From NCBI GenBank assembly GCA_038396585.1, contig CP121691.1:1612001-1676000 (forward strand): DNA of 64,000 nt, written 5' to 3'. This DNA comes from Vallitaleaceae bacterium 9-2 (GTDB lineage Bacteria; Bacillota; Clostridia; Lachnospirales; Vallitaleaceae). Shown piece after piece: positions 1-64,000 of this stretch. The notes beneath the pieces are model-generated. The model ran no database searches. It was not told the DNA's origin and worked only from the letters and a program-made list of their open reading frames with translations. How positions within the stretch are numbered: position 1 is the stretch's first letter; each line of letters starts with the position of its first letter. The position numbers and the translations under genes are program-made.

Positions 1-546
1 ATTGATTATATCGGAGATCTCAATGCTTTTGAAGAAACCTTAATCGTTCATGCGCAGATAGCGGATTATTTTGGATATAAGTTGAGTATCCATTCGGGTA
101 GTGACAAGTTCCGTGTGTTTAGTTTGATTGGAAAACACACTCATGGACGTTTTCATGTAAAAACAGCTGGAACAAATTGGCTAGAGGCAGTGCGCTTGGT
201 TGCACAAGAAAATCCGGCACTATATCGAAAAATGCACATCTATGCATTAGAACATTTCCATGAAGCAAAACAGTATTATCATGTGACGACAGATATACAT
301 GCGATTCAAGATATTCACCAGGTATCGGATATAGATTTGCCTGCATATATGGATGATGATAATGCAAGACAGCTTTTACATATTACTTATGGACTTTTGC
401 TTCAGGCGAAAGATCAGAATCAAAATTTCATGTTCAAAAATGCGTTTTATAGAACGCTTGTAGAGAATGAAGATAAATATGCTCAGGGGTTAATAAAGCA
501 TATTGGTAAGCATATCGCTTATCTTGGCATCAAAGAAAAAGAATAA
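1..546 (+). CDS. uxaE: Tagaturonate epimerase UxaE, 3' part
   Basis: The reading frame is open from the first base of the window, so this is the C-terminal 181 residues of a longer protein whose start lies outside. The translated sequence has the conserved core of the UxaE family, with the motifs YKLSIHSGSDKF and FHVKTAGTNWLEA, typical of tagaturonate 3-epimerases that convert D-tagaturonate to D-fructuronate in the isomerase-type galacturonate pathway. The downstream products of that route are handled by KDG kinase and KDPG aldolase, both encoded about 28 kb further on. The TTG at position 82 is an internal leucine codon, not a start. A hairpin terminator follows. Family assignment is from remembered motifs and is fairly secure; substrate specificity is inference. 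Confidence 0.82.
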   Translation: MDYIGDLNAFEETLIVHAQIADYFGYKLSIHSGSDKFRVFSLIGKHTHGRFHVKTAGTNWLEAVRLVAQENPALYRKMHIYALEHFHEAKQYYHVTTDIHAIQDIHQVSDIDLPAYMDDDNARQLLHITYGLLLQAKDQNQNFMFKNAFYRTLVENEDKYAQGLIKHIGKHIAYLGIKEKE

Positions 547-583
547 AATGTAATATATATAATTTATTGTAAAATACTACTAG

Positions 584-618
584 ACACCCAACTTTAATCC
601 AAGAAAAGTTGGGTGTTT
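584..618 (+). terminator. Intrinsic terminator after uxaE
   Basis: A perfect 12-bp stem (ACACCCAACTTT at 584-595 with AAAGTTGGGTGT at 605-616) around a 9-nt loop, followed by only a short T run. It closes the uxaE transcript before the chemosensory operon. Confidence 0.75.
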
Positions 619-642
619 CAATGAAAACATAAGGGCTTCAAC

Positions 643-671
643 GTGACAAGTGTAAAAACTTGTGATAAAAT
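643..671 (+). promoter_or_regulatory. Candidate promoter for the chemosensory operon
   Basis: GTGACA at 643-648, 17-nt spacer, TAAAAT at 666-671. The spacer contains an inverted repeat, ACAAGT and ACTTGT, so a regulator may bind here. If used, it gives a leader of about 450 nt before cheY. Confidence 0.5.
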
Positions 672-1128
672 ATATAAATAAGTAAATACTATCATTGAAC
701 TAAAAATAGGATAAAATCATCAAGGGGACATAAGTAATAACCAAAGCAAATGACAAGAGGGAGTGATTTGTTTGAAGGTACTTGTCAAATGGCAAGAGAG
801 AATTAATAAGGTGGTTGTTATTCCATATTTTTCATATCAATTTTCTTTTTCCATATTCGATACGCAAATATATAAAATATAAGACGCACTTGAGTTGTTG
901 AGTGAACGTCAATTTAACTGAACCTTTTTCTGCATGTAAAAAAGGCGGTGAATAATAAGAGGTAACGGATTGAGGAGAGTATTTTGGGGAGCGAAAGGTC
1001 AACAAATCATAGATAGACAATCTCTAAAATTCCGAGCTATTTTAAATTTCATGAAGCAATAGAGGAAAATTCTTTTCCTTTATTTCGTGTACATAAAATT
1101 CATCAAAATTAAGGATAGGAGGAAGAAA
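672..1128 (+). other. Long non-coding leader upstream of cheY
   Basis: About 450 bases with no credible gene. Visible structure: GACAAG/CTTGTC arms near 751 and 782, a bulged 8-bp hairpin at 883-910 (GACGCACT with AGTG-AA-CGTC), and an A/T-rich hairpin at 923-945 (CCTTTTT with AAAAAGG). I compared it by eye with the conserved cores of c-di-GMP, TPP and other common riboswitches and recognised none. It may be a plain 5' UTR or an unknown regulatory RNA. Confidence 0.4.
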
Positions 1129-1488
1129 ATGAAAAGGTTAATGATTGTAGATGATGCAGCGTTCATGCGAGCAACGATAAAAAGAATGCTTGATAGCCAT
1201 GAATATGAAGTGGTTGCTGAAGCTCCAGATGGAAGTGAAGCTGTAAAGCTATATAAACAGTATCAACCGGACATTACAACAATGGACATTACCATGCCGA
1301 ATATGACAGGAATTGAAGCGCTCAAAGCAATAAAGCTATATGATGCCAATGCAAAAATTGTTATGGTTACCTCGATGGGACAAGAAAGTTTTATTCGAGA
1401 GGCAATTATGAACGGAGCCTCTTCATTTATTGTTAAACCATTCCAAAAGGAGAAATTGTTAGAAGTATTAGATGGTATAACGAAATAG
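1129..1488 (+). CDS. cheY: CheY chemotaxis response regulator
   Basis: A 119-residue single receiver domain. The acidic pocket is Asp8/Asp9, the phospho-acceptor is Asp53 in the segment TMDITMPNMTG, and the conserved lysine lies in FIVKPFQ near the C-terminus. No output domain is present, as expected for a protein that acts by binding a partner after phosphotransfer from CheA. I chose ATG 1129 because AGGAGG sits 8 bases upstream; the reading frame extends to 1087 but that stretch encodes a basic, non-homologous leader. It is the first gene of an operon with cheA 10 bases downstream. Confident family call. The motility or cellular output it controls is not shown in the window, since no flagellar or pilus genes are present. 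Confidence 0.93.
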   Translation: MKRLMIVDDAAFMRATIKRMLDSHEYEVVAEAPDGSEAVKLYKQYQPDITTMDITMPNMTGIEALKAIKLYDANAKIVMVTSMGQESFIREAIMNGASSFIVKPFQKEKLLEVLDGITK

Positions 1489-1498
1489 GAGGAATAGC

Positions 1499-3577
1499 AT
1501 GAGTAAGTCGTATATAGATGAACCGATGACAGAAGCTTTTGTTTATGAGACCTCGCAAATCGTAGAGACATTGGAAGAGGTTATTATAGCTAGTGAAAAA
1601 GTAGGAATGTTTAGTGCGGAGTCCATCAATGAAATCTTTAGATTTATGCATACAATCAAGGGCTCTTCAGCAATGATGATGTTTAATGATATGAGTACTC
1701 TTGCACATCGTTTGGAAGATATATTTTATGTTATTCGAGAAGACATGGAGATATCTTATGATTTTACGGTGCTTATTGATTTAATATTGGAAAGCATTGA
1801 TTACTTTAAAATAGAATTGATGAAAGTGAAAAATGGGGAGAACCCCGATGGTGATCAATCTGTTTTATTAAGTCAAGTTTCAAGTTATTTAGAGGCAATA
1901 AAAACCCCGGATACGACCGTCGTAAAGCCAAAAGAAGAACCACAGCAAAAATATTATATCCGTCCAAACAAAAAAGACCAAAATGTTCAATGCTACCAGG
2001 CAATTATATGGTATAAGCCAGATGCAGAGATGGAGAATATACGTGCCTACACAGTTGTTCATAATATCGCTGATTTGGTTGAAGAAGTTGTTTATTCACC
2101 AGCAGATATTATTGAAAACGATAAATCCGCAGACGAAATTCGTCAGCATGGGTTTAAGCTTTTGATGCAGACAACCAGTACAAAAGAAGCCATAAAGTCC
2201 TATCTAGAAGGCACCATCTTTATGGAAAAGCTGGAGTTTGAATCTATTACAGAGCAACAGTACGCTGAATTTTTAGCAGCACAAAGCCAACCGGAAGAAT
2301 CCAATGAAATCAAGATTCCGGAAACATCAAAAAAATATGTAGAAAGTCAAGAAAAAAAAGAAAAACAAGATATTTCAATCAATACAAAACAAAGCATGAT
2401 TAGTGTGAATATCGATAAGTTGGATAAACTTATGGACATGGTAGGTGAGTTGGTTATAGCAGAAGCCATGGTCACTCAAAATCCAGAGATGATTGACCTA
2501 GAAATTGAAAGCTTTGATAAGGCGTCAAGACAATTGCACAAAATCACTGGAGAGCTTCAAGATATGGTCATGGCCATTCGCATGATTCCGCTTTCAAAAA
2601 CATTTATGAAAATGCATCGCATCGTTCGTGACATGACGCGTCGATTAGATAAGCAAGTTCAATTAGAAGTTTTTGGTGAAGAAACTGAAGTAGATAAAAA
2701 TATTATAGAAAAGATTGCTGACCCATTGATGCATATTATCCGTAATGCTATTGACCATGGGATTGAAAGTGCATCTGAGAGGATAGAGAAAGGAAAATCA
2801 TCTCAAGGCAGTATTATATTAGAAGCAAAAAATTCAGGTAGTGATGTATTAATTTGTATAAAAGATGATGGAAAGGGTTTGGATAAGAAAAAGTTATATG
2901 ACAAAGCGATTGATCAAGGTTTAATCAATTCTTCTTTTGGGGAATTATCAGATCGAGAGTTGTATCACTTGATTTTACATCCGGGATTTTCCACAAAAGA
3001 AGAGGTGACAGAATTTTCAGGAAGAGGCGTTGGCATGGATGTTGTTGCCAAAAATATTGAAAGTGTTGGAGGAACTGTCCTTGTGGACAGTGTCCCAGGG
3101 GAAGGAACAACAATCACCTTAAAGATTCCTCTTACATTAGCGATTATAGAAGGAATGAATATTAAAGTAGGTCATTCAAGATTTACCCTTCCTATCGTGA
3201 CCATAAGAGAATCATTTAGACCTCAAAACTCAGAAATCATAAAAGATACACATGGACAGGAGATGATTATGGTTCGGGGACTTTGCTATCCGATTGTCCG
3301 TTTGAAAGAGGAGTATGATATACCTCATGGAGAAGAAGATGTTGAAAAAGGAATCTTAATCATGGTAGAAGAAGACAATAAATCTTGCTGCATTTTTGCC
3401 GATGAATTGTTGGGGCAGCAACAAGTCGTTGTCAAAGCATTACCGGAATATGTTAAAAAATATAAACAAATAAAAGGACTTGGAGGATGTACGCTCTTAG
3501 GTGACGGAAGTATCAGTCTCATACTCGATGTTGGAGAATTTAACTTGTCAAACGTTAATGCAAAAGTTCAAGTATAA
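1499..3577 (+). CDS. cheA: CheA chemotaxis histidine kinase
   Basis: A 692-residue kinase with the usual CheA order: N-terminal Hpt/P1 domain with phospho-acceptor His51 (FMHTIKGSSAMM), a P2-like segment around 150-260, a P3 dimerisation helix pair starting near 305 (ISVNIDKLDKLMDMVGELV), a P4 ATPase with N box NAIDHGIE and G box GRGVGMDVV, and a C-terminal CheW-like P5 domain. All catalytic motifs look intact. It autophosphorylates on ATP and passes phosphate to the CheY and CheB of this operon, and perhaps to the extra receiver proteins further down. RBS AGGAGG precedes ATG 1499; cheW follows after 12 bases. Confidence 0.95.
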   Translation: MSKSYIDEPMTEAFVYETSQIVETLEEVIIASEKVGMFSAESINEIFRFMHTIKGSSAMMMFNDMSTLAHRLEDIFYVIREDMEISYDFTVLIDLILESIDYFKIELMKVKNGENPDGDQSVLLSQVSSYLEAIKTPDTTVVKPKEEPQQKYYIRPNKKDQNVQCYQAIIWYKPDAEMENIRAYTVVHNIADLVEEVVYSPADIIENDKSADEIRQHGFKLLMQTTSTKEAIKSYLEGTIFMEKLEFESITEQQYAEFLAAQSQPEESNEIKIPETSKKYVESQEKKEKQDISINTKQSMISVNIDKLDKLMDMVGELVIAEAMVTQNPEMIDLEIESFDKASRQLHKITGELQDMVMAIRMIPLSKTFMKMHRIVRDMTRRLDKQVQLEVFGEETEVDKNIIEKIADPLMHIIRNAIDHGIESASERIEKGKSSQGSIILEAKNSGSDVLICIKDDGKGLDKKKLYDKAIDQGLINSSFGELSDRELYHLILHPGFSTKEEVTEFSGRGVGMDVVAKNIESVGGTVLVDSVPGEGTTITLKIPLTLAIIEGMNIKVGHSRFTLPIVTIRESFRPQNSEIIKDTHGQEMIMVRGLCYPIVRLKEEYDIPHGEEDVEKGILIMVEEDNKSCCIFADELLGQQQVVVKALPEYVKKYKQIKGLGGCTLLGDGSISLILDVGEFNLSNVNAKVQV

Positions 3578-3589
3578 AGAGGTGAAGAC

Positions 3590-4087
3590 ATGAATGAAGA
3601 AATGAATATCGTTCAAGAAGATTTAGAAGAGGATACTCAAAAAGGAAAATTTTTAACTTTTTGTCTCGGGGAAGAATCCTATGGGATTGATATCATGTAT
3701 GTTACAGAAATCGTAGGTATACAGCCGATAACTGTTGTTCCGGAACTACCGGATTTCATTAAGGGCATCATTAATCTTAGAGGAACCATTATTCTAGTAA
3801 TGGACGCAAGAGTCAAGTTTAAAAAAGAAATAAAGCAATACAACGACCGAACATGCATTATCGTTATTGATGTGTTGGATTTGTCAATAGGGATTATTGT
3901 TGATGCTGTCTCAGAAGTGTTGAATATTAGTGAAGAAAATATTGTCCCACCGCCTAATTTAAATGCGGGAGCCAGAAAGTACATTAAAGGTGTGGGAAAG
4001 AGCGAAAACAATGTAACATTAATTCTTGATTGTGAAACTTTATTGGATGAAAATGAAATTGATGAGATCAAGGGAAGTAATGAATAG
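3590..4087 (+). CDS. cheW: CheW coupling protein
   Basis: A 165-residue CheW-type SH3-like protein, with the family pattern [19 protein letters not shown] near the N-terminus and [14 protein letters not shown] in the middle. It links chemoreceptors to CheA. A roughly 20-residue acidic extension precedes the domain. RBS GAGGTG lies 7 bases before the ATG. It overlaps no neighbour; the receptor gene begins 10 bases after the stop, so the receptor, CheW and CheA are made together and likely form one dedicated array. Confidence 0.93.
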
Positions 4088-4097
4088 GAGGATGTAT

Positions 4098-5789
4098 ATG
4101 AAAGGGTTCTTGAACATGAAAATCACAGCAAAACTTATTACTGCATTTGTACTTGTAGCTATTGTCGCTGGAATTGTAGGCCTTGTTGGTATTAATAACA
4201 TGCGAACGATTGATGCCAATGGTCAAATTATCTATTCGAATATGACAGTACCATTAGCAGAAGCAGCAGAAATGGCTACGTTGTTTCAAAAGGTACGGGT
4301 ATATACACGTGATATGATACTTGAAGATGATCCGGAAAAGATTGAAGAAAAGTATCGCACCATTACAACGATTGTTGATGAACTTGATGTAATATCAACC
4401 TCCTTTGGCAATAAAGCGGTGTCTCAAGAAATGAAAGATGCGTTTGAACATTTCTTACAGACACGAAGAGAATTTGGGGCTATACTACCAATGTTTTATG
4501 AATTGTGTATAGAAAATGAAGATGTTAAGGCATATGCCTTAATAAATGGGGATATGCGTATTGCAGCAGACAATGAGCAAGAAGCCATTGATGCAATGGT
4601 CGATATGAAGGTTGAAGATGCCGAGAAGAAAGCAGAAGAAAATAATGCGGTTACGCTAGGATCTATTACAGTAATGATGATACTTATTGGCGGAGCAGTT
4701 ATATTAGCAATAGGATTAGGTATTATTATTGCACGTGTTATTAGTAAACCGCTGGTTCAAATGGTAAACGCCGCGAATCAAATAGCAGAAGGTAATTTAG
4801 CAATTGAGATCACAGTTGATCGAAAAGATGAAGTAGGAATGCTCTCAAAAGCGTTCAAAACAATGACGAAAAATATCAATAATGTTATGACGAACATTAA
4901 TTCTGCGTCTGAACAAGTAGCTTCTGGATCGCGCCAAGTCTCTGATTCAAGTATGTCCTTGTCTCAAGGTGCTACAGAACAAGCAAGTTCCATTGAAGAA
5001 TTGACAGCGTCAATAGAACAGATTGCTTCTCAAACACGACAAAATGCTTCAAATGCTGAAAAAGCTGAAGAAATGGCGACATCTGCACAAAAATATGCGG
5101 AACAAGGAAATACTCAAATGACGGATATGTTAAAAGCCATGGAAGAAATCAATGATTCCTCCAATAATATTAGTAAAATTATTAAAGTCATTGATGATAT
5201 AGCCTTCCAGACAAATATTCTTGCATTAAATGCAGCTGTTGAAGCAGCGCGTGCGGGTCAACATGGTAAAGGATTTGCGGTGGTAGCAGAAGAGGTTAGA
5301 AACCTTGCGGCTAGATCTGCAAGTGCAGCCAAAGAGACAACTGCAATGATTGAAGGCTCAATACATAAAGTTGAAGGTGGTACAAAAATAGCAAATGAAA
5401 CGGCAGAAGCACTTAATAAAATTGTTGAAGGGGTATCTCAAGCAACGTCTTTAGTTGGATCCATCGCAACAGCTTCCCAAGAACAAGCGTTAGGTGTAGA
5501 TCAGATTAATCAAGGGATTTCGCAGATTTCAGATGTTGTTCAAACAACAAGTGCGACCGCACAAGAAACGGCTGCGGCAAGTGAGGAACTATCTGGACAA
5601 GCCGATATGCTAAAATCGCAAGTTGCAACATTTAAGCTTCGCAACATACAAAAAAGCGATGGCTCAGAAGCAATTGATCCCGAAGTACTAAAAATGCTTG
5701 AAAGTATGAAGAATAATGATGCAAATCATAGAGAAAAGAAAAGAAATCGAAAAATATCGCTTAGTGATACGGAGTTTGAAAAATATTAG
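4098..5789 (+). CDS. Methyl-accepting chemotaxis protein
   Basis: A 563-residue receptor from ATG 4098, chosen because AGGAGG lies 7 bases upstream (the frame is open back to 4026 inside cheW). TM1 is near residues 10-33, a small four-helix-bundle-like extracytoplasmic domain follows, TM2 is near 187-213, then a HAMP domain and a long signalling hairpin containing the hallmark segments [14 protein letters not shown] and [13 protein letters not shown]. The C-terminus is a basic, hydrophilic tail ([10 protein letters not shown]) and lacks the NWETF-type CheR tether. The ligand is unknown; the sensor domain is too generic to predict one. It sits between cheW and cheR in the operon. Confidence 0.92.
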
Positions 5790-5843
5790 AGGTACCTGAT
5801 TATCCATAGCTTATATCCTGCCAACATGGAAAGGGGTTTGTTT

Positions 5844-6659
5844 ATGATAAAAATATCGGATGATGAGTTTAGGGTATTAGCGGATTATATAAAAGAGCAT
5901 AGCGGCATCCACTTAAAGGAGCAGAAAAAGGCGCTATTGGTGAGTCGTTTAAGCAGTCTCTTAAATGAAATGGGTATGGATAGTTTGATGACTTACTATA
6001 AGCATTTAAAAGAGGATCAGGAAGGTGAGGAGCTTAGCCGACTTGTCGATCGAATTACAACAAACCATACCTATTTTATGAGAGAAGCTGAGCATTTTTC
6101 TTATTTTTCAGAGACAGTATTACCTTTTTGGGAGAAAAATGCAAAGAATAAAGACTTACGCATATGGTGTGCTGCAAGTTCAACAGGGGAGGAACCATAC
6201 GCATTAGCCATGTTGCTTGAGGATTATTTTAAAATGAAACCTGTTAAGTGGGATAAAAAACTTTTGGCAACAGATTTGTCCTTAAATGCTTTGTCCAAGG
6301 CAAAGCAAGGAGTTTACTCGGCAGATAAAGTAAAGACGTTGTCACGAATTTGGGTATTGAATTATTTTGATAAGATTACCAAAGATGATTATCAGATAAA
6401 GTCAAAACTTAAACAAGAAGTGATTTTTAGACGTTTTAATTTGATGGAGCCTGTGTTTAGCTTTAAGAAAAAATTTCATGTAGTCTTTTGTAGAAATGTA
6501 ATGATATATTTTGACAATGACACCAAAGAGCGACTTATTAAAAAAATATATGATCAGATGGAATATGGAGGCTATTTATTTATAGGGCATTCAGAATCCA
6601 TTAATCGTGAAACGACAGAGTTTAAGTATATTAAACCTGCAGTATACAGAAAAATATAA
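5844..6659 (+). CDS. cheR: CheR receptor methyltransferase
   Basis: A 271-residue SAM-dependent glutamate O-methyltransferase. The N-terminal helical CheR domain is followed by the Rossmann domain with RIWCAASSTGEEPYALAM (SAM site), ATDLSLNAL, and FCRNVMIYF, all family hallmarks. It methylates the MCP and opposes CheB. The frame allows an ATG at 5826, but the GGGG Shine-Dalgarno element lies inside that extension and is correctly spaced for ATG 5844. The 54-base gap to the MCP and the 13-base gap to cheB fit a single operon. Confidence 0.93.
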   Translation: MIKISDDEFRVLADYIKEHSGIHLKEQKKALLVSRLSSLLNEMGMDSLMTYYKHLKEDQEGEELSRLVDRITTNHTYFMREAEHFSYFSETVLPFWEKNAKNKDLRIWCAASSTGEEPYALAMLLEDYFKMKPVKWDKKLLATDLSLNALSKAKQGVYSADKVKTLSRIWVLNYFDKITKDDYQIKSKLKQEVIFRRFNLMEPVFSFKKKFHVVFCRNVMIYFDNDTKERLIKKIYDQMEYGGYLFIGHSESINRETTEFKYIKPAVYRKI

Positions 6660-6672
6660 CCGGGAGGACCGT

Positions 6673-7680
6673 ATGAGTATTCGTGTACTAGTTGTTGATG
6701 ATAGTCTATTGTTTAGACAAATACTTGCAAAAGGCATTCAAACGGATACGGAGATAAAGGTTGTAGCTACAGCAACGGATCCGTTTGATGCAAGAGACAA
6801 AATATTAGAATTTGAACCGGATGTCGTAACTTGTGATATAGAGATGCCAAAAATGAATGGGATTGAGTTTGTCAAACGTTTGATACCTCAGTATCCTGTT
6901 CCGGTAATCGTTGTTAGCTCTTTAAATGATAAAGTGTTTGATGCAATGGATGCAGGAGCAGTTGAATTTGTGGTAAAACCAAATGCCGGATCCCCAGAGA
7001 GTGTTCAAAAGTTTATTGTGAACCTTATTCAAAAAATAAAGGCTGCTTCCAAAGCGACAGTGGTTGTTCAAAACCCCAAAGACTTGGTTGAAAGCAAAGC
7101 AAAGCAAGTAAAAAAACATGAACTTATTGCCATTGGAGCTTCAACAGGTGGAACTGAAGCCATTTACTCAGTGCTAAGTCAATTACCCCTTGGTTTACCA
7201 GGGATAGTAATTGTTCAGCATATTCCGCCTGTCTTTTCAAGGATGTTTGCGGAACGTTTGAACAAACAAACACATTTTCATGTAAAAGAAGCTACTAATG
7301 GAGATATAATACAGCGTGATCATGTATATCTAGCACCTGGAGACAAACACATGGAAGTGAAAAAAGCAGAACATGGATATTTTCTTAAGGTTTTTGAAGG
7401 AGAAAAAGTCAACGGGCATTGCCCTTCAGTAGACATATTATTTCATTCAGTGGCGCAAACGCTTGGAGATCGAGCATTAGGTGTGATTCTCACGGGTATG
7501 GGCTATGATGGAGCTAAGGGCATTACAGTAATGAAGCGTAAGGGAGCTGTAACTTTGGGACAAGATGCAGCATCTTCTGTGGTATATGGCATGCCAAAAG
7601 CAGCTTATGAGCTTGGGGGAATATCTAAGCAGACGTCGTTAAGTTTTATGGGGCATCATATTATGAAGTTATTGCAATAG
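6673..7680 (+). CDS. cheB: CheB protein-glutamate methylesterase
   Basis: A 335-residue two-domain protein. The receiver domain (about 1-125) has Asp10 and phospho-acceptor Asp55. The linker around 130-148 leads to the methylesterase domain with the catalytic triad Ser157 (AIGASTGGTEA), His183 (VQHIPPVFS) and Asp279 (LTGMGYDGAKG). It removes methyl groups from the MCP when phosphorylated by CheA and may also deamidate receptor glutamines, since no cheD is seen here. ATG 6673 is preceded by GGGAGG; the frame is open upstream to 6607 inside cheR but without homology. Confidence 0.94.
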   Translation: MSIRVLVVDDSLLFRQILAKGIQTDTEIKVVATATDPFDARDKILEFEPDVVTCDIEMPKMNGIEFVKRLIPQYPVPVIVVSSLNDKVFDAMDAGAVEFVVKPNAGSPESVQKFIVNLIQKIKAASKATVVVQNPKDLVESKAKQVKKHELIAIGASTGGTEAIYSVLSQLPLGLPGIVIVQHIPPVFSRMFAERLNKQTHFHVKEATNGDIIQRDHVYLAPGDKHMEVKKAEHGYFLKVFEGEKVNGHCPSVDILFHSVAQTLGDRALGVILTGMGYDGAKGITVMKRKGAVTLGQDAASSVVYGMPKAAYELGGISKQTSLSFMGHHIMKLLQ

Positions 7681-7709
7681 TGGTTATATAATGAATCAGA
7701 GGTGAGCGT

Positions 7710-9965
7710 ATGTATGACCAGTTAGATTTCTATAAGGTTGTTGACACTCTTGGTGATGGGATTATTTGTGTCAATGATGAAAATAAAGTTGTATATATGA
7801 ATCAACGGGCTGCAAAAATCATTGATGCCCCGCATAAAATCCAGAGTAACGCTTCGATTGAGACCTGTTTTAATATTTGCACAGAAAAGTCGGGAACAAT
7901 CATTGCTGATATTATCAGTGATGTTAAGCGTACGATGAAACCACGTGGTTTAGTAAAGGATGCTTTTATTGTTAATCATGAACAGGAAAAAGTATATCTA
8001 TCAGCGAGTATTTCTCCGATTGAGATGAAGGGAAGTCTATACATTAGCATTAATTTTCGAGAAATTACAAAAATAAAATTATTGGAATTGGAAAATATTG
8101 AACAAAAGAAAAACTTTGAGACGATATTTAACCGATTGCCTCTAGGAATTATTATTGTCAATAAAGAATTAAAAGTGCTGCAAGTTAATCCGTTTATGAT
8201 TCATCATTTCCAAATTGATGTACAGCAAAATATGGATATTATTTTAGGAAAGTTATTGCGTTGCTCGAGAATTGGAGATGAGCGGTGCGGGATTGACCAT
8301 CGATGTGAAGAATGTCTAATTAAGAAAAACGTGTATTTGTTAACGGAACAAGATGAAGAGTATGTGACAGGACAAGTCAAGTTTGAGCGCAATATCGATG
8401 ACATGGATATCATTAAACATTATCAAATTGGGTTTGTTCGATTGCAAAGGAAAAAAGAAGAACAGATTATGTTGATTATCCAAGATATTACTGAATTGAT
8501 TGAAAATGAAAAGCGGATCAATGATGCAAAAGAAGAAGCGGAACGTGCTAACAAACTTAAAAGTGAGTTTTTGTCCAATATGAGTCATGAAATACGCACA
8601 CCACTTAATGGAATTATAGGGATGATTGATCTATCAAAACGCAGTGTAAAAGATCAAGAGGTCATCGATTATCTTAATACAGCAAAGACATCAAGCATAA
8701 ATCTGCTTGAAATAATCAATAGTGTTTTGGATATATCAAAAATTGAAGCCGGTAAATTTGTGATTTATCGTAAAATGTTTAATTTAAAAAAAATGTTGGA
8801 AGAAGTCTATTTTGAAAATAAGGCGAAAATTAAAAGCACGGCAGTTGAATTACGTATAGATGCTTATAATTATCCAATTGAAGTGTTCAAATCAGATAGT
8901 CTAAGAATAAAGCAAGTCTTGAATAACCTTGTTGATAATGCAATAAAATTTACGGAAAAAGGAACAATATATATCGGGTATCAAATAGTAAAAAAGAGTG
9001 ACACTTATGATTTTATGGTCACCATTAGCGATACAGGCATAGGGATGGATGCATCATATCAGGAAAATCTTTATGAAAATTTTTCTCAAGAAGATGGATC
9101 GTATACACGCCAAAAGGGAGGCACGGGCTTAGGATTAGCCATTTCAAAAAGTATTGTTGAAAAGATGCAAGGAAGTATTTTGTGTGAAAGTACGCTTGGA
9201 AAAGGTACGACGTTCACATTGCATTTTTATTTAGAAGAACAAGATTCAACGACATTGAGTATGCAAACAGCAGAGGATACCATTGAAGAAAAACCCATGC
9301 ATATTCCGTCAAGAAAAGGGCGCATTCTTCTTGCTGAAGATGATCCCATAAATCAAAAAATAGTTAAGACACAATTGGAAAATGATGGGCATATAGTAGA
9401 AGTTGCAGTTAATGGCAAGCAAGCCGTTGAATATTATGAGAAAAATCAAAATTATGATTTGGTATTAATGGATATCCAAATGCCAGTCATGAGTGGTTTA
9501 GATGCAACAGATCATATAAGAAGTCTGCAGGAGAAGAAAAGAATTCCAATTATTGCTCTAACGGCATTAGCCTTAAAGGAAGACAAAGAAAAAATTATGC
9601 AGCATGACTTTGATCTATACATAACAAAACCGATTCAGCTTGTACAACTTCAAAATATTGTCATGGATATTTTAAATGTACAGGATATCGATTTATATGA
9701 TCGGGCAAAAACCAATGACAAGGCTCAACTTTTGATAAAAGAGCTTTTAAAAAGTATGCAATACGAAGGGGAAACTTATGATTTCGTTAAAATTAATAAT
9801 CAAGCAGAGATTTTGTTTGATGTGATCGATCAGTATCCTTCTGATCAACTAAGGCGCAATGCACTTCGATTAAAGATGAAGCTTAGAAAAAACAATCCAG
9901 AAAAAATGAAAGTGTTGCTTAATCAGATGCTGCTAGATTTAGAAGAGGATGTATTGCAAAAGTAG
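7710..9965 (+). CDS. Hybrid PAS histidine kinase with receiver domain
   Basis: A 751-residue soluble hybrid kinase; no membrane segment is visible. Order: PAS1 (about 5-120), PAS2 (about 135-265), HisKA with His293 in [13 protein letters not shown], HATPase with [10 protein letters not shown] and [11 protein letters not shown], receiver (about 538-655) with Asp588 in [11 protein letters not shown], then about 95 residues of helical, unassigned C-terminus without an evident Hpt histidine. PAS2 carries four clustered cysteines (185, 193, 199, 202), a pattern suggestive of metal or Fe-S binding or redox sensing. RBS GAGGTGAG precedes ATG 7710. It lies 29 bases after cheB and 28 before a lone receiver, so it is probably part of the same signalling unit. 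The signal is unknown. Confidence 0.9.
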
Positions 9966-9993
9966 GCATTACAAGTGGACAAGGAGGACGTAT

Positions 9994-10386
9994 ATGTTGA
10001 AAATATTAATCGCAGAAGATGATATGGTTAGTCGAAAGTTGCTTTGGAAAGTTTTAGATGAATATGGAGAATGTGATTTGGTGGTCAATGGTCTAGAAGC
10101 TATTGATGCACATATGATGTCTATAGAAGATCAAGAGTTTTATGACTTGATTTGTCTAGATATTATGATGCCTAAAGTTGATGGCGCGAAAGTATTAAAG
10201 ACGATTCGAGATCTCGAAATGCAATATGAGGTCAAAAAAAAAGCTAAGATAATCATGATTACAGCACTCTCAGAGACAGAGGTTGTTGATGATACCTTTA
10301 GCAAGGGAGCAGATGCATATGCGACCAAACCCCTTGATATTGATAAATTCGTTGAAGTAATGAAGAACCTTAAATTGATTGAGTAG
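9994..10386 (+). CDS. Stand-alone receiver domain protein
   Basis: A 130-residue single receiver domain with Asp9/Asp10, phospho-acceptor Asp56 (CLDIMMPKVDGAKVL) and Lys in YATKPLD. No DNA-binding or enzymatic output follows. It is more similar in style to receivers of hybrid kinases than to the CheY of this operon and is the likely partner of the hybrid kinase directly upstream. ATG 9994 has AAGGAGGACG just upstream; the longer frame starting inside the kinase gene is not credible. The next gene begins 8 bases after the stop, linking it to the J-domain protein as a possible output. Confidence 0.9.
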   Translation: MLKILIAEDDMVSRKLLWKVLDEYGECDLVVNGLEAIDAHMMSIEDQEFYDLICLDIMMPKVDGAKVLKTIRDLEMQYEVKKKAKIIMITALSETEVVDDTFSKGADAYATKPLDIDKFVEVMKNLKLIE

Positions 10387-10394
10387 AGGACACT

Positions 10395-11465
10395 ATGAAT
10401 AATAAATTTGTTGATTATTTTCAGTTATTAGAGGTACATATGTTTGCAAGTGAAGAAGCGATTCGATCAGCATATAAGCGCTTAATTGTAAAATATCATC
10501 CGGATAATGATGGAAATAAAGAAAAATTCTTGTTGGTTAAAGAAGCATACAAGACGCTCATAAATTATGAACAACGGCAAGAATACTTTGGAGTATGGAA
10601 ATACAATGTGCTTTCTCAAGAAGATTGCTGTATGGTGACTACAAAGACATATGAAGATATGGCGTTTAACAAGGTATTAGTCACAGTAAATGCATATATG
10701 TTGTATCTAATGAATACACAGTATAAAAAAGCATATGAATTACTTTGCCATGAGTCACAGAGTAGAATTTTTTTGAAAGATTTTATACACTGGCAAGAGC
10801 TTGTAAGTGAAATTCATGAGATTACTAAGTTTAGCAGTTCAGTTGATACGGTTGAATTGGATGAGATATATGGGACGAAGGTTATCTGTTGGGTGAAAGT
10901 ACGAGAGTATAATGTGTTGCTCAATCATTTTGAAGAAGATTTATTTCGACGTGTGTTAGTCTTTGAAAAAGGAGGGTGGAAAATCTATCTTCAAGAGATT
11001 AACATACGTCAAGTTATAAAAAAATACAAAAAAATTGTAGCAACATATAAGAAAAATGCTAAAAATAAAAGAGTTAATCTCAAAAATCACTATGTAACGA
11101 AGTTTTTAGATGAAGAATCATTTGTTCATAACCTTGAATATGAATTTTTAAGATATCAGCGTTATAAACGAACTTTTGGTTTAATTGGAATTGAAGTAGG
11201 AAATATAACAGTACAAAAAATCAATAAAGTTATCCGTAGTATTCATCTGTGTACGCGCATTACAGATTCTTTTTGCACAATAGGTCATAATAAAATCGTT
11301 GTACTATTACCTGAAACAGGTGATAGAGGAATAAAAGCGGTGAATCACAAGCTCCAAAATATATTTAATAAAGAAGGACTCTTAGAAATTCGCATTCAGA
11401 TGGTTATAGTAGATACATCTTTTGAAAGCGTCAAAGAAATATTAAAAGAAACCATAGGTTCTTAA
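10395..11465 (+). CDS. J-domain / NTF2-like / degenerate GGDEF-like fusion protein
   Basis: A 356-residue protein with an unusual arrangement. Residues 5-65 form a J domain with the diagnostic HPD tripeptide at 35-37 (KYHPDND), which stimulates DnaK-type chaperones. Residues about 85-205 look like an NTF2-like fold (short helices, a LLCHESQSR segment, then a strand-rich portion ending in GGWKIYLQEI). After a lysine-rich linker, residues about 235-350 follow the pattern of a diguanylate-cyclase-like domain (LEYEFLRYQRYKRTFGLIGIEV, later IVVLLPETGDRGI) but the GGDEF signature is absent, so catalysis is not expected. It is the last gene of the chemosensory operon. The domain calls for the middle and C-terminal parts are inference from pattern; the J domain is secure. 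Confidence 0.78.
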   Translation: MNNKFVDYFQLLEVHMFASEEAIRSAYKRLIVKYHPDNDGNKEKFLLVKEAYKTLINYEQRQEYFGVWKYNVLSQEDCCMVTTKTYEDMAFNKVLVTVNAYMLYLMNTQYKKAYELLCHESQSRIFLKDFIHWQELVSEIHEITKFSSSVDTVELDEIYGTKVICWVKVREYNVLLNHFEEDLFRRVLVFEKGGWKIYLQEINIRQVIKKYKKIVATYKKNAKNKRVNLKNHYVTKFLDEESFVHNLEYEFLRYQRYKRTFGLIGIEVGNITVQKINKVIRSIHLCTRITDSFCTIGHNKIVVLLPETGDRGIKAVNHKLQNIFNKEGLLEIRIQMVIVDTSFESVKEILKETIGS

Positions 11466-11492
11466 GCGCTTTTTGGGACAGGATAAGGACGC

Positions 11493-11526
11493 ATACATTG
11501 ACAATTGTCGATGTGTATGATAAAGT
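11493..11526 (+). promoter_or_regulatory. arsC promoter overlapping a palindrome
   Basis: TTGACA at 11498-11503, 17-nt spacer, TAAAGT at 11521-11526. A 24-bp inverted repeat centred on GACAATTGTC (11493-11516, two G-T mispairs) covers the -35 and most of the spacer, a layout suited to repressor binding. Confidence 0.6.
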
Positions 11527-11564
11527 GAAACTGAAATTTAATGACCTAAAAAGTGAGGTATAAA

Positions 11565-11972
11565 ATGAAATATAAAGTAGCATTTGTGTGTGTTCACAAT
11601 TCATGCCGTAGTCAAATGGCCGAAGGATGGGCAAAAAAATTAGGGGCAGATATTTTTGAAAGTTATTCGGCTGGAACGCAAAACTATCCACAGGTAAAAC
11701 CAATGGCTGTAGAAGTGATGGAAGATGCAGGAGTTGATATGGCAACCCATTACCCTAAGTTGCTATCAGATATTCCGGCTGAACTTGATATATTAATAAC
11801 GATGGGATGTAATGTGGTGTGTCCACATGTTCCGAATAAGCATATGGAGGACTGGGGATTAGAGGATCCATCAGGAGGCCCGATTGAAGGATTTAGAGAA
11901 ACGCGAGATTTGATTAAGCAAAAAGTGGAAGAACTTATAGAGCGGGTAAAAAGTGGTCAGATTGACCTATAA
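11565..11972 (+). CDS. arsC: Arsenate reductase, low-molecular-weight phosphatase fold
   Basis: A 135-residue protein of the LMW-PTP/thioredoxin-coupled ArsC family. The P-loop CX5R is Cys9 to Arg15 (CVHNSCRS), candidate relay cysteines are Cys82 and Cys86 (GCNVVCPH), and the late Asp-Pro pair is in LEDPSGGP. It would reduce arsenate to arsenite through a cysteine relay. No arsR, arsB or acr3 gene adjoins it, so a role as a plain tyrosine phosphatase cannot be excluded, though the two extra cysteines favour the reductase. ATG 11565 is preceded by GTGAGG; a GTG at 11553 in the same frame is less likely. Confidence 0.8.
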   Translation: MKYKVAFVCVHNSCRSQMAEGWAKKLGADIFESYSAGTQNYPQVKPMAVEVMEDAGVDMATHYPKLLSDIPAELDILITMGCNVVCPHVPNKHMEDWGLEDPSGGPIEGFRETRDLIKQKVEELIERVKSGQIDL

Positions 11973-11978
11973 ATCCAA

Positions 11979-12007
11979 TTGACAAGAATAATGATATAAG
12001 ATACAAT
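11979..12007 (+). promoter_or_regulatory. Promoter of the TPP riboswitch-thiT unit
   Basis: TTGACA at 11979-11984, 17-nt spacer, TACAAT at 12002-12007, starting just 7 bases after the arsC stop and placing transcription start at the riboswitch. Confidence 0.8.
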
Positions 12008-12010
12008 GTT

Positions 12011-12104
12011 TGTACATCACTAGGGGAGCCGAAAGGCTGAGAAAGTGTTAACTGACCCTCAATAACCTGATACGGGTAGTGCCGTCGAAGGGAAGTGCAG
12101 TACA
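12011..12104 (+). ncRNA. TPP riboswitch (THI element)
   Basis: The aptamer shows the invariant THI-box segments GGGGAGCC, GGCTGAGA, ACCTGAT and GGGTAGTGCCGTCGAAGGGA in the right order. P1 is closed by CACT with AGTG and extended by TGTAC (12011-12015) with GTACA (12100-12104). It senses thiamine pyrophosphate and controls the thiamine transporter gene directly downstream. The P3-side segment 12045-12054 is complementary to 12107-12116, which runs into the expression-platform stem, a possible alternative pairing. Confidence 0.95.
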
Positions 12105-12115
12105 ATCAGTTAATA

Positions 12116-12143
12116 CTCCTTAGAATTATAAGGAGGTTTTTTT
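12116..12143 (+). terminator. TPP riboswitch expression platform hairpin
   Basis: A 7-bp stem CTCCTTA (12116-12122) with TAAGGAG (12129-12135), loop GAATTA, followed by GTTTTTTT that runs right up to the thiT ATG. The 3' arm is itself the Shine-Dalgarno sequence. The same hairpin could therefore end transcription or mask the ribosome site. Confidence 0.75.
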
Positions 12144-12818
12144 ATGTTTAAAAATTTTACACAAGCACTATCAAGCGGTGATTTACAAGCTGTAATCACC
12201 TCAACTATTGGACAAATAATCATTGTAGCGATTGCATTAGTCTTACTGTTATTTGCAGTTGTTTTAGGTGATCGTCACAAGAAAATGTCAGTTAAGGCAT
12301 TAACATATTCGTCCATTGCGATTGCAATTAGTTTTGTCTTATCGCAGATTAAACTCTTTAGTTTACCTCAAGGTGGATCCATTACACCGTTTTCAATGTT
12401 ATTTATTATTCTGATAGGATATTTCTTTGGCGTGAAAACAGGTGTTCTTACAGGGATTGTTTATGGATTATTACAACTTGCCTTTGGGGGTTGGGTTATG
12501 CATCCAATGCAATTATTATTGGACTATCCATTAGCGTTTGGAGCACTAGGATTGTCGGGTCTATTTGCAAATCAAAAGCATGGGTTGGTTGCCGGAATCT
12601 TAGTGGGAAGCATGGGACGGTTTGTATTTCACTTTTTAAGTGGAATTATCTTTTTTGCATCTTATGCACCGGAGACATGGAATCCATTTGTGTACTCGCT
12701 GTGGTATAACTTTTCCTATATTGGTGTTGAAGGAATAGTTACAGCAATTGTTGTTCTTATACCATCAGTTGCACAGGCACTTAGAAGTGTAAAAAAAAGT
12801 GCAATCAATAATATATAA
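12144..12818 (+). CDS. thiT: ThiT thiamine ECF transporter substrate-binding subunit
   Basis: A 224-residue membrane protein with about six hydrophobic helices. Conserved ThiT features are QGGSITPFSMLF, the Gly-rich FGVKTGVLTGIVYGLLQ, and HPMQLLLDYPLAFGALG, which line the thiamine site in the family. It is the S component of an ECF transporter; the energising EcfA/A'/T genes are not in the window. Control by the TPP riboswitch directly upstream strongly supports thiamine as substrate. The ATG follows the AAGGAGG Shine-Dalgarno by seven T residues. An N-terminal 35-residue hydrophobic extension precedes the core. Confidence 0.94.
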   Translation: MFKNFTQALSSGDLQAVITSTIGQIIIVAIALVLLLFAVVLGDRHKKMSVKALTYSSIAIAISFVLSQIKLFSLPQGGSITPFSMLFIILIGYFFGVKTGVLTGIVYGLLQLAFGGWVMHPMQLLLDYPLAFGALGLSGLFANQKHGLVAGILVGSMGRFVFHFLSGIIFFASYAPETWNPFVYSLWYNFSYIGVEGIVTAIVVLIPSVAQALRSVKKSAINNI

Positions 12819-12858
12819 AAAAAATCGCTTTAGCTATTGGCTAAAGCGATTTTTTTTT
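12819..12858 (+). terminator. Intrinsic terminator after thiT
   Basis: AATCGCTTTAGC and GCTAAAGCGATT arms with a 5-nt loop and a run of eight or nine T residues; A-rich on the 5' side, so it may work in both directions. Confidence 0.93.
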
Positions 12859-12874
12859 GTAAAGAGTTCTGACC

Positions 12875-12903
12875 TTTACATGGGAAAAAGTTAGTGATAA
12901 TAT
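12875..12903 (+). promoter_or_regulatory. Promoter of the DUF89 gene
   Basis: TTTACA at 12875-12880, 17-nt spacer, TAATAT at 12898-12903 with a TG extension at 12895-12896. The palindromic operator at 12908-12919 falls on the expected start point. Confidence 0.65.
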
Positions 12904-12907
12904 ATAA

Positions 12908-12919
12908 TGGCATATGCCA
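12908..12919. promoter_or_regulatory. Palindromic operator 1 of the ORP-like cluster
   Basis: Perfect 12-bp palindrome TGGCATATGCCA, five bases after the -10 of the DUF89 promoter. Two closely related copies flank the next promoter (13861-13878 and 13896-13911). Confidence 0.7.
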
Positions 12920-12990
12920 ATTAAAATCTAAGAAAGGAAAATATAATCTCATTATCCACCAAAATAGAAAGTGAGGTTATACGAGATAAA

Positions 12991-13866
12991 ATGAAATTTA
13001 GTTATGAATGCATTGGGTGTCATATTCAACAAATTCTGAAAGTGGCAAAGCTTGTTCAAATGGATGAAATAACAAAAGAAGCCGTAGTTCGAAAGACCCT
13101 GAAAAATTTGAGTGAGATGGATTATGATAAGACGAATCCTGAAATGATGAGCGTCACATGGAGGACAATACTAAGTGATATTGATAATAAAGATCCATAT
13201 CAACACATTAAACGTGAATATAATCAAATGATGCTATCCGTTTATAATGAATTGTTATGCGATATTTTGTCTAGCAAGGATGCGTTTGCTAAGGCGTTGC
13301 ATCTTGCTATTGAAGGAAATGTGATTGATTACGGTGCAAAGCATCACTTTGTCAAGGAGGGGTTGGTAGAGAAAATCCTTTGTGCTGAGAAAAATCTTTT
13401 GGCGGTAGATGAAAGTAATGCACTATATGATGCCCTAGAAAAAGCTGGAAAATTACTCTATGTAGGCGACAATTGTGGGGAGATTGTTTTGGATAAGCTG
13501 TTTATTGAAGTTATTAAAAATAAATTTCCGGATTTGCAGATTACATTTGGGGTGCGTGGTGGTGCGATACTTAATGACATTACCTATGACGATGTTGACC
13601 AAGTCGGATTGGATGAGTTAGTTGAGATTATTGATGCAGGAAATGATTATCCTGGACTTGTTATTGACATGGCGAGTGAAAAGTTTCGTCATGTTTATGA
13701 TGAAGCGAATGTAGTTATTGCCAAAGGACAAGGGAATTATGAAGGTTTAAGCCAAGAAAAAGGGAAAGAGATTTTCTTTTTATTGATGGCGAAGTGCGAT
13801 ATGATTGCTGGAGATTTAGGGGTTCGCACAATGGATAAAATATGCAAAAGAGCAAAAAGTTATTGA
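12991..13866 (+). CDS. DUF89 family metal-dependent phosphatase-like protein
   Basis: A 291-residue protein of the DUF89/ARMT1-like fold, subfamily with an N-terminal CXXC (Cys7, Cys10). Family motifs: EGNVIDYG near 108-115, YVGDNCGEIVLD with Asp160/Asn161, RGGAILNDITYDD near 189-201, and KGQGNYEGL near 245-253. Members are divalent-metal-dependent phosphatases thought to remove damaged or excess phosphometabolites. The gene has its own promoter with operator 1 and is separated from the DUF134 gene by 69 bases holding two more operators, so it belongs to the same regulon. The true substrate is unknown. The RBS is weak; ATG 12991 is the first plausible start. Confidence 0.85.
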   Translation: MKFSYECIGCHIQQILKVAKLVQMDEITKEAVVRKTLKNLSEMDYDKTNPEMMSVTWRTILSDIDNKDPYQHIKREYNQMMLSVYNELLCDILSSKDAFAKALHLAIEGNVIDYGAKHHFVKEGLVEKILCAEKNLLAVDESNALYDALEKAGKLLYVGDNCGEIVLDKLFIEVIKNKFPDLQITFGVRGGAILNDITYDDVDQVGLDELVEIIDAGNDYPGLVIDMASEKFRHVYDEANVVIAKGQGNYEGLSQEKGKEIFFLLMAKCDMIAGDLGVRTMDKICKRAKSY

Positions 13867-13911
13867 CATATGCCAATAACTGGAATAGAATAATATATAG
13901 CATATGCCATA
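13861..13911 (+). promoter_or_regulatory. Promoter flanked by palindromic operators 2 and 3
   Basis: TTGACA at 13863-13868, 17-nt spacer, TAGAAT at 13886-13891. Operator 2 (13861-13878, 8 of 9 pairs, core ACATATGCC) covers the -35 and the DUF89 stop codon. Operator 3 (13896-13911, 7 of 8 pairs, core GCATATGCC) covers the start point. Together with operator 1 the shared consensus is TATTGGCATATGCCAATA. The layout predicts repression of the operon from 13936 onward, possibly autoregulation. Confidence 0.75.
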
Positions 13912-13935
13912 AACGATAGAAAAGAGGTGAGAAGA

Positions 13936-14301
13936 TTGTCAAGACCAAGTAAGCAAAGGTATATTTGTGAATTGCCAAAGTATGTTGCTTTCGGACCGCT
14001 AGGTCAAAAAGCATTGCGAGAATCGTGTATTATGATGACGGTCGATGAGTATGAGACGATTCGGTTAATTGATTATGAAGGCTATAATCAAGAAGAATGT
14101 GCTTTGCAGATGGAAGTAGCCAGAACAACGGCGCAACGCATTTATAATAGTGCCCGTCGCAAACTTGCGGCCGCACTTGTTGAAGGGCGAAGTATAAAAA
14201 TTGAAGGTGGACATTATCAAGTATGTAGCGGCCAACGTCAGATGCGTCAAGAAACGAGACGTTGTCAACATAAATGCAGAAGACGCGGGAAAGAAGATTG
14301 A
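13936..14301 (+). CDS. DUF134 family helix-turn-helix regulator
   Basis: A 121-residue protein matching DUF134: it starts SRPSKQRYICELPKYVAFGP, has the ESCIMMTVDEYETIRLIDYEG segment, and a helix-turn-helix resembling sigma-factor region 4 (NQEECALQMEVARTTAQRIYNSARRKLA). The tail is rich in Cys, His and Arg (CSGQRQMRQE, RRCQHKCRRR), suggesting metal binding. I chose TTG 13936 because AGAGGTGA sits 6 bases upstream and the family begins with M-S-R-P; a GTG at 13927 lies within that Shine-Dalgarno. It is the first gene of the cluster and the first candidate to bind the GGCATATGCC palindromes. Members usually adjoin NifX-like and MinD-like genes, as here. Confidence 0.86.
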   Translation: MSRPSKQRYICELPKYVAFGPLGQKALRESCIMMTVDEYETIRLIDYEGYNQEECALQMEVARTTAQRIYNSARRKLAAALVEGRSIKIEGGHYQVCSGQRQMRQETRRCQHKCRRRGKED

Positions 14302-14306
14302 TCATT

Positions 14307-15131
14307 ATGAAGATAACGGTACTTGCTGAGAACACAACACAAGACAAATACTATGAAGCAGAACATGGTCTGTCTTTATACATTGAAACGGCAAAGCATA
14401 AAGTATTGTTTGATACAGGGGCGAGCTCTTGTTTTGCCGCTAACGCTAAAAAGTTGGGTGTCGACTTAAAAGATGTAGATATAACCGTTATTTCCCATGG
14501 GCATTATGACCACGGAGGTGGATTAAAGACGTTTATGGAAGTGAATGCCAAATCGACTATTTATGTGAATCATCTCGCCTATGGGCCATATTATTCGAGG
14601 ACAGGAAACGTGAACCCCCGTTATATTGGTTTGGATGTAACGACAAGACAACCTGATCGAATGCTGTTGACTAAAGAAGATATGGTTATTGATAATGAAC
14701 TGGAATTGTTTATGAACATTCAAGCGAAAAAGTGTTTTCCAAGTGTGAATCATCGTTTGTTAAAAGAAAAGGACGATGCGCTTGTGCAAGATGACTTTTT
14801 GCATGAACAAAGTCTGGTGATACATGAAGGAGGTTACCATGTTCTGATTGCAGGATGTGCCCATACCGGTATCATTAATATTATGGAGCAAATCCATGAA
14901 CGAAGTCAATATACGATAACTCATGTTGTTAGTGGATTTCATATGTATAATCGTAAAGATAATACAAGTGAAGATCCTAACGTTGTGGATCAGGTGGGTG
15001 CATATTTGAAAGCGCATGGAGTGATGGCTTATACGGGACATTGTACAGGCGATAAAGCGTATGCTCAACTATCTGAAATTTTAGGGGAACAGCTAGTAAA
15101 ACTTTATTCAGGTCAAATTATTAAGGTGTGA
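14307..15131 (+). CDS. Metallo-beta-lactamase-fold hydrolase (COG1237 type)
   Basis: A 274-residue MBL-fold protein with the metal motif HGHYDH (His64, His66, Asp68, His69), a second metal segment GCAHTGIINI, and late VVSGFHM and TGHCTG motifs. This pattern belongs to the group annotated as 7,8-dihydropterin-6-methyl-4-(beta-D-ribofuranosyl)aminobenzene-5'-phosphate synthase-like, whose bacterial function is unknown. It begins 5 bases after the DUF134 stop and ends 4 bases before the Fur-family gene, so it is translated in the same operon. The RBS is poor, and a TTG at 14298 overlapping the DUF134 stop is an alternative start. Enzymatic hydrolysis of a phosphoester or lactone is only inferred from the fold. 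Confidence 0.85.
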   Translation: MKITVLAENTTQDKYYEAEHGLSLYIETAKHKVLFDTGASSCFAANAKKLGVDLKDVDITVISHGHYDHGGGLKTFMEVNAKSTIYVNHLAYGPYYSRTGNVNPRYIGLDVTTRQPDRMLLTKEDMVIDNELELFMNIQAKKCFPSVNHRLLKEKDDALVQDDFLHEQSLVIHEGGYHVLIAGCAHTGIINIMEQIHERSQYTITHVVSGFHMYNRKDNTSEDPNVVDQVGAYLKAHGVMAYTGHCTGDKAYAQLSEILGEQLVKLYSGQIIKV

Positions 15132-15135
15132 GTGC

Positions 15136-15588
15136 ATGGAAAATAAGATTAGTGAAATTGAAAAAATTCTTCAAGAGCATAATTATAACTTGACGAAGCC
15201 ACGTACAAAAATGATTGAACTATTTTTAAAGACATCAGAACATTTATGTCCGGAAGAAATTTTTAATAAACTTAAAAGTGAATCGATTAGTTTGCCTACG
15301 GTTTATCGAAATATAGCCATTTTTAAACAGTTGAGAATTATTAAAGAAATAAATATTAATAATGAGAATGTATATGAATTGAACATGTTTAGTGAAAAGC
15401 GACTGCATATGCACTTTCATTGTAAGAAGTGTGACCAAATTATTGAATATAATAATCGAGAGATTTTCAATCAAATGATTAAACAACAACGATATATTGA
15501 AAAGCAGTTTGGTGATGTCATTGAAAACTATTCCGTGGTTTTTGACGGGATTTGCCATTCTTGCTACAAACAGGAGGAAATGAAATGA
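15136..15588 (+). CDS. Fur family metal-responsive repressor
   Basis: A 150-residue Fur-superfamily regulator: winged helix with LTKPRTKMIELFLK and the recognition helix SLPTVYRNIAIF, the metal-sensing HMHFHCKKC region (His91, His93, His95, Cys96, Cys99), and a C-terminal CHSC (Cys140, Cys143) completing a structural zinc site. I cannot distinguish Fur from Zur, PerR or Nur by eye. It lies inside the ORP-like operon and its stop overlaps the next start (ATGA at 15585-15588), so translational coupling is likely. A consensus Fur box in this window sits upstream of the gene at 27785, not in this operon. Confidence 0.9.
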   Translation: MENKISEIEKILQEHNYNLTKPRTKMIELFLKTSEHLCPEEIFNKLKSESISLPTVYRNIAIFKQLRIIKEININNENVYELNMFSEKRLHMHFHCKKCDQIIEYNNREIFNQMIKQQRYIEKQFGDVIENYSVVFDGICHSCYKQEEMK

Positions 15589-15953
15589 AAATATTAATAC
15601 CTGTCGATGCAAATATAAAAGAAACCGATGTATGCATGTCGTTTGGACGAGCGCCGTATTATATGCTGTATAATACAGAAGATTCGAGTTATGAATTTAT
15701 TAAGAACACGGCAGCGACAAGTCCTGGAGGAGCAGGAATACAGGCGGCTCAGACCGTTGTAGATTTGAAAGTAGATGCTTTATTAACGCCTAGATGTGGA
15801 CAAAATGCTGCGGATATTATATTAGGTGCAAACATAAAAGTTTATAAAACGCTACATCCATCTGTGCAATATAATATTAAGGAGTTTTTGGACAATAAAC
15901 TAAACCCGTTAAGTGAGATTCATTCTGGTTATCATAACCACGGGAACAATTAA
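15585..15953 (+). CDS. NifX/ORP-like dinitrogenase cofactor family protein 1
   Basis: A 122-residue protein of the NifB/NifX/ORP family (PF02579 fold). It shows the SFGRAPYYMLY segment, SPGGAGIQAAQTVVDLKVDALLT, the conserved CGQNAADIILGANIKVYKT, and a His-rich end (HSGYHNHGNN). Relatives bind iron-molybdenum precursors (NifX) or the Mo-Cu cluster of Desulfovibrio orange protein. No nitrogenase genes are present here. Its start overlaps the fur stop and the ferredoxin-ATPase gene follows immediately after the stop, indicating a physical or functional partnership. Which metal cofactor it carries cannot be read from the sequence. Confidence 0.87.
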   Translation: MKILIPVDANIKETDVCMSFGRAPYYMLYNTEDSSYEFIKNTAATSPGGAGIQAAQTVVDLKVDALLTPRCGQNAADIILGANIKVYKTLHPSVQYNIKEFLDNKLNPLSEIHSGYHNHGNN

Positions 15954-15954
15954 A

Positions 15955-16812
15955 ATGAAGATTGCACTATTAAGTGGTAAAGGTGGAACCGGTAAAACGT
16001 TTGTCTCTGTTAATATGGCTTTCGTAGCAGAAAAAGCCATGTATATAGATTGTGATGTTGAAGAACCTAATGGTCATCTTTTTTTGAAGCCCCAAATAGA
16101 GGCTGTTGAAGAGGTGAAGGTTGCAATGCCGAAAATTGATCATGAAAAATGCACAGGATGTCGAAAGTGTGTAGAGTTTTGTCGGTTTAATGCGTTGGCG
16201 TATGTAAATAATGCGGTTAAAGTGTTCGAAGATGTTTGTCATTCGTGTGGTGGATGCATGTTGGTTTGCCCGGAAAATGCGATTGTAGAGAAAGATAAAA
16301 CTATTGGCAAGATTGAAAAGGGGCGTTCAGGCGAAGTAAGTGTAAAAACCGGAATATTGAATATGGGTGAAGCGTCAGGCGTTCCAATTGTAAAACAGCT
16401 AATTGAAAACGTGAGCATAGAAGAGGCGTTGTCCATTATTGACGCGCCGCCAGGCAGTGCATGTATTGTTATGGAAGCTATTAAAGATGTTGATTATTGT
16501 GTGCTAGTTGCAGAGCCGACAATTTTTGGGACTCAAAACTTAAGCATGGTACATGAATTGGTTAAGCTTTTTGACATTCCCTATGGCGTTGTTTTAAATA
16601 AATGCTTGGATGATGAAAATCCGGCTGAAAAGTATTGTGAAGAAAATGAAATCCATGTTATAGGTAAAGTGATGTATAGTCATGATTTGGCACTTTTAAG
16701 TTCCCAAGGAGAAATCGTATCCCGCGTTGATTCGTCTTATTATGCCAAATTCAAAACGATGTTAGAACGAATTTTTGAGGAGGTGCATCATGGGACAACT
16801 TCTCGTGCTTAG
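15955..16812 (+). CDS. Ferredoxin-containing MinD/Mrp-type ATPase 1
   Basis: A 285-residue deviant-Walker P-loop ATPase: SGKGGTGKT at residues 7-15 with the signature lysine, then two inserted [4Fe-4S] ferredoxin motifs (Cys66, 69, 72, 76 and Cys95, 98, 101, 105), and the switch segment IIDAPPGSACIVMEAI. This is the COG1149 arrangement found in pairs in ORP clusters. It probably couples ATP hydrolysis to loading or reduction of a metal cluster on the adjacent NifX-like proteins. It starts 1 base after the previous stop; its end overlaps the next gene by 23 bases, and the second copy is clearly paralogous. Confidence 0.9.
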   Translation: MKIALLSGKGGTGKTFVSVNMAFVAEKAMYIDCDVEEPNGHLFLKPQIEAVEEVKVAMPKIDHEKCTGCRKCVEFCRFNALAYVNNAVKVFEDVCHSCGGCMLVCPENAIVEKDKTIGKIEKGRSGEVSVKTGILNMGEASGVPIVKQLIENVSIEEALSIIDAPPGSACIVMEAIKDVDYCVLVAEPTIFGTQNLSMVHELVKLFDIPYGVVLNKCLDDENPAEKYCEENEIHVIGKVMYSHDLALLSSQGEIVSRVDSSYYAKFKTMLERIFEEVHHGTTSRA

Positions 16813-17671
16813 CGGAAAAGGTGGTACTGGGAAAACGACGGTGGCAAGTGCATTGATTCAATTATCAAAAGTTAAGCATTTTGCAGATTGTGATGTGGAT
16901 GCTCCAAATTTAGATTTGGTGATGCATCAGACCGTTGATCCGATAATAACGGATTATTCTGGGCTACCCAAAGCATTTATTCATGAAGAACAGTGTATCG
17001 AGTGTGGCCAGTGTCAAAGTCAATGCAGATTTGATGCGATTTCACATGATCAAGTAAAGAAAACGTATGTTGTTGATCTTAATGCATGCGAAGGATGCGG
17101 AGTGTGTGAACTCGTTTGTCCGGTAGGAGCTGTTCATTTAGAACCGATTGTAGATGGACACTTGCAGTTGTACAAATCAGAGAGGGTCTTTTCCACCGCT
17201 CAATTGAAAATGGGAAGTGGAACGTCGGGGATGCTAGTGACAAAAGTGAAAAGGCAGATGCTAGAGCATGGCGTCGAATCTGAGTGGGCTATCATTGACG
17301 GTTCCCCGGGAATCGGTTGTCCGGTTATTGCTTCGATTAGCGGGGTGGACTATGTATTAATTGTTGCAGAGCCTTCTTTGTCTGGTATAAGTGACATGGA
17401 GCGTATAGTAACAACTGCTTCACGCTTTGGTGTGAAAACATTTATATGTGTGAATAAATTTGATGTCAATATAGAATATACAGATAAAATTGAAGCATAT
17501 GCAAAAGCGAAAGGGTTGGACTTTGTCGGTCGGATTCCCTATGATTCACAAGCGGTAAAAGTGATCAATCAAGGAAAAACTATTGTTGAGATTGATTGTG
17601 CGTCGGGCCGTGCAGTGCAAGGAATATATGAAAATATAAAAAAAGTGATAGATAATGGAGGAAACTTATGA
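16790..17671 (+). CDS. Ferredoxin-containing MinD/Mrp-type ATPase 2
   Basis: A 293-residue paralogue of the preceding protein with the same plan: SGKGGTGKTT at residues 8-17, ferredoxin cysteines 69, 72, 75, 79 and 100, 103, 106, 110, and IIDGSPGIGCPVIASI. Such pairs probably form a heterodimer in which the two nucleotide sites and up to four clusters cooperate. GAGGAGGTG lies just before ATG 16790, inside the previous gene, and the downstream NifX-like gene starts within its stop (17668-17671), so production is coupled. The role in metal-cluster assembly is inferred from context. Confidence 0.9.
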   Translation: MGQLLVLSGKGGTGKTTVASALIQLSKVKHFADCDVDAPNLDLVMHQTVDPIITDYSGLPKAFIHEEQCIECGQCQSQCRFDAISHDQVKKTYVVDLNACEGCGVCELVCPVGAVHLEPIVDGHLQLYKSERVFSTAQLKMGSGTSGMLVTKVKRQMLEHGVESEWAIIDGSPGIGCPVIASISGVDYVLIVAEPSLSGISDMERIVTTASRFGVKTFICVNKFDVNIEYTDKIEAYAKAKGLDFVGRIPYDSQAVKVINQGKTIVEIDCASGRAVQGIYENIKKVIDNGGNL

Positions 17672-18024
17672 AAATCGCAGTTGCTAGTGAAAAAAATCAA
17701 GTGACACAACATTTTGGACATTGTATCAATTTTAATATTTTTGATGAGGAAAATGGGTGTATCAACAATCATACATCCATTGACAACCCTGGACACCGTC
17801 CTGGATTTTTGCCGAATTTTTTGAATGATTTAGGTGTGAATGTAATCATATCAGGTGGTATGGGGGGAGGCGCGGTTGATATCTTTAATGAGCACCATAT
17901 TGAAGTTATCGTTGGTGCTTCTGGAGATGCAAGAGAGGTAGCACAAGCATATCTTCGAGGTGAGTTGAAGTCAACAGGGTCCGTATGCCATGAGCATCAT
18001 CATGCAGATGAATGCGGTGAATAA
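17668..18024 (+). CDS. NifX/ORP-like protein 2 with His/Cys-rich tail
   Basis: A 118-residue protein of the NifX/NifB/ORP family, distinct from protein 1. It has the VTQHFGHCINFNIFD segment, ISGGMGGGAVDIFNEHHIEVIVGASGD, and a C-terminus CHEHHHADEC that looks metal-binding. It is the last gene of the operon and overlaps the ATPase gene by 4 bases. The final 25 codons have a diverged copy at 20236-20328, 2.2 kb downstream, after the arabinofuranosidase gene. A strong terminator follows at 18063. Confidence 0.87.
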   Translation: MKIAVASEKNQVTQHFGHCINFNIFDEENGCINNHTSIDNPGHRPGFLPNFLNDLGVNVIISGGMGGGAVDIFNEHHIEVIVGASGDAREVAQAYLRGELKSTGSVCHEHHHADECGE

Positions 18025-18062
18025 TTCGGCTGAAGACAGGTTATAAAATAGTAACAGCCATA

Positions 18063-18091
18063 AAACAGGAGCATCTAAAGCTCCTGTTTTT
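18063..18091 (+). terminator. Intrinsic terminator of the ORP-like operon
   Basis: Perfect 10-bp stem AAACAGGAGC with GCTCCTGTTT, 7-nt loop, T run. Confidence 0.93.
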
Positions 18092-18302
18092 GTTATGTGG
18101 ATTTAGCCCGTTGAACTCACGAAGCATGCAAAATAAAAAACCACCCATTTTACGGGCAATCATGACTTTATGAAAATCCATATGTATATGGAAATCAGAT
18201 AGATGATAATGACAAGAGGACAAAACAAAAGGATATTGATTTAAAGAATGAACATGTTACTATTAACATAATATATAAATTCTTTGAATTGGAGTGATGA
18301 GA
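18092..18302. other. Intergenic region before the GH127 gene
   Basis: No gene. It contains distant inverted arms (GCCCGT near 18106 with ACGGGC near 18152; TGGATTT with AAATCCA) and a small palindrome CCATATGTATATGG at 18178-18191. A convincing promoter with both hexamers was not identified. Confidence 0.4.
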
Positions 18303-20207
18303 GTGAATACAGAAATAAAAGTACAGTCCGTCAAAGTTAATGACCCCTTTTGGTCAAAGATTCAGGGATTGGTGACGGATGTTGTTATTCCCTATCAAGA
18401 AAAGATTTTGGGCGATGAAGTTCCTGGCGTAGAAAAAAGTCACGCCTTTGCAAACTTTGCGATTGCAGCAGGTGAACAAGAGGGGGATTTTTACGGTATG
18501 GTTTTCCAAGATAGCGATGTGGCGAAGTGGTTGGAGGCAGCAGCATATTCGCTTGCAATAAAGCCCGATCAACATCTAGAACAACGTATGGATAAGATTA
18601 TTGACTTAATTGGAAAAGCCCAAGGTGCAGATGGATACTTGAATACATATTTTACGATTAAGCAACCCCATCATCGGTGGCAAAACCTACAAGAATGCCA
18701 TGAACTTTATTGTGCAGGGCACATGATGGAAGCAGGTGTGGCCTATTATGAAGTGACGGGGAAAGATAAACTTTTAAAGATTATGGAAAAAATGGCAGAT
18801 CATATTTTTGATCGTTTTGGACCAAACAAAGAATTGGGTGTACCTGGTCACCAGGAAATTGAAATCGGATTGATGCGACTTTATTTTGCTACTGGAAAAG
18901 AAAAATATAAAAATCTGGCAGAATTTTTTATTAATCAAAGGGGGCAAGACCCGAAGTACTTTGCCAAGGAACGTGAAAAACGTGGATGGGTTCATTTTGA
19001 CATGGATCCAGCTGATCAAAGATACAGTCAAATTCATGCCCCGGTAAGAGCCCAAACAACGGCAGAAGGACACAGTGTTCGAGCAGTATATATGTATACA
19101 GCAATGGCAAGTTTGGCTGCAAATCAAGGAGATGAAACGTTAAAAAAAGCATGTGAAAGATTATGGGAAAATATAACGAAAAAGCGAATGTATGTTACTG
19201 GGGCAATTGGATCAACTGTTAAAGGGGAAGCTTTTACCATTGACTATGACTTGCCTAATGATACAATTTATGCTGAGACATGTGCGTCCGTCGGATTGAT
19301 TTTTTTTGGACGACAGATGTTAGATATGCATACATCAAATGGCTATGCGGATATTATGGAACTCGCATTGTACAATGGCGTCCTTAGTGGGATGCAGCTT
19401 GATGGAAAGCGTTTTTTTTATGTGAATCCATTAGAAGTCAATCCAGAGATATCCGGTAAACTTCATAATTATGAACATGTTTTGCCGGAAAGGCCTGGAT
19501 GGTATGCGTGCGCCTGCTGTCCACCTAATGTGGCAAGATTGGTAACATCACTAGCAAAATATGCTTGGGGAGAAGATGAAGATACAATCTATTCACATCT
19601 ATATCTTGGAGGAGTGGCAAGCTTTAAAAAAGCGGATATAAATGTGAAAACGAACTACCCCTGGCAGGCCAATGTATCCTATGTAATTCATCCAAAGCAA
19701 GAAAAACCTTTTAGCGTCGCCATACGCATACCTGGATGGGCGCAAAAGACAGAGATACAAATTAATGGACAAAATGTTCAAGAAGAAAAGATACAGGATG
19801 GATATATATACATTCATCGACAATGGAAAGAAAATGATCATATACAATTGCAAATAGATTTGACAGTACGAAAAGTATTTGCGAATGTAGCTGTTCGTGA
19901 AGATGCAAATCAAGTCGCGTTAATGCGGGGACCTATTGTATATGCGTTTGAAGGAATGGATAATCCCTCAGTGTTGCAAGCATTACGCATTAAAAAAGAT
20001 GGATGGATTCAAATATGTGCCAATGATAAAAAGCTTTTTAAAGATATGGTAACATTGAAAGTTGAGGGATGGCAGCTTGAAAGCGAGGAGGCATTGTATT
20101 CGTCAACGCGTCCGACATATATACCGACAACGCTAGAAGCAATTCCCTACTTTACATGGGGAAACCGTGGACTTAATCAAATGCGAGTATGGATGCATGA
20201 AGCATAG
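18303..20207 (+). CDS. GH127 family beta-L-arabinofuranosidase-like protein (DUF1680)
   Basis: About 634 residues, all-alpha toroid followed by beta domains, typical of DUF1680/GH127. The active-site signatures are present: GEAFTIDYDLPND (Glu near 309), YAETCAS (Glu325 and Cys327) and WYACACCPPN (Cys405, Cys406), which correspond to the zinc-thiolate site with cysteine nucleophile in characterised enzymes. No signal peptide, so it acts in the cytosol on imported oligosaccharide. The start is uncertain: GTG 18303 is well spaced from GGAG; ATG 18297 and GTG 18294 are in frame. It stands alone, between a terminator and a pseudogene fragment, and looks inserted relative to the NifX-like gene. Exact sugar specificity is inferred. 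Confidence 0.88.
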   Translation: MNTEIKVQSVKVNDPFWSKIQGLVTDVVIPYQEKILGDEVPGVEKSHAFANFAIAAGEQEGDFYGMVFQDSDVAKWLEAAAYSLAIKPDQHLEQRMDKIIDLIGKAQGADGYLNTYFTIKQPHHRWQNLQECHELYCAGHMMEAGVAYYEVTGKDKLLKIMEKMADHIFDRFGPNKELGVPGHQEIEIGLMRLYFATGKEKYKNLAEFFINQRGQDPKYFAKEREKRGWVHFDMDPADQRYSQIHAPVRAQTTAEGHSVRAVYMYTAMASLAANQGDETLKKACERLWENITKKRMYVTGAIGSTVKGEAFTIDYDLPNDTIYAETCASVGLIFFGRQMLDMHTSNGYADIMELALYNGVLSGMQLDGKRFFYVNPLEVNPEISGKLHNYEHVLPERPGWYACACCPPNVARLVTSLAKYAWGEDEDTIYSHLYLGGVASFKKADINVKTNYPWQANVSYVIHPKQEKPFSVAIRIPGWAQKTEIQINGQNVQEEKIQDGYIYIHRQWKENDHIQLQIDLTVRKVFANVAVREDANQVALMRGPIVYAFEGMDNPSVLQALRIKKDGWIQICANDKKLFKDMVTLKVEGWQLESEEALYSSTRPTYIPTTLEAIPYFTWGNRGLNQMRVWMHEA

Positions 20208-20235
20208 TTATCGTATTCTTTTGATTTTTAAACAG

Positions 20236-20328
20236 CTAGGTGTTACTAATATTTGCGTGGTGAGTTAAAATCAACAGGATCGGTATGCCATGAGCATCAA
20301 CATGCTACAAAGTGCAATCATTGAATAA
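20236..20328 (+). pseudogene. Decayed 3' fragment of a NifX-like gene
   Basis: The bases around 20250-20328 match the end of the NifX-like gene at 17948-18024 at most positions. In frame they read YLRGELKSTGSVCHEHQHATKCNH then stop-like TGA, against YLRGELKSTGSVCHEHHHADECGE in the intact gene, differing at a few residues. Upstream similarity fades and a TAA at 20247 interrupts the frame. No start or RBS remains. It is the fossil of a tandem paralogue or of a duplicated 3' end, separated from the parent by the GH127 gene. Its last bases serve as the antisense 3' end of the EAL gene. Confidence 0.85.
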
Positions 20329-21585
20329 TTTTATTGTGGGTTTTTTAGTATTGATATAAGCTTCAAATGGCTTATAGTTATAGTTTAGAACGACGATGAT
20401 TGGGTTGCCGGATCGGTTGGTTATCTTGAATGAGGTCGTGACACAGACATCGTTACTTAGTCGAGAACGATACGGTTTTGTTACCCAATCCGAAAGTAAA
20501 GGATTGTGCAATCGCGTAAAATATTCTTCGTTACTATGAGAAAAACCTTTAGAATAAAGTCCGAAAAGTTCTTTGTTACGATTGCCAAAACTTGATGTAT
20601 TGATAAATGAATGGCTCATTTGAATACCATTGGCATCAAGAAAATATGAACTTTCAATAAAATGATAGTTGTTGAGTAAGTCATTCATGACAAAGTCAAG
20701 ATCTTGAGAACCGATATTTTCAAAAACCGTTTTTAAGTGGCTGTTAAAGTTGACAATATTAATGATGGCAGATTTTTCATCTTTTTCATATCGAGCATTT
20801 GTGATTTCGCCAACAGATGCGTAGTCAAAGGCCTCAATAATGCGTAGAATTTTGGGATAATCTAATGCCTCTGTTGGTGAAACATAATAGCCTTGTATCA
20901 TTTGTGCACCTGCACGTAGAGCCTTTTCTAAATCATATCTTGACTCTATTCCGGTGGCGATGACTAAGATACCCATTTGATGAGCAATGGAGGTAATATG
21001 TTTAATCAATAATTTTGTGTAATCGCTAGAGGATAAGCGTTTTAACATTTGCTGATTGATTTTAATGATATCTGGATTAAAGAGCATAATTTTATCAATA
21101 TTACTGTAGGTTTTTCCAATATCGTCAATTGAAATATAAAACCCTTTTTTACGATGGTGTTCAATGAATTGTTGCGTTAGTGGTAGATCTTTTTCATCGA
21201 TAGAGAGATTGTCTATATCAATAACAATACGATCAGAAGAAACACCATGTTTTTTTGCGCAAGTTTCTATATAGTTTGATGTAATCGCCGGAACAAAAAA
21301 AGAAAGGTTAATGTTGATGTGCAGCATTACCCGGGGATTTTGATTGGCTATCGGAGCGAAGGCTTCGATGGTTTTGCACACGCAAAGCTGATCGAGTTGT
21401 TTGGCAACACCCTCTTTATGTGCTACAGAAAACAGTTCACTAGGTGAGATGATTCGTTGGTTTGACGGATCAACTCCGCGAACGAAGCTTTCCACACAAA
21501 ATGTGTTTGAATCAATAGGAAGTAAAATTACTTGGAATAGTATTTTTATCGAATGGGTTTGAATTATTTTTTTTATATCTATCAT
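20305..21585 (-). CDS. Degenerate EAL domain protein with C-terminal sensory-like domain
   Basis: A 426-residue soluble protein. Residues 10-245 follow the EAL phosphodiesterase fold: ESF at 32-34, NINLS at 91-95, IDDIG with Asp154/Asp155, Lys175, and QGYYVS from 231. Metal-site glutamates are lost: the ExxE position reads DIDN near 123-126 and the EGVE motif reads TGIE with Thr211. Catalysis of c-di-GMP cleavage is therefore doubtful. Residues about 260-410 resemble a Cache/YkuI-type sensor (YFLDANGIQMS, NEEYFTRLHNP, VTTSFKITN). AGGAG precedes the ATG on the minus strand. The last eight codons run antisense through the NifX-like fossil. Likely a c-di-GMP or ligand-binding regulator. Confidence 0.85.
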   Translation of the reverse strand: MIDIKKIIQTHSIKILFQVILLPIDSNTFCVESFVRGVDPSNQRIISPSELFSVAHKEGVAKQLDQLCVCKTIEAFAPIANQNPRVMLHININLSFFVPAITSNYIETCAKKHGVSSDRIVIDIDNLSIDEKDLPLTQQFIEHHRKKGFYISIDDIGKTYSNIDKIMLFNPDIIKINQQMLKRLSSSDYTKLLIKHITSIAHQMGILVIATGIESRYDLEKALRAGAQMIQGYYVSPTEALDYPKILRIIEAFDYASVGEITNARYEKDEKSAIINIVNFNSHLKTVFENIGSQDLDFVMNDLLNNYHFIESSYFLDANGIQMSHSFINTSSFGNRNKELFGLYSKGFSHSNEEYFTRLHNPLLSDWVTKPYRSRLSNDVCVTTSFKITNRSGNPIIVVLNYNYKPFEAYINTKKPTIKLFNDCTL

Positions 21586-21695
21586 AGATTTTTATACTCC
21601 TGCCTATCATCTTTTATAGTCATATTGTAACATTACATGTATAAAACATAAAGACCTATATTTTGTTATAAAGAGCAATGAAGCATTGATATGAC

Positions 21696-21724
21696 TTGAC
21701 GCACTAAGGCGTTTATAGTAAGAT
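21696..21724 (+). promoter_or_regulatory. Candidate promoter of the EamA-AEC transporter genes
   Basis: TTGACG at 21696-21701, 17-nt spacer, TAAGAT at 21719-21724, about 45 bases before the ATG. Confidence 0.55.
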
Positions 21725-21769
21725 GACGGGGAATCTTATCAACAGAGTATACATGGAAAGGTAATAAAC

Positions 21770-22627
21770 ATGATTCGTCATTTTAAGCGTTTAAATGATA
21801 AGCAACAAGCAGTTTTATATATGATATTTTCAGCATTGGCGTTTTCGCTGATGGGTGTTTTTGTAAAATTAACAGGAGAAGTTCCGGTTATACAAAAAAC
21901 ATTGATTCGTGCAGCGGTTATCGCAAATATTAGTTTTGTAATGTTGAAGTTTCATCACATCTCGGTTTTTCCCATTCGACAACTTAAGTTATTAACCTTA
22001 CGCTCCTTTACAGGAACGGTAGCCATTGTTATGAATTATTATGCGCTGGACCACTTGATTTTATCGGATGCAACAGTTTTATTCCGTTTAAATACAGTGT
22101 TTGTCATTATTTTTAGTTGGATTTTCTTAAAAGAACATATCTCAAAAAGGCAGTTTTCTGTTATTATTATTGCATTTATTGGTGTGTTGTTTGTGATTAA
22201 ACCAGAACTGTCTTTTGATTTTATACCATATACAATAGCAATATTGGGGGCAGCAGGTGCGGCTTTATCCTATACGATGCTGCGAAAGCTAGGGGAAGGC
22301 ACACACCCTTCAGTTGTGGTTTTCTTCTTTGCTATGTTCACGTTTGTCTCTTTGCTTCCGTTTGTTATTGCAAGTTATGAACCGATGACAGATATTCAGC
22401 TGTTATATGCGATTTTGGCAGGGGTATGTGCTGTTGGAGGCCAATATGGAGTGACTCTTGCCTATAAGCATGCGCAAGCAAAAGAAGTTTCAATATATAA
22501 CTATTTTGGGGTTATTTTTTCAGCAATCTTTGGATTAATTATCTTCAATTCGCATCCGGACGTTTGGAGTGTTCTTGGATATATTATTATTTTTATATCA
22601 GCGGTACGTATGAGAAAAGTACAATAA
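21770..22627 (+). CDS. EamA/DMT family transporter
   Basis: A 285-residue protein with ten predicted hydrophobic helices arranged as two EamA repeats. The first repeat has the family pattern ALAFSLMGVFVKLTG and LSDATVLFRLNTVFVIIFSWIFLKE; the second starts near residue 150. Members export amino acids, nucleosides or other metabolites; substrate unknown. RBS GGAAAGG lies about 10 bases before the ATG. An AEC-family permease follows after 17 bases, so both may form one unit. Confidence 0.88.
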   Translation: MIRHFKRLNDKQQAVLYMIFSALAFSLMGVFVKLTGEVPVIQKTLIRAAVIANISFVMLKFHHISVFPIRQLKLLTLRSFTGTVAIVMNYYALDHLILSDATVLFRLNTVFVIIFSWIFLKEHISKRQFSVIIIAFIGVLFVIKPELSFDFIPYTIAILGAAGAALSYTMLRKLGEGTHPSVVVFFFAMFTFVSLLPFVIASYEPMTDIQLLYAILAGVCAVGGQYGVTLAYKHAQAKEVSIYNYFGVIFSAIFGLIIFNSHPDVWSVLGYIIIFISAVRMRKVQ

Positions 22628-22644
22628 ATTATTAAGGGGTTATT

Positions 22645-23565
22645 ATGTCATATATTGTTTTTGTTATTCTTCACGTATTATTGCCGATTTTTATACCTGT
22701 ATTTGCAGGGTATTATTTTCATAAACGTTTTACATTGAATGTAGATACGTTAACAAAAATACAATTTTATATTATGATACCTGCTTTTTTATTTATGAAT
22801 ATGTATACGATAAAGCTCGAGGCCAATTTATTTATACAAGTGGTTTCAGTTTTGATCATGGCTTTTGTTATAATGTTTTTCATTGGAGTGATACTTGCAA
22901 GAGTTATTGGATATAATAAAAAACATAAAAGTGCCTTGATTAATGCATCATGCTTTTATAATAGTGGGAACTTTTGTATTCCGTTGATTGCTTTATTGTT
23001 TAACAATCCATTTGCCTCAGCAATACAGATTATCATTATGTTTATGCAAAATATTTTATTGAATATTTTTGGGATATTTAATACAAATATTGGGCATAAA
23101 AGTGTGCGCGAAGCTTTTTTAGATATATTTAAATTGCCAATGATGTATGCAATTTTTTTAGGTTTTGGATTACAAGTGCTAGATATTTCGATTTATCAAC
23201 CGATTCAAGATGGACTTAACCTTACTGGAGAGGGGCTAGTTCCTGTAGCCTTGATTACGCTTGGTGCACAACTTGCAGATACACAGTTAAAGTTTCGATC
23301 AATGCGAGTTTATCTTGCGGGAGCCCTTCGATTAATCATTGCACCAGTCATTACAGGAACATTGTTATGGGGGATTGGGTTAGAAGGGATTCCGGCTCAA
23401 GTATTACTTATTTGTAGCGGGGCACCAACGGCAATCAATACAGTGCTTTTAGCTATTGAGTTTAAAAATGAACCGGAATATGCCTCACAGACAGTTTTTT
23501 TCTCTACAGCATGTAGTGCACTAACTGTTCCTGTTGTCATTTACTTTGCCCAATTACTGTTCTAG
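22645..23565 (+). CDS. AEC family transporter
   Basis: A 306-residue, ten-helix permease of the auxin efflux carrier family. Typical segments are IPVFAGYYFHKRFTLN, ASCFYNSGNFCIPLI with the helix-breaking NSGNF motif, and SGAPTAINTVLLAIEF near the C-terminus. Bacterial members move dicarboxylates, malonate or similar acids. RBS AAGGGG precedes the ATG. The stop region overlaps the convergent MFS gene by 12 bases. Confidence 0.88.
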   Translation: MSYIVFVILHVLLPIFIPVFAGYYFHKRFTLNVDTLTKIQFYIMIPAFLFMNMYTIKLEANLFIQVVSVLIMAFVIMFFIGVILARVIGYNKKHKSALINASCFYNSGNFCIPLIALLFNNPFASAIQIIIMFMQNILLNIFGIFNTNIGHKSVREAFLDIFKLPMMYAIFLGFGLQVLDISIYQPIQDGLNLTGEGLVPVALITLGAQLADTQLKFRSMRVYLAGALRLIIAPVITGTLLWGIGLEGIPAQVLLICSGAPTAINTVLLAIEFKNEPEYASQTVFFSTACSALTVPVVIYFAQLLF

Positions 23566-24822
23566 TTTTATAGGGCGCTGAATGGATAATGCCATGGATA
23601 GTGCGGCAAAACAAATGATAGACATTATAATAAAGACGGCGATATAATTACCGGTGATGTCATAAGAGAGTCCAAAGGGAATGGTTCCAAAAGCTGAGCC
23701 AAAGACAGTGAAAACAGTGGCGACACCACGAATACTTCCGAGGTGTTTACGACCAAAATACTTCACCCAAATAATGTTTAGGGTCAAGTTTTGTACATTT
23801 GTGGCACTACCATAGATTAACATAAAAGCTATAGCCATGAACAGGTTGCTGACGATAAGCATAAAAAGCAAATCAAGAGCAATGACAGACAAGGTGATAG
23901 CGATGATATACTTAGAGCGATAGCGGTCGATAATCAGTCCGGATACAAGAGGCATAAAAAAACCGGGAAGTGAAATAAGTCCGATGGCAAAAGCAGCAGT
24001 TTCTTCTTGGAGTCCCTGAAGGTTCATGATGGAAAAAAAGTGAAACATCATTCCGGTTGTAACCATAGGAACAATCATGCTGATGATGCCAATAAACCAA
24101 AATTCTTTGGTGCGCATAGATTCTTTTAATGTAAAGGACTCACGGTCAGTTTTTTCTAGTTCATTCAAAAGATCCTGATGAGAATGGACAGGGGTGTTAT
24201 CTGGAAGCAACTGGATATCCTCAGGTTTGTCAATGACAAACAAGTAAACTAAAGGCAAAAAGATGAGAATAATAGCTAGACTCCAAAATCGCCATGTGAT
24301 ATCCCACCCATAATTTTGAATCCAATAGATATTTAAAGGAGGAACGATTACATTGGCTAATATGATTCCAAGGCTGGCTAAGCTTACTGCAAATGCTCGC
24401 CTTTTTTCAAACCATTGTGGCAAGAGGGCGTTTGGTATCAGTGTCATAGAACCTTGCCCAAGATAGCGTAATAAGAAAAATCCCAAGAAAAGCATGATGA
24501 CATTTTGTATAAGACTATTAAAGATGCAAGCTATGGAGAGGGCAAGTCCGATAATCAGCGACATCTTGCGTTGTCCCAATTTATCGACATGACGTCCTAC
24601 AATAAATAAAAGTGAACCGGATAGGACAGTTGCAAATGAATAAATAAAAGAAATATATGTGCGTGAATACCCAAAATCTTCAATATAATAATTGATAAAT
24701 GTTGAAATGGAAAAACTCTGTCCAGGTGCAGAAAAAAACATGCTAACAGCAGAGATAAACACAATAAACCAACCATAATAAAAATAGGGGTTGATTTTTT
24801 TTGCGATTTTATGTGATAACAT
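23554..24822 (-). CDS. MFS transporter (oxalate/formate antiporter-like)
   Basis: A 422-residue major facilitator with 12 predicted helices. It has the MFS loop motif GRHVDKLGQRKMS after TM2, RYLGQGSMTLIPNALLPQWFEKRRAFAVSLA typical of the monocarboxylate/OFA group, and GLIIDRYRSKY after TM8. The substrate is probably an organic acid. It is transcribed toward the AEC gene, with GGAGG upstream of its ATG on the minus strand. Confidence 0.88.
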   Translation of the reverse strand: MLSHKIAKKINPYFYYGWFIVFISAVSMFFSAPGQSFSISTFINYYIEDFGYSRTYISFIYSFATVLSGSLLFIVGRHVDKLGQRKMSLIIGLALSIACIFNSLIQNVIMLFLGFFLLRYLGQGSMTLIPNALLPQWFEKRRAFAVSLASLGIILANVIVPPLNIYWIQNYGWDITWRFWSLAIILIFLPLVYLFVIDKPEDIQLLPDNTPVHSHQDLLNELEKTDRESFTLKESMRTKEFWFIGIISMIVPMVTTGMMFHFFSIMNLQGLQEETAAFAIGLISLPGFFMPLVSGLIIDRYRSKYIIAITLSVIALDLLFMLIVSNLFMAIAFMLIYGSATNVQNLTLNIIWVKYFGRKHLGSIRGVATVFTVFGSAFGTIPFGLSYDITGNYIAVFIIMSIICFAALSMALSIQRPIKLEQ

Positions 24823-24998
24823 AGAAGCCTCCTTAAAATAGTCAATATGACTAATACTTTACCTTCTTTACTAAAAAATTGCAATGATTTTGTTGGAGAT
24901 AAAAGTTGCAATTGACATTTTGTGATTGTATACTTGCATATAAAAACCATATAAATCGTCAAAATCCAAATAAAATCCCCGAAAAATGAAATTATCTA

Positions 24999-25027
24999 TT
25001 GATTATCTTGCAGAAATTGTGTATTAT
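24999..25027 (+). promoter_or_regulatory. Promoter of the aminotransferase gene
   Basis: TTGATT at 24999-25004, 17-nt spacer, TATTAT at 25022-25027. The remaining part of the 24823-25068 gap is A/T rich and shows no other gene. Confidence 0.7.
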
Positions 25028-25068
25028 TATACAAAAGGTTGTGAGTTTAGGAGGAATGACAAATAGAT

Positions 25069-26337
25069 ATGGATTTTTTTAAAGGAAAAACACACGAAGA
25101 ATTAAAGCGTTATCAAAATGAACTAAAGCAAAAACTCGATCAGTACAAAGGAATGGGACTGAACTTGAATATGGCTAGGGGCAAGCCATGTAAGGAACAA
25201 CTTGATTTGTCAAATGGAATGATTGATGGTACGGTTGATTATAGTATTAATATTGATTATCGTAATTATGGATTACTTGATGGAATACCTGAAGCAAAAG
25301 CTTTGTTTGCTCAAGGAATGAATGTATCTGAGCAAGAGCTTATTATCGGTGGTAACTCAAGCTTAAACCTTATGTATGATACGTTGGTTCGAACATTGCT
25401 TTTTGGAACAGTAGATAGCAAGAAGCCATGGAAAGATTACGACAAAATTAAGTTTTTATGTCCGGCACCAGGCTATGATCGACACTTTGGAATTTGTGAA
25501 GATTTAGGAATTGAGATGATTTTAATTCCGATGACAAGTGAAGGTCCGGATATGGATCAAGTGGAAGCCCTTGTTCGAGATGACGAGACGATAAAAGGAA
25601 TCTGGTGTATTCCAAAATATTCCAATCCAACAGGAATTACATATTCTGATGAAGTGGTTGATCGTTTGGCTTCCATGGAATGTGCTGCTAAGGATTTTAG
25701 AATTATGTGGGATAATGCATATAACATCCATCATCTAAATAATAATGGGGATGAGTTAAAAGACTTATTAGAGGCATGTAAAAAAAATAATCATGCCAAT
25801 CGTGTATATATGTTTAGTTCGACATCTAAAGTTACATTTCCAGGGTCAGGAATTGCAGTAATGGCCATGAGTGAAGAAAATGCAGATGACATACGTAAAC
25901 ATATGGGATATCAAACGATTGGATCAAACAAAATCAATCAGCTAATGCATGTTCGATTTTTGCCGACAACAGATGCTATTGAAGCACATATGATGAAGCA
26001 TGCAGAGATTTTAGAGCCAAAGTTTAATAAAGTGCTTGAGGTAATGGAACGTGAAATCGGAGCATATAATATTGCTAAATGGAACAATCCTAATGGAGGC
26101 TACTTTATTAATTTGGATGTAATGGATGGATGTGCAAAATCCGTTGTTAAATGCTGCGCTGAACATGGAGTAACATTAACTCCTGCTGGAGCCACATTCC
26201 CATATGGAAAAGATCCAAAAGATTCAAATATCCGTATTGCGCCGACTTTTCCACCTTTATATGAATTGGAATTGGCGATCGAAGTGCTGACGACATGTAT
26301 TCAATATGTAACGATTGAAAAAATTCTTCAACTTTAA
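25069..26337 (+). CDS. Aspartate aminotransferase, type Ic
   Basis: A 422-residue PLP enzyme of the class I fold, in the branch annotated as aspartate aminotransferase Ic. Features are ARGKPCKEQLDLSNGM at the N-terminus, the cofactor-binding WCIPKYSNPTG and IMWDNAYNIHH, and the Schiff-base lysine in SSTSKVTFPGSGIA. It would interconvert aspartate and 2-oxoglutarate with oxaloacetate and glutamate. The Shine-Dalgarno AGGAGG is 14 bases upstream of ATG 25069, longer than usual, but no better start exists. It has its own promoter and terminator. Confidence 0.88.
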   Translation: MDFFKGKTHEELKRYQNELKQKLDQYKGMGLNLNMARGKPCKEQLDLSNGMIDGTVDYSINIDYRNYGLLDGIPEAKALFAQGMNVSEQELIIGGNSSLNLMYDTLVRTLLFGTVDSKKPWKDYDKIKFLCPAPGYDRHFGICEDLGIEMILIPMTSEGPDMDQVEALVRDDETIKGIWCIPKYSNPTGITYSDEVVDRLASMECAAKDFRIMWDNAYNIHHLNNNGDELKDLLEACKKNNHANRVYMFSSTSKVTFPGSGIAVMAMSEENADDIRKHMGYQTIGSNKINQLMHVRFLPTTDAIEAHMMKHAEILEPKFNKVLEVMEREIGAYNIAKWNNPNGGYFINLDVMDGCAKSVVKCCAEHGVTLTPAGATFPYGKDPKDSNIRIAPTFPPLYELELAIEVLTTCIQYVTIEKILQL

Positions 26338-26365
26338 GACAATCCTTATGATACAATCATAAAGT

Positions 26366-26394
26366 AAACCTGTGAGTAAAATCACAGGTTTTTT
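26366..26394 (+). terminator. Intrinsic terminator after the aminotransferase
   Basis: Perfect 10-bp stem AAACCTGTGA with TCACAGGTTT, 6-nt loop, TTT. Confidence 0.92.
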
Positions 26395-26424
26395 GAAAAG
26401 AAAATACTTTGACAATCAAAACAA

Positions 26425-26453
26425 TTGACAAGTGCTGGTTTTTTCGATAGAAT
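26425..26453 (+). promoter_or_regulatory. fabV promoter
   Basis: TTGACA at 26425-26430, 17-nt spacer, TAGAAT at 26448-26453. Confidence 0.82.
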
Positions 26454-26488
26454 TTAAATCAAGAATGTTTATAGAGGAGAATTGAATT

Positions 26489-27688
26489 ATGATTATAACA
26501 CCAAAAGTAAGAGGTTTTGTTTGTACAACGGCACATCCAATTGGATGTAAAAAAAATGTTGAAGAGCAAGTCAATTATGTTCAGACAAATAAAAAAATAG
26601 ATGGACCTAAAAATGTATTGATTATCGGCGCATCAACAGGCTATGGACTGGCATCACGAATTGTATCAGCATATGGATGCGGTGCAAGTACCCTTGGTGT
26701 GTTTTATGAAAAAGAAGCAAAAGGAAAACGTACAGCGTCTCCAGGCTGGTATAATTCTGCGTATTTTGAAGAACAAGCGTTAAATGAAGGCCTTTATGCA
26801 AAGAGCATTAATGGAGATGCTTTTTCCAAAGAAATAAAAGATGAAGTACTGGAGACGATTCAAAAAGATCTTGGAAAAATTGATTTGGTAATATATTCTT
26901 TAGCAGCACCGCGACGTATTGATCCAGTTACAGGGGACAAATATATGTCTGTTTTAAAGCCAATTCACGAACCATATACAAACAAATCGATTGACATACA
27001 CAATAAGACAATTAGTATGGCAACAATTGAACCAGCCAATGAACAAGAGATTGAGCAAACCACTAAAGTTATGGGTGGAGAAGATTGGCAGCTATGGATA
27101 GAAGCCTTACTTGAGCATGATCTTTTAGCAAAAGGAGCAAAAACAATATCATATTCATATATTGGACCGGAAGTTACGCGTCCGATTTATCGTGAAGGAA
27201 CGATTGGGCGTGCAAAAAAGCATCTTGAAAATACGGCTGCAGCCCTTAATGATTTATTACAATCGGTGGATGGACAGGCGAGTGTGGTGATTGCAAAAGC
27301 TTTAGTGACCCAAGCCAGTGCGGCAATTCCAATTGTACCTTTATACATGGCGGCATTGTATAAGACGATGAAGAAAAAAGGAACACATGAAGGGTGTATT
27401 GAACAGATTTATCGCCTTTTTTCGACAAAATTGTATGATGAAAATGTAACGGATATCTATGATGAAAAAGGACGAATTCGCATTGATGATTACGAAATGG
27501 ATCCAGAGATTCAGAGAGAGACGTTTGAATATTTTGAACAGGTAGACTCAGAAAACATGCAGGAAATGATAGATATCGAAGCATATCAAAAAGAATTTTA
27601 CAAGCTGTTTGGGTTCTCACGTGAGGATGTTGACTATGATCAAGATATTGATACGGATGTTTGTATCCCAAGTATAGACAATATATAA
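26489..27688 (+). CDS. fabV: FabV-type trans-2-enoyl-CoA/ACP reductase
   Basis: A 399-residue NADH-dependent enoyl reductase. Recognisable features are the N-terminal RGFVCTTAHPIGC, the nucleotide-binding GASTGYGLASRI, the SLAAPRR segment, and the FabV catalytic Tyr-X8-Lys in YREGTIGRAKKH preceded by SYSYIGPEVT. It reduces the double bond in the last step of the fatty acid elongation cycle or of crotonyl-CoA-type fermentation. No other fab genes are nearby, so the metabolic role is open. RBS AGAGGAGA lies 10 bases before the ATG. Confidence 0.93.
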   Translation: MIITPKVRGFVCTTAHPIGCKKNVEEQVNYVQTNKKIDGPKNVLIIGASTGYGLASRIVSAYGCGASTLGVFYEKEAKGKRTASPGWYNSAYFEEQALNEGLYAKSINGDAFSKEIKDEVLETIQKDLGKIDLVIYSLAAPRRIDPVTGDKYMSVLKPIHEPYTNKSIDIHNKTISMATIEPANEQEIEQTTKVMGGEDWQLWIEALLEHDLLAKGAKTISYSYIGPEVTRPIYREGTIGRAKKHLENTAAALNDLLQSVDGQASVVIAKALVTQASAAIPIVPLYMAALYKTMKKKGTHEGCIEQIYRLFSTKLYDENVTDIYDEKGRIRIDDYEMDPEIQRETFEYFEQVDSENMQEMIDIEAYQKEFYKLFGFSREDVDYDQDIDTDVCIPSIDNI

Positions 27689-27715
27689 AGGCTACTAAAT
27701 TTTGTGTCGTTTATA

Positions 27716-27770
27716 TTGAATTAAATGGAAAGATGTGCTATCATAAATGATAATTATTATCATTTATGAT
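27716..27770 (+). promoter_or_regulatory. Promoter with consensus Fur box in a 31-bp perfect palindrome
   Basis: TTGAAT at 27716-27721, 17-nt spacer, TATCAT at 27739-27744. A perfect 15-1-15 palindrome occupies 27740-27770; its core TGATAATTATTATCA (27748-27762) is the classic 7-1-7 Fur motif. It covers the -10 and the start site, predicting iron-dependent repression of the flavin reductase gene. Confidence 0.9.
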
Positions 27771-27784
27771 TAAGGAGTGATCTG

Positions 27785-28528
27785 ATGCTTAAAACATCTA
27801 AAAATTATACAGTTTATGAGATTTTTTTATTAGACATTATAAAAGAAGCAAAAAACACTTATACATATATTTTTACCAAACCCAAAGACTTATCTTGGGA
27901 AGAAGGAGCGCATACACATCTGGCGCTAAACCATTTTAATGAAGAAATGGGATGGTGGGAAAAGAAAAATGTACGCCATTTTTCAATTTGTTCACTGATG
28001 GATGAAGATACGCTTAGAATGACAACGCGTTTGCCGGAACCATGTACAGATTTTAAACGCGAGTTAAGAACAGCACGAAAAGGCGATGTGTTCTACTTGT
28101 TTAAAGTTGGAAGTCGCTTGGTGCTTCGACGTCAAGACCGCCCACTCATTTTTTTGTCAGCAGGAGTAGGTCTTGCAACCATGCGTCCACTCATCAAAAA
28201 ATTTATACAAAACACACAGGGTATTTCTAGTGTAACGAGTTTAAATGTAGACTCGAGCACAGAATATTTGTTTTATGATGAGATGCAAGGATACATGAAG
28301 CAAGAACGAAAATTCAAGCAATATTATGTAGATTCACGACAGGGATTTTATACAACATTACAAGAATTATTTGTAGATCGCCCAACAATGAAGGAAGGTA
28401 TATTTTATATTGTAGGTGGCGATGAGTTTTTGGTTCAAGTCCATCAGGAACTAAAGAAAATAGGCGTTAGCCCAGAAGATATGGTGTTTGACAAGAAAGA
28501 AGCATTTATTCTAGAAAATTTGTATTAA
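27785..28528 (+). CDS. FAD/NAD(P)-binding ferredoxin-reductase-like oxidoreductase
   Basis: A 247-residue protein of the FNR fold. The flavin motif RHFSICS, the glycine-rich SAGVGLATMRPLIKKF for NAD(P)H and the C-terminal YIVGGDEFLVQVHQELKKIGV are as expected for flavin reductases of this type. No Fe-S ligand cysteines are evident. The upstream Fur box suggests the enzyme works in iron acquisition, for example reducing ferric siderophore or heme, or in a low-iron flavodoxin system. RBS AAGGAG lies 9 bases before ATG 27785. It is a single-gene unit; exact electron partners are not shown. Confidence 0.82.
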   Translation: MLKTSKNYTVYEIFLLDIIKEAKNTYTYIFTKPKDLSWEEGAHTHLALNHFNEEMGWWEKKNVRHFSICSLMDEDTLRMTTRLPEPCTDFKRELRTARKGDVFYLFKVGSRLVLRRQDRPLIFLSAGVGLATMRPLIKKFIQNTQGISSVTSLNVDSSTEYLFYDEMQGYMKQERKFKQYYVDSRQGFYTTLQELFVDRPTMKEGIFYIVGGDEFLVQVHQELKKIGVSPEDMVFDKKEAFILENLY

Positions 28529-28532
28529 CCTA

Positions 28533-28581
28533 TTGACAATACCCCGAATGGGGTATATGATAGAGTTAGTTGTCTGACAAC
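28533..28581 (+). promoter_or_regulatory. eda-kdgK promoter with two palindromic operators
   Basis: TTGACA at 28533-28538, 17-nt spacer, TATGAT at 28556-28561. The spacer is almost entirely the 18-bp palindrome ATACCCCGAATGGGGTAT (28539-28556), resembling CsoR/CstR/RcnR-type sites. At 28569-28581 lies the perfect palindrome GTTGTCTGACAAC, the form bound by FadR-subfamily GntR repressors such as the one encoded at 30587. Confidence 0.82.
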
Positions 28582-28701
28582 AGACTGCAGATAACAAAAA
28601 GAAGTTTTATTCCCCTAAAAAATTTCAGGGGTTCGTGATTTGTACTAGCTCAACAATAAACGGCCCTTGAAGCTCTCTAAAAACAAATCGGAGGTATTAT
28701 A
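28582..28701 (+). other. 5' leader of eda
   Basis: About 120 nt of untranslated leader. It includes a CCCCT/AGGGG hairpin at 28612-28631 with no T run after it, so it is not a terminator. AGAGG-type RBS (GGAGG) precedes the eda ATG. Confidence 0.4.
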
Positions 28702-29349
28702 ATGAAAAAATATGATACATTGAATGCAATCATCGATAGCGGTGTAGTTGCAGTTGTACGTGCAGAATCAAAAGAACAAGGATTAAATATTATTGAAGCT
28801 GTAAAAAAAGGTGGAATTAAAGCCTTAGAAATTACTTTAACGGTTCCAGGAGCTGTTGACATTATTAAAGATTTGGTTGAAGAATATAAAGATGAAGATG
28901 TTATTATTGGCGCAGGAACGGTTTTAGATCCTGAGTCAGCACGTGCTTGTATTTTAGCAGGTGCAAAATATATTGTAAGTCCATATTTTGATTTAGAGAC
29001 AGTCAAGATGTGTAATAGATATGCAATCCCTGTTATGCCAGGCGTGATGACACCAAAAGAAGTTGTGGCTGCGCTTGAAGCAGGTGTAGATATTTGTAAA
29101 GTATTCCCAGGCAATGCATTTGGACCTTCAATTATTGGAGCGTTTAAAGGACCTATGCCTCAAGGAAACTATATGCCAACAGGTGGCGTTGATCTTGGAA
29201 ATGCAAAAGAATGGATTCAAAAAGGTGCAGTGGCTATTGGTGTAGGTAGTGTTTTAACCAAAGGTGCAAAAACAGGCGACTATGAATCTGTTACAGAAAC
29301 AGCAAAGAAATTTGTTCAAGCAGTTAAGGAAGCAAGAGCAGAATTATAA
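28702..29349 (+). CDS. eda: KDPG/KHG aldolase
   Basis: A 215-residue class I aldolase with the expected residues: Glu in LEITLTVPG, the GAGTVLDP segment, and the Schiff-base lysine in DICKVFPGNAFGP. The phosphate-binding MPTGGV and AIGVGSVL segments follow. It splits 2-keto-3-deoxy-6-phosphogluconate into pyruvate and glyceraldehyde-3-phosphate, ending uronate catabolism. The KDG kinase gene follows after 18 bases. The promoter carries a GntR-type operator, in line with the regulator encoded at 30587. Confidence 0.93.
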   Translation: MKKYDTLNAIIDSGVVAVVRAESKEQGLNIIEAVKKGGIKALEITLTVPGAVDIIKDLVEEYKDEDVIIGAGTVLDPESARACILAGAKYIVSPYFDLETVKMCNRYAIPVMPGVMTPKEVVAALEAGVDICKVFPGNAFGPSIIGAFKGPMPQGNYMPTGGVDLGNAKEWIQKGAVAIGVGSVLTKGAKTGDYESVTETAKKFVQAVKEARAEL

Positions 29350-29367
29350 TATTGGAGGACTTTTAAT

Positions 29368-30390
29368 ATGAAAAAAATTGTTACTTTAGGCGAAATAATG
29401 TTAAGATTATCTCCCCCAGATAAACAACGTTTTGTACAAGCACAAAGCTTTGATGTTGTGTATGGTGGTGGAGAGGCCAATGTAGCTGTATCTCTAGCAA
29501 ACTATGGAATGGATGCAAGTTTTGTATCAAAATTGCCAGATAATCCAATTGGACAAAGTGCAATTAATCACCTTCGCAATTATGGCGTTAACACAGAACA
29601 CGTTGTTCGTGGCGGTGACCGTGTAGGTATATACTACCTTGAGCATGGTGCATCAATGCGTGCGTCACAAGTTGTTTATGACCGTGCAAACTCTTCAATT
29701 GCAGAAGCAACAGCAGCTGATTTTGATTTTGATGCAATTTTTGAAGGGGTAGACTGGTTCCATTTTTCAGGAATTACACCTGCGCTTAGTAAAGAAGCGG
29801 CGATACTAACTGAAGAAGCATTAAAAGCAGCAAAACGTCATAACGTTATGGTTTCTGTTGACTTGAATTACCGTAAAAAGCTTTGGACTCCAGAGGAAGC
29901 AAAAGCTTGCATGACAAACTTAATGCAATATGTGGATGTTTGTATTGGTAATGAAGAAGATGCTGAAAAAGTATTAGGATTTAAACCTGGAACAACAGAC
30001 GTTACTTCAGGTGAATTGGAATTAGATGGATATAAGAGTATTTTTAAACAAATGAAAGAACAGTTTGGATTCAAATACGTTGTCACAACACTTCGAGAAA
30101 GCCACTCAGCATCAGATAATGGCTGGTCGGCACTGATCTATGATGGAAATGAATTCTATCAATCAAAACACTACGATATTCGTATTGTTGACCGTGTGGG
30201 TGGTGGAGACTCATTTGCAGGTGGATTGATTTATGGATTGTTATCAAGTGATGACTTCAAGTACGCATTAGAATTTGCTGTTGGTGCATCCGCATTAAAA
30301 CAAACGATTTTTGGTGATGCAAACCTTGCAACAGTAAGTGAAGTTAAAACACTTATTGAAGGCGATGCATCTGGACGCGTTCAAAGATAA
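29368..30390 (+). CDS. kdgK: 2-keto-3-deoxygluconate kinase (PfkB family)
   Basis: A 340-residue ribokinase-family sugar kinase. It has the N-terminal GEIMLRLSP and GGGEANVAVSLANYG, sugar-contact SVDLNYRKKLW typical of KDG kinases, and the catalytic DRVGGGDSFAGGLIYG with the base aspartate. It phosphorylates KDG to KDPG, the substrate of the aldolase encoded just upstream. Together with the partial uxaE at the window start this outlines galacturonate degradation. RBS GGAGG lies 9 bases before the ATG; terminator follows at 30445. Confidence 0.9.
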   Translation: MKKIVTLGEIMLRLSPPDKQRFVQAQSFDVVYGGGEANVAVSLANYGMDASFVSKLPDNPIGQSAINHLRNYGVNTEHVVRGGDRVGIYYLEHGASMRASQVVYDRANSSIAEATAADFDFDAIFEGVDWFHFSGITPALSKEAAILTEEALKAAKRHNVMVSVDLNYRKKLWTPEEAKACMTNLMQYVDVCIGNEEDAEKVLGFKPGTTDVTSGELELDGYKSIFKQMKEQFGFKYVVTTLRESHSASDNGWSALIYDGNEFYQSKHYDIRIVDRVGGGDSFAGGLIYGLLSSDDFKYALEFAVGASALKQTIFGDANLATVSEVKTLIEGDASGRVQR

Positions 30391-30398
30391 GCTAGTAT

Positions 30399-30428
30399 TT
30401 GACACGAACAGAAAATACATAGTATAAT
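30399..30428 (+). promoter_or_regulatory. Promoter upstream of gntR
   Basis: TTGACA at 30399-30404, 18-nt spacer, TATAAT at 30423-30428. It lies just before the terminator at 30445, so transcripts starting here would meet that terminator after a few bases. Confidence 0.75.
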
Positions 30429-30444
30429 ATCAGGCAGGCTTAAT

Positions 30445-30482
30445 AACTGATATTGGGTCATGGTGCTCAATATCAGTTTTTT
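30445..30482 (+). terminator. Terminator between kdgK and gntR
   Basis: Perfect 11-bp stem AACTGATATTG with CAATATCAGTT, 12-nt loop and T run. It ends the eda-kdgK transcript and may attenuate transcription from the promoter 17 bases upstream. Confidence 0.9.
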
Positions 30483-30586
30483 AATGCAAAAAGTATATAG
30501 AGAAAACTTTTTAAATATGAAGGCTATCTCTTTGAAATAACGCGATATAGTCGCTTTGTTCTAGCGATATATAAAGGGAGGAAAAG

Positions 30587-31276
30587 ATGGGAATATATGA
30601 TAAAGGTATTCTATCTGAAAAAGTTGCTGATGATATTCGACAAATGATTATGGAGAAAAATCTTGAACCCGGAGATAAATTGCCCAACGAGATTGAGCTA
30701 TCAGAGGTCATTAATGTCAGTAGGTCAACCGTTCGTGAAGCAATTAAGATTCTTGTTTCAACGAATGTTTTAGAAGTTAAACGAGGGAGAGGAACATTTG
30801 TTACAGATAATCCGGGGGTATCGAATGATCCGTTGGGGCTATATTTTATGGAAGAAGATAACTTATTGCTCCATTTTTTTGAGATGCGCTTAATTTTAGA
30901 ACCACAGATGATTCGACTTGCAGCAATACGAGGAACAGATGAAGAAATTATCCATATACAAAAGGCTTATGAACAAGTATGCGAAAAAATAAAAGCTGGA
31001 AAAAACCATACCGGTGCAGATATTCGCTTTCATAATTCTATTGCCCAAGCAACACATAACCCTATCATGAATCGTATCATTCCAATTATTAATAATGGAA
31101 TCAAAGGTGGGTATGCCAAGACAAAGGATAATCCTGAAATGAGTGAAGTCGTTTTAGCGGATCATAAAAAAATTATGGATGCCTTGCTTGAACGTGACCC
31201 CGAAAAAGCATATCAAGCTATGGAACAGCATATTAAATATGGTATGGAACGGTGTAAGGTGCATTATTCATTGTAA
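30587..31276 (+). CDS. GntR family (FadR subfamily) transcriptional regulator
   Basis: A 229-residue repressor: winged helix (residues 6-72) with ADDIRQMIMEKNLEPGDKLPNEIELSE and SRSTVREAIKILVS, then an all-helical FCD effector domain with metal-site histidines (RFHNSIAQATHNP, ADHKKIMDALLERDP, EQHIKYG). FadR-subfamily members bind uronate derivatives such as KDG or fructuronate. A matching palindrome lies in the eda promoter. Transcription may start at 30399 and cross the terminator. Direct repeats GCGATATA at 30542 and 30564 lie in its leader and could take part in control. Confidence 0.88.
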   Translation: MGIYDKGILSEKVADDIRQMIMEKNLEPGDKLPNEIELSEVINVSRSTVREAIKILVSTNVLEVKRGRGTFVTDNPGVSNDPLGLYFMEEDNLLLHFFEMRLILEPQMIRLAAIRGTDEEIIHIQKAYEQVCEKIKAGKNHTGADIRFHNSIAQATHNPIMNRIIPIINNGIKGGYAKTKDNPEMSEVVLADHKKIMDALLERDPEKAYQAMEQHIKYGMERCKVHYSL

Positions 31277-31307
31277 CGATGACAAGTAATATAAAAATGA
31301 AAATAGA

Positions 31308-31338
31308 AACCATCTGTTGACAAATAGGTGGTTTTTTT
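31308..31338 (+). terminator. Terminator after gntR, overlapping the clpB promoter
   Basis: 8-bp stem AACCATCT with AGGTGGTT (one G-T pair) and seven T residues. The -35 box of clpB (TTGACA at 31317-31322) lies in the loop. Confidence 0.85.
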
Positions 31339-31379
31339 GTATTATTATTTTATCAGCACTCTAACGAAGAGAGTGCTAA
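31317..31379 (+). promoter_or_regulatory. clpB promoter with CIRCE element
   Basis: TTGACA at 31317-31322, 17-nt spacer, TATTAT at 31340-31345. The inverted repeat TCAGCACTC (31353-31361), 9-nt gap, GAGTGCTAA (31371-31379) is the CIRCE operator with one deviation from consensus. HrcA repression and heat induction of clpB are predicted. Confidence 0.92.
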
Positions 31380-31395
31380 AGAAAGGAGTGGTGTT

Positions 31396-33999
31396 ATGAA
31401 TACTGAAAAAATGACACAGAAATCATTGGAAAGCATCGAAACAGCACAAAAGATGGCTATAAAATTTAATCACTCGCAGATAGATACACTACATTTACAC
31501 TACGGATTACTTGAAGATGTACATGGACTCATCTCCAACGTACTTAGCTCTAAAAATATATTTGTCGATAAATATAGAGAACATTTATTAGACGCGCTGG
31601 AAAAAGAACCTCAAGTGCAAACTAACCAAAGTGAACTTTATGGGTCAAGAGATCTAAACAAAACCTTAATCGAAGCAGAAGAGATTGCTAAAAAAATGCA
31701 AGATCAATACATTAGTGTTGAGCATATATATTTAGCAATTATTGATCATTCGCGGGGCGTTAATCGTAAGATAATCACTGACATGGGAATTACAAAAGAT
31801 ATATTTTTAGAAGGTCTAAAGGCAGTACGAGAAAACAAACGCGTTACATCGCAAAATCCTGAAAATGCCTATAATGCCCTTGAAAAGTTTGGACGTAATT
31901 TGGTTGATATGGCCCGTGAAGGAAAACTTGATCCGGTGATTGGAAGAGATGAAGAAATCCGACGTGCGATACGTATTTTATCTCGACGAACAAAAAATAA
32001 TCCCGTATTAATTGGAGAGCCGGGAGTCGGTAAAACGGCTGTGGTTGAAGGCCTTGCACAACGCGTTCTTGCAGGGGATGTTCCCGAAGGACTAAAAGAC
32101 AAAAGTATTTATGCACTTGATATGGGAGCGCTTATCGCAGGGGCAAAATATCGTGGCGAGTTTGAAGAACGCTTAAAAAGTGTGTTATCAGCTATAGAAG
32201 AATCAAATGGGAAGATTATTCTTTTTATTGACGAGTTACATACAATTGTTGGAGCGGGAAAAACAGAAGGGTCGATGGATGCAGGAAATTTGCTTAAGCC
32301 TATGTTGGCTCGTGGAGAGTTGCGATTAATCGGAGCAACAACCCTAGATGAATATCGAAAATATATTGAAAAAGATGCTGCGTTAGAACGCCGTTTTCAA
32401 CCCATTATTGTCAATGAACCTTCTGTTGAAGCAACGATAGCCATCCTTCGTGGATTAAAGGAACGCTTTGAAATCCACCATGGTGTACGCATAACAGATG
32501 GTGCGATTATTGCATGTGCAAAACTATCGCATCGCTATATTCCTGATCGATTTTTGCCGGATAAAGCAATTGATTTGATGGATGAAGCTTTAGCAATGCT
32601 ACGTACAGATATTGATTCAATGCCACAAGAAGTCGATGCGTTATCAAGAATGATTATGCAAAAAGAAATTGAAAAAGAAGCAATGGTAAAAGAGACGGAC
32701 CAAGATTCGGCTCTTCGACGCGAGGAATTGGAACGTGAAATCTCAGCGCTAAAAGAGGAGTTTCATATACTAAAATCAAAGTGGGAAGTTGAAAAAGCCG
32801 CAATAACTAAGGAAAAAGAAATTAAGAAGCAGATTGAAGAAGTTAAGCACCAGATTGAACAAGCAGAGCGAAACTATGATTTGGAGAAATTAGCACAGCT
32901 TCGTTATGGTACTTTAGCTGAGCTAAATAAACAACTCGAAGATATTCAAATGGCTCATAAGCAACCCCAAAAAGATGCTCTGCTTAAAGAAGAAGTGACA
33001 GAATTTGAGATTTCCCAGATTATATCAAAATGGACAGGGATACCTATAACCAAATTAGCAGAAACAGAAAAAACCAAATTGCTTAATTTAGAAGATATTT
33101 TGCATGAGCGCGTCATTGGTCAAGACGAGGCTGTTACAGCAGTCAGTAATGCGGTCATACGTGCTAGGGCTGGTCTTAAGGATCCTTCCAAACCTATTGG
33201 ATCATTTATTTTTTTAGGACCGACAGGTGTTGGGAAAACGGAGCTTGCAAAAACATTGGCAGAAGCGATGTTTGATGATGAAAACAACATGGTGCGTATT
33301 GATATGAGTGAATACATGGAACGTCATGCCGTATCTAGATTGATTGGAGCGCCACCGGGATATGTGGGCTATGAGCAAGGAGGACAACTCACAGAAGCCG
33401 TGCGACGTAAACCATATAGTGTCATTTTATTTGACGAGATTGAAAAAGCGCATCCAGAAGTGTTTAATGTATTACTTCAATTACTTGATGATGGACGATT
33501 AACAGATAATCAAGGGCATGTTGTTGATTTTAAGAATACAGTGGTTATTATGACATCGAATATTGGAAGCAACGTATTACTGGATTATATGGCTCAGGCA
33601 ACAGCTGACCAAGACATACCTATAGAAATTAAAGAACAAATTATGAACCTTATGCATCAAACGTTTAAGCCGGAATTGTTAAATAGAATTGATGAAATTG
33701 TTCTCTTTACACCATTGACAATCGAGGCAATTAAAGGTATTGTTGATTTGGTGCTTGATCAATTAAGACATCGCTTAGCTGAACGACATATGACACTTGA
33801 AGTGCGCCCGGTAGCATTAGAAAAAATGGCACAAGACAGCTACAATCCTGTCTTTGGCGCAAGACCTGTTAAGCGGTTTGTTCAGTCAGTTATTGAGACA
33901 CAGCTAGGTAAAGCGTTGATTGCTGACCGATTCAAAGAAGGCGATGACATAATTATTGATTACCGTGATGGAGACTATCAATTTACAATAAAGGAGTAA
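31396..33999 (+). CDS. clpB: ClpB disaggregase
   Basis: An 867-residue Hsp100 ATPase. Order: N domain (about 1-150), AAA1 with Walker [14 protein letters not shown] and Walker B segment [13 protein letters not shown], coiled-coil middle domain (about 400-530), AAA2 with [12 protein letters not shown] and [14 protein letters not shown], sensor-2 region GARPVKRF. No IGF/L loop for ClpP binding is seen and the middle domain is full length, so it is ClpB rather than ClpC or ClpA. With DnaK it extracts proteins from aggregates. RBS AAAGGAG precedes the ATG; the CIRCE site places it under HrcA. Confidence 0.95.
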
Positions 34000-34002
34000 A
34001 CG

Positions 34003-34350
34003 ATGATTACAATTTATTGCTACCCAAAATGCAGTACGTGCAAAAAAACTTTGAAATGGCTTGATGAACATGCCATAGACTATGATGAAAAAAACATTAC
34101 AACACAAACGCCAGATCAAAGTATGCTTATAGATATAATACAACGCAGTGGTTTGCCTATACGACGATTTTTTAATACTTCTGGTATGATTTATCGTGAA
34201 CGAGGTTTAAAAGACATTGTAGACACGCTCTCTATTGAAGAAGCAGCAGAAATGTTGTCCCAAGAAGGCATGCTTATTAAGCGCCCTCTAATTATCGGTG
34301 AAGACCGTATTATATTAGGATACAAAGAGAAAGAGTTAATAAAATTATAA
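34003..34350 (+). CDS. Spx/ArsC-like thioredoxin-fold protein
   Basis: A 115-residue member of the ArsC/Spx family with the N-terminal redox motif CSTCKK at about residues 10-15 and the LIKRPLIIGEDRIILGYKE segment near the end. The family includes Spx-type transcription partners and YffB-like reductases. The RPI region contact for RNA polymerase cannot be judged by eye. It starts 3 bases after the clpB stop and is probably cotranscribed, which fits a role in thiol stress response. Confidence 0.85.
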   Translation: MITIYCYPKCSTCKKTLKWLDEHAIDYDEKNITTQTPDQSMLIDIIQRSGLPIRRFFNTSGMIYRERGLKDIVDTLSIEEAAEMLSQEGMLIKRPLIIGEDRIILGYKEKELIKL

Positions 34351-34407
34351 TATTCTTTAGAAAAAGATATGTTATAATATAAATAATAAAAGATACGAGG
34401 TGATAAT

Positions 34408-34974
34408 ATGGGACGAAAAAATTTAGGAAAATTAGTTGTGTTAAGTTCAGTCTTAGGTGCAGCTGCTTGGGTATACAAAAAATACGATACGGTACGTACA
34501 ATGTACAATAAAGTATATATGTTTAAAGGAGAACAATTAGTGTATGACCATTTTGATGGTAATGCAATGGCTACAATGTTCTCAGGCGTTGAAATCAATT
34601 TAGCGGATGCCCAATTTGAAGAAGATGAAGTATATTTAGACATCTATGCACTTTGTAGTGGAGTGAAGGTTATCGTGCCACCACATGTGGAAGTTATCTG
34701 TGATGGTCGTATTAAAGCAAGTGGAGTTCAAATTCATCAAGATGAGTTTACCGAAAAAACAGTGCAGTTATATTTGAATTATGATCTTACAGCGTCTGGC
34801 TTAATGGTTACGGATGCATCGTTACCGACAAGTGAAGTGGACATGCAATTAGATGTAGAAGAAGTTGTAGAAGATGCCGTAGAAGATGTTGAAGAAATAA
34901 CAGAAGATATTGAAGAGGCTATAGAAGAAACGGCAGAGGAAATAATGCAACCAGAAAATAAATTAGACAAGTAG
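34408..34974 (+). CDS. Membrane-anchored LiaF-like domain protein with acidic tail
   Basis: A 188-residue protein. One N-terminal hydrophobic segment (about residues 8-22) anchors it. Residues 45-145 form a beta-rich domain resembling the C-terminal part of LiaF/YvqF-type cell-wall stress proteins (TMFSGVEINLADAQF, LDIYALCSGVKVIVPPHV). The last 45 residues are almost all Glu, Asp, Val and Ile in heptad-like spacing (EEVVEDAVEDVEEITED), likely an acidic helix. RBS AGGTGATA lies before ATG 34408; A/T-rich DNA with a TATAAT precedes it. Role in envelope stress is inferred. Confidence 0.7.
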   Translation: MGRKNLGKLVVLSSVLGAAAWVYKKYDTVRTMYNKVYMFKGEQLVYDHFDGNAMATMFSGVEINLADAQFEEDEVYLDIYALCSGVKVIVPPHVEVICDGRIKASGVQIHQDEFTEKTVQLYLNYDLTASGLMVTDASLPTSEVDMQLDVEEVVEDAVEDVEEITEDIEEAIEETAEEIMQPENKLDK

Positions 34975-34981
34975 GTATACT

Positions 34982-35791
34982 ATGAAGTTTTTAGATCGTT
35001 TACAGCGTAAGTTTGGTCGAGTGGCAATACCGAACTTGATGCTATATATTGTATTTGCCAATGCCGCCGTATTTATTTTAGATCGGCTAGACCCCACACC
35101 CTTGACCTATCTTTTGATGCTGATTCCTGAACGGGTGTTTGCGGGTGAGATTTGGCGAGTATTTACATTTATTATGATTCCACCAACAAGTAGTTTAATC
35201 TTTATTATTTTTGTGTTGTATTTCTATTACTTGATTGGCAACACACTTGAACATGCATGGGGAAGCTTTAAGTTTAATGTATACTATTTTACCGGTGTGA
35301 TTATGCTGATAGCTACGAGCTTAATTTTTGGTATTACAGCAAGTTCTACATATTTGAATATGACATTATTTTTTGCGTTTGCCCGATTACATCCAGAGTT
35401 TCAAGTGCGAGTTTATTTTATTTTGCCGGTCAAAATTAAATATTTAGCATATTTTAGTGCGGGGTTATTAGCCTTCCAATTTATTATGGGGGGACCAGCG
35501 ACTAAAATTAGTGTCTTGGCAGGGGTATCTAACTTCCTTTTATTCTTTGGTAAAGATATAATTACTAATCGCAAGACACATGTTAAGAATCAAGTAAGAA
35601 AACAGCAGTATGAAAGAGGTATAACGCCTAAATCTAAACATGCACATAAATGTACAGTATGTGGCATTACAGAGCATGACGATCCGACAATGGAATTTAG
35701 ATATTGTTCTAAGTGTGAAGGATATCATGAGTATTGCATGAAACATTTAACAGAACATGAGCATATACAAGGGAACAATACTACTCAATAA
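34982..35791 (+). CDS. Rhomboid-like membrane protein with C-terminal zinc-binding motif
   Basis: A 269-residue protein with six predicted helices up to about residue 195. The pattern GEIWRVFTFIMIP then YLIGNTLEHAWGSFKFNVYYFTG follows rhomboid proteases, but the catalytic GxSG motif is not found, so it is probably inactive. The cytoplasmic tail holds CTVCG and CSKCEGYHEYCMKHLTEH, a probable zinc site. It starts 7 bases after the LiaF-like gene and its end overlaps the convergent XRE gene by 11 bases. Function unknown; a membrane chaperone-like role is possible. Confidence 0.75.
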   Translation: MKFLDRLQRKFGRVAIPNLMLYIVFANAAVFILDRLDPTPLTYLLMLIPERVFAGEIWRVFTFIMIPPTSSLIFIIFVLYFYYLIGNTLEHAWGSFKFNVYYFTGVIMLIATSLIFGITASSTYLNMTLFFAFARLHPEFQVRVYFILPVKIKYLAYFSAGLLAFQFIMGGPATKISVLAGVSNFLLFFGKDIITNRKTHVKNQVRKQQYERGITPKSKHAHKCTVCGITEHDDPTMEFRYCSKCEGYHEYCMKHLTEHEHIQGNNTTQ

Positions 35792-36230
35792 GCGGTAAAG
35801 ATAAAGTATAGAGGATGTCGTTTGTGTCTACAAGTGACATCCTTTGTTGTATGCTGTGAATGATAATGGTATCTCGTAGGTCCTTTGGATGTAAAGGATG
35901 GTGACCTGCATAGGTTAGAAGACGTTGAGCTTCTTCTAAGCTTGGGTGAAGAGATAAGATGATGGCGATGACCTTTGCCCGCGATGGATTTTTTTGTCCT
36001 GAAAAAATTTCATAGGCGTATTGACGCGATATGTCTGAACGAAAAATCAGCGCACTTTTAGACATATCGTATTTTTTTAATAAAAAATTGAGATAATCAG
36101 CAAGTGAAGGGCGATAGAGTTGATCAGAATTTTTTTCGATAAAACGATAGATATTGGAAGTTTCTTTTATTTCTTTAAATAGAATCTCTGTATCTTTATT
36201 AGTTAATTGTTTGTTTTTTTGATTGGCCAT
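35781..36230 (-). CDS. XRE-like helix-turn-helix regulator
   Basis: A 149-residue protein with a Cro/CI-type domain in its middle (SLADYLNFLLKKYDMSKSALIFRSDISRQYAYEIFSGQKNPSRAKVIAIILSL), preceded by a helical N-terminal part and followed by a helical C-terminal part. No metal or ligand motif is evident. It is convergent with the rhomboid-like gene (11-base overlap) and divergent from mscS, with 78 bases between. GAGGGGAA precedes its ATG on the minus strand. Confidence 0.78.
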   Translation of the reverse strand: MANQKNKQLTNKDTEILFKEIKETSNIYRFIEKNSDQLYRPSLADYLNFLLKKYDMSKSALIFRSDISRQYAYEIFSGQKNPSRAKVIAIILSLHPSLEEAQRLLTYAGHHPLHPKDLRDTIIIHSIQQRMSLVDTNDILYTLSLPLIE

Positions 36231-36308
36231 AGTATATTCCCCTCTTTGAATATTTATAAAAATAGTATATCATAATAATATATAAAGACAAAGAAAGGAA
36301 AGAGAAAA

Positions 36309-37544
36309 GTGTTAAAAAATGCATTATCAAATTTGTTAAGTCCAATGATTGACCCAGAAGGAGAACTTGGATCCTTTATTATTTTTGTTTCGTTAACCGT
36401 TTTAGCCTTGATTTTTGCCCTTATTATTGATCGCATAGCTACAACTGTTGTTCAGCGGGTTATACGTAAAATTGTATTAAAAACGCCGACAAAAAAAGAT
36501 GAAATGATCTATGATAGAAAAGTCTTCCATTGGCTTGCCCATTTTGCAACGATTATTATTTTGTATGTTTTTAGTTTCTCCTACGGGGACATGGGGCGAG
36601 TTATCCGACATATTCTTGTCTATTCCGGAATAGCAATTACGGTAGTTGCCGTATTTAAGCTTTTGGATGCTGTTAATGATATCTATAATTTAGAACCCTA
36701 TGCCAAGGATATGCCGATTAAAGGGCTTCTTCAAGTAGTTAAAATCGGAGTATTTATTTTTGCATTAATTATTGGATTAGTTAATTTTAGCAACAGTGGT
36801 TCTGCACTTGCGCTCCTTTCGAGTGTTGGTGGAATGTCGGCAATTCTTTTACTGGTATTTAGAGATAGCATATTAGGATTTGTTGCAGGGATACAACTAT
36901 CGACCAATCGCTTGTTAAGTATTGGTGACTGGATTGAAATGCCGCAGTTTAGAGCCAATGGAGCCGTTATTGATGTTTCCCTTACTAAAGTTTCTGTAGA
37001 AAATTGGGATAATACAATTACACATATTCCCGCCTATAAATTTATTGAAGAAGCATTTACCAACTGGGAAGGCATGAGCAAATCTGGAGCACGACGGATA
37101 TCTCGACAAATCATACTTGATGGAGGCGATGTTCGATTCTTAGATGCTGAGCAGATGAATGCATTGAAAAAGGTAGAACTGCTAAGAGATTACATTGAAC
37201 AAAAAGAACAGGATATTAATGCGCATAATGCAAAGATTGCATCTACGCATCCACTCAACAAACGTGCATTGACAAATATAGGTACATTACGAGTATATAT
37301 CAATGAATATTTGAAAACACATCCATCCATTAGTCAAGACTTTATTATTATGGTTAGGCAATTAGAATCTACGGGGCAAGGGATCCCTTTACAGGTTTAT
37401 TGCTTTAGTAATGATATTCGTTGGAAGTATTATGAAGAAATACAAGCGAACATATTTGAGCATATATATTCGGTATTGCCATATTTCGGGCTTTCATTAT
37501 TTCAGGTACCTACGGGGCAAGACTTTAAAAAGATTCAGAAATAA
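36309..37544 (+). CDS. MscS family mechanosensitive channel (YbdG-like)
   Basis: A 411-residue membrane protein with about five hydrophobic helices ending in the MscS pore helix (SSVGGMSAILLLVFRDSILGFVAGIQLS), then the beta domain (IGDWIEMPQFRANGAVIDVSLTKVSVENWDNTITHIP). The unusually long cytoplasmic part and its size place it near the YbdG subgroup. It would open under osmotic down-shock. GTG 36309 follows AGGAAAG; it is the most plausible start. Confidence 0.88.
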   Translation: MLKNALSNLLSPMIDPEGELGSFIIFVSLTVLALIFALIIDRIATTVVQRVIRKIVLKTPTKKDEMIYDRKVFHWLAHFATIIILYVFSFSYGDMGRVIRHILVYSGIAITVVAVFKLLDAVNDIYNLEPYAKDMPIKGLLQVVKIGVFIFALIIGLVNFSNSGSALALLSSVGGMSAILLLVFRDSILGFVAGIQLSTNRLLSIGDWIEMPQFRANGAVIDVSLTKVSVENWDNTITHIPAYKFIEEAFTNWEGMSKSGARRISRQIILDGGDVRFLDAEQMNALKKVELLRDYIEQKEQDINAHNAKIASTHPLNKRALTNIGTLRVYINEYLKTHPSISQDFIIMVRQLESTGQGIPLQVYCFSNDIRWKYYEEIQANIFEHIYSVLPYFGLSLFQVPTGQDFKKIQK

Positions 37545-37548
37545 ACTC

Positions 37549-37577
37549 TTGTAACGTATTGAAGTATATGATAAAAT
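37549..37577 (+). promoter_or_regulatory. serC-serA promoter
   Basis: TTGTAA at 37549-37554, 17-nt spacer, TAAAAT at 37572-37577, about 110 bases before serC; the leader shows no recognised riboswitch. Confidence 0.6.
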
Positions 37578-37693
37578 GTTAACAGTGTACGCGCGAGATA
37601 TACGTATGTATTTCTGTGAGAAACTCAGACGCATTATTACATGAACATATAACGGCGTAGCCAACAAAATTCTGACAAATAGGAGTGATAATA

Positions 37694-38776
37694 ATGGAAC
37701 GTGTTTATAATTTTTCAGCTGGACCATCAACGTTACCTGAGGAAGTATTAAAAATTGCTGCAAGTGAGTTAGTCAATTATCAAGACTCAGGTATGAGCGT
37801 CATGGAGATGAGCCACCGATCAGCAGTATATAGTAAGATTATTGAAGAAGCAAAACAAGATTTTATAGATTTATTGTCAATACCGGACAATTATGAAGTG
37901 CTGTTTTTACAAGGTGGTGCGTCGCTTCAGTTTGCAATGATTCCATTAAATATTGGTAATAAAAATAAAAAAGCTCAATTTATTAATACAGGAGCATGGT
38001 CAAAAAAAGCCATTGCAGAAGCAAAAAAATATATGAATGTTGAGGTGTTGGCTTCATCGGAAGATAAAACCTTCTCCTATATACCAGATTTAGATAAGAT
38101 TAGCATTGATCCAGACGCGGACTATTTTTACATTACGTCAAACAATACCATCTATGGTACGGAATTCACAAAATTGCCGGATACAAAAGGCGTTCCGGTT
38201 GTAGCCGATATGTCTTCAAACATTCTTTCAAAGCCTATTAATGTATCGGACTATGGCATTATCTTTGCCGGCGCACAAAAAAATATGGGACCAGCTGGTG
38301 TAACGGCTGTAATTATAAGAAAAGATTTAATTCAAGAGGTTCCTGAATCGGTTCCGACGATGTTAAGATATTCAATTCATGCGGATAATGATTCGATGTT
38401 TAACACACCACCAACATATAGTATTTATGTTGCAGGACTTGTGTTTAAATGGCTCAAGCAAAATGGTGGACTCGAAGCGATTGAAAAAACAAATATCCAA
38501 AAAGCGGACCTTCTCTATAATTATCTTGACTCAACAGATTTTTATATAGCGCCTGTAGATAAGCAAAGCCGTTCGAAGATGAATGTTACCTTTATTTGTA
38601 AAGAGGATGCATTAAATGCACAGTTTATTAAAGAAGCTGCAAATCAGGGCATGGTTAATTTAAAAGGACACCGAAGTGTTGGCGGCATGCGTGCAAGCAT
38701 TTACAATGCAATGCCAATTGAAGGTGTACAAAAACTTGTTGATTTTATGAAAGCATTCGAAGCAAAACACGCATAA
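37694..38776 (+). CDS. serC: Phosphoserine aminotransferase
   Basis: A 360-residue PLP enzyme. N-terminal YNFSAGPSTLPEEVL, the substrate-contact MSHRS, LQGGASLQF and the Schiff-base lysine in FAGAQKNMGPAGV identify SerC. It makes 3-phosphoserine from 3-phosphohydroxypyruvate and glutamate. ATG 37694 has AGGAGTG 7 bases upstream; an upstream GTG in frame is unlikely. First gene of the serC-serA-DUF1015 operon. Confidence 0.95.
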   Translation: MERVYNFSAGPSTLPEEVLKIAASELVNYQDSGMSVMEMSHRSAVYSKIIEEAKQDFIDLLSIPDNYEVLFLQGGASLQFAMIPLNIGNKNKKAQFINTGAWSKKAIAEAKKYMNVEVLASSEDKTFSYIPDLDKISIDPDADYFYITSNNTIYGTEFTKLPDTKGVPVVADMSSNILSKPINVSDYGIIFAGAQKNMGPAGVTAVIIRKDLIQEVPESVPTMLRYSIHADNDSMFNTPPTYSIYVAGLVFKWLKQNGGLEAIEKTNIQKADLLYNYLDSTDFYIAPVDKQSRSKMNVTFICKEDALNAQFIKEAANQGMVNLKGHRSVGGMRASIYNAMPIEGVQKLVDFMKAFEAKHA

Positions 38777-38806
38777 GACAATAAATCAAGAAAAGTGGAG
38801 GATATG

Positions 38807-39976
38807 ATGTTTACAATAAAAACGTTAAATAAAATTGATGAACAAGGATTGAATTTGTTATCGGATCAATATAGAGTCATTGATGAAAACGCCGAAGGCG
38901 ATTACGAAGGAATAGTACTACGAAGCTTTAAGTTACATGATTATACAATGTCAAATAATGTAGCTGCTATTGCAAGAGCAGGAGCAGGAGTGAACAATGT
39001 TCCTGTTGACCAATGTTCGCAAGAAGGGATTGTTGTCTTTAATACGCCAGGAGCCAATGCGAATGCGGTTAGAGAATTGGCATTGGCTGGTTTGCTTATG
39101 TCTTCACGGGACATTCCAGGTGCCATTGATTGGGCAAAAACGCTGAAAGATCAAAGCGACATCGCTAAAAAAGTTGAAGCAGGAAAAAGTAATTTCGCAG
39201 GACCGGAGATAATGGGCAAAACATTAGGTATCATTGGACTAGGTGCTATCGGAGCACTTGTTGCCAATGCGGCAATATCCTTAGGTATGGACGTATATGG
39301 ATATGACCCTTTTATTTCTGTCGATGCAGCATGGGGATTAAAACGTGTCGTACATAAAGCAAGTAATATGGATGAATTGTTGGAAAAATCCGATTACATT
39401 AGTGTTCATGTACCTTTAATGGATGAAACAAAAGGAATGATTAATACAGACTTAATCGATAAGATGAAAGATGGCGTTCGTATTTTGAATTTTTCACGAG
39501 GTGAATTGGTGGATGATGATGCTATTGAATCTGCATTAAAATCTGGAAAAGTCAGCCGATATGTTACGGATTTTCCAAATGAGCGAACAATTGAAATGGA
39601 CGGTGTCATTGCAATTCCGCATTTAGGTGCATCGACTCCAGAATCAGAGACAAACTGTGCAAAAATGGCAGTAGCACAATTAAAAGATTATCTTGAAAAT
39701 GGTAACATATGTAACTCAGTGAACTACCCAGCAGCGGACTTAGGTGTATGTAATTCGATAGCACGATTGAGTGTCTTGCATAAAAACATTCCTAACATGG
39801 TCGGACAGATAACGTCTGTTTTGGCAAATGCCAACCTTAATATTTCGGACATGCTAAATAAAAGTAAAAATGGTAATGCATATACATTACTTGATTTAGA
39901 AGATGTTGTGACAGAATCGGTGGTTGCAAAACTTAAAGCGATTGAAGGTGTATTAAAAGTTCGTGTAATCAAATAG
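38807..39976 (+). CDS. serA: D-3-phosphoglycerate dehydrogenase
   Basis: A 389-residue NAD-dependent dehydrogenase with the nucleotide motif GLGAIGALVANAA, the catalytic PHLGASTPESE histidine, and a C-terminal ACT domain (NMVGQITSVLANANLNISDML) for feedback control. It is the short form lacking the intervening domain of long SerA proteins. ATG 38807 follows GGAGG by 5 bases; the frame is open to GTG 38795, which is the Shine-Dalgarno itself. Confidence 0.95.
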   Translation: MFTIKTLNKIDEQGLNLLSDQYRVIDENAEGDYEGIVLRSFKLHDYTMSNNVAAIARAGAGVNNVPVDQCSQEGIVVFNTPGANANAVRELALAGLLMSSRDIPGAIDWAKTLKDQSDIAKKVEAGKSNFAGPEIMGKTLGIIGLGAIGALVANAAISLGMDVYGYDPFISVDAAWGLKRVVHKASNMDELLEKSDYISVHVPLMDETKGMINTDLIDKMKDGVRILNFSRGELVDDDAIESALKSGKVSRYVTDFPNERTIEMDGVIAIPHLGASTPESETNCAKMAVAQLKDYLENGNICNSVNYPAADLGVCNSIARLSVLHKNIPNMVGQITSVLANANLNISDMLNKSKNGNAYTLLDLEDVVTESVVAKLKAIEGVLKVRVIK

Positions 39977-39994
39977 ATTTAATAGGAGGCAATC

Positions 39995-41224
39995 ATGGCA
40001 ACAATCAATCCATTTAAAGCATTAAGACCAGCAGCGCATCTAACACAAAAGATTGCAGCATTGCCTTATGATGTGTATAACCGTGTCGAAGCGATGGAAG
40101 TGGTCAAAGCGAATCCATTGTCATTTCTTCAAATTGATCGCGGTGAGACGTTACTAGATAATCAAATTGATATGTATGATAGTCAAGTATATGAAGCGGC
40201 AAAAAAGCGTTTTAATCAAATGATACATAATGGGCAATTCGTTCAAGATGAGCAAGAACAGCTATATATATATGAACTTGAACGTTTTGGCAAGATACAA
40301 AGAGGAATTGTTGGATGTGTACTTGCAAAAGAATACCTTTCAGGTATGATAAAAAAGCATGAAAATACACGCGAGATAAAAGAAAATGATCGTATACAAC
40401 ATATAGATACACTTCAGGCACATACAGGTCCTATATTTCTAACGTACAAAAATACAAATACTATGCAGATGCTTTTTGAACAGGTACGACAAGAAGCACA
40501 CGTTATATTTGAATTTACAGGAGAAGATGGGGTACGCCATAAAGGGTATGCAGTCAAGAAAACAGAAGATATAATAAAAATACAGAACGAAGTTCAGAAA
40601 ATGAACAATCTGTATATTGCAGATGGGCATCACCGTGCAGCATCAGCGGCAAAGATAGCTCAAAAGTACGCTTTTGAAGGTGAAGCAGCACAATTTTTAG
40701 CTGTAGTTTTTCCGGATTCTGAACTTGAGATTCTTGATTATAATCGTGTGGTTACAGATTTGAATCAATTATCTGTGGATGAATTCTTATCAAAAATCGA
40801 ACAAAACTTTTCGATTATTTCAAAGTCCATTAATCCCTTTTCACCACAGGAAAAAGGAACATTTGGGATGTACTTAGAGAATGTATGGTATGGACTAGCG
40901 TTTAAGAAGAAGGATACTATGAATAATGATCCGGTAAAGGAATTGGATGTCTCAATTTTACAAGATTACATTCTAGAACCAATTTTAGGAATTCAAGATC
41001 CAAGAACAAGTGAGCGCATTGATTTTGTTGGAGGTATACGGGGGTTAGGAGAACTTGAGCGACGTGTACATCATGATATGAAAGTGGCATTTTCAATGAA
41101 ACCAACATCAATTCATGAATTGATTGATGTCTCAGATGCAGAACGTTTAATGCCGCCAAAATCCACTTGGTTTGAACCAAAGCTACGTAGTGGACTCTTT
41201 ATTCATCGAATACATATAAACTAA
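39995..41224 (+). CDS. DUF1015 family protein
   Basis: A 409-residue protein of unknown function. Conserved DUF1015 segments are FKALRPAAHLTQKIAALPYDVYN at the start, KKHENTREIKENDRI, and IADGHHRAASAAK near the middle. The DGHHRAA motif resembles the G-x-H-R-x-x-A pocket of ParB/sulfiredoxin-fold proteins, which include free-serine kinases, so a serine-related enzyme is a reasonable guess in this setting. It begins 18 bases after serA with GGAGG and ends the operon at the terminator 41231. Function is inference. Confidence 0.82.
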   Translation: MATINPFKALRPAAHLTQKIAALPYDVYNRVEAMEVVKANPLSFLQIDRGETLLDNQIDMYDSQVYEAAKKRFNQMIHNGQFVQDEQEQLYIYELERFGKIQRGIVGCVLAKEYLSGMIKKHENTREIKENDRIQHIDTLQAHTGPIFLTYKNTNTMQMLFEQVRQEAHVIFEFTGEDGVRHKGYAVKKTEDIIKIQNEVQKMNNLYIADGHHRAASAAKIAQKYAFEGEAAQFLAVVFPDSELEILDYNRVVTDLNQLSVDEFLSKIEQNFSIISKSINPFSPQEKGTFGMYLENVWYGLAFKKKDTMNNDPVKELDVSILQDYILEPILGIQDPRTSERIDFVGGIRGLGELERRVHHDMKVAFSMKPTSIHELIDVSDAERLMPPKSTWFEPKLRSGLFIHRIHIN

Positions 41225-41230
41225 TAGACT

Positions 41231-41260
41231 AAAACTCGGATATGTGTCCGAGTTTTTTTT
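41231..41260 (+). terminator. Terminator of the serC-serA-DUF1015 operon
   Basis: AAAACTCGGA and TCCGAGTTTT arms, 6-nt loop and a run of eight T residues. Confidence 0.93.
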
Positions 41261-41349
41261 ATTAAAAACCAGAATTCAATTTTATAATCTTATATGGCGA
41301 ATCAATTATAAAAAAATAATAGGATTTTAATAGATAGACGTTGAGAGTA

Positions 41350-41358
41350 TGATATAAT
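41350..41358 (+). promoter_or_regulatory. Extended -10 promoter of hflK-hflC
   Basis: TGATATAAT (extended -10) without a convincing -35 box, 30 bases before hflK. Confidence 0.55.
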
Positions 41359-41387
41359 AAATAAAGCACAAAAAAGGAGGAAACATA

Positions 41388-42413
41388 ATGAACCAGCAAT
41401 TTTACAATAAAGATGATGACAATGTTGTTGATATTGACATGCGGTCAATGCGTAAAAAAATCTTTACCATTGGACCGATTATTATCATTATAATTGCGTT
41501 AGCCTTTATTTTATTAAACAGCATTTACATGCTTGAAAACCAGGAAAATGCAGTTGTCCTACGTTTTGGTCGAGTCAATGAAGTAGTAACAGATCCAGGG
41601 TTACACTTTAAAGTCCCGTTGGTAGATCAAATTGAAAAAGTCGATGTTCGTGCCATCTACAATATGGAATATGGATTTAGAACGGATACGCCGGGGACAG
41701 AAAAAGCTTCTCCAGTACATTCAGAAGAAGAAGCGGAAGCACGAATTATCGTTGATGGGGCAAACAATAATGCATCCATTGCCTTAATTGAATTAGTTAT
41801 TCAATATCGAATAAATAATCCGGTGGACTATTTATTTAAAGTCGATGATCCGGAAGGTACATTACGCCTTGCCCTTGAAGATGTTCTTCGCGCAAGCGTT
41901 CAGTCTTTAACATTAGATGAAGCGAAGACACAAAAAGAACTGATTGATGCTGCTGTTTTACCAGAATTACAGCAAAAAATGCAAGAATATGAATCAGGAC
42001 TTGAGATTCTTTTAGTAGCAACACAAAATGTTCAGTTTTTGGACAATGTAGAAACGGCATACCAACAAAAAGAAAATGCAAACCAATATAAAAACGGTAA
42101 ACGTGAAGATATTGAAAAGTATAACAATACAGTTATTCCACAAGCCCGAGCAGAAGCTACAAAGCTGGTCGAAGAAGCGAATGCGTATCGTGCAGAAGTT
42201 ATTGCATCAGCTAATGCAGGGGTTGCAGAGTTTAATGCTTTATATACTGAGTATGTCAATAATCCGGATATTCTTAAGGAACGATATTATATTGACGCAA
42301 TGACCGCATTTTTAGGTAATAATAAAATAATTGTTGACGGAGCCTCAGGCAGTGATGTCTATAAATTTTATAACTTGGATGATAGTGCAATTAAGCAATC
42401 TATTGTTGAGTAG
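41388..42413 (+). CDS. hflK: HflK-like SPFH membrane protein
   Basis: A 341-residue SPFH/stomatin protein with one N-terminal TM helix (about residues 24-45) and an SPFH domain starting with ENQENAVVLRFGRVNEVVTDPGLHFKVP. A long alanine/glutamate-rich coiled coil follows (TKLVEEANAYRAEVIASANAG). In E. coli, HflK and HflC form a ring around FtsH. AGGAGG precedes the ATG and hflC follows after 14 bases. Confidence 0.9.
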   Translation: MNQQFYNKDDDNVVDIDMRSMRKKIFTIGPIIIIIIALAFILLNSIYMLENQENAVVLRFGRVNEVVTDPGLHFKVPLVDQIEKVDVRAIYNMEYGFRTDTPGTEKASPVHSEEEAEARIIVDGANNNASIALIELVIQYRINNPVDYLFKVDDPEGTLRLALEDVLRASVQSLTLDEAKTQKELIDAAVLPELQQKMQEYESGLEILLVATQNVQFLDNVETAYQQKENANQYKNGKREDIEKYNNTVIPQARAEATKLVEEANAYRAEVIASANAGVAEFNALYTEYVNNPDILKERYYIDAMTAFLGNNKIIVDGASGSDVYKFYNLDDSAIKQSIVE

Positions 42414-42427
42414 GAAGGAGGAAAACG

Positions 42428-43375
42428 ATGAAAAAAACAGGAATTATTGTTGCGATACTCGTTGTTGTAGGACTATTTGTATTAGCAAATTCACTATATA
42501 TAGTTAAAGAAGATCAAGTAGCAGTGATAAAAACATTTGGAAAAATTAATGATGTTATTATTGCTCCAGACGATGAAGCTAAAGTACGCGAGAACTTGGA
42601 ACGCAACAATTATAACAATATTCAAGTGATTTCAGAAAAAGGTTTACATTTTAAACGACCTTTTATTGATACAGTCAACCATTACTCAGCAAAGTATTTG
42701 ACTTATACGTCAAACACCAAGCTGATTAATACAAATGACGAACGACGTATAGAAATAGAAATGTATGCACAATACCGTGTACTTGATCCGGTAGTCTATA
42801 GCCTAGCTGTAGGCAATAAATTTGAAGCGAATAAACGTATGGATGAATATGTCTATAAGACGGTTATTAACTCAGCTAATACACTAAAGTTTGATGAATT
42901 CTTTTATCAGAACACATTAGAGGAACTGCTTGATTCTAAAAAAGAAACATTAAATGAACAGCTGGTTTCTGAATATGGATTGTTTGTGACGGATATCGGG
43001 ATTAATCGAAAAAACTTTCCTCAATCAAACATAGCCAATATTGAGGAAAAGATGGCAAAAGAGATTGAAAAAGAGTCTGAGAAGCTTATTGCAGAAGGTG
43101 ATAGTGAATATATAAAGGCTCAATCAATGACTGATCGTCAGCGTGCTGAGATTATTAGTAAGGCAGTTGAAGAGGCGGCTGTTATTAAAGCGGAGGCAGA
43201 TGCTGAATCCATTCGTATTTATCAGGAATCCTTACAAAAAGACTTAGAGTTTTTCCAATTTATTAAACGTATGGAGATTTATGAAAATATTAAAGGAAGT
43301 ACTATTTTCCTTGATAATGATAATGCCATCTTTAATTATATCAGCGGATATCCAGAAGGTATTCAGCCCAATTAA
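42428..43375 (+). CDS. hflC: HflC-like SPFH membrane protein
   Basis: A 315-residue partner of HflK with one TM helix (about residues 5-24), SPFH domain (VKEDQVAVIKTFGKIN, GLHFKRPFIDTVNHY) and a C-terminal coiled coil rich in A/E/Q (QRAEIISKAVEEAAVIKAEADAES). A ~25-residue insertion (DDEAKVRENLERNNYNN) within the SPFH part is typical of HflC proteins. RBS AGGAGG lies 8 bases before the ATG; a terminator follows. Confidence 0.9.
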   Translation: MKKTGIIVAILVVVGLFVLANSLYIVKEDQVAVIKTFGKINDVIIAPDDEAKVRENLERNNYNNIQVISEKGLHFKRPFIDTVNHYSAKYLTYTSNTKLINTNDERRIEIEMYAQYRVLDPVVYSLAVGNKFEANKRMDEYVYKTVINSANTLKFDEFFYQNTLEELLDSKKETLNEQLVSEYGLFVTDIGINRKNFPQSNIANIEEKMAKEIEKESEKLIAEGDSEYIKAQSMTDRQRAEIISKAVEEAAVIKAEADAESIRIYQESLQKDLEFFQFIKRMEIYENIKGSTIFLDNDNAIFNYISGYPEGIQPN

Positions 43376-43395
43376 AAAATTAAATGATGTTGCTC

Positions 43396-43432
43396 AAAAA
43401 AAGATGCTTTTATTTTTAAAAGCATCTTTTTT
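43396..43432 (+). terminator. Terminator after hflC
   Basis: AAAGATGCTTTTA and TAAAAGCATCTTT arms with a short T loop and trailing T run. Confidence 0.9.
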
Positions 43433-43441
43433 AGTTCGTCA

Positions 43442-43470
43442 TTGCTATTTTATGGGATTAGAGATAAAAT
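43442..43470 (+). promoter_or_regulatory. glgB promoter
   Basis: TTGCTA at 43442-43447, 17-nt spacer, TAAAAT at 43465-43470. Confidence 0.6.
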
Positions 43471-43515
43471 AAATATAGATAATAATTTCACTTGTTTGGA
43501 CTAAGGAGGGGCCTT

Positions 43516-45699
43516 ATGAAATCGTACATAAATATAGACGAAGTGCAAAGCATAACGGAATCACGTCATCAAAATCCACATCATTTTCTAGGAATACATC
43601 AGCTAAAAGATGGAAGTGTATATATTAATGCATATCAGCCTTATGCAAAAAAAATTGAAGTCATTGACATAGATAATGATGAAGTATACTCAATGTCTTC
43701 AATTAATGAATCAGGTGTCTTTACACTTGAATTGAAAAAAATAATTTCCTACAAATATAGATATACAAACTATGAGGGAGAAAGTTGGGAAAATTATGAT
43801 CCGTATTGTTTTGAACCAACGATTTCAGAACTTGATATGTATTTATTTGGACAAGGAACCCACTATGAGATATATAACAAACTCGGTGCGCATCCATTAA
43901 CCATTGATGGCGTGGAAGGTGTTGCCTTTGCTGTATGGGCGCCAAATGCTTCTAGAGTAAGCGTTGTGGGGCATTTTTGCGGATGGGATGGACGCATATA
44001 CCCAATGCGCTTACTAGGGAATTCAGGGATATATGAAGTGTTTATTCCGGGGCTTGGCGTTGAAGAAGTATATAAATTTGAGATCAAAACACGTGATGGT
44101 GTTATTATTGAAAAATCTGACCCATATGCGTCTTATGCTGAGTTACGACCAAGAACGGCTTCAGTCGTGTGGGATAGCTCCCAATACACATGGAAAGACC
44201 AACGCTGGCAAGAAAATAAATCAACGACGGATAGTTTAAAGCAACCAATGTCAATATACGAGTTGCATTTAGGGTCTTGGAAGCGCAATAAAAGTGAGCA
44301 TGGATTTTTAAATTATCGTGAACTAGCACATGAGCTTGTAGAGTATTTACAACAGATGCATTATACCCATATTGAGTTAATGCCTATCTTAGAACATCCA
44401 TTTGATGGTTCGTGGGGGTATCAGGTTACAGGATACTTTGCACCGACCTCACGCTTTGGCAATCCAGATGATTTTATGTATTTTATAGACTACTTGCATC
44501 AACATGATATTGGGGTTATATTAGACTGGGTTCCGGCACATTTTCCTAAAGATGCCCATGGCTTAATGCGTTTTGATGGCTCTGCGTTATATGAACATGA
44601 AGATGCAAGAAAAGGTGAACATCCACATTGGGGAACGATGATTTTTAACTATGGGCGTAATGAAGTAAAAAACTTTCTTATAGGTAATGCTTTGTATTGG
44701 ATTGAAAAGTATCACATTGATGGCTTAAGAGTCGATGCAGTAGCATCGATGCTTTACTTAGATTACGGAAAAGAGTCAGGAGAATGGATTCCAAACCCTC
44801 ATGGAGGAAGAGAAAACATTGAAGCAGTTGAGTTTTTTAAACACATGAATTCGGTGATTTATGGCCGTAATCCGGGAATTGTCATGATTGCTGAAGAATC
44901 AACAGCTTGGCCGGGAGTATCTAGACCAACGAATATGGGGGGACTAGGTTTTGGGCTAAAATGGAACATGGGATGGATGAATGACTTTTTGCGTTATGCT
45001 TCAAAAGACCCGATTCATAAGCAATACCATCATAATGATTTAACCTTTAGTCTTGTCTATGCCTTTACGGAAAACTTTATTTTGGTGCTTTCTCATGACG
45101 AGGTTGTACATGGCAAAGGCTCGATGATTAACAAAATGCCAGGCGATTATTGGCAAAAATTTGCTACTTTACGCTGTTCATATGGATTTATGTATGGACA
45201 CCCGGGGAAAAAGCTTTTATTTATGGGATCTGAGTTTGCGCAGTTTGATGAATGGAGCGAAGCAAAGAGCTTGGATTGGAATCTGTTAGAATATGATAAA
45301 CATCGAGAAATACAATCCTATGTTGCAGATTTAAACAAACTGTATCGAGAAGAAAAAGCATTGTGGAGTGAAGACTTTACTGGACAAGGATTTGAATGGA
45401 TTAATTGTACAGATGCGGTAGAAAGTATTGTGTCCTTTGTTCGAAAAGACGATCAAGATGATGAACATATTGTTGTAGTAAGTAACTTTACACCGGTTCC
45501 AAAACTTATGCACCGTATTGGCGTACCACGTGAAGGTAGGTATCAAGAGATTTTAAATTCAGACGATTTTAAATATGGAGGTAGTGGAATTGTAAATGAA
45601 AATCCCATACAAACCCATAGTCTGTCATGGGATGACAAACCCTATGCTTTAGATATTAAAGTGCCACCACTAGCAACGATTTACTTAAAACGTATATAA
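43516..45699 (+). CDS. glgB: 1,4-alpha-glucan branching enzyme
   Basis: A 727-residue GH13 enzyme. N-terminal CBM48-type modules (HHFLGIHQ, then [24 protein letters not shown]), the catalytic barrel with nucleophile Asp in [15 protein letters not shown], acid Glu in [10 protein letters not shown], and the third Asp in [12 protein letters not shown], then a C-terminal beta domain. It makes alpha-1,6 branches in glycogen. No other glg gene lies in the window. ATG 43516 follows AAGGAGGGG; the frame is open to 43492 without homology. Confidence 0.95.
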
Positions 45700-45705
45700 A
45701 AAAAG

Positions 45706-45744
45706 AGCGGCTATAGACATTCAGTCTATAGTCGCTTTGTTTTT
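45706..45744. terminator. Bidirectional terminator between glgB and argH
   Basis: 13-bp stem AGCGGCTATAGAC with GTCTATAGTCGCT (one G-T), loop ATTCA, T run on the right and A run on the left, so it can end both convergent transcripts. Confidence 0.88.
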
Positions 45745-45781
45745 ATTTGAGTTATATGAAGATAAACAATGTTTGATTAAA

Positions 45782-47167
45782 TTAAATACTTGGATAGTCA
45801 CATAAGTATGTTGCGGCGTATGTATTGACTTTTTCCATCTGTTCTTTTGCAGGACCACCAATGACCTGACGTTTGTTGACGCATGTATCCAGTGATATGG
45901 CATCAAAAATATCTTCTTCAAAGAGTGGTGAGAGATTTTGATACTCTGACAAAGACAGTTTGCTAAGGTTGGTGTTGTTGTTGACACAATAGAGTACGAG
46001 TTTTCCAATAACTTCATGGGCATCTCTAAAGGCAAGTCCTTTTTTAACAAGATAATCGGCAGCATCTGTTGCGTTTGTAAATCCACCTTCGGCACCAGAG
46101 CGCATCACTTCTTTACGGACAGTCATTGTATCAAGAAGCTTCGTGAAAATAGGGAGACACATTTTTAGTGTATCAATGGCATCAAAGGTAACTTCTTTGT
46201 CTTCTTGTGTGTCTTTGTTATAGGCAAGAGGTAATCCTTTCATCGTAGTTAAAAGAGACATCAAATCTCCATAAACACGACCGGTTTTTCCACGAATTAA
46301 TTCTGGAATATCAGGGTTTTTCTTTTGTGGCATTATAGAACTTCCGGTGCTATATGCATCGTCTAAATCAATAAAACGAAATTCATGTGAACACCACAAG
46401 ATAATTTCTTCAGAAAATCGGGACAGGTGCATCATAATCATGGATAATGCGTATAATACATCAAGCAAAAAATCTCTGTCACTTACGGCATCCATGCTGT
46501 TTAAACAAATAGCATCAAAATCAAGAAGTTCTGCCGTCATATTTCGATCAAGAGGGTAAGTTGTTGTAGCGAAAGCACCAGCACCAAGAGGGGACTGATT
46601 CATTCGATGATAACTTGTTGCCAATCGGTCACGATCGCGTTTGAACATTTCAAAATATGCCATAAGGTGATGACTCAACGTGGTAGGCTGAGCTTTTTGT
46701 AAATGGGTATATCCAGGCATGATAGTTTCAATATGCTCTTGAGATAATTTTAAAAGTGTCTCAAGGAGTTTAAAGACATCTTGGTCGATGGCTTGCACTT
46801 CTTTTTTTATATAAAGGCGCATATCAGTAGCTACTTGATCGTTACGGCTGCGACCGGTATGCATTTTTTTTGCTACATCACCAATTTGTTGAATAAGTAA
46901 GGTTTCAATATTCATATGAATATCTTCAGCACTTATATCAAATTCGACTTCATTGTTTTCAATAGATTTTTCTAAGTCTTTGAGTCCGTGAATAATGGTG
47001 TCGCGTTCGCTTTCAGAAAGAATTTGCACTGCAGCAAGCATAGTCACATGGGCAATACTGCCTTGAATATCTTCTCTGAATAATCTTTGGTCAAAACGTA
47101 TGGAAGAATTAAAATCATCAACGACCATATCTGTACTTTTGGAGAAACGTCCTCCCCATAATTTCAT
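45782..47167 (-). CDS. argH: Argininosuccinate lyase
   Basis: A 461-residue fumarase/aspartase-superfamily enzyme. It starts MKLWGGRFSKSTD, has HTGRSRNDQVATD, GYTHLQKAQPTTLSHH and the signature GSSIMPQKKNPD. It splits argininosuccinate into arginine and fumarate. It is downstream of argG by 13 bases in a minus-strand operon; AGGTGACAC precedes the ATG. Confidence 0.96.
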   Translation of the reverse strand: MKLWGGRFSKSTDMVVDDFNSSIRFDQRLFREDIQGSIAHVTMLAAVQILSESERDTIIHGLKDLEKSIENNEVEFDISAEDIHMNIETLLIQQIGDVAKKMHTGRSRNDQVATDMRLYIKKEVQAIDQDVFKLLETLLKLSQEHIETIMPGYTHLQKAQPTTLSHHLMAYFEMFKRDRDRLATSYHRMNQSPLGAGAFATTTYPLDRNMTAELLDFDAICLNSMDAVSDRDFLLDVLYALSMIMMHLSRFSEEIILWCSHEFRFIDLDDAYSTGSSIMPQKKNPDIPELIRGKTGRVYGDLMSLLTTMKGLPLAYNKDTQEDKEVTFDAIDTLKMCLPIFTKLLDTMTVRKEVMRSGAEGGFTNATDAADYLVKKGLAFRDAHEVIGKLVLYCVNNNTNLSKLSLSEYQNLSPLFEEDIFDAISLDTCVNKRQVIGGPAKEQMEKVNTYAATYLCDYPSI

Positions 47168-47180
47168 AGTGTCACCTCAA

Positions 47181-48392
47181 CTATTCTTTATCGTTTAATT
47201 GCTTCATCATCGCACGTACTTTTAAAGGTAGACCAAAGAGATTGATGAAACCTTCTGCATCATGATGATCATATAGATCTCCAGTGGTAAAGCTTGCGAT
47301 GTCTTCATTATAAAGTGAGTATGGGCTTGTTGCACCTGCAGGAATAATATTTCCTTTGTAGAGTTTTAACTTAACTTGACCAGTAACTGTCTTTTGGGTA
47401 TCAGTCACAAAAGCTGTTAATGCCTCACGTAGTGGAGTGTACCATTCGCCGGAATATACCAATTCAGCAAACTTGATAGCCACTTGATTTTTGTACGCAA
47501 TTGTTTGCTTGTCTAAACACAGATATTCCAATTCATTGTGTGCAAAGTAAAGAATGGTTCCACCAGGTGTTTCATATACACCACGTGACTTCATTCCAAC
47601 CACACGGTTTTCAACGATGTCAATAAGTCCGACGCCATTTGCTCCACCAATTTCATTAAGCTTTTCAATCATTGTAGAAGCTTTCATGGCTTCGCCATTT
47701 AATTTTTTGGGAACACCTTGTTCAAAATCAATAGTTACGTAGGTTGCTTCATCTGGAGCTTGTTCTGGAGTGACGCCCATTTGCAATAACTCTTCATAAT
47801 TAGGCTCATTTGCAGGATCCTCCAAATCAAGACCTTCATGACTGAGGTGCCATAAGTTACGGTCACGACTATAGCTGTCTTTTTTCTTCATAGGAGCTTC
47901 GATGTTTCGCTCTTCCAAGTAGGCGAGGGCATCTTCACGAGACTTGATATCCCAAATTCTCCATGGAGCAATAATCTTTAGTTGAGGAGCAAGTGCTTTA
48001 ATGGTAAGTTCAAAACGTACTTGATCGTTACCTTTTCCTGTAGCCCCATGACAAATGGCTTCAGCGCCTTCTTGCAATGCGATTTCAACGAGACGCTTTG
48101 TGATGACAGGTCTTGCCATAGAGGTGCCGAGCAGATATTTTCCTTCATAAACTGCATTGGCTTGCACTGTGGGAATCACAATATCATCAATGAACTCATC
48201 TGTAATATTTTCAATATATAATTTTGACGCACCTGTTTTTAAAGCGCGTTCTTCTAAACCGTCAAGTTCTTTGCCTTGTCCAACATCAATACATACGGCA
48301 ATAACCTCATAATCATAATTTTCTTTTAACCAAGGAATGATAACCGTTGTATCCAATCCACCAGAATATGCCAAAATAACTTTCTTATTCAT
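47181..48392 (-). CDS. argG: Argininosuccinate synthase
   Basis: A 403-residue ATP-dependent ligase: N-terminal PP-motif [30 protein letters not shown] and [21 protein letters not shown] are diagnostic. It joins citrulline and aspartate. First gene of argGH; its promoter shares the TTGCAT / TATAAT layout with the argJ promoter. RBS AAGGAGG lies 8 bases before the ATG on the minus strand. Confidence 0.96.
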
Positions 48393-48424
48393 AAAAATGC
48401 CTCCTTATTTCTTTGTTTTGATTG

Positions 48425-48453
48425 ATTATACATTATTATTTATAAATATGCAA
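48425..48453 (-). promoter_or_regulatory. argGH promoter with ARG-box-like spacer
   Basis: On the minus strand TTGCAT (48448-48453), 17-nt spacer, TATAAT (48425-48430). TGCATATTTATAAA matches the ArgR consensus TGAATAATTATTCA at 10 of 14 positions. Confidence 0.75.
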
Positions 48454-48475
48454 GGGCTTTTCTGTTTTATTTTTC

Positions 48476-49933
48476 TTATAGAACAGGTGAAAACAAGCGG
48501 GAGATTGCTTCTTTACATTTGATCCAAAAAGAGCGTTTGTCATAAACTGTTTGGGTTAATGGGCGGCAATAACGTAAATCTTCATCAAATTCTTTTCGAA
48601 GTCCAATGGCAGTGCGACGCTCATAGATAAAAGCATTGGCTTCAAAGTTTAGTTTAAAGCTACGAATGTCAAAGTTACATGAACCAACAGAGGCGATAGT
48701 ATTATCTGAAACAATCATTTTTGAGTGTAAAAATCCCCGTTCATAGATATAAAACTTAACACCATAGGGAATCAAGTCACCACAATACGAATAGGTTGCC
48801 CAATAGACAAACGGATGGTCAGGCATTTGAGGAATCATAATTCGAACATCCACGCCTGAAGCGGCTGCGATTTTTAATCCTTCAAGAATACTTTCGTCAG
48901 GAATAAAATAAGGTGTCTGTATGTAAATATATTTTTGTGCTTTGTGAATGATTTGAAGATAACCTTGCTTAATTTGTTGGTTGATGTTATCAGGTCCAGA
49001 AGAAACAATTTGAATCGCTGTCTTTGAATTTGAAGCAACTTGACGCAGATATTTAGCGGTTGTTGCTAATTTTTCACTAGATGCATTACGCCAGTCAAGG
49101 ATAAAGCGTAGTTGTAGGGATAAGACACTGTTTCCACATAGACGTAAGTGGGTATCTCGCCAATAGCCAAAGCGCTTGCTCTTGCCAATATATTCATTCC
49201 CAACATTTAATCCGCCGATATATCCGATGGTTCCGTCGATAACAACGATTTTTCGATGATTGCGATAGTTTCCTTTCAAGTTAAAATATTTTAATTTTGA
49301 AGGAAAGAAAAAAGCTAGTTGTATTTGACTGGCATTAATTTTTCGGATTAGCTTTCGGGAAAGTGTACGACCACCGACATGATCAACAAGCAGACGGACT
49401 TCAACGCCTTCAGCTGCCTTTTGAATAAGACGGTTGATGAGCTTATTGCCAAGCTCATCATTTTTTATGATAAAATAAAGTAAATGGATGTGTTCCTTAG
49501 CATTAGAAATATCTTCAAACAATTGATGAAACAAATCATGACCATTGTTGTAGATATCAACATGGTCATTGGTTGACAAAAGCGCATTAGATAAGCGGTT
49601 ATGGAAGAGAATCATATCCTTATATTGATGCGTCTCATCATTGCTGTATTCAAATTGATCTTCGCTAATAGCATGTTTTTGCTGATTAAGGACTTTTCCA
49701 AACAAGCGTTCTTCTTCTTTAGAATAAGCAAAAATTTTTCGCTTGGAAATATTTTGTGACAAGAGGATATAGAAAAAAAAGCCAATACCTGGAACCAAAT
49801 TCAAGAAGAAAAGCCAAGCCAAAGCAGCTGTAGAATTTTTGCGCTCCAATAAAATAACAATTGTTGATAAAACTAAATTTAATGTGATAAACAATGCATA
49901 GTCAAACGTAAATGATTGAATAAAATCCAGCAT
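48476..49933 (-). CDS. cls: Cardiolipin synthase
   Basis: A 485-residue phospholipase D-superfamily enzyme with two N-terminal TM helices (about residues 10-55) and two HKD motifs: HRKIVVIDGTIGYIGG near 222 and HSKMIVSDNTIASVGS near 400. It condenses two phosphatidylglycerol molecules to cardiolipin. It is transcribed away from argJ; GAGGTATTG precedes the ATG on the minus strand. It is encoded downstream of nothing in this window and its 3' end lies 83 bases from argG start region. Confidence 0.92.
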   Translation of the reverse strand: MLDFIQSFTFDYALFITLNLVLSTIVILLERKNSTAALAWLFFLNLVPGIGFFFYILLSQNISKRKIFAYSKEEERLFGKVLNQQKHAISEDQFEYSNDETHQYKDMILFHNRLSNALLSTNDHVDIYNNGHDLFHQLFEDISNAKEHIHLLYFIIKNDELGNKLINRLIQKAAEGVEVRLLVDHVGGRTLSRKLIRKINASQIQLAFFFPSKLKYFNLKGNYRNHRKIVVIDGTIGYIGGLNVGNEYIGKSKRFGYWRDTHLRLCGNSVLSLQLRFILDWRNASSEKLATTAKYLRQVASNSKTAIQIVSSGPDNINQQIKQGYLQIIHKAQKYIYIQTPYFIPDESILEGLKIAAASGVDVRIMIPQMPDHPFVYWATYSYCGDLIPYGVKFYIYERGFLHSKMIVSDNTIASVGSCNFDIRSFKLNFEANAFIYERRTAIGLRKEFDEDLRYCRPLTQTVYDKRSFWIKCKEAISRLFSPVL

Positions 49934-50026
49934 ATCAATACCTCACCTCATGATCGATTTATATATTTTTATGAACTCTAATTGTACCATAATTCATTTG
50001 AATAGACAAAAAAAATCGAAATCAAC

Positions 50027-50055
50027 TTGCATAATTATTAAATGAAATGTATAAT
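50027..50055 (+). promoter_or_regulatory. argJ operon promoter with ARG box
   Basis: TTGCAT at 50027-50032, 17-nt spacer, TATAAT at 50050-50055. TGCATAATTATTAA matches the ArgR consensus TGAATAATTATTCA at 12 of 14 positions, so arginine repression is expected. Confidence 0.82.
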
Positions 50056-50084
50056 AATAAAAAAGTAAAAAAGGAGTATGCGTT

Positions 50085-51305
50085 ATGAAATGGATAAAAG
50101 ATGGAATTACGGCACCTATAGGATTTAATGCGGCAGGTATTCACTGCGGAGTCAAACGGAAGAACAAAGATTTAGCAATGCTATTTTCAGATAAACCCTG
50201 TGCATATGCAGGTGTATTCACTAAAAACATAGTTAAGGCTGCTCCGGTTCGATGGAACATGGAATTATTAGAACAAAAAAAGGCAATTCAAGGAATCATC
50301 ATTAATAGTGGGAATGCAAATGCATGTACCGGAGAAAAAGGGTATCAAGATACTAAGCTTATGGCGAAAGCTTATGCAGAGCATATGGGAAAAAATCAAG
50401 AGAATATTTTAGTTGCCTCAACAGGAGTGATTGGTCAAGTGTTGCCAATGGATAAGATTCTTGACGGGATTAAATCTATTACAGCAGACTATGGCACAGA
50501 GCGTGACTATGCATCTGCAGCGGCACAAGGTATTATGACTACAGATACATTTGTCAAAGAAAAATCCCTTCAGATAAAATTAGGAGAGAAAACAGTGACC
50601 ATTTCTGGGATGGCGAAAGGTTCTGGAATGATTCATCCGAATATGGGGACGATGCTTTCTTTTATTACAACAGATGCAGCGATTGATCAAGAAACGTTAC
50701 AAGTACTCTTAAAAGAGACTATTGATGATACATACAATATGATTAGTGTGGACGGCGACACATCAACCAATGATATGGTGCTTGTGTTAGCTAATGGTAT
50801 GGCAAAAAATACGGCTATTTTACAAGGGACAAAAGAATACACTGTTTTTCAAGAAGCTTTTTATCAACTTAATCAGGAATTGGCTAAGTTGATTGTTAAA
50901 GACGGTGAAGGTGCAACCAAATTTATTGAAGTCACAGTAAAAAATATGCATGATAAACACGAGGCACGAAAGATGGCTCATGCAGTGATAACATCCAACT
51001 TAGTCAAAACGGCTTTTTTTGGAGAAGATGCGAACTGGGGACGAATTTTATGTGCTCTTGGCTATTCAGGGGCAGAATTTAATCCGAATTTAGTTGATGT
51101 CGATTACATCAGTGATGCAGGTGCCATAAAACTTCTTCAAGAAGGACAACCCATAGGGTTTGATGAAGAATATGCACTAGAGATATTAAAGGAAAAGGAA
51201 ATCCGAGTGGTTGTTGATTGCCACCAGGGAGATGCACAGGTGACTGGATGGGGATGCGACTTAAGTTATGAATATGTAAAAATTAACGGCGAGTATAGAA
51301 CATGA
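50085..51305 (+). CDS. argJ: Bifunctional ornithine acetyltransferase/N-acetylglutamate synthase
   Basis: A 406-residue self-processing enzyme. N-terminal GFNAAGIHCGVKRKNKD, INSGNANACTGEKG, and the autocleavage site KGSGMIHPNMGTMLSFITTD (scissile Ala/Met-Gly-Thr region) are present. The C-terminus shows the family motif GEDANWGRILCALGYSG. It recycles acetyl groups in arginine synthesis. First gene of argJ-argB-argD-carA-carB; argC and argF are not in this window. Confidence 0.95.
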   Translation: MKWIKDGITAPIGFNAAGIHCGVKRKNKDLAMLFSDKPCAYAGVFTKNIVKAAPVRWNMELLEQKKAIQGIIINSGNANACTGEKGYQDTKLMAKAYAEHMGKNQENILVASTGVIGQVLPMDKILDGIKSITADYGTERDYASAAAQGIMTTDTFVKEKSLQIKLGEKTVTISGMAKGSGMIHPNMGTMLSFITTDAAIDQETLQVLLKETIDDTYNMISVDGDTSTNDMVLVLANGMAKNTAILQGTKEYTVFQEAFYQLNQELAKLIVKDGEGATKFIEVTVKNMHDKHEARKMAHAVITSNLVKTAFFGEDANWGRILCALGYSGAEFNPNLVDVDYISDAGAIKLLQEGQPIGFDEEYALEILKEKEIRVVVDCHQGDAQVTGWGCDLSYEYVKINGEYRT

Positions 51306-51317
51306 TGGAGGATTAAG

Positions 51318-52184
51318 ATGGAAAAACTTATTGAAAAAGCAAAGATTTTAGTTGAAGCACTTCCTTATATCAAACAATTTAATGGAAAGATTGTTGTTAT
51401 AAAATATGGTGGTTCAGCAATGGTGGACGATAAGATTAAAGAAACAGTGATTGAAGATATTGTCCTTATGAAACTCGTCGGTTTTAAACCGGTGATTGTC
51501 CATGGCGGTGGAAAAGAAATCTCCTCTACTTTAAAAAGCATGGGTATAGAGACGGAATTTTTTAATGGACTTCGCGTGACAACACAAGAAGCGGTCGAGG
51601 TTGTTGAGATGGTGCTTAGTGGCAAGGTAAATAAAGATGTTGTGCAATTAATTCAAAATCATGATATTAATGCGGTTGGTATTTCAGGTAAAGACGGAAA
51701 GACGCTAAAGGTCAAGAAGAAATACGTAGAAGGGCAAGATATAGGCTTTGTCGGGGAAGTAAGTTCAGTAGATACAACATTAATCTATTCATTGCTGGAC
51801 AATGATTTTATACCTGTCATTGCTCCGATTGGAACGGATGTGGATGGAGCCACGTATAATATTAATGCGGATTTTGCAGCAAGTGCTATTGCAGGAGCCC
51901 TAGATGCTGAAAAATTAATTTTTTTGACAGACGTGGAAGGCGTTTTACGCGATGTTGACAACAGTAATTCGCTTATATCAAAAATAAATATTGATGAAGT
52001 GGACCACTATATTAATACAAACGTGATTTCCGGAGGGATGATTCCAAAAGTCATGTGTTGCGTTGAAGGAATTGAAAAAGGGGTAAAAAATGTTCATATA
52101 TTAGATGGACGAGTTGAGCATAGCCTATTGCTTGAAATTTTTACTAAAAATGGTGTAGGAACAATGTTTGGAAAAGACTTATAA
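51318..52184 (+). CDS. argB: Acetylglutamate kinase
   Basis: A 288-residue amino acid kinase with VVIKYGGSAM, VHGGGKEIS, and FLTDVEGVLRD with Asp-rich metal site, and ISGGMIPKVMCCVEGI near the C-terminus. It phosphorylates N-acetylglutamate. The N-terminal helix (AKILVEALPYIKQF) suggests the hexameric, arginine-inhibited type. It starts 12 bases after argJ with GGAGG. Confidence 0.95.
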   Translation: MEKLIEKAKILVEALPYIKQFNGKIVVIKYGGSAMVDDKIKETVIEDIVLMKLVGFKPVIVHGGGKEISSTLKSMGIETEFFNGLRVTTQEAVEVVEMVLSGKVNKDVVQLIQNHDINAVGISGKDGKTLKVKKKYVEGQDIGFVGEVSSVDTTLIYSLLDNDFIPVIAPIGTDVDGATYNINADFAASAIAGALDAEKLIFLTDVEGVLRDVDNSNSLISKINIDEVDHYINTNVISGGMIPKVMCCVEGIEKGVKNVHILDGRVEHSLLLEIFTKNGVGTMFGKDL

Positions 52185-52194
52185 GGAGGCGCCT

Positions 52195-53361
52195 ATGGAA
52201 ACGAATAAATCATATATAATGCACACATATAATCAATTACCAAATGTGTTCACTCATGGAGAAGGACTATATCTTGTAGATGAACAGGAAAATCGCTATT
52301 TAGACTTTGTTGCAGGAATTGCAGTTAATGCCCTTGGTTATAGCCACCAAGGACTAAGGCAAGCCCTTCATAAACAAGTGGATGAATTTTTGCATTGCTC
52401 TAACCTATATTTTAATGATGAACAGCTTAAAGCGGCGAAAAAAATAACTCAGGCAACACAAATGGACCGCGTGTTCTTTTGTAACTCAGGAACAGAGGCT
52501 GTTGAAGCATCGTTAAAGTTGGCGAGAAAATATGCTAAATTTAAAGGGAATCCAGAGCGCTATGAAATTATTACTATGAAAAATTCTTTTCATGGGCGTA
52601 CCTTGGGAGCGATTTCAGCAACGGGGCAGACAAAATACCAAGAGGGACTTAACCCTTTGCTACCAGGTATAAAACACGTTGAATACAACAATATTAAAGC
52701 TCTAGAAGAAGCAATTTCAGATAAGACTTGTGGAATCATGATGGAAGTTATTCAAGGGGAAGGCGGCATAATTGCTGCTCAGAGAGAATATATCGAAGCT
52801 GCTCGTAAGCTGTGTGATAAAAATGGATGCGTACTTATTTTTGATGAAGTTCAGACGGGGATTGGACGAACAGGTGAGGTTTGTGCATATATGCACTATG
52901 ATATTAAGCCGGATATCATAGCTTTAGCTAAAGGACTTGGCGCAGGGGTAGCGGTTGGGGCGATGTTAGCATCAGAAGAAGTTGCCAAAGGATTTAAGCC
53001 CGGAGACCATGCCGCAACTTTTGGTGGAAATCCATTAGCAATGTCAGCTGTAAATGTGGTCCTTGATAATGTCATGTCGCCAGATTTTTTAAACCATGTG
53101 CAGGCGATGGGGGCCTATTTATCCCAACAATTAAATAGGCTAAAAGAAGAGTTTGATTCAGTCAAAGAAGTTCGTGGAATGGGACTAATGCAAGGGATTG
53201 TTATTGATGAGCAGCCGAGTGCTATTGTAAAAAAAGCGTATGAAAAAAAGTTGTTGATTGTAGGCGCAGGTAGTAATGTTATACGTTTTGTCCCGCCATT
53301 AGTTGTCCACAAAGAACATATTGACATATGTATGCAGACCTTAAGAGAGGTGTTGTTATGA
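52195..53361 (+). CDS. argD: Acetylornithine aminotransferase
   Basis: A 388-residue class III aminotransferase: FCNSGTEAVEASLKLARKY, SFHGRTLGAISATGQ, FDEVQTGIGRTG and the Schiff-base lysine in IALAKGLGAGVAVGA. It forms N-acetylornithine. ATG 52195 is preceded by AAGGAGG; the frame is open to 52168 within argB but that part has no homology. Its stop overlaps the carA start by 4 bases. Confidence 0.95.
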   Translation: METNKSYIMHTYNQLPNVFTHGEGLYLVDEQENRYLDFVAGIAVNALGYSHQGLRQALHKQVDEFLHCSNLYFNDEQLKAAKKITQATQMDRVFFCNSGTEAVEASLKLARKYAKFKGNPERYEIITMKNSFHGRTLGAISATGQTKYQEGLNPLLPGIKHVEYNNIKALEEAISDKTCGIMMEVIQGEGGIIAAQREYIEAARKLCDKNGCVLIFDEVQTGIGRTGEVCAYMHYDIKPDIIALAKGLGAGVAVGAMLASEEVAKGFKPGDHAATFGGNPLAMSAVNVVLDNVMSPDFLNHVQAMGAYLSQQLNRLKEEFDSVKEVRGMGLMQGIVIDEQPSAIVKKAYEKKLLIVGAGSNVIRFVPPLVVHKEHIDICMQTLREVLL

Positions 53362-54455
53362 TTGCACGCATAATGCTGGAAGATGGAACGCTTTTGGAAG
53401 GAAAAAGCTTTGGAAGCCAGGGGACAGTCTATGGTGAGGTCGTTTTTAATACAGGTATGACAGGGTATCAAGAAATATTGACAGATCCTTCCTATGCAGG
53501 CCAGATTGTGACGATGACTTATCCCCTTATTGGAAACTATGGAATTAATGCCAAGGATATGGAATCGACTTCGATTAAAGTTTCGGGTTTTATTGTAAAA
53601 GAATATAGTACCCATCCTAGCCATTGGCAGATGCAGACCGATTTGGCAGGCTATTTGGCTGAGAATAATATTATGGGGGTATATGATATAGATACCCGCA
53701 TGCTTACTAAACGCATTCGAAATCATGGGGCAATGAAGTCGGTTATTACAACGGATGCTTCACTGAGTCTTTTACAGTTGCAAGAAGGGATAAAAGCCTA
53801 TACGTTTCCAAGGGATATTGTTAAAAAAGTTTCAACACCATCGGTGATACAATATATGCCTACAAAAGGAAATGGTAAAATGCACCTGGGCGTTATTGAT
53901 CTTGGTATAAAGCAAGGAATTGTTCAACAGCTTTTGGACCATCAATGCAAAGTGACGGTTTTTCCATCGGATATATCGATAGAGAACATTGAAGTGAACA
54001 TGTTTGATGCCATTCTTTTTTCCAATGGTCCGGGAGACCCTAAAGAATGCGTTGAAGCTATTGCCTTAGCCAAGGCCTTAAAAGGTCAGATGCCATTATT
54101 TGGTATTTGTCTGGGACATCAAATTCTTGCGCTCAGTCTTGGCGGGGATACATATAAACTTAAATTTGGCCATCGAGGTAGTAACCATCCGGTACTGGAC
54201 TTAAGAACACAAAAAGTATATATGACAGCACAAAATCATGGATACGCCGTTGATCGAAACACGATCCCATCAGATCTTCAATTGACTCATATTAATGTGA
54301 ATGATGATACCGTTGAAGGGATAATCAGTGAAAAATGGTCAGTAGAATCGGTTCAGTTTCATCCTGAGGAAGGACCTGGACCGACAGATGCAACAGTAAT
54401 TTTTAAAGAGTGGTTAGACAAAATCGAAAGGAAAAAAGCAGATGCCATTAGATAA
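53358..54455 (+). CDS. carA: Carbamoyl-phosphate synthase small subunit
   Basis: A 365-residue glutamine amidotransferase subunit. N-terminal [17 protein letters not shown], class I triad in [16 protein letters not shown] (nucleophile Cys), and [12 protein letters not shown] for the His/Glu pair. It supplies ammonia to CarB. ATG 53358 overlaps the argD stop (ATGA). Location in the arg operon suggests that carbamoyl phosphate here is chiefly for arginine. Confidence 0.95.
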
Positions 54456-57400
54456 ATCGATTCAAAAAGTTATGGTTATCGGTTCGGGACCTATTATTAT
54501 CGGCCAAGCTGCAGAGTTCGATTATGCGGGAACCCAAGCCTGTAAATCACTAAAAGAAGAAGGGCTTGAGGTTGTACTTGTCAATAGTAATCCCGCAACT
54601 ATCATGACCGATGATAATATTGCAGACCATGTATATATCCAACCCTTAACCGTAGAAAGTTTAGAATATATTATTAGTAAAGAACGCCCGGATGGCTTGT
54701 TGCCAACCCTTGGAGGACAAACAGGCTTGAATATGGCGGTGGAATTGACGGAAGCCGGAGTCTTAGACAAGTATGGTGTACAACTGCTTGGGACCAAGCT
54801 TGAAGCCATTAAACAGGCTGAGGACCGAGAAGAGTTTAAAAATCTTATGATAGCCATTGGCGAGCCGATTCCTGGAAGTGAAATTGTAAGTTCTATTGAG
54901 CAAGGATTGGCGTTTGCAGAGACGATTGGATTCCCAATTATTGTTCGACCAGCATATACGATGGGAGGTTTAGGTGGTGGTATTGCCAATAATTTAGAAG
55001 AATTAAAAGAAGTGCTTCATACAGGGCTTATGCATAGCCGAATACATCAAGTGCTTTTAGAGCAATCCGTGGCTGGTTGGAAAGAAATAGAATATGAAGT
55101 CATGCGTGACAAAAATGATACGTGCATTATTATATGTAATATGGAAAACTTTGATCCGGTTGGGATTCATACAGGCGATAGTATTGTTGTAGCGCCATCA
55201 CAAACACTAACAGATAATGAATACCATATGTTGCGTCAAGCCAGTGTGATAATTATTCGTGCATTAAAAATCGAAGGTGGATGCAATGTTCAATTAGCGC
55301 TTAATCCTAAAAGTAAAGAATACATCGTTATTGAAGTTAACCCACGAGTAAGTCGATCATCGGCTCTTGCTTCAAAAGCTGCAGGTTATCCGATTGCCAA
55401 AATCGCAGCTAAAATTGCTGTGGGTTTGCATCTTCATGAGATACCAAACTCGGTGACAAAAAAAACCAAAGCATCTTTTGAACCAGCGCTTGATTATGTT
55501 GTAACCAAAATACCTAAATGGCCTTTTGACAAATTTGATTACGCGAATCGTCGACTAGGAACTCAGATGAAAGCTACAGGCGAAGTCATGGCAATTGATC
55601 GAACCTTTGAAAGCTCATTGCTCAAAGCAGTGGTCTCTCTTGAAGGTAAAGAAACTGGGTTGAGAAAAGAATATATGTCGAATTGGTCGTTAGACATGTT
55701 GAAAAAAAATCTTGTTGATGTCGATGATGATCGTATCTTTGTTATTGCACAAGCTCTTCGACATGGATTAAGTGTAGATTATATTCATGAACTCACAAAG
55801 ATCGACCCATGGTTTTTAGAAAAAATACACAATATAATTCGTATAGAGCAAAAGTTAGCAACTGAGCCGATGACGGGAGAACTTTTACAGACAGCAGAAA
55901 AAATGGGCTTTACAGACACAGAAATTATTGCATTATCGGGTAATACATATGAAATTATTGATGCCATTCGAAGAGCCCATGGAATGTATCCTGTCTATAA
56001 AATGGTAGATACGTGTGCCGCAGAGTTTGAATCATCAACGCCGTATTACTATTCAACATATGAACAAGAAGAAGAAAATGTCATCAGCCGTGGTGAAAAA
56101 ATTATTGTTATCGGGTCGGGACCTATTCGCATAGGTCAAGGTATAGAATTTGACTACTGTTCAGTCCACGCAGTATGGGCGATTCAAGAACTTGGATATG
56201 AATCTATCATTATCAACAACAATCCTGAAACAGTGAGCACAGACTTTGATACATCAGATAAACTTTACTTTGAACCCCTGTTTATTGAAGATGTCTATAA
56301 TGTTATACGTAAAGAAATGCCAAAAGGCGTCATTGTACAGTTTGGTGGACAGACAGCCATTAATCTAGCCCCAAAGCTGGTTAGCCGCGGTGTGCAGATT
56401 TTGGGAACATCTGTTGAAGCTATTGATGTTGCTGAAAATCGTCAACGTTTTGAGCGTTTACTTCGAGAATTACATATTCCTCAACCTAAGGGAACGGCAG
56501 TCACCTCAATCGCACAAGCGGTTGATGCAGCACAGGAGATAGGTTATCCGGTCCTTGTACGTCCGTCATATGTCATCGGCGGTCGAGCGATGATGATTGT
56601 CTATAACGATCGTGAACTATCAGAGTATGTTCGTGAAGCGACAGAACTATCGACGGAGCATCCAATTCTTATTGATGAATACATCGAAGGACTTGAAGTG
56701 GAAGTCGATGCAATTTGTGATCGTGAAGATGTATTGATTCCAGGGATTATGGAACATATTGAACGTACTGGCGTGCACTCGGGAGATAGCTTCTGTGTTT
56801 ATCCGCCGCAAACGTTAAGTGAAGAAATTATTCAAACCATTGTTGAGTATACGAAAAAAATATCTATTGCATTGCAAGTAAGTGGACTTGTAAATATTCA
56901 ATTTGTAGTTCGAGGCAAACATGTCTATATTATTGAAGTAAATCCTAGAGCTTCTCGAACGGTACCTATTTTAAGTAAAGTGACTAAGATTCCAATGGTG
57001 CGTATTGCAATGGATGTGATTTTAGGTAAACGCCTTCGAGATTTAACTTATGGAACAGGTTTGTTAGCGACCACTAATCTTGTTGCTGTAAAAGCGCCAG
57101 TTTTTTCCTTTGTCAAACTACATGATGTAGATGCAGCCTTGACACCTGAGATGAAGTCCACAGGAGAAGTCTTAGGGATAGATACATCCTATGAAAAAGC
57201 GTTGCTAAAGGCATTTTTAGGGGCAGGATTTTCGTTCCCGGAACAGGGGAATGTGTTGATATCTGTTGCAGACAAAGCAAAACCTGAAATGTTAAAATAT
57301 GCTAAGGCGTTTAAAAAACTAGGCTTCGGATTAATGGCCACAAAGAAAAGTGCGGCGTATTTGGATCAACACGCTATCGAAGTCACATCGGTTGATGGAA

Positions 57401-57636
57401 GTGCATTGACAACGATTCAAGAGCTGATGAAAGACAAAACCATAACAATGATGATCAATATCCCGACAAAGGGAAAAGATGTAGGACGTAACGGCTTTAA
57501 ACTCAGGAGTTTGGCAGAACACTTGAACATACCGAATTTTACATGTTTAGATACGGTAGAGGCATATATAAAAGCCTTGCAGACAAAACGTAGTCAACAA
57601 CCAATCGACTACGATACGATTGACTTTTATCGTTGA
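54442..57636 (+). CDS. carB: Carbamoyl-phosphate synthase large subunit
   Basis: A 1064-residue enzyme with the usual internal duplication. The two halves start with [22 protein letters not shown] and [21 protein letters not shown]; each has an ATP-grasp domain ([24 protein letters not shown]). The C-terminal part is the allosteric MGS domain. ATG 54442 overlaps carA by 14 bases. It makes carbamoyl phosphate from ammonia, bicarbonate and two ATP. Confidence 0.96.
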
Positions 57637-57650
57637 ATATTAAGGGACTA

Positions 57651-57679
57651 TTGAATTCTTGAAATATTGGTGTTATAAT
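57651..57679 (+). promoter_or_regulatory. nfnA promoter
   Basis: TTGAAT at 57651-57656, 17-nt spacer, TATAAT at 57674-57679. Confidence 0.8.
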
Positions 57680-57723
57680 TTGGGAAGTTAATAGGATAAA
57701 GGGAATAACGAAAGGAAATAAAC

Positions 57724-58554
57724 ATGTATAAAATTTTAGAAAAAGAAATTTTAAATGATGTCGTCCAAAAGATGGTCATCGAGGCTCCCTTTGTTGCAAG
57801 AAAATGCGAGCCGGGGCAGTTTATTATATTACGTGTTGCTGAAAACGGTGAACGTATACCACTAACGATTACGGACTTTGACCGAGAAAAAAATTCGGTT
57901 TCTATTGTATACCAAGTTCTTGGCTATACAACGCAATTGTTGGCACAAAAGCAAGTGGGGGATGAACTTATTGATTTTGTAGGGCCCCTTGGAAAAGCGG
58001 CGCCAATGAAAAAACATAAACGTGTCCTTGGAATTGGTGGAGGTGTTGGAAGCGCACCTTTATATCCGCAACTTAAAAAAATGGCTTCAATGGGTACAAA
58101 AGTTGATGTCATCCTTGGCGGACGCGATGAAAATCTTGTCATTCTCAAAGATGAGTTTAATAAAATATGTGATAATGTCTACTATGCTACAAATGACGGA
58201 TCTTTAGGGCATCAAGGGTTTGTAACGGATGTGTTAAAACAGCTCATTGACAAAGGGGAACAATATGATGAAGTGATTGCGATTGGTCCATTGATTATGA
58301 TGAAAGCTGTTGTTGATATAACTAAACCTTTGAACATACCAACAGGTGTTTCTTTGAATCCAGTCATGATTGATGGAACAGGAATGTGTGGAGGGTGTCG
58401 TGTTACGGTAGGTAATGAGACCAAGTTTGCTTGTGTTGACGGACCGGACTTTGATGGTCTATTAGTGGACTTTGATGAAGCAATGCAACGTCAAGCACAT
58501 TTTGTGGCAGAAGAAAAACATGCATGTCGATTGGATGGTGTAAAAAATGGCTAA
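57724..58554 (+). CDS. nfnA: NfnA, ferredoxin:NADP oxidoreductase small subunit
   Basis: A 276-residue FAD protein of the FNR fold (IPLTITDFDREKN, GIGGGVGSAPLYPQLKK) ending in the [2Fe-2S] segment DGTGMCGGCRVTVGNETKFACVDGPDFDG. In NfnAB this subunit holds the NAD site and the 2Fe-2S cluster with an unusual Asp ligand. Known relatives are also called SudB or GltA-associated. It overlaps nfnB by 8 bases. Confidence 0.88.
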   Translation: MYKILEKEILNDVVQKMVIEAPFVARKCEPGQFIILRVAENGERIPLTITDFDREKNSVSIVYQVLGYTTQLLAQKQVGDELIDFVGPLGKAAPMKKHKRVLGIGGGVGSAPLYPQLKKMASMGTKVDVILGGRDENLVILKDEFNKICDNVYYATNDGSLGHQGFVTDVLKQLIDKGEQYDEVIAIGPLIMMKAVVDITKPLNIPTGVSLNPVMIDGTGMCGGCRVTVGNETKFACVDGPDFDGLLVDFDEAMQRQAHFVAEEKHACRLDGVKNG

Positions 58555-59938
58555 TATGAAAATGACAAAAACACCGATGACAGAACAAGACCCGCTAATT
58601 CGTAATAAGAATTTCTTAGAGGTTGCTTTAGGCTATACATTGGAAGAAGCGATGGAAGAGGCCAATCGTTGTATTGAATGTAAACATCAGCCGTGTAAAA
58701 AAGGTTGTCCTGTAAATATAAAGATTCCTGAGTTCATTAAAGAAGTAAAAGCAGGCAATATAAAGGCTGCATATGATATTATTACTGAAGATAATGGGCT
58801 TCTGGCGATTTGTGGACGTGTATGTCCTCAAGAGAGCCAATGTGAAAGCGTCTGTGTTCGAGGGATTAAAGGTGAACCGGTAGGTATAGGACGTCTTGAG
58901 CGATTTGTTGCAGATTGGGTAATGGCCAATGCAAAACCTGAACCGCCACATATTCAACCGAATGGAAAAAAAGTGGCAATCGTGGGAAGTGGTCCGGCAA
59001 GTCTGTCATGTGCATCGGACTTATCACGCCTTGGATTTGAGGTAGTGATGTTTGAAGCTCTACATGAGCTAGGCGGAGTATTAATGTATGGAATTCCAGA
59101 GTTTCGATTGCCTAAAGATTTGGTTAAACGAGAAATCGACCTTGTCTTAGATCTAGGGGTACATGTTGAAAAAAATGTTATTATTGGAAAATCCTTAGAC
59201 ATTGAAGATTTATTTGATGATGGCTTTGATGCTGTGTTTATCGGGAGTGGAGCAGGATTACCGAAGTTTTTAAATATTCCTGGAGAAAACCTAAATGGGG
59301 TATATTCATCCAATGAGTTTTTGACTCGGGTTAACCTTATGAAAGCCTATGATTTTCCGAACAATCATACACCGGTAAAAATGGGGGATAAGGCCATTAT
59401 CGTTGGTGGTGGTAATGTAGCTATGGATGCGGCAAGAACGGCGCAACGCCTAGGTGCAAAAGAAGTACATGTTGTCTATCGTCGTGGTATGGAAGAATTA
59501 CCGGCAAGAAAAGAAGAAATTCATCATGCGATTGAAGAAGGCATTATTTTTGATTTACTTAACAATCCATTAGAGATTATTGGTGAAGATGCAAAAGTAT
59601 CTGGGATGAAAGTGATTGAGATGGAACTTGGAGAACCGGATGCTTCTGGACGTCGCCGACCTGTTGAAATTCCAGGAAGTGAAAAGGTCATTGATGCAGA
59701 TACGGTTATTATTGCAATTGGACAAACGCCTAATCCACTATTAACCGATGCAACACCTAATCTTGAATTGAATAAATGGAACTGCCTGCAAGTTAATGAA
59801 GAGACAATGGAAACAACTGTTCCCAATGTTTATGCAGGTGGAGACGCTGTTACAGGGGCTGCAACGGTAATCCTTGCCATGGGCGCAGGGAAAAAGGCTG
59901 CAAAGGCTATGTACAACAAATTAATATTAAATCAATAA
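58547..59938 (+). CDS. nfnB: NfnB, ferredoxin:NADP oxidoreductase large subunit
   Basis: A 463-residue glutamate-synthase-beta-like flavoprotein. N-terminal Cys-rich region for two [4Fe-4S] clusters (CIECKHQPCKKGCP and CGRVCPQESQCESVC), then FAD motif AIVGSGPASLSCA, NADPH motif IIVGGGNVAMDAARTA and C-terminal VYAGGDAVTGAATVI. With NfnA it performs electron-bifurcating transhydrogenation among NADH, ferredoxin and NADPH. Plain glutamate synthase beta subunit is the alternative, but no gltB-type gene is near and the pairing with NfnA is decisive. Confidence 0.9.
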   Translation: MANMKMTKTPMTEQDPLIRNKNFLEVALGYTLEEAMEEANRCIECKHQPCKKGCPVNIKIPEFIKEVKAGNIKAAYDIITEDNGLLAICGRVCPQESQCESVCVRGIKGEPVGIGRLERFVADWVMANAKPEPPHIQPNGKKVAIVGSGPASLSCASDLSRLGFEVVMFEALHELGGVLMYGIPEFRLPKDLVKREIDLVLDLGVHVEKNVIIGKSLDIEDLFDDGFDAVFIGSGAGLPKFLNIPGENLNGVYSSNEFLTRVNLMKAYDFPNNHTPVKMGDKAIIVGGGNVAMDAARTAQRLGAKEVHVVYRRGMEELPARKEEIHHAIEEGIIFDLLNNPLEIIGEDAKVSGMKVIEMELGEPDASGRRRPVEIPGSEKVIDADTVIIAIGQTPNPLLTDATPNLELNKWNCLQVNEETMETTVPNVYAGGDAVTGAATVILAMGAGKKAAKAMYNKLILNQ

Positions 59939-59950
59939 AAGCTATTTAAA

Positions 59951-59996
59951 AAAGGCTTGTATTAGTAAATGAATTTACTAATACAAGCCCTTTTTT
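59951..59996. terminator. Terminator between nfnB and dgkA
   Basis: Perfect 16-bp stem (59954-59969 with 59974-59989), 4-nt loop, T run and preceding A run; serves both convergent units. Confidence 0.95.
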
Positions 59997-60023
59997 ATGT
60001 ATTCTTTTTTGTTTTTTGAGAGG

Positions 60024-60380
60024 TTAAAGATTAAACAGTTCTATAAAGTGTGGGACAAAGATGATTAATCCAATAATCACAGCAGCGATGGCGCTAATCA
60101 ATACACCACCCGCACATATATCTTTAACTACTTTTACAACATCATGGTGGTTGGGTTCAAGCCAATCCAGAGTTTTTTCAATGGCGGTATTAAATATTTC
60201 AGAGATAATGACCAGCGCTGATACAAGATGCAAAAAAAGCCACTCCAATATACTAATGCCTAAAAACAAACTAAGAATAACCATGAAACAATAAACGCAA
60301 ATATGGATACGAAAATTGCGCTCAGATTTAAAGGTGAATATAATGCCATCAATTGCATGACGCATACTTTTTTTAAACAT
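60024..60380 (-). CDS. dgkA: Diacylglycerol/undecaprenol kinase family protein
   Basis: A 118-residue three-helix membrane kinase of the DgkA family. The conserved RHAIDGIIFTFKSERNFRIH, SALVIISEIFNTAIEKTLDW and HHDVVKVVKDICAGGVLISAI are present. Gram-positive members usually phosphorylate undecaprenol, which would link it to cell wall synthesis. GAGGTATCG precedes the ATG on the minus strand. Confidence 0.9.
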   Translation of the reverse strand: MFKKSMRHAIDGIIFTFKSERNFRIHICVYCFMVILSLFLGISILEWLFLHLVSALVIISEIFNTAIEKTLDWLEPNHHDVVKVVKDICAGGVLISAIAAVIIGLIIFVPHFIELFNL

Positions 60381-60468
60381 AGGCGATACCTCTTAATTGG
60401 TGCATTTTTTTAGTGGGGAAGTACTATTGTCAAGTGAAGTGCTTTCATGAATAATAGTAAGCATAGAG

Positions 60469-62424
60469 TTAATTATAGTGTTCATGAATTGACTCTAACT
60501 CTTCAAGCCATAATGTTGCAACAGCATCACTTGGCATCCTTAAATCCCCACGTGGAGACAAACAAATAGAACCGACTTTTGGACCATCTGGCAAAGCACT
60601 ACGTTTAAATTGTTGTGCAAAAAAACGTCGGTAGAACACAGATAGCCATTTATAGATGATCGTTGATGTATAAATATCTTTAAAGGCGTGGGTTGCAAGA
60701 TACATAATTTTAGACGGGCTATAGCCAAAGCGCATCATGTAATATAAGAAAAAGTCATGCAATTCATATGGTCCGACGACTTCTTCTGTTTTTTGAGATA
60801 TTTTGCCATCACTTGAAGGCGGAAGCAGTTCTGGAGAAACCGGTGTATTTAATATATCGCATAATATAAGTTTGGCTTCTCGAGTTTCTTCATGTAAAGA
60901 GACCCATTCGACAAGATAATGAACGAGTGTCTTAGGAATGGAGGTATTGACACCATACATGGACATATGATCCCCATTATAGGTTGCCCAGCCAAGCGCT
61001 AATTCGGATAAATCACCGGTACCAATCACCAAACCTTTATATTTATTCGCTAAGTCCATAAGGATTTTTGTACGCTCACGTGCCTGAGAGTTTTCATACG
61101 TAATGTCATGTGTATTAATATCATGATCAATATCTTTAAAATGTTGTGTGACAGCATCAGAAATAGGCACTTCAAGAATAGTAATGTGAAGAGCTTTCAT
61201 TAAGTCCATAGCATTTTTATACGTGCGTCCGGTTGTCCCAAATCCCGGCATTGTGACACCAATAATATCTTTTCTTTTGCGGTTGAGTAAATCAAATGTT
61301 TTTACAGTCACAAGTAAAGCAAGAGTAGAATCTAATCCACCAGAGATACCGATAACAGCCTTGGGTTCGCCAATATGGTTTAAACGTTTTGCCAAACCAT
61401 GTGTCTGTATATTAAAGATCTCTTCACACCGTAGTGTACGATCATGTTGGGATGAGGGTACGAATGGATGCTTTGGAATATTATGAATGATATCACGATG
61501 CATACCGCCTTGATCAAAATGGATGGTTCGACATACTGCCTCGGAGGTTAATGTTTTTTTACATTCTCTATACGTGCTAGAGTGTAGACGATCGTATCTT
61601 AAATGATCGAGATCAATATCGTGATATAGGAACTGGTTTTTAAGTTCAAAGCGATTATTTTCAACGAGAATTCTTCCGTTTTCTGCAATAAGTGCATGTC
61701 CGCCATAGACCACGTCTGTTGTAGATTCCCCATAACCGCATGATGAATAAACATACGAAGAAAAATGTCGAGCTGACTGACCTTTAACAAGATCGCGACG
61801 ATATTCATATTTACCTATTCGTTCATTACTTGCAGAAAGATTGCCAATAACTAAAGCACCGGCTAAAGCAGTAAAGGTACTTGGAGGAACCGGTGCCCAC
61901 AGGTCTTCACAAATCTCTATTGCAAAAGACAGATAAGGGGCTTTTTTACTCTTGAAAACAAGATCGGCACCTACAGGAACTGTTTTTTCATTATAAGTTA
62001 AGGTATCAATAGTTAGATGTTCTGCTCGACCAAACCAACGACTTTCATAAAATTCATTATAAGTGGGAAGGTAACTTTTTGGAACGATGCCTAGAAGTTC
62101 TCCTTGATATATTATGGCGGCCACGTTATACACAGATTCATCTATAAGCATCGGTAGACCCACAACAAGTATTGTATGTCGGCCAAGTGAGTAGTTGAGT
62201 AACTCATCAAGTCCTTTTTTTGCATGATTTAATACACTAGACTGATGCAGTAAGTCTCCCAGTGAGTAACCGGTTATGCACAGTTCTGGCATAATAATTA
62301 AATCGACATTGTGATTACATGCTTGATCATATATATTTTTTATTTGTTGAAGGTTATAGTTGATATCCCCTAATTTTATTATTGGAATTCCATTTGCAAC
62401 ACGAGAAAATCCATAAGAATTCAT
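60469..62424 (-). CDS. nadE: Glutamine-dependent NAD synthetase
   Basis: A 651-residue fusion. The N-terminal nitrilase-type glutaminase has Glu in MPELCITGYSLGD, a Lys in KSYLPTYNEFYE and nucleophile Cys in FAIEICEDLWAP. The C-terminal synthetase domain has the PP-loop GISGGLDSTLALLV and GTGDLSELALGW. It converts nicotinate adenine dinucleotide to NAD using glutamine. AAAGGATGG lies before the ATG on the minus strand. Confidence 0.95.
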   Translation of the reverse strand: MNSYGFSRVANGIPIIKLGDINYNLQQIKNIYDQACNHNVDLIIMPELCITGYSLGDLLHQSSVLNHAKKGLDELLNYSLGRHTILVVGLPMLIDESVYNVAAIIYQGELLGIVPKSYLPTYNEFYESRWFGRAEHLTIDTLTYNEKTVPVGADLVFKSKKAPYLSFAIEICEDLWAPVPPSTFTALAGALVIGNLSASNERIGKYEYRRDLVKGQSARHFSSYVYSSCGYGESTTDVVYGGHALIAENGRILVENNRFELKNQFLYHDIDLDHLRYDRLHSSTYRECKKTLTSEAVCRTIHFDQGGMHRDIIHNIPKHPFVPSSQHDRTLRCEEIFNIQTHGLAKRLNHIGEPKAVIGISGGLDSTLALLVTVKTFDLLNRKRKDIIGVTMPGFGTTGRTYKNAMDLMKALHITILEVPISDAVTQHFKDIDHDINTHDITYENSQARERTKILMDLANKYKGLVIGTGDLSELALGWATYNGDHMSMYGVNTSIPKTLVHYLVEWVSLHEETREAKLILCDILNTPVSPELLPPSSDGKISQKTEEVVGPYELHDFFLYYMMRFGYSPSKIMYLATHAFKDIYTSTIIYKWLSVFYRRFFAQQFKRSALPDGPKVGSICLSPRGDLRMPSDAVATLWLEELESIHEHYN

Positions 62425-62500
62425 TGTACACCATCCTTTTAATTAACTAAAGTTAAATTCGTTCTTTCTCTATTATTTTAACATATTTTTATATAAATTG

Positions 62501-62529
62501 TTGTATGTAATTGATTTATTTTGTAGAAT
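62501..62529 (+). promoter_or_regulatory. Promoter of the comEA-like gene
   Basis: TTGTAT at 62501-62506, 17-nt spacer, TAGAAT at 62524-62529. Confidence 0.6.
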
Positions 62530-62548
62530 ATAAAGGAGACTATTATTT

Positions 62549-63199
62549 ATGATAAAAAGTAAAGCTATATTTGTCTGTGCCGGTTTATTATTCGTCTTGA
62601 TTTCAGGGATTATATATATTATGATGGCATCGACGGATGCCGTTGTTTTTCAATCGGAGATTGAAAATGATGAACGTATAACAAAAGAAGGCGTTATTGA
62701 TACGGATATTAATCATCTTGATGAGGAAAATGTGGATGCAGAGCTAGACATTACTCAAGAAATCGTCCATAATGATATTGTTGTCTATATATGCGGTAGT
62801 GTTACAAATGAAGGTGTATATTCACTTCAAGAAGGCGCGCGCGTATATGAGGCACTTGAACTAGCGGGAGGAATGACGCAAGAGGCGCAGCAAGGACATA
62901 TTAACTTAGCCCGTGTACTTGTAGATGGTGAGAGTATATATTTTCCCACGCAAGACGAAGTCAAAACCATAGGGCTAACATGGAGTGAACAAACACAACC
63001 AGAAGATGCGCGAATTAATATTAATACTGCATCTGAAGAAGAATTAACACAGCTTCCTGGAATTGGTTTAGCAAAGGCCAAAGCGATTATCGCATATCGA
63101 AAAAACAATAGTATGTTTAAAAAAATAGAAGATATAATGGAAGTTCCAGGAATCAAAAAAAATACTTTTGAGAATATAAAGGAACAAATATCCATTTAA
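62549..63199 (+). CDS. comEA: ComEA-like helix-hairpin-helix DNA-binding protein
   Basis: A 216-residue protein. A signal-anchor helix (about residues 7-27), an acidic stretch, an SLBB domain (IVVYICGSVTNEGVYSLQEGARVYEALELAGG) and a C-terminal ComEA-type HhH pair (RININTASEEELTQLPGIGLAKAKAIIAYR) are visible. It would bind incoming DNA at the membrane. comEC is not in the window. AAGGAGA precedes the ATG. Confidence 0.92.
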   Translation: MIKSKAIFVCAGLLFVLISGIIYIMMASTDAVVFQSEIENDERITKEGVIDTDINHLDEENVDAELDITQEIVHNDIVVYICGSVTNEGVYSLQEGARVYEALELAGGMTQEAQQGHINLARVLVDGESIYFPTQDEVKTIGLTWSEQTQPEDARININTASEEELTQLPGIGLAKAKAIIAYRKNNSMFKKIEDIMEVPGIKKNTFENIKEQISI

Positions 63200-63220
63200 A
63201 ATAGAATAAGGATGGTTATC

Positions 63221-63913
63221 ATGAAAAAGAGAATTTTAGTGGTGGATGATGAAAAAACAATAGTAAAAGGAATACGATTTAGCTTAGAACAAGAGGGGTA
63301 TGATATTGATAGTGCATATGATGGGGAAGAAGCCTTAAATTATGCCAAGAATCATCAATATGATTTGATTGTCTTGGATGTCATGCTTCCTAAAAAAGAT
63401 GGACTGGAAGTGTGCCGTAATATTCGGGAATTTTCCACGGTTCCAATTATTATGCTGACGGCTAAAGGCGAAGATATGGATAAAATATTGGGACTTGAAT
63501 TTGGCGCAGATGATTATATGACCAAACCGTTTAATGTACTTGAACTGAAAGCTCGAATTAAAGCGATTATTCGAAGAAACAAATATGTCAATAATGAAAG
63601 TGAAGATCAAATGAAGTCACTTCATAAAGGTGACCTTGAAATTCAAAAGGAAAGTCGACGTGTTTTTGTCAAAGAAAGTGAAGTGAATCTAACAGCAAAA
63701 GAGTTTGATTTGTTGGAATTATTCTTAACACATCCAAATAAAGTCTATTCAAGAGATCAGTTATTAAGCATTATATGGGATTATGATTATCCTGGAGATG
63801 CACGTACTGTTGATGTGCATGTGCGAAGGTTACGTGAAAAAATTGAAGAAGTTCCTAGTGAGCCTAGATACATTCATACTAAATGGGGAGTGGGTTATTA
63901 TTATCAACAATAA
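63221..63913 (+). CDS. OmpR/PhoB-type response regulator
   Basis: A 230-residue response regulator: receiver with acidic pocket DDE near residues 9-11, phospho-acceptor Asp in LIVLDVMLPKKDGLEV, Lys in YMTKPFN, then a winged-helix DNA-binding domain (LTAKEFDLLELFLTHPNKVYSRDQLL). ATG 63221 follows AAGGA; ATG 63212 lies in that Shine-Dalgarno. The downstream kinase overlaps its end. Confidence 0.94.
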   Translation: MKKRILVVDDEKTIVKGIRFSLEQEGYDIDSAYDGEEALNYAKNHQYDLIVLDVMLPKKDGLEVCRNIREFSTVPIIMLTAKGEDMDKILGLEFGADDYMTKPFNVLELKARIKAIIRRNKYVNNESEDQMKSLHKGDLEIQKESRRVFVKESEVNLTAKEFDLLELFLTHPNKVYSRDQLLSIIWDYDYPGDARTVDVHVRRLREKIEEVPSEPRYIHTKWGVGYYYQQ

Positions 63914-64000
63914 GCGCTTTCAAAGTATACGTGTTAAGTTATTTATGAGCTTTATGCTTATAGGTATTATTACAACAATCGTCTTGTCAATTGCATTTAT
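63897..64000 (+). CDS. Sensor histidine kinase, N-terminal fragment
   Basis: The last 100 bases open a new frame with INNKRFQSIRVKLFMSFMLIGIITT, the typical first TM helix of a membrane kinase paired with the preceding response regulator. The start codon is uncertain: no ATG, GTG or TTG lies in frame near the RBS-like GGGGAG at 63885; ATT at 63897 or 63900, or an internal ATG at 63945, are options. The gene runs off the window. Confidence 0.6.
   Translation, partial: MIINNKRFQSIRVKLFMSFMLIGIITTIVLSIAF

Follow-up and report, generated by a model that had tools for sequence, protein, structure and literature searches.

A class C J-domain protein with NTF2-like and degenerate GGDEF domains beside chemosensory genes: a candidate link between c-di-GMP and DnaK

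The window analyzed here, the whole stretch of 64,000 nucleotides from Vallitaleaceae bacterium 9-2, carries at 10395..11465 on the plus strand a single open reading frame with exact bounds, coding for a protein of 356 amino acids in which a J domain with an intact HPD tripeptide is followed by an NTF2-like domain and by a GGDEF domain that has lost its catalytic motif but retained RxxD. The three folds are predicted by model. In two species the gene comes after genes for a hybrid kinase and a receiver, and in a third species after flagellar genes. We propose that the protein may be a class C co-chaperone gated by c-di-GMP that takes DnaK to motility or chemosensory clients, a chain of steps to which we give as a whole a probability of roughly 0.38. 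The sharper version, that c-di-GMP on the dead GGDEF domain fused to the J domain times the remodelling of chemosensory arrays or flagella by Hsp70, is put forward more tentatively.

Results

Domain composition of the J protein

The J domain comprises residues 7-64 (10413..10586) and is matched by Pfam DnaJ with an E-value of 4.9e-14, over the curated cut-off. The HPD tripeptide (residues 35-37; 10497-10505) lies inside it and is flanked by helices 20-34 and 42-56 in the second AlphaFold model. When the eight members of the family were scanned singly, DnaJ matched all of them (E ≤ 0.1), and each carries HPD. DnaJ_C found no match among the Pfam rows of the eight members, and according to Pfam and the model the G/F region, the zinc finger and the DnaJ C-terminal barrels are missing, with other folds in their place; a glycine-rich linker stands behind the J domain in the member from G115 and is absent in the window protein. 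Since the J domain occurs without the DnaJ C-terminal parts, the window protein is, judged by its domain content, a class C J-domain protein, and it is very probably a working co-chaperone.

The middle part of the protein, residues 86-198 (10650..10988), was assigned to an NTF2-like domain related to MecA_N of penicillin-binding proteins (PBPs), and in the AlphaFold model a helix of residues 204-225 (11004..11069) joins it to the GGDEF-like part. No NTF2-type Pfam family matched the window protein alone at E ≤ 1; MecA_N, itself an NTF2-like family, matched five of the eight members at E ≤ 0.1 (best 3.8e-4), the window protein not being among them. Foldseek listed B. subtilis PBP3 (7bn9) and PBP2a for the model, besides diguanylate cyclases and PelD. 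As VIA-align matches fall mostly within residues 230-356, the NTF2-like assignment draws on Foldseek, Pfam and the model. MecA_N probably shares its fold with the middle domain of the J protein, to which it has a weak sequence match; in PBPs, however, it is joined to a transpeptidase (as in L085) and in the window protein to a J domain. A profile of the NTF2-like domain also retrieved long ORFs of PBP size and NTF2-TPR proteins; one of each kind was checked, namely L085, which has MecA_N, and L045. An N-terminal hydrophobic stretch, an NTF2-like domain and TPR repeats follow one another in L045, L107, L108 and L110 (by Pfam for L045 only), and their sequences mark these proteins as relatives of the middle domain. 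Weak Pfam matches to AprA MT2-like, GRHL1_C and SesA in family members were treated as noise.

The second AlphaFold model was based on an alignment of 55 rows, namely eight full-length rows together with 16 DnaJ-type, 12 NTF2-like and 19 control GGDEF fragments (drawn from 30 DnaJ-type, 14 NTF2-like and 21 GGDEF references). It shows the J helices, an alpha/beta domain at residues 86-198 and the helix 204-225, with the elements past residue 240 arranged in GGDEF-type order. With a mean pLDDT of 89.3 against a pTM of 0.59, the single domains are confident and their mutual placement is not, and the added fragments of all three kinds may bias the model towards their folds. The first model, from three rows, was poor (pLDDT 52.9). 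VIA-align matched 6khu (Z 17.6, rmsd 2.1, 125 residues), 3ign (Z 16.4, rmsd 2.6, 127 residues) and PelD with c-di-GMP (4dn0; Z 13.6, rmsd 2.4, 117 residues), nearly all matches falling inside residues 230-356.

Degenerate GGDEF domain

By VIA-align and the family profile, residues 232-356 (11088..11462) constitute a degenerate GGDEF domain. Pfam GGDEF matches the window protein alone weakly (E 0.017; 15.3 bits, cut-off 23.8) and, with members scanned singly, seven of the eight (E ≤ 0.1, best E 6.5e-14). Moreover, a family profile of this domain built from six of the eight members (L034 and L042 left out) matches the solved diguanylate cyclase 3ign with an E-value of 2.8e-23. The identity of the GGDEF-like part is settled by the Pfam matches of the homologues, which also point to that of the NTF2-like part, the window protein alone being matched weakly or without match. 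In the gap-free alignment of the hairpin (D291-SFCTI-GHNKI-VVLLPET), GHNKI (11283..11297) replaces the GGDEF catalytic motif. The motif is missing in all eight members, which read GHNKI (window and same-species copy), DQNTF, KNNVI, KGMRF, KGGKF, GETGF and QNSTF. Among seven members (L034, 97% identical and of the same species, is left out of this and the following counts), the metal-site D at column 267 is found in one, and the N and D of the FKxxND/GHxxGD loop in none, the counts for loop columns being dependent on the alignment. Since the GGDEF motif and the metal-site columns are lost, diguanylate cyclase activity was rejected, and the domain almost certainly has no such activity.

These results bear out the original prediction, which had read from the sequence an HPD tripeptide with its helix pattern, an NTF2-like middle part and an inactive C-terminal part with diguanylate-cyclase layout but without GGDEF. 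Pfam DnaJ and the model helices agree on the J domain, all three domain calls are backed by homologue Pfam matches, the model and structure matches, and the structure prediction that had been set as a check gave in Foldseek and VIA-align a GGDEF fold and no unrelated one for the C-terminal part.

RxxD (R288-D291; 11256..11267), at the position of the c-di-GMP inhibitory site, is invariant in all eight members. For comparison, 19 of the 21 GGDEF references served as controls (17 with GG(D/E)EF, one with GGDEI and one with DGDEF); having been found with the J family's own profile, they are biased towards likeness. Twenty-six columns show identity in 17 or more of the 19 control domains; only E250, R288, D291 and T308 among them are retained by every one of the seven members, and the RxxD pair (R288 and D291) makes up half of these four. 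The loop columns in this count, too, depend on the alignment. However, all 19 controls carry RxxD as well, so that its presence by itself is no proof of c-di-GMP binding and its retention may reflect ancestry or fold; as decisive evidence for binding it was rejected. At the same time, RxxD is no strict requirement of the GGDEF fold, since an intact GGDEF protein of the same genome (L171:14956-16200, motif GGEEF) does without a preceding RxxD (KNSSSRW), albeit as one example. Judged from the alignment, the survival of RxxD while most other functional residues were lost is notable. Additionally, a basic residue (K or R) is found 28 positions past D291 in seven of seven members and in 15 of the 19 controls, which may correspond to PleD R390 and would then be the second basic residue of the site. 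The intact RxxD, a motif that the original prediction left out of account, suggests c-di-GMP, and not phosphorylation, as the input of the protein, and we regard binding of c-di-GMP by the GGDEF-like domain as an even chance.

Distribution, phylogeny and selection

A search for the architecture across genomes, likewise set as a check by the original prediction, recovered the order J - NTF2-like - GGDEF in seven genomes besides that of the window, i.e., in eight of the genomes sampled, two of them conspecific. They belong to one phylum and five taxonomic families (f1, f63, f48, f209 and f184), and in every homologue read out the J domain stands at the N-terminal start and the GGDEF-like part at the end. 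Given the same order in eight genomes, a gene-calling artefact or a single fusion accident was rejected. Within the taxonomic family (22 genomes, searched with residues 71-356), G059, of the same species, is 97-98% identical and G002, a congener, 38-40% identical. At the order level, three of 246 genomes (G000, G059 and G002) gave strong matches (E below 1e-24). Profile searches of the class found G243, G115 and G141, the NTF2-like profile having strong matches in at least four of 391 genomes (E below 1e-40), and the search of the phylum added G669 and G748, with strong matches in at least three of 398 (E below 1e-24); both counts include the window's own genome. All of these searches covered samples of species with differing queries and scored a limited number of candidates, in the class the best six or ten first-look candidates per genome; further members there can have been missed. 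Order searches around G243 and G115 and class searches around G669 and G748 yielded no additional members, and one scan of genome contigs had the same-species MAG as its sole match. DnaJ-type proteins of class A or B in relatives were looked at and not counted as members. A marginal match in another genus of the family (L036, from G011) is a different protein of 298 amino acids on the minus strand, with a receiver-like part and another degenerate GGDEF domain (RETDLVMRYGPMKL) that has kept RxxD and lost the active site.

In the J-domain tree (seven members, 16 others) the members lie on one side of a branch with support of 98/96, and in the GGDEF-domain tree (seven members, 19 others) they do so with support of 91/88. 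This pattern is consistent with one fusion; several branches are long, among them those of the window and G243 copies. Compared with the same-species genome, the gene has a dN/dS of 0.19 on 20 differences (11 synonymous, nine non-synonymous), with values of 0.11 and 0.09 for its NTF2-like and GGDEF-like parts, whereas the J domain alone, with no synonymous and three non-synonymous differences, offers too few for a verdict. On these 20 differences, the coding sequence indicates that the J gene is under purifying selection.

Gene neighborhoods

Upstream of the J gene, all on the plus strand, Pfam identified genes for a CheY-like receiver preceding cheA (1087..1488), CheA (1499..3577), CheW (3590..4087), a chemoreceptor with 4HB_MCP, HAMP and MCPsignal (4026..5789), CheR (5826..6659), CheB (6607..7680; also by NCBIfam), a PAS hybrid histidine kinase with receiver (7710..9965) and, directly upstream of the J gene, a stand-alone CheY-like receiver (9994..10386; Response_reg). 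The J gene starts 8 bases past the stop codon of this last receiver, which in turn comes after the hybrid kinase, so that the layout fits the earlier description as the last gene of a chemosensory operon, and it is probably the final gene of the che operon. Promoter-like sites were found at chance level (45 vs. 48.3 expected), and terminator-like sites slightly above it (9 vs. 5.2 expected), none of the latter lying directly 3' of the J gene. Its downstream neighbor at 11553 is an ORF that we take from its sequence to be arsC-like, preceded by a promoter-like site at 11498, such sites being at chance level there. An imperfect palindrome (11492-11519, around TGACAATTGTC) overlaps this promoter-like site and might be an operator. 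The J protein presumably has no signal peptide, as none was evident when the sequence was read by eye.

In the congener G002, the order chemoreceptor - hybrid kinase - receiver - J is kept, the first two being named from their sequence and the receiver from a match with 79% identity to that of the window; cheR and cheB are not found between receptor and kinase. The receptor gene stands right at the beginning of its 16.8-kb contig, which shows nothing of the region upstream. The receiver was matched in 11 of the 22 family genomes at E ≤ 1e-12, but only three of these have the J gene. Seven of the remaining eight (G005, G006, G009, G011, G013, G016 and G018) have the che cluster up to hybrid kinase - receiver, in the g8 genomes G009, G013, G016 and G018 with a methyltransferase-like gene (again named from sequence) after the receiver in place of J, and in the eighth, G003, the receiver is in another setting. 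The pattern [KR][YF]HPD was absent from the receiver surroundings of all eight, and in G001, the third genome of the window's genus, no match to the receiver or to the J gene passed the thresholds. The J gene is thus not a core component conserved with the chemosensory operon, and since relatives keep the che system without it, it appears as an optional addition. Related che clusters (L159, L160, L161, L162 and L166) also have a second receiver upstream of cheA that is 52-56% identical to that of the window, with a TetR-like gene, named from sequence, next to it in L159, L160, L161 and L162.

A different motility-related setting was found in G243, where the order is HD-domain protein - flagellin - FlaG - FliD - FliS - 120-aa protein - J, with flagellin and FliD identified by their sequence; the contig ends just past the J gene. 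The 120-aa protein (L102:5055-5414, plus strand) has no Pfam match at E ≤ 0.01; the position after fliS often holds fliT. At the remaining loci the genes were named from sequence likeness, and these names are to be taken as presumptive: in G669 the J gene lies between an NYN-like ORF and a large glutamate-synthase-like ORF, in G115 near argininosuccinate genes, and in G141 near a hydrolase and a transporter, with FliW- and YaaR-like ORFs on that contig at a distance of 7 kb. The J gene of G748 is on a contig of only 3.8 kb. Taken together, motility genes adjoin the J gene in G000, G059, G002 and G243 and not in G115, G141, G669 and G748, and there are two separate motility-related settings (window/G002 and G243) among the five distinct loci with several readable neighbors (the other three being G669, G141 and G115). 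For the homologues outside the window's genus, the stretches read, several of them short contigs, showed no such receiver beside the J gene. Homologues do occur near che genes, as G002 demonstrates. The original proposal that chaperone recruitment is an output of the kinase/receiver system held only in part: the triad of hybrid kinase, receiver and J is kept in G002, yet eight of the 11 receiver-bearing genomes have no J gene.

Discussion

Here, we propose that the J domain, with its intact HPD, would stimulate DnaK, while the NTF2-like and GGDEF-like domains would set the place and time of DnaK action. By analogy to PelD and CdgA, the dead GGDEF domain may bind c-di-GMP at the retained RxxD inhibitory site, and this binding could alter the oligomer state or the exposure of the J domain. 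The J protein would thereby bring DnaK to large motility or chemosensory assemblies, such as CheA arrays and flagellar parts, which may be built or dismantled with DnaK help as c-di-GMP changes. A service role of this kind fits the placement of a co-chaperone gene after che or flagellar genes, although we consider motility or chemosensory clients, taken alone, to fall just short of an even prospect.

Several characterized systems resemble parts of this proposal. In class C J proteins, other domains are described as able to select substrate or place, and many members in bacteria as still uncharacterized (PMC6715715). AtcJ of Shewanella, as described in the same source, shares with the window protein a J domain with HPD, the lack of DnaJ_C and zinc finger, additional segments with the potential to direct DnaK, and an operon with possible partners, but has a 21-residue C-terminal extension instead of NTF2-like and GGDEF-like domains and a role in cold growth (PMC6715715). 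PelD and CdgA, like the window protein, have a GGDEF domain without active site and with RxxD intact: B. cereus PelD is reported to bind c-di-GMP via RxxD of its dead GGDEF domain, binding becoming undetectable when R or D is changed (PMC7112168), and Bdellovibrio CdgA was predicted on the same grounds, a dead GGDEF domain with retained RxxD, and then shown to be a c-di-GMP receptor (PMC3271064). In the text available of these two reports, no J domain is described, and binding was measured there whereas it is predicted here (PMC7112168; PMC3271064). The closest published coupling of c-di-GMP to a chaperone that we found, on the account given there, is the PilZ-DnaK type of CsdK1 and CsdK2 from Myxococcus xanthus, in which a domain of c-di-GMP type is likewise coupled to the DnaK machinery, but this domain is of the PilZ family and its fusion partner is DnaK itself rather than a J domain; of the two, only CsdK2 is described as having the full binding motif (PMC10313047). 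As to possible clients, E. coli CheA and FliN are reported to interact with Hsp90 in dependence on DnaJ/CbpA (PMC3708813). Mutants in dnaJ are described as lacking flagella in E. coli, whereas in S. meliloti such a mutant still forms them, so that by this report motility need not depend on J proteins (PMC10055731). No published J-GGDEF fusion was found in the open-licence literature, and to that extent the original statement that no protein of this order had been described is upheld. The novelty would lie in a class C J protein carrying a new kind of input domain, class C J proteins themselves being known.

The proposed gating by c-di-GMP has to be weighed against a reading, close to the original one, in which the class C J protein uses its NTF2-like and GGDEF-like domains purely as protein-binding scaffolds for a client or for the phosphorylated neighboring receiver, with no nucleotide involved. 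Loss of the catalytic motif in every member would agree with this, as would the persistence of the hybrid kinase - receiver - J triad between window and G002, in which the J proteins are only 38-40% identical and the receivers 79%. The seven family genomes that keep hybrid kinase and receiver without J, the eighth with its receiver elsewhere and the lack of such a receiver beside homologues outside the genus, within the stretches read and the several short contigs among them, speak against this reading, as does the persistence of RxxD where most other functional columns are gone; we consider pure scaffolding somewhat less likely than gating by c-di-GMP. It is less probable again that the protein is a general co-chaperone, or one specific for an unrelated client, whose siting beside che or flagellar genes is incidental. 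Four of the eight members do not adjoin motility genes, and the family is rare and patchy, with strong matches in at least four of 391 class genomes and at least three of 398 phylum genomes, the window's own included; mere coincidence, however, would have to explain two separate motility-related settings among only five distinct loci with several readable neighbors.

A decaying or chance fusion without function is already disfavored and very improbable. Signs of decay could be seen in the long branch on which the window copy sits in both domain trees, and in the three non-synonymous changes without any synonymous one in the J part between the conspecific genomes, but the order is the same in eight genomes, the gene as a whole has a dN/dS of 0.19 (11 synonymous and nine non-synonymous differences), and in each of these trees a single branch separates the members from the other sequences (98/96 and 91/88).

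J proteins decide the targets of Hsp70, and the fusion of a J domain to a domain of second-messenger type would link c-di-GMP signalling to the chaperone machinery in a testable way. If the proposed gating is true, c-di-GMP would reach motility via protein folding and not via a motor brake or transcription, which could explain a dedicated co-chaperone for motility assemblies in some Clostridia; in E. coli, some parts of such assemblies are reported to interact with the DnaK/Hsp90 machinery (PMC3708813).

The genome itself probably uses c-di-GMP, since one GGDEF and one EAL protein were found. In 264 kb scanned with profiles (the window and 200 kb beside it), L171:14956-16200 is the one intact GGDEF protein, and the window codes for an EAL-domain protein at 20308-21585 on the minus strand (Pfam E 1e-37), whose C-terminal part matches Cache below the threshold. 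This protein reads ESFVR at the position of EALLR, the usual form in EAL domains. Rfam detected no c-di-GMP riboswitch in the window at the gathering threshold; it found only a TPP riboswitch (12012-12135, 61.7 bits), which is accompanied by a terminator-like hairpin and precedes a gene for a ThiT/YuaJ thiamine transporter (12144-12818). Furthermore, in two g8 genomes (L017 and L020) a class B-like DnaJ gene adjoins a PAS-GGDEF-HD-GYP gene whose GGDEF motif is intact.
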